Source: Cephalotus follicularis (taxonomy: Eukaryota > Streptophyta > Magnoliopsida > Oxalidales > Cephalotaceae). Taken from it: a stretch of 64,000 nucleotides of DNA. The stretch is from positions 62,001-126,000 of the forward strand of contig BDDD01002673.1 of the NCBI GenBank assembly GCA_001972305.1, in the 5' to 3' direction. Shown one piece after another: positions 1 to 64,000 of the stretch (the stretch's first letter is position 1; the number at the start of each line of letters is the position of its first letter). The notes beneath the pieces are model-generated. The model had not been told where the DNA came from. It did not search any database and worked only from the letters and a program-made list of their open reading frames with translations. The translations under genes and the position numbers were made by a program.

Positions 1-150
1 TTTATGAATGCTTTGGGCTGATCACTCAAGGTATTAAGGAAGATTTTATGAAATGATTTTATGAATGCATTTGAGCTAACTACTCAAATGAAGAGAAATG
101 TTTTATGAATGCTTTGAGCTGGTCACTCAAAGTATAGAAATGTTTTATAA
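1..150. repeat. Degenerate tandem repeat, about 3 copies
   Basis: The phrase TTTATGAATGCTTTGAGCT followed by a CACTCAA-type word occurs three times (from about 1, 58 and 102) with spacing of 42-57 bp. The copies differ at several bases and in spacer length. The first copy is probably cut by the window edge. Confidence 0.7.
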
Positions 151-177
151 AATGTTTTATGAAATGAATGAACAACT

Positions 178-330
178 ACTGGATTGCGATCCAGTGAGGA
201 TTAATCTCGTAAAGATTAATGAATGAACCAAGAGAAAGAATCCGAGATGGATTAATGTTAATGGAGCGTACAGTGCTCGTGGACATGCATGTGATGTAAG
301 GATAGTAATCGGGGAGTGCACAATGCCCCG
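178..330 (+). other. Cluster of short perfect hairpins in L
   Basis: There are three perfect inverted repeats in 150 bp: ACTGGAT/ATCCAGT with loop TGCG at 178-195, ATTAATCT/AGATTAAT with loop CGTAA at 200-220, and CGGGG/CCCCG at 310-330. There is also a palindrome ACATGCATGT at 283-292. The position resembles the hairpin run found in other LTRs of the window. A function as RNA structure is inference. Confidence 0.5.
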
Positions 331-1137
331 ATGAAGCGGTGTAAGAGGGTTCATTAGAGGTTCACGACCACCAAGTTTTATGAAATGTTAAATTTCATGA
401 GATATGAACAGAAAAAGAGTTTTAAAGATGTTTTCTTTATGAATGTGAAGAAAATGATTTTACTGATGTTTTCAAGTATGGCTGTGATACAAGCCAAAAG
501 AAGGTATTATTGGAAAACGTTTTTGATTGTTTTCAAGTATGCTGGTTATATATACCAGAAAATGTATGATTTTACAAATGTTCTGGTTTTATAAAACTAG
601 AAGATGATTTTCAGTGATGTTTTGAAATGTATGATGTTGAAACGTTTTAATAAAGATTATCAAAAACAAAGGATTTCAATAACGTTTGATGACTATGATT
701 CTTACTAAGCTCTTTAAAGCTCACTCCTTTCAATGTCTTGTTTTCAAACAAATCATTCAGGAAATGTTGAACGTGAAGTTGCGAGCTTTAGTGGAAGTTC
801 GCGAAAGAAGAGTAAGGGAAGAAAGTATGATATTCTATGAAGTTATGTTTTAACGTCATGTGTTAATGTTTTTCGTTGTGTAATGTTTTATGATAGACGA
901 TGTAGAGATGTTAAAGTAAGAAATCGAATGCTATAGGCTATGATGTTTTTACATAAGATGATAATGTCTTGGGAGTATGAGAAGTTAATGATAAAGGAAA
1001 GTATATGATTGTTTTATGATGAGATAAGTTTATGTTTTTCCGCTGTGTAAGGTTACATGTTAAGTGATGTATAAATGCAAAGATATTAGAAACGAATCAT
1101 GATAATGAAAATATGATATTTTGAAATTGATGTTTCA

Positions 1138-2310
1138 AAGACACGTGGAACACATTATGGACGTGTGCTAACTGCGGAGGCAAAGCTAACCAATATGCAA
1201 TTGCGCCCACCTTTTCCAGAACTTCAAAGGGTCCTATAAACCATGGACTCAACTTTCCCTTCAGTCCAAACCTTCAGACTCCTTTCCAAAGGGAAACTTT
1301 TAAGAACACATGTTCACCTACCTTGAGCTCCAAGTCCCTCCGATGTCTGTCCGCATAACTCTACTATCGAGATTGAGCTACCTTCAATCTCTCCCTTGCT
1401 ATAGACACTTTTTCAGTTTTGATCTGTTGTAGCTCGGGTCCCTCAATAACTCATTCTCCGACCTCATCCCAACACATCGGAGCCCTACACTTCCTCCCAT
1501 ATCAAGATTCAAAAGGATCCATAAGGATACTAGCATGCCAACTATTATTGTAGGCAAACTCCATCAAGCTCAAATACTCATCCCAGCTCCCAGTCCACTC
1601 CAAAGCATAAGACCTCAACATATCCTCAAAGGTTTGGATGGTTCTTTCAGTCTGCCCATCTGTCTGTGGTTGAAAATCTATACTGTAACTGAGCCTTGTA
1701 CCCAAGCCTTCTGGAACCCTTTTCCAAAACCGTGAAGTGAAATGGGGATCCATATCCGAAACAATGGATACAGGTGTCCCATGAAGTCTCACAATCTCCT
1801 GTCGGAAAACCTCCGCCAAACGGTCCACAGAGAAATCCTCTCGGATAGCCAAAAAGTGAGCCGATTTAGTCAATCGATCCAGTACTACCCCGATAGCATC
1901 GTTTCTCCTGAAAGTATTTGGCAAACCCGTAACAAAATCCATCGAAATGCTCTCCCATTTCCATACTGGAACCTCCAAGGGCTGTAGCAAACCACTAGCC
2001 CGCTGGTGTTCAATATTTACCTTGTGACAGACTAAACTCCTCCCAACATATTCAGCTACATCCCTCTTCATTCCATTCCACCAGAAATTCTTCTTCAAGT
2101 CTCTATACATTTTTGTAGAACCTGGATGTATAGAAAATGGAGAACTGTGTGCCTCAGACAAAACATCCTCTCTGATAGTAGGATCAACCGGCACACACAA
2201 CCATCTACCCAGCCATACTACACCATGATCATCCACACGAAACTCTGACTGCTTACCCTCGTCAACATTCTGGACTAAGGCCCATAACTCACCATCATCA
2301 CTCTAAGCTG
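1138..2310 (-). pseudogene. Element J integrase (fossil)
   Basis: The main open stretch is 1502-2236. From the N-terminal side it shows the HHCC zinc region (EAHSSPFSIHPGSTKMY then LVCHKVN), the motif WESISMDFVTGLP with the first catalytic Asp, IVSDMDPHFTSRFW with the second, and [15 protein letters not shown] with the catalytic Glu. The C-terminal part continues in other frames to about 1138, ending at the HNVFHV motif. Integrase joins element DNA to the host genome. This copy is broken and belongs to J. Confidence 0.85.
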
Positions 2311-2317
2311 CCTTAAT

Positions 2318-2880
2318 CTAAGAAATAAGGGTAGGTTCTATATTCATACCACCCATACAACCTCTAGAACCCTGAACAAACAGATTCAAGTCCAACCACT
2401 CCATATCTGCTATCAACTGCGACTGAGTGAGTAAAGCCGCTACACTCCCAGAACTCTCCCTACTAAGAGCATCAACTACCACATTTGCTTTACCAAGGTG
2501 GTACTGAATATTCAGATCATAGTCCTTTAGAAGCTCCAACCACCTTCTCTGATGCATGTTTAACTCTTTCTGCATGAAAATGTACTTAAGACTGTTATGA
2601 TCGGTAAAAACGTCACAAGTTTCTCCGTACAAATAGTGCCTCCAGATTTTCAATGCAAAAACAACCGTCGCCAACTCAATATCATGTGTAGGGTAGTTCA
2701 CTTCATAAGGCTTCAACTGTGTCGAAGCATAAGCTATCACATGACCATGCTGCATCAAAACACATCCCAAACCCTTCTTGGAAGCATCACTGTAAATCTG
2801 GTATCCACCCAACCCAGATGGTAAATGAAGAATCGGTGCCGACATGAGACCATTCTTCAATTTCTCAAAGCTTGCTTCTC
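2318..2880 (-). pseudogene. Element J RNase H (fossil)
   Basis: Recognisable motifs are [15 protein letters not shown] (first catalytic Asp), [20 protein letters not shown] (catalytic Glu region) and FTDHNSLKY, followed by the tether [19 protein letters not shown] that joins RNase H to integrase. RNase H removes the RNA strand during reverse transcription. It lies between RT and integrase, the order usual for Ty3/gypsy. It closely resembles the same region of element D. Confidence 0.85.
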
Positions 2881-4159
2881 GTTCTTCATTCCCCTAAAAC
2901 CTGGCTCCTTTCCTCATCAGTTGAGTCAGTGGCAAGGCTATGGAGGAAAAGCCTTCCACAAATCACCTATAGTATCCAGCCACACCCAAAAAGCTTCTAA
3001 CTTCCGTCACTGTAGTAGGTCTCGGCCATTTAGTAACAACTTCAACTTTAGCAGGATCCACACTAATACCTTCCGCTATAACCACAGGGCCCAAGAACTC
3101 CCCCTGTTCCAACCAGAACTAACATTTTGAAAACTTTGCGTACAGCTAATTCTTCCTCAAAATACCCAGCACTATACGAAGCTATTTTTCATGTTCCTCC
3201 TTCGACTTGGAATACACAAGGATATCATTTGTACACACAATCACAAACTGATCCAAGAACTCATCAAACACCCGATTCATCAGATCCATGAAGACTGTCG
3301 GTGCATTAGTAAGTCCGAACAGCATTACCAGAAACTCATAATACCCATACCGTGTACGGAAAGCAGTCTTAGGCACATCTTCATCCCTTACCCATAGCTG
3401 ATGATATCCAGGTCTCAAATTGATCTTAGAAAAATACCGTGCACCTTGGAGTTGATCAAATAGGTCATCAATCCTAGGAAAAGGGTATTTGTTCCGAACA
3501 GTAATACGATTCAGCTCCCTGTAGTCTATGCATAGCCTCATAGAACCGTCCTTACCCCACGGCGAAACACTAGGCTGAATGAAACCCCGATCTAACAGCT
3601 CTTGCAGCTGCTCCTTCAGTTCTTGTAACTCAAGTGGTGCCATCCTATAAGGTGCTTTAGATATAGGTGCCACCCCAGGAATGAGCTCAATGGTAAACTC
3701 CACTTCCCGTTGTCGTGGCAAACCCGGTAACTCCTCCAGAAACACATCTGAAAACTCATGAACCACAAGATAGTTTTCAAGACGAGGCTCAACCTTAGAG
3801 ACATGTTTCACAATGGCTAAGAATCCCTCAGCACCCCTAGTCACCAATTTTTGAGCCTTCAAAGAAGAAATAATCTTAACTTCCTTCTTCGGTCGATAAC
3901 CTTGATAAATAAAATCAGGCCCGTTCACATCCCCAATTAGAATCCTCCGAGCGTGATAATCAATCGTAGCACGATGGCGATCCGACCAATTCATACCCAG
4001 AATCATATCAAAATCATACATACCGAAAGGAAGAAGATCCGCATGACAAATATGATCATCGAAAACAATAGGGCAAGCACAAAAACACTCAGATATCACA
4101 ACAGATGTCCCCATAGGGGTCGAAAGAACTAGAGATGGATCAAGTAACTGTGAAGGCAT
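2881..4159 (-). pseudogene. Element J reverse transcriptase and protease end (fossil)
   Basis: The open stretch 3182-4159 begins with the C-terminal part of an aspartic protease (motif DMILGMNW) and continues into RT with [51 protein letters not shown] and [18 protein letters not shown] up to the catalytic loop. The thumb and connection region lies at 2881-3180 in other frames. RT copies element RNA to DNA. The gene is broken; the parts belong to one Ty3-type polyprotein. Confidence 0.8.
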
Positions 4160-4188
4160 TCTATGATGCCGAACAAAAGATCTCGCTA

Positions 4189-7100
4189 CTACCGAGTGAG
4201 TCGATCCAGTACATATAAAACATAAGTCCTACGGTTACCAACAGAAATAAAACCTGAAACAGTACCTGATGCATTAGCAGCCTGATGTGTCGTGATGGCA
4301 ACAACTCGACCTCCTACATTGCGCTGCCCAGCATTCACACCGTTTCCCTTCCTTTCCTTTGCATGAGGATCAGGACAATCTTTCACAAAGTGACCCTTCT
4401 GACCGCATACAAAGCCGGCCCCAATGGCCTTATAGCAAGTTCCCACTGGATGACGTCTACCGCAAGTATCACATCGGGCAATCTGAACATCAGGGTCACC
4501 CCCACCTGCAACTCCCTGGGTCTTCCTTTGATCATTACTAGGCTGTCGTTGTCGTCCTCGGTTATCATTCTTCCTTTGCTACTTGCTATTTCTGACCTTA
4601 CCATGCTGTCCATAATTTTGCCCCTGAGAATCTCCCCAATTTCTCTTCTTTTCACTATCATGCCGAGCTGCTTGGAAGTCTAACCTCTCCATTTCTATAT
4701 TCTTCACCGCATTGGCAACTTCGGACACATCAGCAAATCTAGCATTGATCAGCTTACCCCTAAGCTGATAGTGAAACTTCCATTTAAATTTCTCAGCTTA
4801 TTCCAGTGATGTTCCCGCCACGGACCCAACAAAACTAGCTAGTCTGGTGAAACGTGCCAAGAACTCCGTAACTGATTTTCCATCCTTCTATCTTGTGTCC
4901 CTTGCATAGGCCTCCTTATTAGCAGCGGGAAAATACTGCTCATAGAAGACTTCACAGAACTCTGACCATGTCAAAGCATCAATATAGTCTCCACCCTTAG
5001 CCAGTCTCAAAGTTTTCCACAACTTTTGAGCATCACCTTCAAGCTTGTAATGTAATACCCTGCTTGTTCGTAAGTGTTCTTACGGACTTTTTATGTAATT
5101 GATTTCGGCCTTTTTAATTTTGTTAATTTTAAAGTCCGGTTGCCCTATGTTTTGGGCTTATGTGATTTGGGCTGACTGATACCAGCCTAAATTTTTGGTT
5201 GTGATAATGCAATGTTGGGTTTGGGTTTTTATTTTACCTAATTCAAAATTTTATTTTACTAAAACAATTATTTTTAAAACCTTTTCTTTTCTTTTCTTTT
5301 ATTACATTTCTTTTAATTCTTTTCTTTTTCCTTATTTTCTTTTCTTTTCTTTCTTTTTCTTTTCTTTCCTTTTCTCCCTCTCTTTCCCGTAATCCTCTCC
5401 CTCCCCTCATCAAATTCACACGGTGCAATCTCCTTTTTCCTTTCTCATTTCCTGAAATCCTCTGTTCTTCCTTCTTGGTCAGATTTTGTCTCTCTTTTTC
5501 CTTATGGTGAGAGACATTGCCTTTTATATGTGTCTTCCTCTTTTCTGCAAGTTTCAATGTCGATTCTGCTTTGTGAAGCCTGTGTAATCTGCTGTGAAAT
5601 CGTTTCCTCAATTTTAAAGAGGTAATATCAATCCTTTGATTGCTCTTATGGGTTGAATTCCTTTAGTTTGTTAAGGATGTTTATGTGTCCCCTTGTTTTC
5701 TTTTCTTTGTTCCTGCAAACAGTCGTGTGACCAGTGAATTTGTGGTATTCTTGCTGTGTTTTCTGTGTTCTGGATAATTATTGCAGGTTAGTAATCTCAC
5801 GGTAATGATTTGTTTCACTTGTCTTTTGGTTTTGTTGTACTGTTCTTAGTGTTCTTTAAGTTTTGATTTCCTGCATATAAACATGTTCGGTCATGGTGTT
5901 AGTAAGTCTGTCAACATGTTTTATACACTCTAGACATGTCATAATCTGATTTTAAATATCTGCAAGTGATAATGGATGGAATTTGGACTTGAACATATGA
6001 ATATGCTTAGAGAGTTATTTCTTTCTCTTGAAGTTAGGCCACTGCCTAATTGTTTCCCTGTCAATTATGTGTTTCTGTATCATTTAAATGTCATATAGGG
6101 TCATATGTTTATGTTCTTGTGTCTCTGGTTTAATGTCATTTTCGTTTAAACCGGTACGGATTTCTATCGTTCCTTGGCTATCTGATTATCGAACTAAAAT
6201 TCAGTTTTGTTCTATGTTCTCGTTTTATAGACTTGTTTATGTTTTATGGTATGTTTCGGAAATAAAGTTGGTTTTTGACATTTTTATGAATTTAAATGTC
6301 CCTGACTTTAATTTTTATGCTAAGATACGTTACGATATGATCATCTCTTTATCACGAAATATAAATGAGATGATGTTTTGACTATGAAATGTATGTTATG
6401 ATACCGTTGTGAACGATATTTAAATATGTTGTGTGAAAGGATATTTATGTGTTTTTAAATTGATTTTGATAAATCAATGTTTTCGAAATGATTGAATACT
6501 GAGTATTGTACACACCTATAAGGTGTACCATAGGCATGTCGTAGGCTTGGCACGAGCACATGACACTTCAGTAGCGGTGTGATTAGTCTACGGCGTCTCT
6601 GAATGTTATGAATAAATCCCATGAGGTGGATTTATGGATCCATTATGTGAAAGAGGCGTATGCATTGATTCTAGTATATGATATGTGATATGTGAGAATT
6701 GACTTGTGTGGTGCCGTACACTTCAATTCTAGTGGGCATGTGGAATTAGCGCCTCCCTTGCCAAAATATATGTTATGTGATATGTATGTGGCTCAGTATA
6801 ACTTATGAATCGTGATATGATGTTTTGTAAATGTTTCGAAAGTTATATGGATTTTATGAAAGTACAAATGTGACTTTACGAATGTTTGATTGTTTTTAAT
6901 TGCTTAAGATTTCTGTTATGAATTTTATTGAAATCTTACTGATTTTAAACTTATCGTTTACTGTTTTCTTTCCTTATCTGTACTGAGGTTTGCTCAGCCG
7001 CGTTTTTGTTTTCCATGCAGAAGGTTATCAGGAGCAGTGGGGGAATGTGTGAACGAGAGATGACTACCTTATATTTTGGATCCCTAGGAGCGTGATCCCA

Positions 7101-7716
7101 TTATGTTTTCTGTTTAAATGGCCATGAACAATAAGATACATATGTTTTAGTTTTGAACTGGAATATGGTTAAATTTTCTGAAATTGTTAAGTATTTAAGT
7201 TTTCAGTTATGCTATGACCACCACGTTTTTGGCTGATAAGTTATGTTTATGTTCGGATATGTTATGTTATGTTTTGATAGATTATGTATTATGACATGTG
7301 ACGACTCTCGCCGTCCGGAGGTGTTACATGTAAGCACCCAACCTCACTTTCTACTCGTCGCCACATCCCAGCACATAAAAATTTGTATCCATATGCGCAA
7401 TCCAATGCTCAGCTTCCACAGGAGTCACGACTGAACTGAAAGATTGTGGCCTCTGTTTTTGGAACCGCTCAAGCCAAACATAAGTAGGAGTTTCGGGCCT
7501 GTCCCCAGCTTCCCCACCAATCTGAACGTCAGCCGGTGCATTCTCCTCGGCCACTTGCTCCCTATGACCCTGCCCCGGATCCTGTTGTTACATCACATGA
7601 TGTACCTCCTGAGCAACTGCCTGCCGTACCAAATCTTCCATAGAAGGCTCATTCCTGACTTCTTCTTGAGCCCCAGCTGGTGCAGCCCTCTGAGAACTAT
7701 TCCTTGTGCGTACCAT
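4189..7716 (-). pseudogene. Element J gag, interrupted by solo LTR K
   Basis: The gag start is taken at 7716, giving MVRTRNSSQRAAP, the same opening as the MARTRN start of element D. The N-terminal part occupies 7334-7716 and includes TPVEAEHWIAHMD. The rest runs from about 5050 to 4189 and ends with a zinc knuckle (CGQKGHFVKDC) and a basic linker. Gag packages the element RNA. Solo LTR K (5051-7328) sits in the middle, with a TGTAA duplication on each side. The gag is broken in several frames besides K. Confidence 0.8.
5051..7328 (+). mobile_element. Solo LTR K (Ty3/gypsy), inside J gag
   Basis: The 2,278-bp sequence begins TGTAATACCCTGC and ends GGAGGTGTTACA, a short terminal inverted repeat. 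It is flanked by a perfect TGTAA duplication at 5046-5050 and 7329-7333. The flanking sequence on both sides is gag of element J, so removal of K would leave a continuous gag. Its first 200 bases closely match the start of the D LTR read on the minus strand, so K belongs to the same family. It has a pyrimidine-rich zone (5275-5400), a donor-like site near 5622, and an acceptor-like box near 7020. Solo LTRs normally arise by recombination between the two LTRs of one element. Confidence 0.92.
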
Positions 7717-7867
7717 CAACGAAAAGGAACCGAAAAAAAAGATATCAAAAGCAAACAGAAACAAAAACATAAGACACATCTAAAAGACCATAACAAAATC
7801 ACCCTAACCCAAGTCTACCCAATCTCACAGGTCAAACCTAGTTAAGTCCTCTAAGGAACAAAACCTA

Positions 7868-7880
7868 TTCTCATACCACA
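7868..7880 (-). other. Primer-binding site of element J
   Basis: The minus strand reads TGTGGTATGAGAA, close to the initiator-Met site TGGTATCAGAG seen in the other elements of this window. It lies a few bases inside the 5' LTR, as in element D. Confidence 0.65.
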
Positions 7881-7883
7881 ATC

Positions 7884-10617
7884 GGTAACACCCTGAACGG
7901 TGAGAGCCATTACAGGTCATAATACAGAACCTAACATAACATATCTTAACTAAAAATATGCATAAATTTATTTCCAAAAAACATAGTGGTCAAAACATAA
8001 CATATTCTGATAACATAACTAAACTAAACATAGTCCGAAATCTTAAACATAAACCATAAGTCAAATACGGAATTCATAAACCAAAATAACTTATTGTTCA
8101 TAGACTAGCTCTAACAGAAACATAGTAGGATCACATTCCTAAATGATCCTCTGACATAAGGGAGACTTATCTCATCACACATTGCCCCTTTGCTCCTGAT
8201 AACCTGCCGCATGGAAACAAAAACGCAGCTGAGCAAACCTCAATACAAATATATAATGTAAAAATAGTTAACGATTCTTTATAAACAGTAAGATTTCAAT
8301 AGTTACTTCAAAACAGAAATCTTAAACAATAATAAGTTTAAACATTCTTTAGAAATTGCCTTAGCATTTTTGTATAAGCCAAATCCATAACTTTCAAAAG
8401 CATAAGCATACCTTTCAAAACATAAATTCCATACTGAGCCACATAACATATCACATATCATAACACATATAGCAAGGGAGGGACTAATTCCACATGCTAA
8501 GTAGAATTGAAGTGTACGACACTACACAAGTCAATTCTCATATCATATCACATATCCTATCACATATGTCATATCATATACTAAGATCGATGCATACGCC
8601 TCTATCATTAAGAACGGATCCATAATCCTCCTCATGGGATTATCATAACATAGAGAGACATCGTAGACTAATCACACCGCTACGGAAGTGTCATGTCCCC
8701 GTGCCAGGCCTACGACATGCCTATGGTACGTCACAATAGGTGGGTACAAAAACTCATTATTTCACCATTTTGAAAATATTGACTTTTCTCATAATTAATT
8801 TAAAACACATAGAAATGGTTTTTCCAAAACATATCCATAAACCGTTATCAAACGATATAAACACATACTTTCATAACGGGAAAATCAACTCATTTAATCT
8901 CACAATAAAAGAGATGATTTCATAACATTTCGTAAACATATCATAACTGAATTCATAAAGTCAAAATATTTATCCCATAAAATATCAAGTGACTTTATTT
9001 TCAAAACATATCAAGGAATGAACATCCATTCATAAAACGGAATTGAATTTATCGAAGAGTGAGTCAAAGAGCAAAAAATATCCGTACCTTATGCGATCAC
9101 AGAATATAACTTACGAAATGATTGATAAAATCTAACTGCCCCTCGTAGCACAAAAATCTAAAAGACACACAAAACCATTCATATAAGGATTTGAAAAACA
9201 TTGTCGACATAAATCAGAATTATTACGGTGTTTAAAACAGTCCCCGATTCATCAGAAGAACAACGGATAAGAGAACTCGAAAACATAAATTTCCTGGACA
9301 AACTAGACTACTGTTACAGAGCTCTAGTTGACTCTTGGAAGCTTGGCAGTCAACAATCCAATAGGGCCAGCCGACTACACAAACTGGATTGCAGCCAGTC
9401 CACTAAGTCCACTATGACAGGGGTCCAGTCGACTATGCAAGACATATCAGCTGACTGATCATACAGACATCCGACTACTCAAAGCAAAACAGTCGACTGT
9501 CCAGGAGAATAGCCGACTTTTCTGGATGACAGAACAGCAAAATTCTAACAATCCTATGCAGAAATCTGTCAAAACCTGAATAACATGATACCACAGGACT
9601 ATAACCATGTACATGAGACATTTTATGGTATTAAAACATTGAAAGAACACTGAATTCATGAGGAAGTACAAAGACAATGTTTAAGCTTTGAAAAGATAGA
9701 TGATTGCTAATCGCATGCATACATATTTATAGTCCAATTTTCTGTCAAATGCCATTTACGGTTATCAAAACCAGTATGTAACTTATATATGATGCCTAAT
9801 ATTAACATATTAGAGACAAAATAAGGTGCAAAGTGGCAGGGGGCAAAATCAAAGCTCTAAAAGCCTAAACAACATAGAATCCGATTCATAACAAAATAGA
9901 ATAAACCATCACAGCAAGATAGGATAACCAACCTGTAATGGCGACACAAAACCGTTGAATAAACACGACAATTCGTCTGGGCTTAGAAGGACAAAAGAAA
10001 AGAAGGAGGAAAAACAAACACAAGGATTCTAAGTCTACCAAGGTTATACATATCTAAAACCAAAAGAATTCTAAACTAAACCATAGGAAACAAAACTGAT
10101 GTTGATGAAGAAATCGTACAGAGAACAAAACAGATTCCCAACTTGGCAAATTCGGTTGTGACCACACAAGTGATGAAGGATGACATAAAACAATGGACAA
10201 TGGCACTCTTAAACGGAAAAGAGAGACCAAATCGGCTGAGTTAAGGAAAAGGGAGGATTTTAGGGAGAAGAAAATGGGAAAGATGGAGAAAACGTGTGAG
10301 GGAGTTAAGAGAGGGAGAGATTTATGGGGAAGGGATAGAGATTGGAGAGAGAGACTCTGGTGAGAGAGAAAAGAGAGAAAAGAATTTAAAATAAAATAAA
10401 AGATTTGATTTTTAATAAAATTAAATTAATAAAACTGATTTTTTAAAAGAAATGACATAAAGACAAACCTTACCCATACACATTCACATACTAACATACC
10501 CAAAGTGAAGGCTGGTATCAGTCAGCCTAATACATAACCCGACATAAAGTAAAGAGGGTACATAACAAAACAGATTAAAAGTCCAAAAATATGCACACGG
10601 ACAAATAGGGTATTACA
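7884..10617 (-). mobile_element. 5' LTR of element J
   Basis: On the minus strand the LTR begins TGTAATACCCTATTTG at 10617 and ends near 7884 in a terminus similar to GGGTGTTACA. A tRNA-type primer site and the gag start follow. It carries the family's conserved blocks: the acceptor-like box at 8201-8248, the paired stems CATGTC/GACATG at 8692-8719, a GTCGAC-rich zone at 9325-9500, and GACTGATACCAGCC near the start (about 10505-10530). There is no coding function in these 2.7 kb; short open frames inside it are spurious. Confidence 0.85.
9325..9545. repeat. GTCGAC-type repeat cluster in J LTR
   Basis: Words such as CAGTCGACTGT, CCAGTCGACTA and GCCGACTAC recur every 20-40 bases, followed by CAGAACAGCAAAA. 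The same cluster, in the same LTR position, occurs in C (15440-15600 and 18400-18590) and D (57205-57395). Confidence 0.75.
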
Positions 10618-11486
10618 AACCATCACACTTCCGTTACGACCTACATAAAGGTAGCAACACAATGTCGTCACTGGAGCTCCGGCCAGATTCCAGTCAACAC
10701 ATTGAAACTCCGGCCATGCCATAAATGGGCTCCAAATTGGCCGATCTATACAATGCTGACGGAGACTCTCCGTGACTTGGAGAAGAACGCGCTATCACAT
10801 ACGACAGTGAGTCCGAATCACTTAGTCGACTCACCTGTCACCAACAACTATGGCCATTTGACAAACAAGCGTCCACAAGACCCGCTCGACATGTCTTTGC
10901 CTGAGACTCACCGGGAATCGGCGTCATTAGGCCTTGCCAGAGCTCTGGCCAATTCGCTCAAGCTCCGGTCACGCCACCGTTCACCTCCAAATCTTGCGAT
11001 CAACTCGTTGGCAACCGAGAGTCACCTTGACTCGGCGTCAAGCGCCGTGTCCTAGGCAGCAGAGAGCCATGGCGACTGAGTTAACTCATTCACCTGTTTC
11101 CGGTCGATTCAGGCCTAGAAACGCCTCAACCACCATCAAAATGGCTAGAGCTGGCCTTCTAGATGAAGAGCGACCCCATCCGCGATGCTAACGGCGGTGA
11201 AATCGTACGGCCAAGATGGCATAGCGCCGGGGAGAGAAGAGAAGAAAAGAGAGAAAAGAGAAGAAGAGAGAGAAGGAGTTACCGTAGGGTGGAGGGTCCA
11301 GACTGCTCGCCGTCTTCTCTTGGTCCAGTGCCTTGCGTCGACGTCTTCTCAGGTGCTCTCCCTCTCTCTGACTCACGCTCTTGCCATTCCCGGGAGCAAA
11401 GAATGCGCCTGGCGCAATAAAACGCACCTGGCGCTTTCTAGCGTCTTCTAGGCCTTTTGTTTTTTAAAAACACTTTGGGCATTGCA
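10618..11486 (-). mobile_element. Fragment of an H-type LTR, minus strand
   Basis: This GC-richer block matches, in reverse, the first part of the H LTR (59647-60500). Shared landmarks are the words around AACGCCTCAACCACCAT near 11122 (H: reverse of about 59985-60005), the purine run at 11226-11275 (H: the pyrimidine run 59847-59885), and a terminus GGGCATTGCA at 11477-11486 (H starts TGTAATGCCCC). The left side is cut by element J. It is a truncated LTR, not a gene, and the open frames on both strands here have no recognised domain. Confidence 0.6.
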
Positions 11487-11830
11487 AGTTAGTGGCAGTC
11501 TGAGTGCAGGATTATTCAGGACAATCTTTGGCAATTTCTGTTAAGATTTTGGCAATTTTATACACACTTATTGATAGTTTTCAGCGCAATTACTGCAAGT
11601 TACCGACAAGTTTCCTGCAAGCTTCCGGAAAGCATTTTTTACACAGTATCTATGCAATCTTCGCACAGTAACTTGCAGGAATATTGCATGGACTGGACAG
11701 GTTTGTACCAGGGTGTTGGGGCAGAGATTCAATTTAGTTATGTACATAGTTCATTTATATTATGCAATTTATTCAAGAGGAATATTAATATTAGTTTTTA
11801 CTAATATTTTAATTGCATTATTTTTTACTC
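11487..11830. other. Unassigned spacer
   Basis: About 340 bp of AT-rich DNA lies between the H-type LTR fragment and the copia leader. The words GCAAGTTA and TTGCAGG recur, but I see no LTR terminus, primer site or coding motif. It may be the worn end of the F LTR. Confidence 0.4.
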
Positions 11831-13086
11831 TATCAAATAAAATGGTGGGACAATGAAATGAAAAATTGTAAGAGGCTGTATTTAGGGACACTAGATTTTA
11901 TTTTATCTAGTGGGACTTGCGTTTGTTAAGGCTGATAAATAAATTCAGCAAGCCATTAAATATTAAATTGTCACGTGTTTGTTCATTAAATATAATGTGT
12001 ATATTTTTTGAATTTCTTAAGCATGGTAGGCTTGGGACTATACCTAACTCTTTGGTTTCTTTTAATGGATGTTATTTAAATTCTTTATTACTATGGTATT
12101 CATTTGGTCTGTAATAAGGTTGCCTGCGAGAACTATTATTTTTTCCTGTCTATTATTTTATTAAGAGTAAAAAATTATCTTCTCCCTAAAATTGTATTCT
12201 TATTTTTAATACACTTTGTGATGTAATTTTTAAATGGGGATGCAAATGAAGATTGAAAAGAGGATCAAGAAGAATACAAGGCCATCTAAAGGCCATGTAT
12301 GCATGGTGTTGAATGTTGTAATAAAGTAGTTGTTAAATAATATCACCTAGGAGACTGAGTCGTCACGTTTGGCTCACGTGATCACTATAATAGTTAGAGT
12401 TCCAAGTCAGGCCATTTTTAGATTGCATAAGATGGATGAAATTTTTATTTTTTCCAAACTCGTCCTTGTATGATAAGCCATCTCAAATTGGATTTGAAGA
12501 TAAAATGTGATTTTATTAAACATCTTTAGTAAAATATAAAATTTGATGATACTAAATTCCTCCAAATTGTGAAATAAAAAATGCATATGCGGTGGGGCAC
12601 AGGGGTGTATCGTCATTGGTCTTCCACGATCTTTGTTGAAGGGTTTGGACATATTGGGGATGGCACTATGACAACAGAGGTCCCCCGTATGACCATTACC
12701 GTTCAACTTCAGTGTGAGGTCCACTGGAAGGAAATGACATTATTTTGGCATCAGGACACGGACACGTGTCGGTGATAAAAACCTGTCAATTTCTTTGAGG
12801 ATTGTGGGTACGAACTTATACCGGGACCATATTATTGGCGTGGCAACAACTGTGGATTATATGGGCCGGGAGGCCAAATTTGTATCGGATCTTGCATTTC
12901 AAGAGCGAGGCTCTAATGCAAATTTGCGTTTACGTCTACCTATTCATGTATTATGGTTTGCACGGCAACAGTCGGGACCATAGTATGCTGGATAGATTTT
13001 GATCCTCACTAGGAAGAATGGCTTCCCGAATTCCACATGGAGGTGTGGGATACGATTAGAATAGTGGGAGCAGCCACAATTACTAA
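11831..13086 (+). other. Untranslated leader of copia element F
   Basis: This region matches the E leader in reverse: ATCTAGTGGGA near 11908 and GGTTGCCTGCG near 12118 have partners near 51690 and 51465. The part ending at 13080 (ACACCTCCA/CCTAGTGGGGAT-type words) matches 47940-48000. No gene is seen. Copia elements with long leaders are known. The leader is interrupted at 13087 by C and resumes at 19693. Confidence 0.65.
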
Positions 13087-15931
13087 TGTAACACCCCCTG
13101 AACGGCGGGAGTCGTTACGGTTCCTAATCCGAGACTAAGCATAACCGATCTCATAACATGGCTCAATTTTATTCTTCTTATCAAATTATTAACTTAGCAT
13201 GTATTCTTATTTAACTATAAATCATGGTTCGCCTTTATTCTTACTATCAAATTATTAACTCATCTTTAAATCAAATTGCGTGATGGTCTAAATGTAACAA
13301 TTATAATCTAATAATGGTCTAGCAACTTTATTCCAAAATCTAAAAACATGGTCTAAAACTTTATTCATAATACGAAACTTAAACATAAACCCAAGCTTAA
13401 ACATAATTCAAAGTCATAAACAAAAAGACATAACATAGTTCGAATAGGGGTCCTAACATGACCATAAAAATAACTAAGCAAAAAAGAGTCCATCTCCTAA
13501 GTAATCCTTATCATAGGTGACATCACGCTCATCACACATTGCCCGGATGCTATCCCATAGTACCTGCCGCATGGAAACAAAAACACGGCTGAGCAAACCT
13601 CAGTACGGATATAGAATCATAAAATATAAAACGATAATTTATGAGATAGAAAAATACCTGAATCTTTAAATATCATATACTTTAAGCATAAAAATAAATT
13701 ACCATTATTTTCAAAAAGAGTGAAGGTAAGTAGTCATACAATCAATTCGAAACGAGTATCTAATTTTCAAAGCGTTATTCAATTTTAAAAACATAAGCTA
13801 AGTTTAAAATTCCAAAACATATTCAAAACGAAAAACAAATAAACATAGACTTATCCGATTCCGATATCTCATTACCGAGATCGAAAGCGCATACACATAT
13901 GCGAAGTTGCAAGGGGTTTGCAAGGCCCACATGCCAAACGGAAAGACGCGTACGGCACTACACAGTCAATCCCCAAAATCCAAATCCTTAACATATAAAA
14001 AACTAGAGTATACCCATACTCCTCTATCACAAAATCGGATCCATAAATCCACCTCATGGGATTTATTCAAAACAAAGAGAGACGTCGTAGTCGAATCACA
14101 CTGCTACGGAAGTGTCACGTCCCCGTGCCAGGCCCACGACGTGCCTATGGTACCTCCATAGGTAGGAAATATCTCTGTGTATGTCCTTATATCAAAAACA
14201 TTGTTTTATTTCTAAAAACAATTTAAAAAACGTAAACACATTTTCTAAACATTTTCTGGACATAACAAAATCATTACATAACATTAACTCATTTATTTTC
14301 AACTATAAAGATATGATCGTATCATATTTCTTAAGACATCATAGCATAAAAAAAAGAACATTAAATTCTCAAAATGTCAACTGACTTTTATTTTCAAAAT
14401 CGTATCGAATCATAAAACATGCTCAAGTTCATAAAAATATAAGATTGAATTTATTCTAATAAAATCAGGGGACGATAATCAAAGAACAAAAGCATCCGTA
14501 CTAAAAACATGTTTGAATTCATTTTAGTAAAACCGAAGGAATAAGCCAAGAACGAAGAATCCGTATGTTATTCAAAAAGTAAAACTATATTTTTATTTAC
14601 TACAGTAAAACCAATAGGAGGGTATCAAGAAACGAAGATCCGTACGTTATTCTTAAAAATAATATACTGAATTTATTCAGATAAAACCAGGGAAAGATAG
14701 CCAAAGAATGAAAGCATCCGTACGTTATCCATAATGTAAAACTACATTCTTTTTATCATAATAAAAACAGTAGGAGGGTATCAAGGAACGAAACATCCGT
14801 ACAAAAATATATTTTAATTCATTTCAGTAAAACCGAAGGAGTAAGCCAAGAACGAAGAATCGATACATTTTCATAAAAACATATAACTAATTTATTTTTA
14901 TAAAATCACCGGAGGGTATCAAGAAACGTAGATCCGTACTTTAATCATAAAAAGTGAAACGGGACAGTTTCAATAAAATCGGATAGCCAAAGAAAATCCG
15001 TACGTTATTCATAAAAATATAAAACTGAATTTATTCAGATAAAACCGAAGGAGATATCGACGAACGAAAAAGCCGTACGTTATTCATAAAGTAAAATTAT
15101 ATTTTTATTTACTACAGTAAAACAGATAGGAGGGTATCAAGAAACGAAAAATCCGTACGAAAACATATTTTAATTCAATTCAGTAAGACCGAAGGAATAA
15201 GCCAAAGAGCAGAAAATCCGTACCTTAAGCGATCACAACAAAGATAGATGAATTGATCAACAATTTTAAAAGTCCCTCTAAGCACAAAAAATCTAAAAGA
15301 CGCAATATCATTCATATAAGCATTCAAATATCACTTCCAAACATCAAACAGTAACTTAATAGTGTTTAAAACAGACTCTAAATCATTAGACGGACAAACG
15401 GATTACAAAACTTAAAACCAAAAAATTCACTGGACAATTTCAGTCGACTGTGACACAATCCAGTCGACTACTCAAGGGTTGCAGTCGACTGTGCTGCATA
15501 GGCAGCCGACTACTCAACTGGGTATGAATCCAGTCGACTATTCAATGGGTGGCAGTCGAATGTTTCGAGAGGCAGTCGACTGTTCTGGGCGACAGAACAG
15601 CAAAAACATAGCAGTTCAATTCCAATTTTCTGTCAAAACCGTTTTTGCTACATTACCAGATGATTTTAAACACTTGCCTAGGTCTTATATGACTTAAAAG
15701 TTGTATTTAAACATCCTGAATAAAAAGGTTCATGCATTTGGTGATCACACTTTTAAAAAGAAGCAAGTTCCAATTCTTTATATGCATAACTATGTGATCA
15801 ATTTCTATCATATACCAATTTCTAGTTTCACAATCTGTTTATAACCATTACTAGACACCTCAGGGCTTGCTAACAATCTCAGAAACATCAACCAAACGTA
15901 CATGGCAGGGATTAATAAGAATACAAACACG
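13087..15931 (-). mobile_element. Element C 3' LTR, partial
   Basis: It matches 16040-18910 almost base for base, from TGTAACACCCC through the acceptor-like box (13561-13610), the hairpin run (14098-14162), the tandem array (about 14430-15225) and the GTCGAC cluster (15440-15600). The match stops near 15931, after which leader sequence of the element follows. Confidence 0.88.
14430..15225. repeat. Tandem array in C 3' LTR, about 11 degenerate units
   Basis: Units of 60-90 bp each contain a word like AAGAACGAAGAATCCGTAC and a TAAAACCGAAGGA-type word. The ATCCGTAC word, exact or with one or two changes, recurs near 14494, 14562, 14636, 14727, 14806, 14869, 14936, 14996, 15070, 15152 and 15218. 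The variable unit length and spread of differences suggest old duplication followed by drift. Confidence 0.8.
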
Positions 15932-16039
15932 TTAGAAAGATCACAATAGAATATCCTAACCCAAGGTCTACCCAATCTCACAGGTCAAACCTAGACAGGT
16001 CTTCTAAGGAAAGCAAAACCTATTCTCTGATACCATTTC
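15932..16039 (-). other. Interior remnant of C with primer-binding site
   Basis: This short piece matches the gag-proximal leader of J and D (TCTACCCAATCTCACAGGTC is shared). It contains TGGTATCAGAG on the minus strand at 16025-16035, complementary to initiator-Met tRNA, four bases from the LTR. It proves the orientation of C. Confidence 0.85.
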
Positions 16040-19000
16040 TGTAACACCCCCCGAACGGCGGGAGTCGTCACGGTTCCTAATCTGAGACTAAACATAACCT
16101 ATCTTATAACATGGCTCAATTTTATTCTTTTTATCAAATTATTAACTTAGCATGTATTATTATTTAATTATAAATCATGGTTCGCCTTTATTCTTACTAT
16201 CAAATTATTAACTCATCTTTAAATCAAATTGCGTGATGGTCTAAACGTAACAATTATAATCTAATAATGGTCTAGCAACTTTATTCCAAAATCTAAAAAC
16301 ATGGTCTAAAACTTTATTCATAATACGAAACTTAAACATAAACCCAAAATTAAACATAATTCAAAGTCATAAACAAAAAGACATAACATAGTTCGAATAG
16401 GGGTCCTAACATGACCATAAAAATAACTAAGCAAAAAAGAGTCCATCTCCTAAGTAATCCTTATCATAGGTGACATCACGCTCATCACACATTGCCCGGA
16501 TGATATCCCATAGTACCTGCCGCATGGAAACAAAAACACGGCTGAGCAAACCTCAGTACGGATATAGAATCATAAAACATAAAACGATAATTTATGAGAT
16601 AGAAAAATACCTGAATCTTTAAATATCATATACTTTAAGCATAAAAATAAATTAACATTATTTTCAAAAAGAGTGAAGGTAAGTAGACATACAATCAATT
16701 CGAAACGAGTATCTAATTTTCAAAGCGTTATTCAATTTTAAAAACATAAGCTAAGTTTAAAATTCCAAAACATATTCAAAACGAAAAACAAAAAAACAAA
16801 GACTTATCCGATTCCGATATCTCATTACCGAGATCCAAAGCGCATACACATATGCGAAGTTGCAAGGGGTTTGCAAGGCCCACATGCCAAACGGAAAGAC
16901 GCGTACGGCACTACACAGTCAATCCCCAAAATCCAAACCCTTAACATATCAAAAACTAGAGTATACCCATACGCCTCTATCACAAAATCGGATCCATAAA
17001 TCCACCTCATGGGATTTATTCAAAACAAAGAGAGACGCCGTAGTCGAATCACACTGCTACGGAAGTGTCACGTCCCCGTGCTAGGCCCACGACGTGCCTA
17101 TGGTACCTCCATAGGTAGGAAATATCTCTGTGTATGTCCTTATTTCAAAAACATTGTTTTATTTCTAAAAACAATTTAAAAAACGTAAACACATTTTCTA
17201 AACATTTTCTGGACATAACAAAATCATTACATAACATTAACTCATTTATTTTCAACTATGAAAATATGATCGTATCATATTTCTTAAGACCTCATAGCAT
17301 AAAAAAAAATAAAGTCAAGAACATTAAATTCTCAAAATGTCAACCGACTTTTATTTTCAAAATCTTATCGAATCATAAAACATGGTCAAGTTCATAAATA
17401 TATAAGACTGAATTTATTCTAATAAAATCAGGGGACGATAATCAAAGAACAAAAGCATCCGTACTAAAAACATGTTTGAATTCATTTTAGTAAAACCGAA
17501 GGAATAAGCCAAGAACGAAGAATCCGTACGTTATTCATAAAGTAAAACTATATTTTTATTAACTACAGTAAAACCAATAGGAGGGTATCAAGAAACGAAG
17601 ATCCGTACGTTATTCTTAAAAATAATAAACTGAATTTATTTAGATAAAACCAGGGAAAGATAGCCAAGGAATGAAAGCATCCGTACGTTATCCATAATGT
17701 AAAACTACATTCTTTTTATCATAATAAAAACAGTAGGAGGGTATCAAGGAACGAAACATCCGTACAAAAAAATATTTTAATTCAATTCAGTAAAACCAAA
17801 GGAGTAAGCCAAGAACGAAGAATCGATACATTTTCATAAAAACATATAACTAATTTATTTTTATAAAATCACCAGAGGGTATCAAGAAAAGTAGATCCGT
17901 ACTTTAATCATAAAAAGTGAAACGGGACAGTTTCAATAAAATCGGATAGCCAAAGAAAATCCGTACGTTATTCATAAAAATATAAAACTAAAATTATTCA
18001 GATAAAACCGAAGGAGATATCGACGAACAAAAAAACCGTACGTTATTCATAAAGTAAAAATATATTTTTATTTACTACAGTAAAACAAATAGGAGGGTAT
18101 CAAGAAAAGAAAAATCCGTACGAAAACATATTTTAATTCATTTCAGTAAGACCAAAGGAATAAGACAAAGAGCAGAAAATCCGTACCTTAAGCGATCACA
18201 ACAAAGATAGATGAATTGATCAACAATTTTAAAAGTCCCTCGAAGTACAAAAAATCTAAAAGACGCAATATCATTCATATAAGCATTCAAATATCACTTC
18301 CAAACATCAAACAGTAACTTAATAGTGTTTAAAACAGACTCTAAATCATTAGACGGACAAACGGATTACAAAACTTAAAACCAAAAAATTCACTGGACAA
18401 TTTCAGTCGACTGTGACACAATCCAGTCGACTACTCAAGGGTGGCAGTCGACTGTGCTGCATAGGCAGCCGACTACTCAACTGGGTACGAATCCAGTCAA
18501 CTGTTCAATGGGTGGCAGTCGACTGTGCAAGGCAAAACAGTCGACTGTTTCGAGAGGCAGTCGACTGTTCTGGGCGACAGAACAGCAAAAACATAGCAGT
18601 TCAATTCTAATTTTCTGTCAAAACCGTTTTTACTACATTACCAGATGATTTTAAACACTTACCTAGGTCTTATATGACTTAAAAGTTGTATTTAAACATC
18701 CTGAATAAAAAGGTTCATGCAATTGGTGATCACACTTTTAAAAAGAAGCAAGTTCCAATTCTTTATATGCATAACTATGTGATCAATTTCTGTCATATAC
18801 CAATTTCTAGGTTCACAATCTGTTTATAACCATTACTAGACACCTCAGGGCTTGCTAACAATCTCAGAAACATCAACCAAACGTACATGGCAGGGATTAA
18901 TAAGAATACGCACTAGCAACCTATATGAACATGAATTGGATATTATAAACGAAAATTCAATGCTAAACCATATCAATAGAGTAAAACAAACCTGGTATGA

Positions 19001-19692
19001 TGATCAAAGGAGAACAAACGGATTCTAATCTTGCAAGTTCGGGTCTTAGGCACAATGACACAATGGAGGCACAAACAAAGAGTATATATCATATATAACC
19101 AAGAAATAAGGCAATTTAGGTCATGATAAGCCAAAAAGGAATCCAAATTCTGATATAATGTGGAAAGGGGGCATAATTTCGGGATTTGAGGGTGATAAAG
19201 AAGGAAGAAAATCAGTTTTGGGGAGGAAGAAGGAAGAAAAACGTGAAAGAGAGGGAAAAATAGAAAGTATAAGCCTTTAACCAAAAAAAAATAAAGATTT
19301 TATTCCTTAATAAAACTATTTTGCCATTTTTAATAAATAAAACTAATTTAAACTAATTTACAATACAATAAAATTAATTCAATTAATTTTACTTATTCAC
19401 GTACATAGTCCAACCAATATCTCACAGCCCAAAATTAACGTTTTTAAGCCTAAAACATAAAAGCCCAAATTAATATTCACCAACCATATTAATATTTTAA
19501 AAAAACTGATTTTAAAATACAAAACAATAATTTTTTGCTTTTTCCAACAATCATATTTTAATAAATATGAGAAGCCCTAGTTTAAAACCACATAACCCAA
19601 GGAACACATTATGCCAAAACAAAATATGCCAACACAACCAATAAATCAAATTTAAAATCCGAAATATGCACGTGAAAGAACGGGGTATTACG
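16040..19692 (-). mobile_element. Element C 5' LTR (3.65 kb)
   Basis: This full-length LTR runs on the minus strand from 19692 to TGTTACA at 16040. Inside it, in plus coordinates, are the acceptor-like box (16514-16564), paired stems CACGTC/GACGTG (17069-17096) and CCTATGG/CCATAGG (17097-17115), a second copy of the tandem array (about 17410-18190), a GTCGAC cluster (18400-18570), a hairpin at 18565-18585, and a donor-like site near 18991. No coding content. Confidence 0.88.
17410..18190. repeat. Tandem array in C 5' LTR
   Basis: It is the second copy of the array at 14430-15225, with the same unit order and near-identical units. Its presence in both LTRs shows the array existed before insertion, since both LTRs are copied from one template. 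Confidence 0.8.
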
Positions 19693-20426
19693 ACTAAAGA
19701 CCAAGAATTATGGTAATAACGAAATTGGAATGATCTGCTAATACTTCTCTCTCTGTTTCTTTTAAAAGGTTGCTAGAACATACTCAATATACTCATATGG
19801 CAGACAGCACCAGTAAATCACATGATCTACATTTTCTTCCACTTTTCATCAAGTGGTTGAGCATTTTACGCTTGGTACTCACGAGCATGAGAATTTCTCA
19901 TGTTACAACTGAGATACCCCCAACATTAGGGATCATTGCATCTGACCATCACAAGGCCAGGGTGGCTAAGCAGTGGGACAATGATCATAGAGCCCGTTAT
20001 ATGGAAATTGTTGGCATGAGGCCACGTTTTCAAACGCTATGCATGAACTCACAGACATTACGTGCCACGCTTATACAACTCGAGAAGTTGTGTGGCACGT
20101 AGTCGGGGACTGTTAAGGAAGTGTTTGACCAATCTAGGTCAAAAAAATCTGTGAGGCCTATTCCTTCTTCTGGAACAACATCTGAGAGGAGTGGATCAAG
20201 GGGATCCAGTTCAAAGGGTAGGGCGCCCATAAGGAAGATAGAAAAGGAACCACTACACGTGGTTGGGGATGCCATTCAGAAGAGGATTAAACAGCTTTCT
20301 CAAGAGAAATCTTGCTTCTATTGTGGGAAACCAGGGCACTGGAAGAGAAATTGCAAGCAATTCCTTGCTTTCATTGCAGAGGGTGCCTCGGGGTCAGGTA
20401 CCTTCATATTTTTATATTCCATATAG
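19693..20426 (+). pseudogene. Copia element F gag (fossil)
   Basis: After the ACTAA duplication the F leader resumes and gag follows. The open stretch 20121-20426 carries a basic Ser-rich linker and a zinc knuckle, CFYCGKPGHWKRNC (CX2CX4HX4C, residues 65-78 of that frame). The upstream part (19790-20100) matches the E gag in reverse in several frames. Gag packages element RNA. It is broken. Confidence 0.75.
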
Positions 20427-21330
20427 CTTACAATGTAAGTTCAACTTGGGTATAGGACTCAGGTTTTGAGACTAACATTTGTAACTCTTTGAGGTGCTAA
20501 GAAAAGCTAGGCAGCTGAGAGCTGAGCATGCAATGGACCTACAACATGGTGATGGATCGGGGATCTACACTAGTCTTGTAGGATTTTTTTGATTTGTATA
20601 TAGCCTTGTGGCTTTTGTAAAAGGACTAAACCCTTGTACTATTGTTAAGAACTGACAGCTTTTTGTTTATTACATATGGATTTTAGCTATCTTTTTCTAG
20701 TTAAGTCTCAGTGGACACTGAACAACTAGATAATGGGTTTTATGCCTTAAATACTAATCAAACAAATAGCACTAGCTATTAAGCAAGGAATTACTAATAA
20801 AAGACTAAGAGAGACAAATGATATAAATCATTATCACATTTAGCATTGTAGATTAGGTCATTTCTAGCGGGGCTAGATTAACACGATTGGTTAAGGATGG
20901 ACTTTTGAACATCCAGGACAGGGAGTCCCTTTCAATGTGTGAGCCATGTTTGATTGGCAAAAGGACCAAATCTCCTTTCTCCGAGGATAGAGATAAGGTA
21001 GTGGACATATTGCGATTTGTCCACACTAGCATTTATGGATTAATATCGGTCAATGCAAGTGAAGGTTATTTCTACTTCATTATCTTCTTCGATGACTTGT
21101 CACGGTTTAGTTTACTGTTTCGGGTGAAACACAAGTCTGAATTCTTTGAGAGTGAATCAAAGCTTGTAGACATGAAGTAGATATGCAAACGGGTAAACCC
21201 ATTAAAATACTTCGGTGAGACTGAAGAGGGTAAATACCTGTTAGCTGAATTCCAACATTATCTGAGAGATAATGGAATTCTCTCTGAATGGACACCTCCT
21301 AGAACACCATAGTATGATGATGTATCCAAA
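20427..21330 (+). pseudogene. Copia element F protease/integrase region (fossil)
   Basis: The zone 20427-20820 corresponds in position to the protease, but I cannot point to a clear active-site motif. At 20826-20980 a GAG-pre-integrase pattern appears (a HCRLGH-like word, then CEPCLIGKRTKSPF), followed by YFYFIIFFDDLSRFSLL of the integrase core in 20887-21180. IN upstream of RT places it in Ty1/copia. It is broken. Confidence 0.7.
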
Positions 21331-22928
21331 CGGAGGAAATGGACCTTTGTGAATATTGTCCAATCATGATGTCTTTTATCCATCTTCATATCTCCTTATG
21401 GGTTATGCACTGCAGTTGGCAACGTACATCCTAAACCATAATCCTTTGAAACCCGTGCCCTCCATATCTTACGAGATATTGAAATGGAGGAAACTCAGCC
21501 TAAACCAATAGGGTTAACGACTGTCTAGCTTATGTAAGAAGGCGGAAACCTTCTAAGCTGGAGGCAGGATAGGACCGTTGCTCATTTTTGGGATATCCTA
21601 AAAAGTGCTTAGGATCATATTTCTACCATCCCATCGAACAAATGGTATTTGTTTCGCGTAATGCAAAATTCCTAGAGATGGAATACCTACTTACAGGAAG
21701 TGGTGGCAGTTAGGTGTAACTGAGAGAGTTACCACCAGGTGAAAACCCACAGGACAATAAGGAATTAGAGGTTAAACCCTCTAGAGATAAAGTTGGCGAA
21801 GGATTCTGACCTGAGATGGAATCTTAGTAAGGCACTCCTCATGTGAGTAGATTAGGCTAGGTTTTCAACAACGACTGAGAAACATGGTTTTCTCATTAAA
21901 GACACTGACGAACCTATTGTCATCGATGATGACAAGCCTATCAGCTACAGTGGAAGCATTGAAGAGCACTGATTCCAGGGCATGACTGGGAGTCATGAAA
22001 TCCGAAATGGACTCCATATACGACAACCAGATGTGGAACTTGGTTAATGCTCGACAGGGCAGGGTGCCCAATGGTTGCATTTAAATCTTCAAGTGGAAGA
22101 TAGATGTTAATGGAAAGGGTTAAAACCTTTAGAGCGTGATTGATCACGAAAGGGTATAGACTAAGACATGAGGTCGACTATACAAATTTTTTTTGATAAA
22201 TCATAATGCTTAAATCCATTCGGATAATGCTTGCTATTGCTCCTCATCGTGATTATGAGCAATGGCAAAAGGGTGTCAAGATGGCCTTGATGAAGGGCTA
22301 TCTTGAAAATGACATCTAAATGTCCCAAACCCAAGGGGTTTACAACCAAGGAGCGTCCGCATAGAGTGTGCAAGCACCCAAGGTCTGTGCACGGCCTTAA
22401 GCAAGCATCCCATAGCTGAAACATCCGTTTTTTAATTTCTTCAAAATGGGAATATGCCATGTGTCTACAGAAATAGGAAAACCCATATGTCACGTTCTTG
22501 GTAATGTACATGGACAACATACTACATCATTGGAAATGATGTAGGCATGTTATAGTACAATTGACCAAGAACTTCTCCATAATGGATTTGGGAGAGACTT
22601 CCTAAGTATTGGGAATGAAGATCAAAAGAGATAGATCAAGTAGGTTGTTCTGGTTCTCCCAAATCCAGTACAATAAGTAGAGTGCTGATTTGGTATCGTT
22701 CACTAAATTCCATATATGGCCTACTGCCTATTGGCGAAAGAATTCACCTCTCCAAGAGGATGTCTTTGAAGAGGACTGAAGAGAGAATACGCATGAATGG
22801 GAAGCCTTATACTTTTGCTATGGGCTTTGTCATATATGCCATACTTTGTACTAGTCATGATATAACATAAGCCATGGGACAAGGCTAGTTGATTTTCAGT
22901 CCGATCTCAATGAGAGGCACTGAAAAAT
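21331..22928 (+). pseudogene. Copia element F reverse transcriptase region (fossil)
   Basis: Pieces of copia RT are scattered over several frames. The MESISDF..NQVW-type start lies near 22000-22080, and the LLPIGERIHLSKRMSLKRTE and FAMGFVIYAILCTSHDIT segment is in 22682-22870, equivalent to the end of RT before RNase H. The last bases, ACTGAAAAATTG, match the same point of E in reverse (about 44805-44815). The gene stops at the start of the E LTR. It is heavily decayed. Confidence 0.7.
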
Positions 22929-23252
22929 TGTTGGGATACCTGGAAGGTTCCCAATCAATTTTGGGTCTAGGATGCTTGTGTGTATAATTTTAATTTTTCA
23001 TTTTTTTTAAACATCAAGACTACAAGTCAAGGTTCACACTGACATCTTAGTACCATAATCAATACGCCAAGGATCACCATTTAATGTTCAATCGAACTAA
23101 TCAAAATCAAGCATACATCCACATTTAAAAACCGAATATAATCCGGTAACAATAAATAAAATTTATTAGAAACCATACCAACGTTGGAGCCTCCACCACT
23201 TTGCCGCTACACACTTGCAGCACCAACAGCCAGTCACCGGAGCCACTACCGT
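22929..23252 (-). mobile_element. Element E 3' LTR, outer part
   Basis: It starts TGTTGGGATACCTGGAAGG, matching 51858 onward in the 5' LTR of E. It continues to the ACCGT at 23248-23252, where element A was inserted, and resumes at 43143. It directly follows the truncated copia element F. Confidence 0.88.
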
Positions 23253-25651
23253 TGTCATACCCCTCTTTTATTTAATGTATGGTTAACATTTAATCCAACA
23301 TTTAGCAATAAATGAAAATTCTTAACATTGCGGAAGCATTTAAATCATACTGGATTATTTAGAATAGCATACACATGTAGCCCATACTACATGCTTAAGC
23401 GTTATACAGTACAGAGTCATATAACACATGTTGGAAATGTAAATATAATGTAACAGGGTACGACTTATTACAGATAACAACCTTAAACAAAGCCTTCATG
23501 GGAAACTTTAGCAGCAAGTCTCCACTTTCCTTCGTTAATCTGCAATTGTAGGTATTAGCCTTTGTCCTCACTCGGCTAAGTAGGAGTTATGCATGAAGAT
23601 GAATATATAAATGTAATCATGCATGACAGTTTGTATTTTAAAATTATATATATATATATATATATATATGCCAATATATATAAGCAACCATGCCAATTGG
23701 CTACAAACAGTCAGGCATCAAGAATACCACAAAGGGTACAATCAATAAGTCCAATTGTCCGAAGACCAGTAGTGGGTGTCATCTGTCGCTACCTCCTAAC
23801 CCCAACGATGCACCACCTAACTACCACAATACACTCCGATGATGATAGAAAAGGTAAACAGTATTGCTGACACTTAGTGGGCAATTAACAGTCACGATCT
23901 GCATTGCAGATAAGTTTGGTGTATAAGCTCTAGCCAACTCCTGGCACCTAGGCCTACCTCTGTAGTCCGTGATACACTCCGATCACAAGATCACCATAAC
24001 TATGAATCACAGTCAATACAGTACAGTACAGTAATTACATATATAATGTAATATAAAAGTAGTTCTGTTTTGAGAAAACAGAAAAACAGTTCAGTAGGTT
24101 TCCATTTTGAGGAAACAGTAACCGTACAATAGCAGTAATAGTGGTTCTCCGAAGAGATAATAGTAGTTGAAAGCAGTTAATTGTGCATATAGCACTTTTG
24201 CTGGAAATTCTTGAAATCCCTTTAAAACAGTAGTATTTATACAAAATACTTTGATAGATAGCATATATCTATAACAATGAACAATATACAATTGCATAAA
24301 AGTACGATCAGTAGCAATTCAAGACTTCAACAGTGGATACACAGTACAATCAATATCAATTTATGTGAATCAAACAGTTGATGTATAAGTCATTTCAATT
24401 CCTATAATCTGATTACACATAACAAGGATTGATTGTTTGAATCAACCCTTATGAAAACTAGTGTAATCAGCAGAATTTAACACGAAACAGGGACTTAAGC
24501 GTCGATAATTTCTTCCCTAAGCGTCGACAGTCTAATCAAAACGCCGACAATGTTGTCATTCTTAAGCATGTACGAATTTTACCTTAAGCGTCAACAATTG
24601 CACCTTAAGCGTCGACGGTTTATGGCATTCATGCAATTCCAGAAGAACGGAGCATGCATATTTCACTCTTCAATTCAATTCCATAACACATGCAATCATA
24701 TATAACCCACCATAACACAATATACATGCTATATTTTCAAAATCATGTCATAAACCCTACCTCAATTCGCTATCCTAGAATCAATTGATTGATTATTCTC
24801 TTTGTAGTTCAATATCCCTTTAATTCCAATTCAATCTTCAATTTCCAGAATTTAATCTATGTTTGCATGCCAACAGTAGGTATAATACGAAAATCAGTAT
24901 GTATATATCAACCGAATAACTATGACAATAACTAAATCCAAGAACAAAAGCTTACCAATTTAAATCCAAGCTTCAAGTTCAACTTTGAACTTAATCCTTC
25001 TACCAGAAAATTCCCAATTTACTCCAGATTAATTCCTCTCTTCTCAAACTTTTTTAACACTCCACTCAGCTCATAAACGTAGCTGATATAGGGAATTCAT
25101 TATCTCAGTGACTCATCAATTCTCTAACTCGAACCATTAACGTTTTCTCTTTTCTCTCACTCCCTGTTTTCTATCAATTTTTGTCTTTCTTTCTTCTGTT
25201 TTGCAGGTTGCATGTGGAAGCAGACACACCCAAGACACTAATCCTTCCTTAACCATCAGCTGGTGACACGTTTTGTAAGGCTTGACATGTCTCTATAACA
25301 CCTGTACATTTTAAAATGCCAGACACGCCACCACTCTATTTTAATCGCCTGCAACAGACACCTGTCTGAGTGTAAAGCGTCTCCGGTTTTTGTCTTGACG
25401 TCGACGGTTAGGTACAAAGAGTCAATGCTTGTCTCTTTGGCGTCGATGGTTTGGCGCCAAATACGGTTTTTAAGTTTCTTTCAACTTAACTTCCCATTTT
25501 ATTCAATTTAGTCCAATTTCCATTCAATTGAGCCCTCAATTTAACTCAATAACCATAATTCACATAATAAATGGACATTTAATTTTAATTTAATGTATAA
25601 TTTATTCATCAATCATACAATATACATTAATTGAAATTTAAGGTTATTACA
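23253..25651 (-). mobile_element. Element A 3' LTR
   Basis: A 2,399-bp LTR bordered by the polypurine tract at 25652. It contains a TA microsatellite (23645-23669) and a cluster of CGTCGACGCTTAAG-like words at 24495-24625, plus two more GTCGAC-type sites near 25375-25450. No genes; small open frames inside are spurious. Confidence 0.9.
23645..23669. repeat. (TA)n microsatellite in A 3' LTR
   Basis: An uninterrupted TA run. The matching place in the 5' LTR (41105-41154) is a mixed TATC/TA run, showing that this locus changes length and composition quickly. Confidence 0.9.
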
Positions 25652-25664
25652 TTCCCCCCTCCTT
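25652..25664 (-). other. Polypurine tract of element A
   Basis: The minus strand reads AAGGAGGGGGGAA directly against the 3' LTR. This is the expected primer for plus-strand DNA synthesis in LTR elements. Confidence 0.85.
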
Positions 25665-25689
25665 ACAAAAAATTCGTCCTAGAATTTAG

Positions 25690-26863
25690 ATCATTACATA
25701 CCAAACAAATTAGGGAATGTTTCCATCATTTCAACTTCACGCTCCCATGTAGCTTCTTCAGCTCCGTGAAACTGCAATGGGACTTTCACCATTGGAATGG
25801 TATTTGTCCTCAAAACTTTCTCCTTCATGTCCAGAATCCTCATTGGCCTTTCTTTGTAAGATAGATTGTCACTGATAAATCCAGGGTCATAGCTCAACAC
25901 ATGAGAAGGATCGGGTACGTATTTCTGTAGCATGGAAACATGGAATACGTTATGCACATCAGATAAGTTGGGTGGTAATGCTATTTGATATGCTACTTCC
26001 CCAACTCTCTCCAATATCTTGTAGGGTCTGATGTACCGTGGAGCTAATTTTCCTTTCTGGCCAAATCTGGATATCCCTTTCGAAGGCGAGATTCTCAAAA
26101 AAACATGATCTCCCTTCTCGAACTCCAACTTTCGTCTCCTTATATCGGCATAACTCTTTTGCCGACTTTGAGCAGCGAAAAACCTTTTCTTGACAATCAT
26201 AACATTGTCGGTAGTTTGTTGAACAAGGTCCGGTCCCAATACCTGTCTTCCATCCACTTCATCCCAGCATATAGGAGATCGGCACTTCCTCCCGTATAAA
26301 GCTTCATAAGGAGCCATCCCGATGCTAGAGTGATAACTGTTATTGTAAGAGAATTCAATAAGCATAATATGATCCTCCCAACTTCCAGCACAATCAATTA
26401 CACAAGCCCGGAGCATATCTTATAGAGTTTGAATGGTACATTCAGACTGTCCATTAGTCTGTGGATGAAATGCAGTACTAAAATTCAGGGTTGTTCCCAT
26501 GGCTGCTTGAAACTTCCTCCAGAATCTTGAGATAAACCTTGCATCGCCGTCACAAACAATACTGACCGGCACTCCATGCAACTTCAGAATCTCCCGAATA
26601 TATAGCCGAGCGAACTTATCAATAGAATGTGTCATATTCATTGGAAGAAAGTGACCAGACTTGGTGAGTCTGTCAACGACAAACCAAACTGCTTCATGAC
26701 GATTCTGTGATCTCGGCAAACCCGAAACAAATTCCGTGGTTACATGTTCCCACTTCCATTCTACTACTGGTAAAGACTGTAACAATCTGGCAGGTTTCTG
26801 AGATGACAAGTCAAACATCTTGCCACAAATTTGGCAATATCTCTTTTCATGTTGCTCCACCAG
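25690..26863 (-). pseudogene. Element A integrase, core and C-terminus (fossil)
   Basis: Motifs include FVVDRLTKSGHFLPM, IVCDGDARFISRFW (catalytic Asp region), TNGQSECTIQTL, then YNNSYHSSIGMAPYEALYG, a GDHVFLRISPSKGI GPY-type module and a chromodomain-like tail TWEREVEMMETFPNLFGM. The N-terminal zinc region is in the continuation beyond element B (from 37265). The tail suggests a chromovirus. The gene is broken, apart from the insertion of B. Confidence 0.85.
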
Positions 26864-28043
26864 TAACAGGACCCGTTCCCACTCCACCCCTGGGAGGAGC
26901 CCTGCCGGGGAAGGCATACCTGCCAACAACCGTCCAAACCAAAAACTACTCGAGAAGACAAACCTAGAAATCGCGAGGGGTCTATTACGCAAAGGCCCGA
27001 CGAGGAAGCCAAGGCAGAGACGCGTAACCAACTGGGGTTAAAAGAATAAAGGACCTAAAGAAACTACCGAGGAACCCAAACTCCCAAATTCACTTAAGTC
27101 CGAGGAAACCCCACACGTGTTCCACACGTGCACGCTCCAAAAACACCAAGGATCGCTAATATGCCTAAGGAACCCAAAACACTATGTTCCTCACCTCGAC
27201 AAATAACACCTCATGCGCTTAGGCCTCAACGCGAGCTATATGCCCGAGGACTCGGCCAAAAGCTCAGCGACACACCCAACGTCCAGAGACACACGAATGC
27301 CCGAGGACCCACTAACGCCCAAAGACACACGTGGCAACAAGGTTCCATGCAACCCTCGCATCTGAAGACTACCAACTAACCTAGTGGTCTGGCATCTACC
27401 TCCCTAGGATCAAGAACTTGCCAGGGCAACGACTAAGATGGTCTGACTTCCTGCCGAGGAAGCCTGCCGCGCACCAAGATCTATCCTAAGGTCGATCCAC
27501 ACCCGACCACACACCTCACCATAAACACTCATCCTTGCCTCGACTCAGGAGCTCAGAACTAAGGTCAACACCACCTATTCCTCAAGCATCACCAACGAAA
27601 CAAAAGGTGATAAGAACATATCATTTCATAAATCGTTAAAAAAAAGATCATACATCAATATCCATCAAGGGTTTATACATAAAATGTTTTACAAAAACAT
27701 CAATCTAAACCCAAAAGAATGTCCCCAATGCATGAAGGAAGGGCTAGCCGAGAAGGCCAGGGGAAACGTATGCTCGGTGGTCTACCTCGCAAAATCCTTA
27801 TAGTGTGGACTGATGAGGAGAAACTTCACCTACACGTCAACAGCAAAAACAACCTGGGAGGGGGTTAGTCCAAAGACTAGTGAGAGGGGAAAGAAAGCAT
27901 TCCTTAGGCGGCAGACGAACACTAGACGCCGAGAACAAAAGGCTCTGCCCCAAGTGGGCAAATACACCACCACGGCTCAATCGCCCAAGGATACTCAACA
28001 AGAAAATTAATAGACTAGTTGGAGTATAAAATATAGAAAAAGA

Positions 28044-28074
<31 letters not shown>

Positions 28075-29721
28075 CAATAATGCTGAAAATAAGAACAAAA
28101 GTGAAAAAATAAGGTAAGGTGTCCAAACCAAATTTCCCGAGGACCCAACAAAGGATCTTAGACTACAGGGATCAATTGATCAGAGGAATACTGGTACCTT
28201 CCATGTTACCCAAGTCACCTCGGCCATATCCAATACATCTGATGGCGCCGAATTTCGCGGCAGCAATCTCACACAATCCATGAAACAGGGCTGGATATGA
28301 AGATCAAAGGCTTACAGGAAGTGCCCCAACTGTCATATACCGGTACAGAGAGTCACATGTCTCAGCCTTCCATCAGAGGTGCCGACGTATCAATGTTGAA
28401 CCTAGCCCCTGAAAGGCAAGCAGATCTTGAACATCGACTGAGGGGCCAGCGAATCACCGCTAAGGCACCACCCTCGTCGGCAATCGCGTATATGAACATC
28501 CATCGGGAGGTCGGTGAATCACAACATGAACCATCCATAATCGCAAATAATAGAGCATGCAACAAGGCCTGTTGGGAAGAGGAGCGGATCCTCGGCTGCA
28601 CTCAAACTCCATTATAGACAATAGAAGTGAGCAAATCCAGGTAGAGGAACCCGGGGGCAGTCACACTTACAACACACCATAGACCAATGCCCCTACAGTT
28701 ATGAGAGGAGAATTGACGCTTGCTCGCCCTCACCATGTCGTGCTCGGCCATCACAATATCGTCTGTACCCAGCATCCAGAATCCAACAACATACGGTATC
28801 AAAAAGGTTTTGACATATATATAAACAAGATAAAACCAAGGGAAAACACATCCCAGAAAATCAGGCACACCAGCTCGGAAATCAATATCAACTGAAATAT
28901 GTCAAGACCAGAAAAAGGAATAACTCCCATAAATAAGACACCATGGAAAGGAATTATATCAGAGGACACAAAATATGCTTAGACTCTCAATTATTCAAGG
29001 TAAAAGAAACTAATATCCCACTCACCACTTAACCACACTCCTCTGCATCACTTCCTGTAGCTTCGGATCCACGTCCAGCTCCTCGGCTACAAAAACAACA
29101 ACAAACACCAACACAAAGACTTAGCACAGTCTGTACGAAAATAGAGCAAAACATGCATGAAGCCTACAAGCATATCGTCTCCTCGGATAGTTGCCCTGAC
29201 CATCCACATGCTCAACATACCACCATGGACACCCAACGATCACCACGATCATCTTTGACTCCACCGAGAACGGGAGGTTTAGCACGCACCTTGCCGAACT
29301 AAGAGAGGAAGGGAATCGAAGAAAGAAGAGCTCACCTCAACGAACTCAAGGTCCAAGATCTTCAACCAAAAACTCGCCTTCGCCACAGAAAACTTCACAA
29401 GAAAGAAGAAGAAGCACAGAGAAAACACGCTTATTTCAACTAACACACTTCTGGAACCAACAACTGATACAACAACGGCTCCTTACTGATTATACTGCTT
29501 GAAGTGAGTGTTGTGTGCTTGACAAGATGGGACACTACAAATCCCTTACACCATGTGCCACACCCACGAGCACACACACCAACTGCCAACGTGCCAAAGC
29601 CAGCCAAAGCAAAAGAAAACCAAACAAAGCCAAAAACAAACCAGCCCAACACCAAAGAGAAGAAAATTTCCAAGGCCCAAAACCAAAGAGTCCAACACCA
29701 AAATGGGCTTGGGTCATCACA
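26864..29721 (-). mobile_element. Element B 3' LTR
   Basis: A 2,858-bp LTR. Its sequence is richer in CCGAGGA/CCTCGG words than the other LTRs. A TA microsatellite is at 28044-28070. Several open frames on both strands here have no domain and are repeated in the other LTR, so they are not genes. Confidence 0.9.
28044..28070. repeat. (TA)n microsatellite in B 3' LTR
   Basis: A TA run that is much shorter at the matching place in the 5' LTR (about 35800). Confidence 0.9.
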
Positions 29722-29735
29722 TCCTCCCCACCTTA
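29722..29735 (-). other. Polypurine tract of element B
   Basis: The minus strand reads TAAGGTGGGGAGGA against the 3' LTR, the expected plus-strand primer. Confidence 0.85.
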
Positions 29736-31334
29736 GGAAATTTGATCCTCAGAATTTCTCGCGGAAACAGCAAAGAGGTTGGGGTAACGACTTTTCATCT
29801 CTTCTTCACGCTCCCGAGTAGCTTCCTCTGCCACTTGGTTCCTCCATAGCACCTTCACCAAAGGGATAGTCTTACTCCTCAAGACCTGATCCCGATGATC
29901 CAAAATCTTCATTGGCGCTTCTTCATAAGCCAAGGTCGGTAACTCTCCCTTGGAAAACTCCACCAAGGATTCCAAAACATGAGAAGGGTCAGCCACATAC
30001 TTCCTCAGCATAGAAACGTGAAAAACGTCGTGAACACGAGCCAACTACGGAGGTAAAGCAAGACGATAGGCCACTGGCCCAATCCACTTCCAAACCTCAA
30101 AAGGACCTATATACTTCGGACTAAGCTTGCCACGCTTACCAAAATGAACCACTCCAGTGCATGGAGATACAAGGAGGAAAACCTCATCACCAACAGAGAA
30201 CTCCAAATCCTTACGACTCCAATCAGCATAGGTCTTCTGCCTGCTCTGCGCTACTCGAAAATGTTCTCAGATAAGAATCACCTTCTCTTCCATATCTTGA
30301 ACCATCTCGGGACCTAACAACTTAAGATCCTTGACTTCATCCCAACACAATGGAGTCCTACAACGCTTGCCATACAAAGCCTCATATGGCGCCATACCAA
30401 GGATGGTCTGGTAGCTGTTGTTGTAAGTAAATTCGATCAAGGTCAGTTGAGAATCCCAACTCTCCTTGAAATCCATCACACAGGCTCTCAACATATCTTC
30501 AAGAATCTGGATTGTCTGCTCGGACTGCCCATCAGTCTGAGGATGATACGTTGTACTGAGTAGTAACTTTGTACCTAGCACTGCTTGCAAGCTTAGCCCA
30601 AATCTCGAAACAATACTGCTGGGGACTCCATGCAACCTAATGATCCCTTCCACGTGCAACAACGCTAACCTTTCCGGACTATATACCAACCGTATTTGCA
30701 AGAAGTGAGTCAACTTGGTCAGTCGATCCATTATAACCCATATGGCATCGTGTTTCCTCCGCGTCAGGGGAAAACCTGAGACGAAATTCATAGAAATATG
30801 ATCCCACTTCCATTCTGGGATCGAAAGAGACTGAAGAAGACCTGACGGCTTCTGTCTTTCCACCTTTAGCTGCTGGCAAGCCAGGCACCTTGCCCCAAAC
30901 CTGGCAATCTCCCTCTTCATTCCACGCCACCAATAATGAAGCTTAAGGTGGCGATACATCTTGGTACTTCTAGGTTTCATGGACAAAGAAGAACAATGTG
31001 CTTCATCCAAAATCTCCTTCTTATGCTCTACCACATACGACACGCATATCCTCGACCCAAACTTCAGAGTACCATCCTCCCTAATGTGGAAAACAGTCTG
31101 TGCTCCTTCTCGGACTTGTTTCATGAGCTTAACAAATCTCCAATCTCTCTCTTGAGATTCACGGATCTGGTCTACCAAAATTGACCTCACCCGAAAAGAA
31201 GCTACCACAGCACCGTTGTCCTCGACAGACAACTCCACACCCAAAGATCTTAACTGCTCCAACAATGACAAATAGATTGTCCGAACATGCTCAAGGGGAA
31301 AGGAAGACTTCCTGCTCAGCACATTGGCTACCAT
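29733..31334 (-). pseudogene. Element B integrase and chromodomain-like tail (fossil)
   Basis: The open stretch 30267-31334 includes the zinc region (DEAHCSSLSMKPRSTKMYRH then CLACQQLKVERQ), [33 protein letters not shown] and YNNSYQTILGMAPYEALYG. A second stretch, 29733-30044, has VHDVFHVSMLRKYVADPSHV and the tail EEATREREEEMKSRYPNLF, typical of chromovirus integrases. The gene is broken between them. Confidence 0.85.
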
Positions 31335-31840
31335 GTTAGCCTTGCAGAGTGATACTTAATGGTGCAATCATAATCCTTGATCAACTTGATCCATCTTATC
31401 TGCCTCATGTTGAGATGTTGCTGGAAAAATAGATAATTCAAACTCTGGCGGTCAGTAAAGATCTGACAAACCTTTCCGTACAGTTAATGACAAACCTTTC
31501 CTGAGTTGGATAGTTGTGCTCATGGGCCTTCAACTGCCGAGAAGCATAAGCTATCACCTTGCCTTCTTGCATCAGCACGCAACCTAGCCCCTGCTTAGAA
31601 GCGTCACTGAAAACCACAAAACCAACACCTGGGGAAGGAAGAACCAACATTGGAGCTGACGTCAACCTATGCTTCAACTCCATGAAACATTTTCACAAGC
31701 GTCCGACCAAAAAGAACTTCACCACCTTCTTCATCAAATTTGACAAAGGAGCGGCTATCGAGGATAAACCTCCTATAATAGCCAGTCAAACCAAGAAAAC
31801 TGCGAACCTCGGACACGTTCCTCGATCGCTCCTATGCTAA
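31335..31840 (-). pseudogene. Element B RNase H (fossil)
   Basis: The stretch 31438-31683 shows [12 protein letters not shown] and [19 protein letters not shown] (catalytic Asp), then [18 protein letters not shown]. The rest of RNase H and its link to integrase lie to the lower-coordinate side in other frames. It is broken. Confidence 0.8.
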
Positions 31841-32500
31841 AACAAACTCCACTTTCCTCGGATCAACTTATATCCCCTGGCTTGAAATCACATGGGCCAA
31901 AAAGACTACCTTGTCCAACCAAAACTCACACTTACTAAGCTTGGCATACAACCTATGGTCTCTCAACGTATGCAACACAATACTCAAGTGCTCACCATGC
32001 TCGGTCACATCTCGAGAATACACCATCTATGAACACCACCACAAAGGTGTCAAGATAAGGCTGGAACACTCGATTCATCAACTCCATGAAAGCTGCGGTG
32101 CGTTGGTCAGACCAAATGGCATAACTGAAAACTCAAAATGGCCATAACGGGACCTAAAAGTTGTCTTCGGAATATCCTCTTCCCTTATCCTAAGCTGGTG
32201 ATAACCCGATAGAAGGTCAATCTTCGAAAATACATTGGTATCCTTCAACTGATCAAACAAGTCATCAATCCGAGACAACGGATACTTGTTTCTCATCGGG
32301 ACCTTGTTGAGCTGCCTATAATTGATGCACAACCGCAAGGCATCGTCCTTCTTCTTCACGAACAAAACTGGAGCACCCCAAGGAGAACTACTGGGTCCGA
32401 CGAACCCTTTCTCAAACAAATACTCTAACTGCGCCTGTAACTCCTTCAGCTCTATCGGTGCCATCTGATACAGAGCAAGGGATACTGGCGACGTACCAGG
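31841..32500 (-). pseudogene. Element B reverse transcriptase (fossil)
   Basis: The stretch 32078-32464 carries [66 protein letters not shown] and [13 protein letters not shown]. The catalytic and thumb regions continue to about 31841 in other frames. It is a Ty3-type RT and is broken. Confidence 0.82.
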
Positions 32501-34425
32501 GATAAACTTGATGACAAAATCTGTTGCTCAGACAGGCAACAAACTTGGTAACTCGTCTGAAAAAACGTCCAAGAATTGGCAAACCACTGCGATACCCTCA
32601 GCCTCTTGCTCGGACACCCTCGTGTCTACCACATGAGGGAAGAAACCTTGTCCGCCCTTATGCGAGATCTTCCACACGGACATAACCGGAATCATCGTGA
32701 TCGGTACCAAACGTTCTTCACATGTGAACTCCATTACGGATCCATCCGTCAAAAGGAAAGAAACAACTCTACGAGAACAATCCACCACTGCCTTATGAGC
32801 TGCAAGCTAATCCATACCCAGGATGGCATCAAAATCTTTGATGGGGAAAGGAATAAGATTGGCTGGGAAGCTCTGCTCACCGATCAAAACATCACACGCC
32901 TTAAGCACCTAACCTACCCGATAGGTTTGCCCTGTTGGAACTAAGACCACCACCTCAGCTTCCAACGGACACAACTCCTTATCTATATGAATGCAAAATG
33001 CATGAGCAACAAAATATAAAGCGTCTCCAGTATCAAACAAAACTGTGGCATCTCTGCCAAGGATAGCAACCATACCTATAGCCATATCTGGAGCTGCAAG
33101 CGCATCATCTCTGTTCATAGCATAAACTATCGCGGTTGCCACAGGTCTACCAGGCGGCCTGCTGCTACCCGCCCTAGAGGTAACTGCTTGAGAAGCTATT
33201 GACCTTGTCCTCGGCCCTGCCAATTTCTGTCCTGGTTTTCCTGATCCTCTACCTGCCTGTTGCCTAGGAGAAGCAACTGGTCCAGGTGCTGCTGACAACT
33301 GTTGAGCTTGAGTACAATTCCTCACGAAATGTCTGGGTTGTCCACACAAGAAGCATGCTCAGGAATCAGACTTGCAATTCCCAAAATGAGATTGCCCACA
33401 CTGCTGGCATCTCGGTGGTTACGAGGAAACTGCTGCGCCCTACTGCGTACCATTGGCTAATGGAGAGAACGTAGGCTGTTGGGAGAATGTTTCCTTACCA
33501 TCCGACCTATTCTGCGAACGGTATCCTCTACCACCAAGATCTATTTCTCTGCCTTCCATGACCTTTGGAAGTACTATCACCCTGCTCGGCCTAAGAAGCG
33601 GCTCACTTCTAACCTCTGTCTTGCCTAGCCCTCTGGTCCGCAAGACTCTGTTCAACATGGTTGGCAGCCACCACCAAGTCACCAAAAACTGTCCATGTGA
33701 TGAGAGCAGCTGAATGCCTCACCTCGGGTCTCAAACCTTCCATAAACTTCTGACACCGTTCTTCCTAGTCTGCAACAAGCGCTGGAGCAAAATGAGATAA
33801 CTCCATGAAACAATACTCATACTCCGCCACTGACATGTTGCATTGACGTAGATGGAGGAACTCCCTCCTCCTCTCCTGCACATACGTCAGAGGATAGAAA
33901 TACTGTCAAAAATCTAGCCGAAAGACATCCCAAGAGATCACTGCTAGGTCAGCATGCCTCACCTTGAAAGCATTCCACCAACAATGAGCATTCCTCTGCA
34001 TCAAGAAAGACGCAAGCCGGACACGTGAATCATCCATGATACTGATCTGTTCAAAAGATCTCTTCAACTCCGCTCAACCATGCCTCTGCATCTGTTGGAT
34101 CGGCCGTTCCTTCAAAGGTTGTAGCGCCCAAGCATTGCATACGCTCTATCGGTAAGGCCTGAGGCCTAGCAATTCCCAATGCCTGAGCCATCATAAAAAA
34201 TGTTTACATCATATCCGATTGACTGTCCGTACCAATTAGAGAAGGAACATGCGCTGCAGACTGGGCTGCAGGAACGTCAGCTACCACCGTCGGCTGAGCT
34301 TCCTGCGCTTCCACTCCGGGCTCAACATGAACTTTGGGTTTCACACGTGGTTGAGAGGCCACTTTACCCCTACCACAACTTCCAGCAAGACCACGTCCAC
34401 TGGGTTGACCGCGAGGCACTACCAT
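32501..34425 (-). pseudogene. Element B gag and protease (fossil)
   Basis: The start at 34425 gives MVVPRGQPSGRGLAG. Gag runs to about 33360, where a zinc knuckle (CFLCGQPRHFVRNC) appears, followed by an Arg/Pro-rich linker. The aspartic protease motif VLFDTGDAL is in 32909-33349, and the protease/RT linker is at 32528-32788. The frame is broken in several places. Confidence 0.78.
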
Positions 34426-34607
34426 CCTTCACATGGAAGGTTAGGAGATTACTAAGCAATATAGTGTTTATGAGATGCATGCAATGTACAACCCAATAAC
34501 CCAAGAATACCAAGGAATCACACACTTCCTAGAATTCTCGCAAACAAAAAAACCATCACCTAAGCCTGGGCTTCAACCCACCGCTTAATCACCAAACCAC
34601 ACCATGT

Positions 34608-34620
34608 TCTCTGATACCAA
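34608..34620 (-). other. Primer-binding site of element B
   Basis: The minus strand reads TTGGTATCAGAGA, complementary to initiator-Met tRNA, two bases from the end of the 5' LTR. Confidence 0.88.
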
Positions 34621-34622
34621 GC

Positions 34623-37259
34623 TAACAGGACCCGTTCCCGCTCCACCCCTGGGAGGAACCCTACCGGGGAGGGCACACCTGCCAATGACCCTCCAAACCA
34701 AAAACTACCTGAGAAGACCAACCTAGAAAACGCTAGGGGTCCATTACGCAAAGGCCCAATGAGGAAGCCAGGGCAGAGATGCGTAACAACCTGGGGTTAA
34801 AAGAACAAAGGACCTAAAGAAACTACCAAGGAAACCAAACGCCCCGTTTCAATTAATTCCGAGGACACCCTACACGTGGACGCTCAAAAAACACCAAGGT
34901 TTGCTAATACGCCCGAGGAACCCAAAACACTATGTTCCTCACCTCGGCAAACAACACCTCAAGCACTCAGGCCTCAACGGGATCTATATGTCAGAGGACT
35001 CGCGCAAAAGCCCGGGAACACACCCAACATCCAGAGACACACGAATGCCCGAGGACCCACTAACGCCCAAGGACACACGTTGAAACAAGGTTCCTTGCAA
35101 CCCTCGCATCCGAAGACTACCAACTAACCTAGTGGTATGGCATCTACCTCCCTAGGACCAAGAACATGTCCGGGCAACGACAGAGATGGTCTGACTTCCT
35201 GCCGAGAAAGCTTGTCGTGCACCAAGATCTATCCTAAGGTCGATCCAACGCCCGACCACACACCTCAACGTAAACACTCAGCCTTGCCTCGGCTTAGGAG
35301 CTCGGAACTAAGGTCAACACCACTTATTCCTCAAACATCACCAACGAAACAAAAGCCGAGTAGAACATAACATTTCATAAATCGTACAAAAAAATGATCA
35401 TACATCAATATCTATCAAGGGTTTATGCATCAAATGTTTTACAAAAACATCAATCTAAACCCAAAAGAATGTCCCCAATGCATGAAGGAAGGGCCAGCCG
35501 AGAAGGCCATGGGAAACTCATGCTCCGTGGTCTACCTCGCAAAATCCTTACAGTGTGGTCTGACGAGGAGAAACTTCACCTGCTCCTCAACAGCAAAAAC
35601 AACATGGGAAGGGGTTAGTCCAAAGACTAGTGAGAGGGGAAAGAAAGCATTCCTTAGGCGCCAGACGAACACTAGACTCCGAGAACAAAAGGCTATGCCC
35701 CGAGTGGGCAAATACACCACCACGGCTCAACCGCCCGAGGATACTTGACAAGAAAATCAACAGACTACTTGGAGTATAAAATATAGCAAAAGAATATAGA
35801 TATATATAAACTCAATAATGCTAAAAATAAGAACAAGAGAGACAAAATAAGGTAAAGTGTCCAAACCAAATTTCCTGAGGACCCAACAAAGGAACTTAGA
35901 CTCCAGGGATCAATTGATCAGAGGAATACTGGTACCTGCCATGTTACCCAAGTCACCTCGGCACAATCACCTTGGCCATATCAAATACATCTGCTGGCGC
36001 CGAATTTCAAGGCAGCAATCTTATACAATCCACCAAACAGGATTGGAGATGAAGATCATAGGCTTACAGGAGGTGCCGCAACTGTCATATACCGGTACAG
36101 AGGCCTGTGGGGAAGAGGAGTGGATCCTGGGCTGCACTCACACTCCATTATAGACAATAGAAGTGAGCATATCAAGGAAGAGGAACCCAGGGGTAGTCAC
36201 ACTTATAGCGCACCATAGACCAATGCCACTGCAGTTGTGAGAGGAGAATTCACGCTTGCTCGCCCTCACCATGTCGTGCTCGTCCATCACAATATCCTCA
36301 ATACCGAGCATCTAGAATCCAACAACATATGGTATCAAAAAAGGTTATGACATATATATAAACAGGATATAACCAAGGGAAAACACATCCAAGAACTTCA
36401 AGAACACCAGCTCGAAAATCCATATCAACTGAAATATGTCAAGACCAGAAAATGGAATAACTCCTAGAAATAAGACACCATGGAAAGGAATTATATCATA
36501 GGACACAAAATAAGCTTAGACTCTCAATTGTTCAAGGTAAAAGAAAGGAATGTCCCACTCGCCACTTAACCACACTCCTTCACACAACTTCCTATTGCTC
36601 TGGATCCACGCCCAGCTCCTCGGCTACAAGAACAACACAAACACCAACACACAGACTTAGCATAGTCTGTACGAAAACAGATCAAAACATGCATGAAGCC
36701 TAAATTCATGATCGTCTCCCTGGATAGTCGCCCTGACCATCCACATGCTCATCATACCACCATGGAATACCCAACGATCACCACCATCATCTTTGAGTCC
36801 ACCGAGAACAGGAGGTTTAGCACGTACCTTGCCAAACTAACAGAGGAAGGAAGATGAAGAAAGAATAGCTCACCTCGACGAACTCAAGGTCCAAGATCTT
36901 CAAGCCAAAACTCACCTTCACCACAGAAAACTTGAAAAGAAAGAAGAAGAAGCACAAAGAAAACATGCTTCTTTCAACTAACACACTTCTGGCACCAACA
37001 ACCGATACAACAACAGCTCCTTACTGATTGTACTGCTTGACGATAGTGTTGTGTGCTTGACAAGATGGGACACTGCAAATCCCTTACACTATCTGCCACA
37101 CCCACGTGCACACACACAAACTTCCAACGCGCGAAAGCCAACCAAAGCAAAAGAAAACCAAACAAAGCCAAAAACCAACAAGCCCAACACCAAACAAAAG
37201 AAAATTTCCAAGGCCCAAAACCAAAGACTCCAACACCAAAACGAACTTGGGTCGTCACA
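34623..37259 (-). mobile_element. Element B 5' LTR
   Basis: A 2,637-bp LTR matching 26864-29721, somewhat shorter than its partner. It ends against the ACCAG duplication at 37260. No coding content. Confidence 0.9.
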
Positions 37260-37264
37260 ACCAG

Positions 37265-37922
37265 TAGTTCCCCTTCATATCATACCACATCTTGGAGCTA
37301 CCCGGATGTACACTGTACTGTGATTTATGAGCTCATTGCGATAGCTCATCTCTTAAACTCTCATCATCCGGAACACATACTCTTCCTTGGAACCTCAATA
37401 TACCATCATAATGTATGGAGAAATCAGAGTCAGGATCTGATTCTAAATTCTCACGAATGTTCCATAATTTTGTGTCACCGAACTGAGCATTCTTGATGCT
37501 ATCAAGAAGTTCTGGTTGTGCTTTAAGACTTGCAATAAAAACACCTCTAGAAACCATGAAAGGCTTCCATCTCTGTCCTCCAATAGCTTCCACTGTGAGA
37601 CCATCACACCAGCAATCATTGCTTTGCCACTCAAGGCATCCGCAACAACATTCGCCTTCCCAGGGTGGTATTGAATATTACAGTTATAATCATTGAAGAA
37701 TTCAACCCACATTCTCTGTCTCATATTCAATTCCTTTTGAGAGAACAAGTATTTCAAACTTTTGTGATCGGTGAATATCTCGAATTGAGAACCGTAAAGA
37801 TAGTGTCTCCATTTCTGTAAAGCAAACACTATGGCCGCCAATTCAAGATCATGTACAGGATAGTTCTCCTCATACGGTTTAAACTTCCTTAATGCATAAG
37901 CAATTACTCGACCACGTTGCAT
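37265..37922 (-). pseudogene. Element A RNase H and integrase N-terminus (fossil)
   Basis: The stretch 37443-37922 has [40 protein letters not shown] and the tether [13 protein letters not shown]. The stretch 37333-37593 holds the start of integrase (ILRFQGRVCVPDDESLRDE). The gene is interrupted at 37264 by element B and continues at 26863. Its other breaks are not itemised. Confidence 0.85.
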
Positions 37923-38900
37923 GATAACACATCACAAACCTTTCCCAGAAGCAGCACTGTAAACAGTAAAGTCTTCATTACCCTCAGGTAATGCTAAAAC
38001 AGGAGCCAAAATCAACCGACTCTTCAGTTCCTGAAAACTCACTTCACAAGCACCGTCCCAATCGAAACTTGACTTCTTCTGAGTCAAACAAGTAGCCGGA
38101 GTAGCAATTTTAGAAAATCCTTCAATAAACCTTCGATAATAACTAGCCAATCCCAAGAACATACGAACTTCAGTAACGTTCTTCGATTGTGGCCAATTCA
38201 CAATACTCTCAATCTTTGAAGGATCCACCAATAACCCTTCACTAGAAACAATATGACCAAGGAAAGTCACACGATCTAGCCAAAATTCACACTTACTGAA
38301 TTTAGCAAATAATCGTTCCTTCCGTAGAGTCTGCAACACAATCCTTAAATGCTGCATATGTTCCTCAATCCTCCTCGAATATATCATAGTGTCATCTAAG
38401 AAGATCACAACAAACTGATCCAGATAGGGTTGAAATACTCGGTTCATTAAACACATGAATGCTGCATGAGCATTCATCAAGCCAAATGGCAATATCAAGA
38501 ATTCATAGTGTCCATATCTGGTTCAGAAAGCAGTCTTCTCGACATCGCCCTTACGAATTCTCAACTGATGATATCCTCTCCTCAAATCAAGTTTAGGGAA
38601 CACAGTTAAGCCTTGCAGTTGATCAAACAACTCCTCAATGTGTGCAAGAGGATATTTGTTATTCACAGTCACTTGATTCAATAGCCGATAATCGATGCAC
38701 AACCTCATTGATCCATCCTTCTTCTTTACGAATAATACCGGTGCTCCCCACGGTGATACACTCGGTCTGATAAATCCCTTGTCAAGATAATCTTGCAATT
38801 GAATCTTCAGCTCCTTCAATTCAGCAGGAGCCATTTTGTATGGATCTTTAGAAATAAGAGTTGTTCCTGGTATGAAGTCAATACTGAACTCCATATCTCT
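37923..38900 (-). pseudogene. Element A reverse transcriptase (fossil)
   Basis: The stretches 37932-38498 and 38523-39152 carry [65 protein letters not shown] (the catalytic LDD loop), [20 protein letters not shown] and [15 protein letters not shown]. Ty3-type RT. It is broken. Confidence 0.87.
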
Positions 38901-39484
38901 CTCCAGTGGAAATGAAACAAGATCTATTGGAAACACATCAGGAAATTCATAAACAACAGGAATCTGTTCCAGACTGGGCATACCTTTTGTTTCATCCACA
39001 ACATAGGACAAGTAACCTTCACACCCTTTCTCGAGATATTTATTCGCTCGAGCAAAAGATATAATCGGAGCAGAAATATTCTTCTCTCCCATGAACTGGA
39101 ATACAGTTCCACCTGACAGATAAAAAGTCACCACCTTATTGTAACAGTCCACCCAAGCTCGATGAACATAGAGCTAGTCCATCCCCAAGATAACATCGAA
39201 ATCTCGGATAGGCAGTACAATCAGATCCGCAAATAGCCGAACCTCAGCTATCGGAGCTCACAGTTATTCACTATTATATCAGTCAGTAAGCAGTCTCCAG
39301 TAGGAGTATTCACCTCCAGCAAATATGGCAAAAAAGAAGTCACACAATGCAAGTTGCAAACAAAATATGATGGAATGAATGAATATGTAGCTCCAGGATC
39401 AATTAAGACACAAGCTAATATGCCAGATATGAAAATGGTACCTCCTACAACAGATTTAGACTCTAGTATGTAATGTTTAGACAA
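38901..39484 (-). pseudogene. Element A aspartic protease and linker (fossil)
   Basis: The stretch 39248-39484 has ACVLIDPGATYSFIPSYF, the retroviral-type protease site region with the flap side following. Then comes [20 protein letters not shown] and the linker to RT ([11 protein letters not shown]). The protease cuts the polyprotein. It is broken. Confidence 0.78.
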
Positions 39485-40599
39485 ATATAGACTATAACTT
39501 TCACCACTCCTTTTCCAGTATCCCTTCGCGGTCGACCAGCCGCACCACTTCCACTAGCTCCAACACTTCCTTGTTGGGCTCTCACTGTCGGACAATCTTT
39601 TAGTTGATGCTCTTGAGAGCCACATCTCAAACACTTACCCATTTTCTTCCAACACACATGTTCATTATAGTTCCAAAGACCACAGAAACTACACCCTCCA
39701 GAACTCTGTTGGCTGCTTCGGTTAGGAGTTCCTGAATGAGAAGTATTTCATAGAGAACCTCATTGTCCCCTAGTGCAAGACTTCGATGATCCAACAGGAT
39801 TATAACTTCCATGCCCTTGTGAATAAACAGGTCTCGATTGAGAACCACGAGATCTCTCCATCCTTCGTTCATTAGCATCAGCCTCCAGAGTTTTTGTTTT
39901 CTCAGTAACATGCACAAAAGAATTCAATTGCAGTACCACCAGTTTAGATATGATATCTGGTCTCAAGCCTTTCAAGAACCTTCTGATTTTCCTGGATTCA
40001 CCCTCCACTAGATAGGACGTGTGCCTTCCCTGCTCAATGAATGTGGTCTGGTATTGAGCTACCGTCATATCTCCCTGGTGTAACTCCATAAGTTCGGTCT
40101 CCCTCCTATCACACTCCATCTGTGGAACATAAACTTCAAAGAACTCGGACTGAAATCGGACCTATCAAGATTAAGAGATTTCCTTTTGCTTCTATCATCT
40201 CCCACAAATGGGTAGCTTCTCCCCATAAGTGGTAAACTGCAAAGTTCAGCTTTTGTTCATCAGTATACTCAAGAGCAGCAAATATCTTCTCCATATCCTT
40301 CATCCATTGGTCCGCTACAGTGGCATCAAATTCACCCTTGAACATCGAAGGATTCTGCCTTATGAATCTCTCCATATTTCTCCCAAATCCACCAGCATGA
40401 TAAACTTCAGGAGCATACTGATATGCTTGATTAGCTTCTACAGATGCCGCAATTACGCCATATTCGTCGAATTGGCTTGCATCTGTTCTTGGAAAAGATC
40501 AGCCATGCGAACCAAAGCACTCCTCTCCTCATTCACTTGCGGGGCATTTGCTCCTTTGTCGGCTCTAGGGCTTCCACGTCTCCCTGTTCGGCGATCCAT
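39485..40599 (-). pseudogene. Element A gag (fossil)
   Basis: The start at 40599 gives MDRRTGRRGSPRADKG. Middle parts are in 40136-40375 (FKGEFDATVADQWMKDMEKI) and 39760-40119 (MTVAQYQTTFIEQGRH, RRFLKGLRPDI), typical of the plant retrotransposon gag domain. A zinc knuckle CLRCGSQEHQLKDC lies near 39590-39635. It is broken in a few places. Confidence 0.85.
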
Positions 40600-40695
40600 T
40601 ATGTTTCCTATAAGGAAAGTGATGTTAATCACAAGGAAACAATTCACTTATTTGCTGAGGATAGTATCCCATCGATAGCTTATAATTAAATATAA

Positions 40696-40707
40696 GCTCT
40701 GATACCA
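40696..40707 (-). other. Primer-binding site of element A
   Basis: The minus strand reads TGGTATCAGAGC, matching initiator-Met tRNA, a few bases inside the 5' LTR (which starts at 40712). Confidence 0.9.
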
Positions 40708-40711
40708 TGCT

Positions 40712-41121
40712 TGTCACACCCATATCCTATTTAACACATGGTTAACATTTAATGTAGCATTTACCAATAATTGAAAATTCCTAATATTGCGGAATCAATT
40801 AAATATACTGGATTATGTAGAATAGCATACACATGTAGCCATACTACATGCTTAAGCGCTATACTGTAAAGAGTTATATCATACATGTTGGAAATGTAAC
40901 TGTAGCATAATAGGGTAATACTTATTACAGATAACAACCTTAAACAAAACCTTCACCGTGAAACTTCAGCAGCAAGTCTCCACTTTCCTTCGTTCATCTG
41001 CAATTGTAGGTATTAGCCTTTGTCCTCACTCGGATAAGTAGGAATTATGCATGAAGATGAATATATACATGTAATCATGCATGATAGTTTATATTTTAAA
41101 ACAGTATATCTATATATCTAT

Positions 41122-41152
<31 letters not shown>

Positions 41153-43142
41153 TAAGCAACCATGCCAATTGCTACAAACAGTCAGACATCAAGAATACCA
41201 CAAAGGGTACAATCAATCGGTCCAGTTGTCCGAAGACCAGTAGTGGGTGTGATCTGTCGCTTCCTCCTAGCCCTAACGATGCACCACCTAACTACCACCA
41301 TACACTCCGATGATGATAGAAAAGGTAAACATTATTGACGGCACTTAGCGGGCAATTAACAGTCATGATCTGAATTGCAGATAAGTTTGGTGCATAACCT
41401 CTAGACAACTCCTGGCACCTAGGTCCACCACTATAGTCTGTGATACACTCCGATCACAAGACCAACAGAACTATCAATCACAGTCAATACAGTACAATAC
41501 AGTAATTACATATATAATGTAATATAAAAGTAGTTCTCTTTTGAGAAAACAGTAAAACAGTTCAGTAGGTGTCCATTTTGAGGAAACAGTAACAGTACAG
41601 TAGTAGTAACTGTGGTTCTCCGTACAGAAAACAGTAGTTTAAAACAGTTAATTGTGCATATAGTACTTTTGCTGGAAATCCTTGGAATCCCTTTAAAACG
41701 GTAGTATTTATACAAAATACTTTGATAGATAGCATATATCTATAACAATGAACAAGATACAATTTCAAAACAGTACGATTAGTAGCAATTAATGACTTCA
41801 ACAGTGAATAAATAGTATGATCAATATCAATTTATGTGAATCAACCAGTGGATGTATAAGTCATTCAATTCCTGTAATTTGATTACACATAGCAAGATTG
41901 ATTGTTGGAATCATCCCTTATGGAAACCAGTGTAATCAGGAGAATTTAACACGAAACAGGCACTTAAGTGTCGATAGTTTCTTGCAAAGCGTCGACAGTT
42001 TCTTCCCTAAGCGTCGATAGTGTTGTCACTCTTAAGCGTCGACGAATTTTACCTTAAGTGTCGACAATTGCACCTTAAGCGTCGACAATCATTCATTAAG
42101 CGTCGACGGTTTATGGCGTTCATGCAATTCCATAAGAACAGAGCATGCATATTTCACACTTCAATTCAATTCCACAACACATGCAATCATATATAACCCA
42201 CCATAACACAATATACATGCTATATTTTCAAAATCATGTCATAAACCCTACCTCAATTCGCTATCCCAGAATCAATTGATTGATTCTTCTCTTTATAGTT
42301 CAATATCCCTTCAATTTCAATTCAATCTTCAATTTCTAGAATTTAATCTATGTTTGCATGCTAACAGTACATATAATATGAAAATCAGGATGTATATGTG
42401 AACCGAATAACTATGACAATAACTAAATTCAAGAACATAAACTTACCAATTTAAATCCAAGTTTCAAGTTCAACTTTGAACTTAATCCTTTAACCATAAA
42501 ATTCCTAGTTTACTCCAGATTAATTCCTCTCTTCTCAAATATTTTTAACACTCCACTCAGCTCATAAACGTAGCTAATATAGGGAATTCATTATCTCAGT
42601 GACTCATCAATTCTCTAACTCCAACCATCAACGTTTTCTCTTTTCTCTCACTCCCTGTTTTCTATCAACTTTTGTCTTTCTTTCTTCTGTTTTCTAGGTT
42701 GCATGTGGAAGAAGACACACCCAAGACACTAATCCTTCCTTAACCATCTGTTGGTGACACATTTTCTAAGGCTTGACACGTCTCCATAACACCTGTCCAT
42801 TTTAAAATGTCAGACATGCCACCACTCATTTTTAATATCATACAACAGACACATGTCTGCATGCAAAGCGTCGTCGGTTTTTATCTTGGCGTCGACGGTT
42901 AAGCACAAAACTTCGATGCTTGTCTCTTTGGCATCTGCGGTTTGGCGCCAAATTCGGTTTTTAAGTTTCTTTCAACATAACTTCCCATTTTATTCAATTT
43001 AGTCCAATTTCCATTCAATTGAGCCCTCAATTTAACTCAATAACCACAATTCACATAATAAATGGAAATTTAATTTCAATTTAATGTATAATTTATTCAT
43101 CAATCATATAATATACATTAATTAAAATTTGCGATTATTACA
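40712..43142 (-). mobile_element. Element A 5' LTR
   Basis: A 2,431-bp LTR matching 23253-25651. It carries a TA/TC microsatellite at 41105-41154 and the CGTCGAC-type cluster at 41965-42115, with further sites near 42865-42960. It ends TTATTACA against the GCCGT of the split E LTR. Confidence 0.9.
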
Positions 43143-44225
43143 GCCGTTCACCGGAGCCACTACCGGATTCCCGCCAACATGCTAGAGGTCTGACCAAGAC
43201 GCTATCGGACTCCAGATGCATCGATCTACCCATTGCAGGCGCACAATCGGTGGCAAGTGCCACGGACTGCCCAGGCACAGCTGGCAGCGCCGGAGACTCG
43301 CTGAGTTGGACTCGGCGATTCTATTCAATGCGCATTGGATCGGCCATGCCATCACCAGTCACCAAAACTCCCGATCTTCACGTTGTGACCCAAGATCCGT
43401 CGTGACTCGGCCCGGAACGCCAAGTCACAGCGAACAATGAGTCAAGTCAACAAAGTTGACTTACTGTTCAAAATCCGACAATAAACTAACATAAATTGCC
43501 TAATCTAGTATCAAAGTAGATAGAGCCGATGATTGGCTCCACTTGCTGTGATAACAGGTGGTGGAAAGAGTGGCGGACGGTGGGTGACGCAAAATCATCA
43601 CGGTAAAACGAAGAGAGAAAAGAAAGAGAAAATAGGGGGGAGAGAGAGAGAGAGAGAGAGAAGAGACGTACCGTGGATGAGAGCCTGACTCTTTTTACTG
43701 CCACCGACGCCATCGCAGATCTTCTCTAGCTGAAAATGCACCTGCTGAGTGCAAAGCACACATTGAGTGCTTTTTCCAGCTTTTGGCGCTACCCGGCGCA
43801 TTTGGCGTGTAATGCCAATTAAAAAGACAAAGCCCCATTGTTTTGTCTTTTTCTTTTTTCTTTTATTTAATATGTTTCTCTCTTTGTTTAATTATTTGCC
43901 CCGGATAAAGTATCTTAAATATACTCCCACTTTGGCTTCTCTTTAATATATCAATAAGACAATACAATGGTAAAAAAAAACCACTAATGTAAAATTAATA
44001 TATACTAGTTATAAACTAGATTTTCCACCAAGTTAGCTTGTGTGTAGCATGCGACACTTTTCCAATAATCAGTGGGGCCCAAAAGCCCGGTTGGATTCCG
44101 ATACGACTATTAGAATAACCCCAGTATGATTTCCAATCATCCCCTGGATCCTTGTACACCATGTCTATCATCCGTTAACCGGTTAACCATTACTTTATCT
44201 AGCCACCTCGTGGCATGCAGTGACA
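43143..44225 (-). mobile_element. Element E 3' LTR, inner part
   Basis: It is the continuation of the LTR interrupted at 23252. It matches 52170-53280, including the GA microsatellite (43640-43662 versus 52663-52690) and the AAAGCCCGGTTGGATTC region near 44090. It ends GTGACA at 44225 next to a purine-rich strand (minus GGGAGG) that fits a polypurine tract. Confidence 0.88.
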
Positions 44226-47000
44226 CCCCTACTCCAAAAACCTCCCACTTGGCCCTCAAGCCATGAAGACCTACAGCCTAAGCCCATCGCACTTCCGCTG
44301 TCACTCGAGTACTTTTATGCTCATGGTTTTTGGTCATTGGGTTTGCCAAAAATTTGCTATAATCGTAAATCTTTCTAATATAACGTTTCCTCTGAATATG
44401 ATCGTATTAAGCATATAATCTAAAGTTACCGTCGCTTTATAAGTCTAGAGCGGATATGAGAACTGGGTTCCATAGCCTGTGCAAAGGCCCCCCATCGTTG
44501 TTACTGTACACAAATGGAACTACATGAAGTTTCGCAATGAACTTCCGCATCCAAACAACTAGTTTTCGGTATCATAGGTTACAACATACTCTTATTTGGT
44601 GGTTGAGTCTACAGTATCCAACTGTTATAAACTCCTCCAACTCACACAACACCTTCGTTCAATATAATCACATATCCTGATACCGTCTTGTGATCATTCA
44701 TATCACAGTTGAAACTAGAGAAAAAAATAATTCTTAGATTTCAATTCACTATCTTCTCCATATGAAGAAAAGAAATCCTGAGTCACTCTCAGATCTCTTT
44801 GACAATTTCCTAGTGCCTTTAAAGGGATTGGACTGATAATCGACTAGCCAGACCCTTAGGCTTAGGCTATGTCAGGCCTAGTACAAAGTATGATATATCA
44901 TGATGCAACCTATAGCCGAAGCGTAAGATATCTCATTCATGCGACATTCTCCTAGATGTCTATGAAGACATCCTCTTGAAAGGATGAATTCCTTGGCTAA
45001 TTGGCAGTAAGCCAAACATGGAATACAAAAGACCATACCATTTTTAGCAACTTGCTGATATACTAGCTTTGGGAAAGTCTGAACAACCTACTTGATGTAT
45101 CTCTTTAGATCTTCATTCCCAAAATGTAGGAGGTCTCTCCCAAATCCTTTTGGAGAAGTTCTTGGTTAATTGTAATATAATGTACCTACATCATTCTCAA
45201 TGTGTGGTATGTCTTCTAAGTACAGTGCAAAGAAAGTGATTTCTGGGATATCCTATTTCTGGTAGACATAAAGCATAGCATCATTTTGATGAAATCAAAA
45301 CAAATTTTTCAGCTACGGGATGCTTGCTTAAGGTCATACATAGACCTTAGGAGTTTTCACACTCTGTGCTAATGCTCCTTGGGTTTGGGACATGTGAATT
45401 TCCACTTCAAGATAGTTCTTCAACGAAGGCCATCTTGACATATTTTTACCATTGCTCATAATCACGATGAGCAGAAATAGCATGCATTATCCGAATGGAC
45501 TTAAGCATTCCAATTTATGAGATAGTTTTGGTATAGTCGACCTATTGCCTTAGTTTATACCCTTTCTCAATCAATCATGCTTTAAGGGTGTCAACCTTTT
45601 CCATTAACACCTATCTTCTCCTTGAATATTTATATTCAACCATTGGGCAACCTACACATGGGAGCATTAAACAAGTTCGACACTTGATTGGAGTATATGG
45701 AGTCCACTTCAGATTTCATGACTCTCAGCCATGCTGTGGAATCAGTGTTCTTCACTATTTCCTTGTAGCTGACAAGCTCGTCATCTTTGATGACTTTAGG
45801 TTTATCAGTGCCTTCCATGAGAAAACTATATTTCTCAGGCGCTGTTGAAACCTTGCCTGAACTCCTTTCACGAGGAGTGTTTTATTGAGATTTCATCTCA
45901 AGATGGTATCCTTTCCCAATCATGTCTTTAAAGGGTTCAACCTCTAATTCCTTATTGTCCTGTGGGCTTTCACCTGGTAGTAACTCTCTTAGTTAGACCT
46001 TACTCCCACCGCTTCCTGTAAGCAGGTATTCCATCTCTAGGAATTTTGCAGTACGCGAAACAAATACCATTTGTTTTCTATGATGGTTGAAATGAAATCC
46101 TGACCACTTCTTAGGATATCCCACAAACCAGCAATGATCTGGTCGCACCTCCAGCTTAGAAGGTTTCCACCTTCTTACATAAGTTTGACAACCATTAACC
46201 CTCTTGGTTTAGGTTGGGTTTCCTCCAATTCAGTATCTTGTAACATATGGAGGGGGCTGATTTCATAGGAATCCAGATTAGGATGTACGTTGCCAACTGC
46301 AGCGCATAACCCCATAAGGAGATAGGAAGATGACATGTTCACTAATGACTTTTTTGCATCTATACTTTATATCTAAATCCCTTAACACTTTCAAAGGATT
46401 CAGATTTATGTTTCACTCGAAACACTTATCGAAACCGTGATGAGTCACCGGTGAAGGTAATGAAGTAGTGAAAACCTACCCTTGCATTCTCTAACATTAT
46501 ATTACATATGTCAGTATGAACAAAACACATTATGTCCACTACCTTATCTTCGTCCTCGGAGAAAAGAGATTTGGTCATTTCACCAATCAAACATGGTGTA
46601 CACATTGGAAGGGACTCTCGTCCTGGATGTCCTGAAGTCCATCCTTAACCGAATGTGTTAAACTAGCCCTGCTAGTATGACCTAATCAATAATGCATAAA
46701 ATTTTTGAAGGGTTTATATCACATGTCTCTCGGAGACTTTTATTAGTAATTCCTTGTACAATAGCTGGTGCTATTGTTTGATTAGTATTTAAAACTTTAA
46801 AACCCATTATCTAGATAATCAGTTCCGACTGATACATAACCAGAACATAATAGCGAATATCCACATGTAATAAATAAAAAGCTCTCAGCTTTACAAAATG
46901 TACATTGGATATGCTAATCATAGTTTTAGAACAAAAGTTCTTTACAATGTTAACAAGGATTAAGTCTATATACAAAAGCCACATGGCTATTTTTATACAA
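44226..47000 (-). pseudogene. Copia element E integrase and RT region (fossil)
   Basis: The minus-strand stretch 45636-45818 has AWLRVMKSEVDSIYSNQVSN, the copia RT start. RT continues to lower coordinates and reaches the region before RNase H near 44850-45060, which matches 22620-22928 of F. Integrase pieces with the CEPC-type motif lie around 46400-46740, in the same order as in F. It is decayed with many breaks. Confidence 0.72.
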
Positions 47001-47770
47001 ATCAAAATTTCCTACAACACCAGTGTAGATCCCCGATCTTCAAGTCATAGGTCCATTGCATCCACAGCTCCCAGCTGCCTAGCTTCTCTTATCTAATGAA
47101 AAGTGTTACAAGTGTTAGTCTCACAACCTGAGTCCTATACCCAAGTTGAACTTAAATTGTAAGCTAGATGGAATATAAAAAATATGAAGGTACCTGACCA
47201 CGAGGTACCATCTGCAATGGAAGCAAGGAATTGCTTGCAATTTCTCTTCCAGTGCCTTGGCTTTCCACAAAAGAAGAAGGCTTTCACCTTTGTAAACTAT
47301 TTAATCCTTTTCTGAATGGCATCCCCAACCACGTGTAGTGGTTCCTTTTCTTTCCTCCTTATGGATGCCTTGCCCTTGGAATTGGATCTCCTTGATCCAC
47401 CCCACTTAGAGGTTGTTCCAGAAGAAGGAATAGGTATCACAGATCGATTTGACCCAGCATGGTCTAAATATACCTTAACAGTCCCCGACTATGTGCCAAA
47501 CAACTACTCGAGCTGTATTAACATGGCACGCAAGGTCTGTGAAGACATACATAGCGTTTGGCAATATGGCCTCATGTCAATAATCGCCATGTATCAGACT
47601 CTATGATCGTCGTCCCACCATTGAGCCATCTTGGCCTTTTGATGGTCAGATTCAATGATCCCTAAAGTGGGGTTTGTCTCAGCATAACATGAGCAATGCT
47701 CATGCTCGTGAGTACCATACGTAAAATTCTTGACCATTCTATAAAACATGGATTTTGTAGCTAGAGAAAA
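47001..47770 (-). pseudogene. Copia element E gag (fossil)
   Basis: A zinc-knuckle region with CGKPRHWKRNCKQFLA lies at about 47225-47285, and upstream gag matches F 19790-20310 in reverse. The start near 47760-47820 is uncertain. It is broken. Confidence 0.65.
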
Positions 47771-48404
47771 TATTAATCATGCCATATTATAGTGTTGTCT
47801 GCCATTTGAGTATGTAGAATATGTTATCTAGCAAATCTATTAAAAGAAACAAGAGAGTAAATTAGCAGATTATTCAATTTTATGTTATAACCATAACCCT
47901 TGGTTTTTAGAAGTTATGGCTCATCCCACTATTCTAATCGTATCCCACACCTCCAATGTGGAATTCGGGAAGCCCCGCTTCCTAGTGGGGATCGTAATCT
48001 ATCCCGCCTATTGTAGCCTCAGCTAGGGCATGACAAACCACAATATCAAAACAGTTAGACATAAATGTCTTATTTGCATTAGGGCCTCGCCCTTAAAATG
48101 CAAGGTCCGATACAAGATTCGGCCAGCCAGCCCATATAATCCACTACTGGGCTGTGCTAATAATATGGTCTCGGTATAAGTCCTAATCCACAATCCCTCA
48201 AAGAAATGAACTAGTTTTGATATCCACTAGGGAGCTAGTCAGAACATCAAAACTTAGTTATTTCCTTCCAGTGCACCTCACACTAAAATTTCAAAGAAAT
48301 GGTCATATGGGGGACCTCAGCTGGGCTGTGCTATCCCCAGTATATCCATACTAATAAACGAAGGCATGGAAGGCCAAAGGTTGAGCACCCAAAAGTGCAC
48401 ATAA

Positions 48405-50981
48405 TGTAACACCCCCGATGGTGGGAGCCCTTACAGGTCATAATACCAAACTGAAACATAAAGGAAATCTAAACAAAAGACTGATACGAAACGGATGTGG
48501 TGGTCTGAAAGCATATCTTATAACAAACTGATATAAAACGGAGTCTGAAAATTATCCAATCATAAATAAAACCGAATCATAATCCGATATCCAAATACTA
48601 AAATCATAACCGAAACAAAACCAAAATATGAAAATGTTTTTACTGAAAACTAATCTGATCCTACTGGAAAACACAAGGACCAAGTCCTAGATGATCCTCT
48701 GACAATTGGGTAACTCTCATCACACGTTTCCCCCATGCTCCTGAAAACCTGCCGCATAGAAACAAAAACGCAGCTGAGCAAACATAAGTACGGATAAGGA
48801 ATTAAAACAATAAACGGTAAACAAAATATCTTGAACCTAAAACATAGTAAATATTCTTTAAAATGTAAAGCAGAATATTTAAAAGCGAGCAGTTGTAAAA
48901 TCATCATAACTTTGCGAAAACATAACATCATAATTCAAAACATTATCTGATTTCATAATTCCATAACAGAGAATTTCTAACATACATACATATATAGGTG
49001 CAAGGGGTTCGCGAGGCCCACATGCTCTGACGGAAAAGTCATGTACGGCACTACACAAACAATCCCAAATACTGAATTTCTGAATTTCTGAATTTCTGAA
49101 TTCTGACAATAACTAGAGTATACTCATACGCCTCAAAAGGATCCATATCCTACTCTCAGGATACATATTTAAAAGAGACACCGTAGACCGATCACACCGC
49201 CACGGTAGGTGTCATGTTCTCCGTGCCAAAGAACATGCCTATGATACCTCATAGGTAGGGTTTTTCTATATATGTTATTATGCTAAAACTTTGTTTTATT
49301 CTAAAACAGTTCTAAAATGTACTTATGTAAACTGTCTCCAGACATATCTGAAATTATTTAAAACGAATCATACTTTCATATCATAAATCAAAATCAAAAT
49401 CTGATATGTATCTGAAGTTTAACATACTTCCGAAAGTGGAAGCCATGTCTAAAACAAATAACATACTTTCGATAACAGAAAATATGCTTATTAATAATCA
49501 ATATCCGAAGTAACAATGTTAAAATCCATTTCAGTAAGATTATTATCAAAATGAGAATATCCGTAACAAAATACAAGTTTTATCTGTAATAAAACCAGGG
49601 ACATAATCCGTTAAATAAAACATACAAAATCATCAATTAATGAAAATTCAATCGAAGGAGTACCAAAGAACGAAAAATCCGTACCTTGGCTGATCGAAAA
49701 ATGTAAACAAACACGAATACCGGACAAAAGTATCCTAGAGTGTCCTAAACTTCACCAGGAACGATATAAAGACCTAAACATATGAGTCCAAACATCACAT
49801 AACATAAAAAGATCAAAACATCAAAACTGCCATAAAGCGTCGATAGTTTGTTCTTAGGCGTCGACGGTTTAATCGCACAAAAGGACAAAGCGTCAAGCCA
49901 AGAGTCGACTGACCAAAGCACAAAAAGATACAAAGCGGCGATGCTCAAATACTAAACGTCGACGGTTTGCGTCACACACAGAATACCAATGCAGAAAGTA
50001 GTTTCAATTCCATGAACAATTCGGATTTTTCTCATATTCAGAAGTTATAATAGCAATATCCAAACTTAAAAACATGTCATATGAGTCTGTAATTATCAAT
50101 ATGGTGATTATAAACACGAAATCATGAAAATAACAAGTTTAGCATAGTGTGTTCATGTCAAAATATGGTTTTAAAATAGCTTACAAAATCATGAACTATA
50201 ATCTGATTTTTTCTGTGTATAATCCGTAAAACAGTCATATATATATACATACATACGTCAATGACATGATTTCTTGTTTTTAATCATCAATATTACAAAT
50301 TATGCACAAAACCCATGAACACATATTAGCAAAAATTTAGTTTCAACAGGCTTCTAAAAACATGATCGAAATCGAATTATAGTCAGTTTTAATACAAACT
50401 AAAAGATGATATAGAAACTACATAGTACATACTACAACTTTCGTTTAGAAATTACCTCCAGAAAACATCGAAATCAATGTAGAAAATGGCTTGCAAAGTC
50501 GTTGTTTGTTTGTAAAAACGCAGATAGGGTTTATGCTTTAAAAACGATTTTGTCTGGTTAAATGCGAAAATCCATGTTTTTAATTGACAAATCAGTATTT
50601 TAAGACATTACTATACTAACCAAACGCGTCAAAAACTTAAGGAAATTGGATAGCCAGAAAAAGGAAAGAATCCAACCTTCCAAAAACACTGTCACCGTCC
50701 AAACTGGTATGGAAAGCCGACCAAAGCGTCAACTGTTTACTTAAAGCGTCGACTGTTAAGCACTTAAATACAAAACGCGTCGAAGTCATACGTTTAGGCA
50801 TCGACGTGCCACACAGTAGCCAAAGCGTCGGTGGTTCTAATAAGGGCGTCGACGCTTTGTGCCCAGAAAACAAAAATAAAAGAATTTCAAGCAAAGAATC
50901 AAAGCGTTCACAAACCATAGCATATATCAAAAAGGTATAGACCAAACATAAAACATGTAAGCATAGAAACGGGATATTACA
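48405..50981 (-). mobile_element. Solo LTR G (Ty3/gypsy), in E leader
   Basis: The 2,577-bp sequence is flanked by a perfect CATAA duplication (48400-48404 and 50982-50986). On the minus strand it begins TGTAATATCCCG and ends GGGGGTGTTACA. It carries the acceptor-like box (48745-48796), paired stems ACACC/GGTGT (49194-49212), CATGTTCT/AGAACATG (49213-49237) and CCTATGA/TCATAGG (49238-49255), and GTCGAC-type clusters at 49830-49975 and 50720-50865. It belongs to the same broad LTR group as C, D, J and K. Confidence 0.92.
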
Positions 50982-51845
50982 CATAATGCTTATGGACTTA
51001 TTATATCACAATTCAGAGGAATTTGAGGTCTCATTTTATTTATTTAGCCAAAACCGTTATCAGATTAATTTTAATCTTCCAATCCATTTGGTAAAGGCTT
51101 ATTATGCTTTATGCGTTTGGATTGTTTACAAAAAGAAAACATCCATCTCATGCAACCTATGTCCCATATAGAAATTAAAATGGTTTGGCTAGGGATTAAA
51201 TCTATGAGAGATCACATGAGCGTATGTGATCACTCGATCTCCTATGTGAACTATTCAAAACTACTTTTTTACAAAATGCACCATGCATACATGGCCTTCA
51301 CTTGGTCTTGCAATTTCCTTGATCTACCTCTTCAAGCTCCTTTGTGAATCCTTTCTTCTTTGTTTACAAAATGAAATTTCCAAAATACATTTAAAAATAA
51401 AGAATAGAATACAAATTGGAAGGAGAGAGAAATTAAACAAATAAGGAAATAATGGTGCACGCAGGCAACCTTATTACAAATCAAATAAAGCACAAGATAA
51501 TAAAGCATATTAAACCATCCATAAAAGAAACCAAAAGCTAGGTCCAATCCCATAGCCTACCATCATGCATGTGACATTTAAAATCTACATTCACAATATA
51601 CTTTAAATAAACACAAGCAATTTCAATTTCCAATGACCAATCGAAATAATTCCAACAAGTCCGCCGATAATCCAATAAACCTCCCACTAGATTAATTAAA
51701 ACCTAGTTTCCCTTTGGTTTAAGACAAAAATTAATTTTATAAATTAACCAAGGGAAGGGAATTAAACTAGAATATCAGCTCTTTAATCATTCCAAAATAG
51801 TCACCAAAACCAAAATTAAAGTCCAACTGAAATTAAAACGGATCG

Positions 51846-51857
51846 CTCTGATACCAC
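51846..51857 (-). other. Primer-binding site of element E
   Basis: The minus strand reads GTGGTATCAGAG immediately after the LTR end, matching initiator-Met tRNA. Confidence 0.88.
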
Positions 51858-53280
51858 TGTTGAGATACCTGGAAGGTTCCCGGTCGATTTTGGGTCTAGG
51901 ATGCTAATGTGTATAATTTTATTTTTTTTAAAACATCAAGAGTACAAGTCAAGGTTCACACTAACATCTTACTACCATAATCAATGCGCCAAGGATCACC
52001 GTTTAATGTTCAATCGAACTAAACAAAATCAAGCATACATCCATATTTAAAAACTGAATATAATTCGGTAAGAATAAATACAATTGATTAGGAACCATAC
52101 CAACGTTGGAGGCTCCACCACTTTTCTGTTACACGCTTGTAGCAGCAACAGCAAGCCACTGGACCTAATACTGTTCACCGGAGCCACTGTCGAGTTCTGG
52201 CCTACACGCCAGAGGTCCGACCAAGACGCCATCGGACTCCAAAAGCATCGATCTACTCATTGCATGTGGAGACTTGGTGGGAAGTGCCACGGAACGCCCA
52301 GGCTTAGATGGAAACGTCGGAGACTCACTGAGTTAGACTCAACGATTCTGTTCAACTAGCCTTGGACTGGCCACGAAATCACAGGTCACAAAACTCCCGA
52401 TCTTCATGTTGTGACCCAAGACCCGCCGTGACTTGGACCGGAACGCCAAGTTACAGCGCATAACGAGTCGACTCGACAGTGTCGGATCACTATTCGAATT
52501 CTGGCCAAAAAATTCACGAAAATTGCCTAATCTAGTATCAAAGTAGATAGAGCCAAATAATGTCTCCACCTACTTTGATAACCGACGGTGGAAAGAGAGG
52601 ACGAAGGTGGGTGACGCAAAAACGTCACGGTAAAACGCAGAGAGAAAAGAAAGAGAAAAAAGGGAGAGAGAGAGAGAGAGAGAGAGAGAAGATGCGTACC
52701 TTGGATGAGAGCCCGCCTCTTTTCACCGTCACCGGTGCCATCGCAGATCTTCTCCAGCCGAAAACGCACCTGCTGCGTGCGTTTTCCAATTTTTGGTGCT
52801 ACCCGGCGCCTTTGGCGTGTAATGCCAATGAAAAAGACAAAGCCCCTTAGTTTTGTCTTTTTCTTTTTTCTTTTATTTAATATGTTTCTCTCTTTGTTTA
52901 ATTATCTGCCCCGCACAAAGTATGTTAAACATACTCCCACTTTGGCTTTTCTTTAATATATCAATAAGACAATACAGTGGTAAAAAACAAACCACTAATG
53001 TCAAATTAATATATACTAGTTATAAACTAGATTTTCATCGAAGTTAGAATGTGTGTAGCATGCGTCACTTTTCATATAATCAGGTGGGACCCGAAAGCCC
53101 GGTTGGATTCTGATACGACGATAAATTTCCCAGAACATCTCGGAGTTCTATTATGACAATCCTAATAGTCCCCGACTATTAGAATGACCCCGGTATGATT
53201 TCCAATTATCCTTCAGATCCGTGTACACCACGTCTATCATCTGTTAACTGGTTAACCAGTACATTATCCAGTCATTGACA
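51858..53280 (-). mobile_element. Element E 5' LTR
   Basis: A 1,423-bp LTR with minus-strand ends TGTCA...CAACA. Internally it has a GC-richer zone (52150-52800) with a GA run at 52663-52690 and a donor-like word AAGGTACG on the minus strand near 52695-52705. It matches the split 3' LTR. Confidence 0.9.
52663..52690. repeat. (GA)n microsatellite in E 5' LTR
   Basis: A GA run, also present at 43640-43662 in the 3' LTR. It lies in the purine-rich zone next to a donor-like word. Confidence 0.9.
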
Positions 53281-53490
53281 TATGTTTCATGTATCCTACA
53301 TCATTCTTAGCTCCGACCGTGACCTAGGGTTCAGAATAATGTCACCCCTAGGTAAAGCAACGATAACTATAAATTCATCCCCCGGATCGATGTACACCAC
53401 GTCTGTTGACGTTTTAGTCTCAATCCTAGTTTTGATGATAACATATTTGCTTTTTAACAAGTTTATTTTATGTGCAAGATACACTTGTAC
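53281..53490. other. Patchwork junction between E and D
   Basis: This stretch does not continue E, F or D cleanly. From 53365 a short piece resembles the E LTR end again (CCCGGATCGATGTACACCACG). From 53404, TGTTGACGTTTTAGTCTCAA and GTTTTGATGATAACA resemble the start of a different plant copia LTR. It looks like several small fragments joined by past breakage. Confidence 0.5.
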
Positions 53491-53871
53491 TGTATCTGAG
53501 CCTAGTACCCCCAGCCAAAACCGCGATGTGAAACGAGGATCCCTATCTTTTTCAACATTCTGGACTAAGGCCCAAAGCTCACCATCATCACTCTGAGCTG
53601 TCTTAATCCGAGATACAAGAGTAGGCTCAACATTCATCGCAGCAATACAACCATCAGAACCCAGAACATACAGATGCAAATCAATCCGTTCCATATCAGC
53701 TATCAACTGCGGCTGAGTAAGCAAAGCCGCTACACTACCAGAACTCTTTCAACTTAGAGCATCAGCTACCACATGTGCTTTACCAGGATGGTACTGAATG
53801 TTCAGATCATAGTCTTTCAGAAGTTCTAGCCACCTTCTCTGACGCATGTTCAACTCTTTCTGTGTAAAGAT
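53490..53871 (-). pseudogene. Element D RNase H tether and integrase scrap (fossil)
   Basis: The minus-strand stretch 53296-53724 includes LTQPQLIADMERIDLHLYV and MNVEPTLVSRIKTAQSDDGE, matching J downstream of its RNase H, and then a DPRFTSRFW word of the integrase core. The frame then runs on into non-element DNA. Integrase is mostly absent. Confidence 0.75.
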
Positions 53872-55080
53872 CTACTTGAGACTTTTATGATCGGTAAAGA
53901 TGTCACAAGTTTCTCCGTACAAGTAGTGCCTCCAAATCTTCAATGCAAACACTACCGCTGCCAACTCGAGATCATGTGTAGGATAGTTTACTTCATAAGG
54001 CTTCAACTGTCTCGAAGCATAAGCTATCACATGACCGTACTGCATCAGAACACATCCCAAACCCTTCTTAGAAGCATCGCTGTAAATCAGGTATCCACCC
54101 GACCCAGATGGTAAACGAAGAATCGGTGCTGACACAAGACCATTCTTCAGTTCCTCGAAGGTTGCTTCTCGTTCCTCATTCCATTCAAACTTGGCTCCCT
54201 TCCTCATAAGCTGAGTAAGTGGTAGGGCTATAGAGGAAAAGCCTTCCACAAACCGCCTATAATATCCAGCCATACCGAAGAAACTCCTAACCTCCGTCAC
54301 TATGGTAGGTCTCAGCCATTTCGTAATAGCCTCAACTTTAGCAGGATCCACACAAATACCTTCAGCTGTAACCACATGACCCAAAAACGCCACATGTTCC
54401 AACCAGAACTCACACTTTGAGAACTTCGCGTATAACTGATTCTTCCTCAGAATCCCAAACACAATGCGAAGCTGTTCTTCATGCTCTTCCTTCGACTTGA
54501 AATACACAAGAATGTCATCTATGAACACTATAACAAACTGATCCAAGTACTCATGAAAAACCCTGTTCATCAAATCCATGAAAACTGCCGGTGCATTAGT
54601 GAGTCCGAAAGGCATCACCAAAAACTCATAATGCCCATACCTAGTACGGAAAGCAGTTTTAGGCACATCCTCATCCTTTATCCGAAGTTGATGATATCCC
54701 GATCTCAAATCAATCTTCGAGAAATACCGAGCACCTTGGAGTTGATCAAACAAGTCATTAATCCTAGGTAGCGGGCATTTATTCCGAACAGTGATTCGAT
54801 TCAACTCTCTGTAGTCTATACATAACCTCATAGACCCATCTTTCTTCTTCACAAAAAGGACCGGACCACCCCACGGTGAAACACTAGGCCGAATGAAACC
54901 CCGATCTAACAGCTCTTGCAACTGTTTCTTCAACTCTTGCAGTTCCAACGGTGCCATTCTGTAAGGTGCCTTAGATATAGGTGCCGCTCCGGGAATGAGT
55001 TCGATGGTAAACTCCACTTCCCGTTGCGGTGGTAAACCCGGTAACTCCTCCGGAAACACATCAGCAAATTCTCTGACCAC
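53872..55080 (-). pseudogene. Element D reverse transcriptase and RNase H, long open stretch
   Basis: This 402-codon open stretch has no visible start of its own; it is part of a polyprotein. RT motifs: [19 protein letters not shown] near residues 68-86, [16 protein letters not shown] near 119-134, [12 protein letters not shown] with the catalytic FIDD at 186-189, and [16 protein letters not shown] near 222-237. RNase H follows with [11 protein letters not shown] (Asp335), [11 protein letters not shown] (Glu372) and FTDHKSL (Asp397). Together they make element DNA from RNA and remove the template. It is close in sequence to J. The element as a whole is broken. Confidence 0.9.
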
Positions 55081-55107
55081 AGGATAGTCTTCAAGGCGAG
55101 GCTCAAC

Positions 55108-56154
55108 CTACGAGACATCCTGCACAACCGCTAAGAAACCTTCAGCGCCCTTAGCTACCAATTTCCTTGCCTTCAGAGCTGATATAACTTTCACTTCTTT
55201 CCTCGGCTGTGAACCCTGATAAACAAAATCAGGACTATTCACATTCCCAAACAGAACTCTCCGATATTGCTGTCCCGGGTTATCATTTCTTTTCCCTCGC
55301 TTACCATTCCTATCCTTATTCTGTCCAGAACCTTGCCCCTGAGAACCACCTCTGTTTCTCTTCCTATCAAACTCCTGTCGAGCAGCCTGGAAGTCTAACC
55401 TTTCCAGCTCAATGTTCTTAGCCGTATTAGCCACTTCAGATACATCAGCAAACCTGGTGTTGATCAATTTACCCCGGAACTGATAGTGCAACTTCCACTT
55501 GAACTTTTCTGCCTGCTCCAATGCTGTCCCTGCCGCAGAACCAGCAAAACCAGCAAGCCTAGTGAAACGGGTCAAGAACTCTATCACCGACTCTCCATCC
55601 TTCTGTCTGGTATTGATAAACTCTCTGGCGTAAGCCTCCTTATCAGCAGTGGGAAAGTACTGTTGATAAAAGACCTCGCAAAACTCAGACCAGGTCAGAG
55701 TCTCCGCATAGTTGCTACCCTTAGCCAAAACCACAGCTTTCCACCATTTCTGAGCATCACCCTCAAGTTTGTACACAGCTAACTTAATCTTCGGTTCATC
55801 AATGCAACCAAGCACATCAAAGATCTTGTCCATATTAGCAATCCAGTGTTCAGCTTCGACCGGAGTCACGGCTGAACTGAAAGACTGCGGTCTCTGCTAC
55901 TGGAACCGTTCTAGCCAAACATAAGTGGGCGTATCAGTCCTGTCCCCAGCATCTCTTCCCAACTGGACATCAGCTGGAGCATCATTAGCAACAACTGGCT
56001 CCCTACGGCCCTAATTTTGATTTTTCTCACTCAAAACGCGTCGTATCTCCTGAGCGACTGCTTGATGTACAAGCTCCTCCATAGTAGGCTCATTTCTAGC
56101 TTCCTGAGCCTCAACGGGTGCAGTTCTTCGAGCATCGTTCCTTGTACGTGCCAT
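55108..56154 (-). pseudogene. Element D gag (fossil)
   Basis: The start at 56154 gives MARTRNDARRTAP, matching the J gag start. The stretch 55108-55869 has TPVEAEHWIANMDKIFDVLG, EFCEVFYQQYFPTADKEAYA and EFLTRFTRLAGFAG, the plant retrotransposon gag domain, then a Gly/Arg/Asn-rich basic segment. It then reads into a protease-RT linker type sequence (FVYQGSQPRKEVKVISALKA). Neither a zinc knuckle nor a protease active site is recognisable. The gag is broken. Confidence 0.85.
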
Positions 56155-56308
56155 CTACGAAAGGCACCCAAAACATAAAACATCACAAGGAACAAAAGCA
56201 GAAAACAGAAAACATATCAGGAAATCAAAACCGATACAGCCTAACCCGGTGTCTACCCAATCTCACAGGTCAAACCTAGTTAGGTCTTCCAAGGAAACAA
56301 AACCTAAT

Positions 56309-56321
56309 TCTCTGATACCAC
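56309..56321 (-). other. Primer-binding site of element D
   Basis: The minus strand reads GTGGTATCAGAGA, complementary to initiator-Met tRNA, four or five bases from the LTR. Confidence 0.88.
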
Positions 56322-56325
56322 AATC

Positions 56326-58531
56326 TGTAACACCCCCGGACGGCGGGAGTCGTCACAGGGTCATATCATACGTAACATTAACTATCTGAGCATATACATA
56401 TCTTAACAAATCATAAGTTTGCTTTATTAGCCAATAACAGCCGAAAACGTGGCAGTCTTATCAAAACATTAAAACTTAACATTTAACATATTAAGTAGTT
56501 GCGGAAAACTCAAAACATAATTCAGTTCCAATTTAAAACGTAAAACATAAAAATCCATGTTTCTGACCACTAAACATAACATAAGGATCACTCTCCTAAG
56601 GATCCAACATAAAGGGTGATCATCACTCAATCACACTTTCCCCCGCTGCTCCAGAAAACCTGCCGCATGGAAACAAAAACACGGCTGAGCAAACCTCAGT
56701 ACGGATAAGGGAAATAAAACAGTAAGAATCAACTTAAATCACATAAATATGTTTTCACACAACATATTCAAAAACTGCTCACAATAGTATTATAACATAT
56801 CATATCATAACATATCGTATCCTAACATATCGTACCATAACATATCGTATAGATAAAGTCGAAATCAATTAAAATGTCAAACCAACTTTAAATTCGAAAC
56901 GTATCAAAATCATGAAACATCGTTGATTTCATAAATGAAGGTGCTTATCAAAACAGTTTCAGTTTGAATGTCAGCTAGCCAAGGAACAGAAAATCCGTAC
57001 CTTATGCGCTTGCAAAGTACTTACGAATAGGCGATCAAAAACAAATTCTCCTTTGAAGCACACAATCTAAAAGGCATTCAAAATCATACATGTAAGAGTC
57101 TAAGACACATCAGAAGCATTAAACAGACTCTTAACAGTGTTTGGAAAATATTCGGATCGATTCGGGGATCAAACGAATCAAAACAGTTGAAAACAGCACA
57201 TTCCAGGGCAAAACAGTCGACTAAAACAGGGCTCCAGTCGACTGGGGAGGCTTGGCAGTCGACTGTTCATATGGTCCAGTCGACTACACAATTAAAAGTG
57301 CAGGCAGTTGACTGTGGTCTTCCCTCCAGTCGAGTACACAACCATTCCAGCCGACTGTCCACAGAGGCAGCCGGCTCTTCTGGGCGACAGAACAGTTGGA
57401 AATCCGACGATTTGCTACTGAAAATGGTTCAAATGGTTTCTACATTAAACTAGAGACATATGGACATAAACATATGATCATATATGACTTGTAGGTGACA
57501 TACAAACACAAATTTGACAAGGAAACAACTTGATAGTGATTTAACTTACAAAAGGAAGTAAGAAGGCAATGCATGTACATGTCCAGATTCTATCTCTAAT
57601 TGATTATAGATGTTATAAAACAAGTTTGTGACACATATATGAGTATAAAACCTGTTTGCAATATCACTAACACAATGACAACACATTTAGACAGGAATCA
57701 AAGACACCAAGAGCACAAAAACTCAAAGTAAGCCATTGAAACAAAACTATCATTAAAGGGGACGAATCTACTAACCTGTAATGACGTTAAGGGCACAGAA
57801 ACTAGCACGAGGAACACAAGCACAAGCACACAATCTGATGTGACAAAAACAGAGGCAAAGAGACCAAAACCAAAAGAAAACCAAAAACAAGGAGAAACTT
57901 AGCAAACTAAACGAATTCAATTCAAAATGACATAAAAAGGATTGAGATTACCTCTATGAATTTGATGAAACAAATACACAGCAGCTTGACAAACACCCAC
58001 AAGGCAGAATTGGTAGTGGCTTGCAAGAAAATGTGGGCAACATATAAAATGGCAAAGGTATTCTAATAAAGAAGAAAGGAGGAGACATGATTTGACAAAA
58101 GGGGGAAGAAAGGAGACTTTTCTAGATTTTGAAATAGGAAAAGAGAGACTTTGCAAGACATTTTGATGGTGGAAGGAAGGATTTACGGGAAAGAAGGAGG
58201 AAGTGGGAGGAAAGTAGGAGAAAGGTGGGAGAAAATGATAAAATAGGAAAAAGGAAAATTAAAGAAATAATAATAAAAGGAATTTAGGGATTTTAAAAAT
58301 AAAAGAATAATAATTTGTTTTTAATTAAAATAATTTTGTATTAAAATAAAATAAATAAAACTCAATCCCAACATAGCATAACATACCCAAAAATTCAGAC
58401 TGGTATCAGTCAGCATTATTCACATAAACCCAAATTGTAGGGCAACCGGACTTTTAAAATTAAACAAAATTAAAAGCCCGAAACACAAATAAATTCCGTA
58501 AAATATATTTACGAACGAGCAGGGTATTACA
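56326..58531 (-). mobile_element. Element D 5' LTR
   Basis: A 2,206-bp LTR beginning TGTAATACCCTGCTCG at 58531 and ending GGGGGTGTTACA at 56326 on the minus strand. It carries the acceptor-like box at 56656-56707, a donor-like site near 57951, a GTCGAC cluster at 57205-57375 and a near-perfect hairpin CTCTTCTG/CAGAACAG at 57375-57395. It does not show the hairpin run seen in C, G and J. Confidence 0.9.
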
Positions 58532-59646
58532 GTTGCAGTGGTTTCCTAGCGCATGTAACGGATAACAGGGAATGGATACCGTGATTGGAGGATGGCACCT
58601 CTGGGAGGTCACTCTAGACTTGCCAGTAGTGGTTGTCAAATTCCCTTTGACCTATGCGTGTATCGTTAATATACAAATTATTCATCTGATGAGTTTGATG
58701 GAAAGTTGGCAAGTGTATGGATCATGGAATTTCGGATCACATGGTTAGAGAGTGCCCTCATGAACGGTATGGTTCTGGAGTCTGCAAAGACAGGGTATGG
58801 GTCAATCTCAATGAGATTTTCACCAAGACTTAGAGTATCGGCTATCAGCCAAGCCATGATTTTAGACAGCTGTATCAGGATCACCATGATACGAGTTCAC
58901 CTTCTCATGTGAGAAGAGATCAAGGCAAACGGTCTGTGGGATTGATGCCGCCAGAAGAGTAGAGTTGTATCCTTTATAATGAAGAGCCAAAGGACGAGCT
59001 ATGATCACATAGCACTTCAGTTTCTTAGTACATCTGGCAATTAGCAAGATGTGCTGAGATCTGAAGCTCAAATTGGTGGAATGACATAAAGAAGGTGTGG
59101 GCGCAGTTGCCTATAGGCTTACCTCATCACTCAGCCTATGGGAATGGAACCTACCTGGTAACGTGGAGTGTGGACCATGAATCAGAGTAGCACAGCAAAA
59201 GTACGATGGATTGAGCTGGCGGTTGGGGTGAACATCTGTCGTTAGTAGAATTCCCAGTGAGAGGTCATGTATTACATGATGTGTCCATGTTTCAATGCTC
59301 AGAAAATATCCTACAGATCCTTCTCATGTGCTACTATGAGCCGTTAGACTTAAGGATGGATACTAGCTCAAAGGGAACTCATATATATTCAGACATGGTT
59401 TTGGAATGATATGGACGCTGACTACCGATGGAATGGGTTATAAGGTTATGGATCGTATGGTCATGGATCGAATGACTATGGATAAAATGGTTAAGGAACA
59501 AGGACATTTCATTGACAGAAGTGTTACGGCAATGTTATAGGCTTGAGAAATCCACAATGGACGTTAGGAAGAAATGTCAGCATTGTACTCTCGCATGTTT
59601 TAACCTAAGGAATCTCGAGGACGAGATTTCTCTAAGGAGGAGAGGA
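58532..59646 (+). pseudogene. Degraded pol end of Ty3/gypsy element H
   Basis: A worn plus-strand pol 3' end. Around 59268-59345, in shifting frames, the words of the HDVFHVSMLRKY..DPSHV..YEPLDL region can be followed. Near 59605-59646 the text NLRNLEDEISLRRRGC marks the usual end of such pol genes and the run into the polypurine tract (AAGGAGGAGAGGA). The 58532-58900 part is too decayed to assign. It belongs to the element whose 3' LTR follows. Confidence 0.6.
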
Positions 59647-59669
59647 TGTAATGCCCCAGATATATATGA

Positions 59670-59690
59670 ATATATATATATATATATAAA
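59670..59690 (+). promoter_or_regulatory. Possible TATA region of H LTR
   Basis: A TATA run ending TATATAAAG lies about 25-45 bases inside the LTR start, upstream of the GC-richer zone. It may instead be only a microsatellite, and the distance from the LTR start is short for a typical U3. Confidence 0.3.
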
Positions 59691-61626
59691 GAAAAGTGCA
59701 TGGCATTAAAACGCCAGGCACTTCAAGCAAAAGAAAGGGAGAGACACGAGAGAGGGAGAGGCGGAGAGAACACCGGGAGGAGACGACGCCAGACGAAGGC
59801 GTCAGACCGGGAGATGGCCCGCACAGGACTTCATCCAGACGGTAACCTCCTTTCCCTTCTTCTCTTTTCTTTTATTTCTCCCCGTCATTGTCGCCTCTCT
59901 CACGCCATTGCCGTACGTTCCACCACCGGGAACCGTCACTGGTAGAGTGGGTTTTGGTCATGAAGACTAGCTCTTCCATTTTTATGGCTGTTGAGGCGTT
60001 TCCTGATCGGAATTGGCCAGAATGTGAAGGCTGAGTCAACCCAGTGGGTTTGACGTGATGAAGCCCGTGACACAGTGTTTCACACCGAGTCACGATGAGT
60101 TACGGCCACCAGCGGCTTGATTGAAGGATTTTGATGTCGGTTATGGCATTTTTAAGTGTTGAACGGAACTATTGAAGTCCAGCGAGTTGACTCAGTGAGT
60201 CAAACTCACTGCCGGCCGTGACTGCCGGCTCCTTCGTGAGTCTCGATGAGTCTCTGGCTATGACTCCTAGAATTGATGATTGTGTGGCATTTTTGGGTGG
60301 TGACTGAAATTGTGGATGGCCAGCGAGTTGACTCAGTGAGTCGAACTCACTGCTGCCTGAGACACGATGTTCGGCGCTGAGTCTCCAACGGTTATGAATA
60401 GATCATCCAATGTGGAGTCTGGTTATGGGTGTTACCGGAGCTAGTTGAGTTGGCCGAAAACTAGTCGGAGCTTCGGTGACGACAGTGTTGATTCCTATGC
60501 GTAGAGCGTAACGGGAATGTGTTGTATATGCAGAGTAAATGAAGTGATCAACGATAGGAGGTTTCAAAGCGATGGCGTTGGATACCCGGTTCAAGCTTGG
60601 AGGAGCTGATGATTCGTCAGTTCTGCTACAGAATCCCTTGAATAGCAAGTGCAACTATTGTTACTGCTTCAACTGGTAGGTTATACTATCTGCACTGCAT
60701 TCATGCATTTTAATGAATTGTATGAATTGTTATTGTGTTACTGTTATTGCGTGTTGATTGACTGTTGTTATACTGTTATTGAAACATCTACTGTTCACTG
60801 GTTATTGCACCGACTGGGAACTGGGTATGGATTTATAAACTGTCTTTACTGAGATTGAAACGAATTTCATGGGTTTTGGACATAGTTCCATTGATTTGCG
60901 AAATGCTTTGCGAACTATGGTTTCTAATAAAACCGTCCATACTTTACTGCTTTAAAAACTGACCCGTTGACCCTTTCATGCCTTTAAACTGGGTAGTCGA
61001 TGTTTTATACTTATGCTTTCTAAAACCATCGACTCTTTTGTGTGTTAAACTGAATGGTCGACACTGTACACTTTTCAACTAAACTAGTTGACACTTAGTG
61101 CCTTGTTTTGCGAAATGTCACTGTTTCTTACCGTTTTCAATTTCAAACTGTTTCTTCTTTACATTGATTCCATAGGAAGCCTCCCTAAGGCCTTGTATCC
61201 TATGCGAATCATCTTTTAACACTGTTGAATCTTAAATGAAGTTTTCAAAATGATTCTTGAAGCAATGCAACAAAAGAATATTCATTCAAATGGGTTTTAA
61301 GAATGGTTAGGATAGCTCCTTTTGGACATCTGGGCCCGAATATCCAATTGGACTTCCTCTCCATTGTTTTACAAACTTCGATAGGGACCAACAACTGTTC
61401 CTTAAACTGTTATAGAATATTGTTACTAAAAAATGTTTTATAAACTATTTTGAGGGATGTGGATCTCACTTGGTCCTTTAGGTCCCTATCATTTCCACTG
61501 CAATACTGTTACGGGTACGGGTACTGTATGATTACTGTTATGACTGATACTGTTTGAGTCCAAATGAGATAACCCATTCATGACTCTCATCTCCGTCATG
61601 AAGGTCATCAATGTTAGACCACATAA

Positions 61627-61750
61627 TATAGGCTGGACTATTGTGAACGGTCGAGACAATATAGGCTGGACTATTGTGAACAGTCGAGACAGTATAGGCT
61701 GGACTATTGTGAACAGTCGAGAATAAATGGGCTTGGACCATTGTGAACAA
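61627..61750. repeat. 33-bp tandem repeat in H LTR
   Basis: Three copies begin at 61627, 61660 and 61693 with the shared core TATAGGCTGGACTATTGTGA, and a fourth partial copy follows. Each contains GACT...AGTC or a near match, able to form a short stem. The repeat makes an 11-residue periodic open frame on the other strand, which is an artefact of the repeat. Confidence 0.85.
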
Positions 61751-62975
61751 GCCCTACTGTAAGCACTGTGTGATCAGTGTTATCTCACCCTACTCATCTA
61801 CGACTGAGAGAGTGCGTAGATAGTGGGATGGACCTATGGATTGTTTGTCCCTATGTATGATTACTGATTGTTTATGGAGTGTCTGCACGCTTATAACCTT
61901 GATGTGATTAGGACTAGCTAGATATACCTCGCTTAGGGACGGTTGGTATATCGAAGCTGTCCGCAACTGTACACTGATATACTAGACTACACTATTACTA
62001 TTACTACCACTATTACTATACACCGTTACTGTTCACTGTACTGTCGTTGTACCGTTACACGGCATACTGTTACACTGTCACACTACTGTATTGATGCATG
62101 CATTGGAAATTGTTATAACTGTGGCATACATAGCACATAGTATACCTACACGACCATGTGTCGCTGACCCATTTCATTTCATTGTAAACGGGATGGGTCA
62201 GGCCCAGGTGATGGTTCACAGTGAAATGGATCGAGATGGATGGATACTTAAGCTGGATCTTGGATAGTAGTGGTGTTGGGATTGTATTCTTATTGTTTAT
62301 GGTTTCATTATGATCATGTTATGGATTTACTTATATGCATTGTAATAAATGAGACAGGTTGGGATGGATGGATTCTCTGTAGCATTTTTTGATTTGCCAT
62401 ATTGTATATGATCTTACTTATGGTAATGGATATGGGTTTACTTATAAAGAATCGTATAAAAGGGGCCTTATATTTATAGTTGAATTGTACCGATATATAA
62501 GACTTGTTATGCAAAGAGACAAATCTAAAGATGTATAAGAGATGTTTTATTTCATCTATCGACCTGCCGACATGTGGCTGTGCTTATGATATATGTGTTG
62601 ATGTATTAAATAGGGACACGCCCATCATTTGAGACATTTGAATGATATGATACTGGTTTAGTTGTGGTTCTGAGGGCTGAGCCCATATATATACATAAAC
62701 TGTTGATTCCTCCTTCGAGAGTGTGAATATATAAAAATGTGTTTTTCTTTACAGGGGGTTAAGTCGGATAAACGAATACATCATGCCCGTTTTTCGGGAG
62801 ATTTTAAGAGTTAGTTTTTATTCCAATTGACTATTCCGCTGATGTATATGACTTTGACTTAAAGATTTATATGTATAGCACTTTGGAATATGAATATAAT
62901 GACGAAGTGACGGAACAGATTGGTATCTCACGTGTCGGATCGTGGGGGTTTACTCTCGCGGTTCAGGGTTTGACA

Positions 62976-63904
62976 ATCCGGATAGGATTTATGAACAAGA
63001 GATCATTAGATTGCATGGTGTATATGTATCGATCATTTCGGATCGAGATCCACGTTTCACATCATGCTTTTAGAAGAGTTTACAGAATGCTTTGGGTACA
63101 AACTTGAATTTCAGTACGACGTACCATCCTCAAACCGACGGGCAATCAGAACGGAACATTCAGACATTTGAAGACATGCTACGTGCTTGTGTTATAGGTT
63201 TTCAAGGGAGTTGGGAGTAGCATGTCACTCTGATTGAGTTTGCTTACAATAATAGCTTCCAAGCTAGCATACAAATGGAACCTTTTGAAGCACTTTACGG
63301 ACGAAGGTGTCAAACGCCTATTTGTTGGGAAGAAGTAGGAGAACGGAAGTTATTGGGACCAGAAATGGTACAAGTAACTACCGAAAAAGTTAAACTGATA
63401 GGGAAACACCTCTTAACAGCCCAAAGTAGACATAAGAGCTACGCGGATAAAAGATGAAGAGAGCTACAGTTTGAAGTGGGAGATCATGTTTTTCTCAAGA
63501 TATCGCCATGGAAAGGAGTGATGCGATTTGGCAAGAAGGGAAAGCTTAGTCCTCGATACATTGAACCATTTGAGATTTTAGAAAGGATAGGAGAAGTTAC
63601 GTATAGGCTTGCTTTACCACCAAGTCTATATTTTGTACACAATGTGTTCCATGTATCAGTACTCCGGAAGTATATGGCCAATCCATCACATGTCTTAAGA
63701 GTTCAACCGATTCAATTGCATGAAGACTTGTCATACGATGAACAACCAATGGAAATTCTGGATCGTAAAGAGCAAATTGTAAGGACCAAGACAATTCCCT
63801 TAGTAAAAGTGTTATCAAAAAATCATGGAGTCGAAGAAGCTACTTGGGAATTGGAACAAACAATGAGAAAGGAATACCCTAACCTTTTTGAGTCTGATGT
63901 GTAA
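62976..63904 (+). pseudogene. Ty3/gypsy element I integrase, C-terminal half
   Basis: It begins mid-domain at the word FMNKRSLDCMVY (usual ENEIIRLHGV region), then [20 protein letters not shown] with the catalytic Glu, EFAYNNSFQASIQMEPFEAL, and the [17 protein letters not shown] module. The tail [20 protein letters not shown] is chromodomain-like, and the stop is at 63904. Better preserved than H. The upstream part is cut off by the H LTR, so H appears to have inserted into I. It is broken in a few places. Confidence 0.85.
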
Positions 63905-63927
63905 CAAATTTTGAGGACAAAATTTTT

Positions 63928-63940
63928 GTAAGGTGGGTAG
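63928..63940 (+). other. Polypurine tract of element I
   Basis: GTAAGGTGGGTAG directly precedes the LTR start at 63943 and resembles the tract of element B (TAAGGTGGGGAGG). Confidence 0.75.
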
Positions 63941-63942
63941 AA

Positions 63943-64000
63943 TGTAATGACCGGAAAATTTTGTTAAAGTTATATGGAAATATAGTTGCCATTGTTGAGG
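63943..64000 (+). mobile_element. Start of element I 3' LTR, cut by window edge
   Basis: TGTAATGACCGGAAAATTTTG follows the polypurine tract. Only 58 bases are in the window. The start differs from the H LTR (TGTAATGCCCC), so I is a separate family. Confidence 0.75.

Follow-up and report, generated by a model that had tools for sequence, protein, structure and literature searches.

The window analysed here, a stretch of 64,000 nt of Cephalotus follicularis DNA, is rich in LTR retrotransposons, several of which carry a run of small hairpins in their LTRs. In the initial annotation, base changes that keep the stems in three LTR lineages were taken to suggest selection on a folded RNA (or DNA). 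This raises the questions whether the complementarity is maintained by selection or is a mere by-product of descent, whether it acts in RNA or in DNA, and what it might do for the element.

Host elements and strand

The LTRs C and D (2.84-2.87 kb; 96.6% alike) lie about 115 bp apart and, together with a PBS but without a clear PPT or genes, form an element at 13087-18909 that is reduced to LTR-PBS-LTR (coordinates of all features are given in Table 1). The PBS-like TGGTATCAGAG is found on the minus strand at the start of the C-D spacer, so that the sense strand of the LTR copies C, D, J, G and L is the minus strand and that of K the plus strand. The stems had been placed in C, in G (49194-49255) and in J (8692-8719), and all of them are where they were said to be; however, the strand that had been read in these three copies is the antisense one, and the folded strand is the sense (minus) strand. 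One LTR terminus reads TGTAACACC, the PBS-like sequence follows both LTR D and LTR L, the other LTR end is not cleanly TG, and no clear target duplication was read. On the minus strand at 4228-1502 we found RVP_2 and RVT_1, RNase H and Integrase_H2C2 in this order, and the element of copy L contains Retrotrans_gag followed by RVT_1. This domain order is that of Ty3/gypsy-type elements; it was read in the neighboring elements and in L, and C/D has no coding region. Testing for a chromovirus, we detected SH3_Tf2-1, and a chromodomain was absent from the ORFs scanned.

The upstream part of both LTRs C and D (~14410-15205 and 17370-18168) holds diverged tandem repeats of ~40-120 nt, several of them with CCGTACGTTATTC. 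A TATA box could not be assigned to a fixed upstream place, as TATAWA or TATATAR occurred in no 10-nt bin in >30% of the copies of any lineage, and C's own ATATAAGG fits neither pattern; because these patterns recur at no fixed upstream place, the position of the block in R is putative. Between the C, K, J and G lineages the two 40-base bins of the block have mean pairwise identities of 0.73 and 0.82, among the highest in the 3' half of the LTR. The highest-identity bin (0.89) is a second island ~500 nt beyond the block. This strongly conserved stretch, GAGGTTTGCTCAGC..GTTTTTGTTTCCATGCGGCAGG (sense ~2284-2404 of LTR C; window ~13520-13640), resembles a small hairpin with a splice-acceptor-like stretch behind it. 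When up to 2 mismatches are allowed, the genome contains 17,829 matches to the island (27 for the control).

Table 1. Positions in the window of the LTRs, the hairpin block and its parts
Feature	Position	Strand	Details
LTR C (3' LTR)	13087..15924	-	block at sense 1752-1850 of 2838
LTR D (5' LTR)	16040..18909	-	then, in sense direction, PBS-like TGGTATCAGAG at 16035-16025
Copy C, hairpin S3	14144..14162	-	arms 14156-14162 and 14144-14150; sense CCUAUGG/CCAUAGG
Copy C, hairpin S2	14116..14143	-	arms 14138-14143 and 14116-14121; sense CACGUC/GACGUG; loop with UGGCACG
Copy C, stem S1	14098..14115	-	arms 14111-14115 and 14098-14102; sense ACACU/AGUGU
Copy C, PK helix	14086..14108	-	CGUAG 14108-14104 (S1 loop)/CUACG 14090-14086; connectors 2, 1 and 7 nt
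Copy D, whole block	17028..17126	-	in the 5' LTR partnering C; 98.2% like C over 500 bp
Copy J, block	8652..8747	-	S3 damaged (CCTATTG/CCATAGG)
Copy K, block	6506..6601	+	inverted relative to the other copies
Copy G, block	49172..49265	-	S2 of 8 bp, CAUGUUCU/AGAACAUG; S3 CCUAUGA/UCAUAGG
Copy G, PK	CGUGG 49204-49200/CUACG 49186-49182	-	
Copy L, deletion junction	56725..56727	-	

Anatomy of the block

In sense order the block consists of hairpin S3, hairpin S2, whose loop contains UGGCACG, and stem S1. The loop word that had been noted as common to C, G and J, CCGTGCCA, becomes UGGCACGG when reverse-complemented to the sense strand, and the UGGCACG columns are indeed invariant or at least 90% conserved in 55 aligned copies. 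S1 had been described as a hairpin. The stem is present, but 7 nt past it lies a CUACG complementary to the CGUAG of its loop (13 nt between the two), and as far as can be judged from the sequence S1 is better taken as part of a predicted H-type pseudoknot (PK), in which the 5 bp of S1 are combined with the 5 bp (p2-p6) of the helix between the S1 loop and the downstream stretch. The connector loops measure 2-3, 1 and 7 nt, and of 145 copies all but one (144) have a last loop of exactly 7 nt. PK p1 pairs in just 67% of 132 copies and was excluded from the model. The lineages differ in the length of the S1 loop (8 or 9 nt) and over 4 columns of the S2 loop, which argues against a coding cause.

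Two further pairings were considered. The one between CCUAC (before S3) and GUAGG (S2 loop) was rejected, since lineage G lacks GUAGG. For a long-range contact of the loop UGGCAC with a downstream GUGCCG island, 55 of the 97 copies were amenable to parsing, and these gave no covariation. By eye, an alternative 9-bp helix between the region of the S2 5' arm (ACGUCGURG) and CUACGRCGU (sense, 14080-14143) could rival S2 and PK in the C and J lineages, not in G. In a single copy (G000:C38:1185367-1185449) the S1 loop carries CUACGG instead of the CCGUAG of the others, resembling an inversion of a few bases.

Folding energies of the five window copies are mostly ordinary (z-scores: C -0.83, D -1.49, J +0.85, K -2.75, G -2.97). 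The minimum-energy folds of J and K do not contain the model, and those of C, D and G have the knot helix in place of S1; nested folding cannot hold both.

Copy L had been credited with a hairpin cluster of its own at a similar place. This was not confirmed in that form: in its LTR, which belongs to the same family, sequence matching K 6465 is joined to sequence matching K 6958 and the homologous block is absent, and three short inverted repeats around the junction (56586-56800) are not homologous to the block. A genome-wide search for the junction sequence gave an exact match only at L itself and a single further match, with 3 mismatches (control 3), and the loss is a private deletion rather than the mark of a structure-free lineage. 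An intron as the cause of the deletion was rejected, as the ends are not GT-AG. Away from the place of the block, at 57190-57390, the LTR of L contains repeated AGTCGACTG-like palindromes.

Pairing and compensated changes

For the alignment we chose 55 copies, 54 of them distinct. Of 1,183 cells 98.1% pair, compared to 23.0-47.0% when the partners are slid by 1-3 columns. Among the 54 distinct copies, cells with both sides changed number 31 (10.8 in shuffles; none of 500 shuffles as high), and the covariation score is 0.151, versus 0.107 for shuffled (0/500) and at most 0.088 for slid alignments; the number of further pair types, 14, does not exceed that of the shuffles (13.6). Unaided, RNAalifold found S3, S2 and S1 with 17 pairs, 4 of them with changes on both sides. 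The variable pairs are few. In a table of 145 copies, S2 p3 is U-A in 101, C-G in 40 and otherwise composed in 4 (62, 35 and 3, respectively, among 100 copies sampled by order of contig), S2 p6 is C-G in 79, U.G in 46, U-A in 17 and other in 3, and S1 p5 is divided between U.G (49), U-A (44), C-G (44) and other states (8). Among 143 parsed copies, S3 p7 is G-C in 88, A-U in 39, G.U in 4 and other in 12.

A stricter, Fitch-based null consisted of 150 alignments of 144 columns, simulated on the tree of the 145 copies themselves. S2 p3 alone passes it (E=0.0067), the next best pair having E=7.6. The stem-keeping paired changes that had been read from three copies are real, with S2 p3 standing out against the phylogenetic null and changes at S3 p7 and S2 p6 observed as well. 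Covariation argues only weakly for S1 and S3 when these are taken alone.

We then used a tree built from the flanks only, comprising 94 copies after removal of the doubly fetched window copies L001, L002 and L031 (i.e. C, D and G). On this tree 9 double changes from one Watson-Crick pair to another fall into the structure, whereas random helices have a mean of 0.82 (P=0.0002); before the duplicates were removed the number was also 9 (P=0.00015). S2 accounts for 5 of them (P=0.002), S1 for 2 (P=0.026) and PK p2-p6 for 2 (P=0.025). S3 has none; an alignment gap hides its p7. Rarer variants include copy L090, in which PK p5 is G-C rather than A-U or G.U as elsewhere, and copy L015, with U-A in place of C-G at S1 p4. 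Kept and broken pairs did not differ significantly in their internal versus terminal changes (S1 and S2 together, P=0.44).

Occurrence in the genome and an independent test of the pseudoknot

We searched the genome (1.58 Gb; 9,746 contigs) for the block. With S2 p3 left unspecified in the pattern, 8,113 matches were obtained (30 for the reversed control), and a second pattern with other spacing gave 530 (control 2). In viral contigs the block pattern had no match. Rfam 15 returned no match at the gathering cut-off in the whole window; at E<=10, positions 13800-14400 gave three weak matches far below the cut-offs, one of which, snoR144, overlaps part of the C block, and at E<=1 four loci gave one weak match, outside the block.

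The states of PK pair 6 were counted genome-wide after the knot had been predicted and therefore provide an independent test. The four exact knot-region patterns have 12,905 matches in total: 9,372 for G-C (CGUAG..CUACG; control 28), 3,167 for A-U (CGUAA..UUACG; control 9), 182 for A.C (CGUAA..CUACG; control 0) and 184 for G.U (CGUAG..UUACG; control 2), corresponding to an odds ratio of 886. The doubly changed state is abundant, while the two states with a single change are rare and equal, as expected from decay after insertion without a fixed wobble. The double change itself may have been a single event on one lineage; for the two copies of this state that were read, L083 and L087, we estimate at about 1% the chance of two among their few diagnostic changes falling on a predicted pair.

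Constraint on the block

On the flank tree of 94 copies, the ratio of internal to terminal changes is 0.28 in the block (48/170) and 0.68 in the flanks (1374/2015; Fisher p=2.7e-8). The difference is seen in lineage J (25 copies; block 15/86, flanks 560/958, p=3e-6) and in lineage C (37 copies; 17/63 versus 494/745, p=0.0008), while the 32 copies of lineage G have no extra constraint (19/56 versus 356/903, p=0.69). A pattern with S2 fixed had retrieved 23 of the 25 J copies; such a pattern removes changed copies, which should lower terminal changes more than internal ones. The proposed selection on a folded molecule is supported by the pooled data, with the evidence favoring RNA over DNA, and lineage G gives no signal.

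Origin and function of the fold

We consider it rather likely that the block is a selected sense-strand RNA structure, composed of S3, S2 with its near-fixed UGGCACG loop and the H-type pseudoknot, which is present in the LTRs of a large Ty3/gypsy-type family and acts in cis in the element's own genomic RNA. Could common descent, exchange of haplotypes and conservation of the sequence have produced the pattern on their own, with complementarity as a by-product? Most pairs vary little, a single pair passes the tree-based null, and lineage G is without constraint, as such an origin would have it. In addition, all five double changes of S2 occur at one pair, and site 27, a loop position between the S2 p3 partners that is unpaired with them, co-changes with this pair five times as well; the confinement to one pair and this co-change indicate that haplotype exchange between lineages contributes to the signal. 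However, site 27 is uncoupled from the pair more often than the partners are from each other. S2 p3 is U-A or C-G in 93 of 96 full-length rows, the remaining 3 being broken or wobble. In these 93 rows site 27 matches the pair type 77 times (U-A-A 53, C-G-G 24) and goes against it 15 times (C-A-G 11, U-G-A 4); in one row it is C. The far lower pairing of the slid controls and the PK p6 state with both sides changed, to which no single-side state is comparable in number, also speak against descent as the whole explanation, and we give it the least credence of all the readings discussed here. A feature of the DNA without any RNA fold, either palindromic sites that bind proteins or cruciforms within the promoter of the LTR, would suit the ACGT-type palindrome pair formed by S2 in lineage C and a possible overlap with the promoter. 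Nevertheless, the S2 arms of lineage G (CAUGUUCU/AGAACAUG) still pair without an ACGT word, and a pseudoknot pairing is meaningless in duplex DNA. Wobble cells in S1, S2 and PK p2-p6, counted on the sense strand as copies rather than events, are G.U in 191 and A.C in 34 cases, the frequent ones at S2 p6, S1 p5 and PK p5 all being G.U; this excess favors a sense-strand RNA over DNA palindromes, so that a DNA-level origin appears very improbable to us, if marginally less so than descent alone.

The same structural evidence would also fit an RNA with another task than reverse transcription or packaging, such as 3' end formation, RNA stability (e.g. as an exonuclease block) or translation. H-type knots also occur in elements that act on stability or translation. 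In 24 of 40 copies of the C type and 11 of 23 of the J type, the S3 CATAGG is followed by an AATAAA 80-89 nt downstream; on the other hand, no AATAAA recurs at that place among the 34 G-type copies, and the evidence does not single out such a role, which we regard as a serious though minority possibility. Returning to a cis-acting element of the genomic RNA, this role is suggested by analogy with the Ty1 5' pseudoknot and retroviral leaders. The fold is probably kept by evolution since the element needs it for its own copying. The block would most likely sit in the R region or 5' leader of the transcript, where it could help to initiate reverse transcription or to transfer strands, bind Gag, or decide whether the RNA is translated or packaged; as it lies within the LTR, it may also occur at the 3' end of the RNA. 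We infer any specific role rather than read it from the element. A bolder reading would see a new class of structured retrotransposon RNA, either a two-state switch in which the S2/PK fold and the 9-bp helix compete, thereby apportioning the transcript to translation or packaging, or an RNA with its own binding or catalytic core. It would concern well over ten thousand LTR places in one genome, with two hairpins, an H-type knot and near-fixed unpaired bases; we hold it to be improbable.

Comparison with known systems

What is known of RNA structure in LTR elements comes mainly from the Ty elements of yeast and from retroviruses; for the Ty1 5'-terminal pseudoknot, Huang 2013 is among the works cited. 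Among the top-ranked open papers we found no such structure for plant gypsy LTRs. Gypsy elements fill many large plant genomes, and with many copies and naturally compensated variants at hand their control by RNA can be studied by comparison alone; the natural pair states are ready test material for reverse transcription, packaging and translation.

Like the block, retrozymes place structured RNA within the LTRs of plant elements, theirs being hammerhead ribozymes (PMC4918200), whereas the window contains no hammerhead at the Rfam cut-off and the C block none at E<=10. In retroviruses, the residual conservation of long R regions was linked to stem-loops, a further likeness; models for plant Metaviridae LTRs, however, could not be built, as stated in the part of that study dealing with them (PMC3601003). 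Rice Retrosat2, which also has a long LTR, was assigned an R of 2 kb in the relevant section of PMC3485330. Ty3 shares with the present family the Ty3/gypsy type, a structured genomic RNA and pseudoknots, of which it has two candidates; the corresponding parts of PMC11381356 place these in GAG and POL rather than the LTR and attribute dimerization to a palindrome spanning nt 391-396. Ty1 likewise has a pseudoknot in LTR-retrotransposon RNA, which involves the R region, a likeness drawn from its description (PMC4974528). According to the sections of that source on the knot, a Gag fragment binds there and reverse transcription needs the knot to start efficiently, whereas attempts to demonstrate a role in packaging or encapsidation did not succeed. 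Yet Ty1 is a copia-type element (Pseudoviridae) with a long-range knot of nt 1-7 with 264-270, past the PBS (same sections of PMC4974528), while the structure described here combines a local H-type knot with two hairpins, ~1 kb before the 3' end of the LTR of a Ty3/gypsy-type element.
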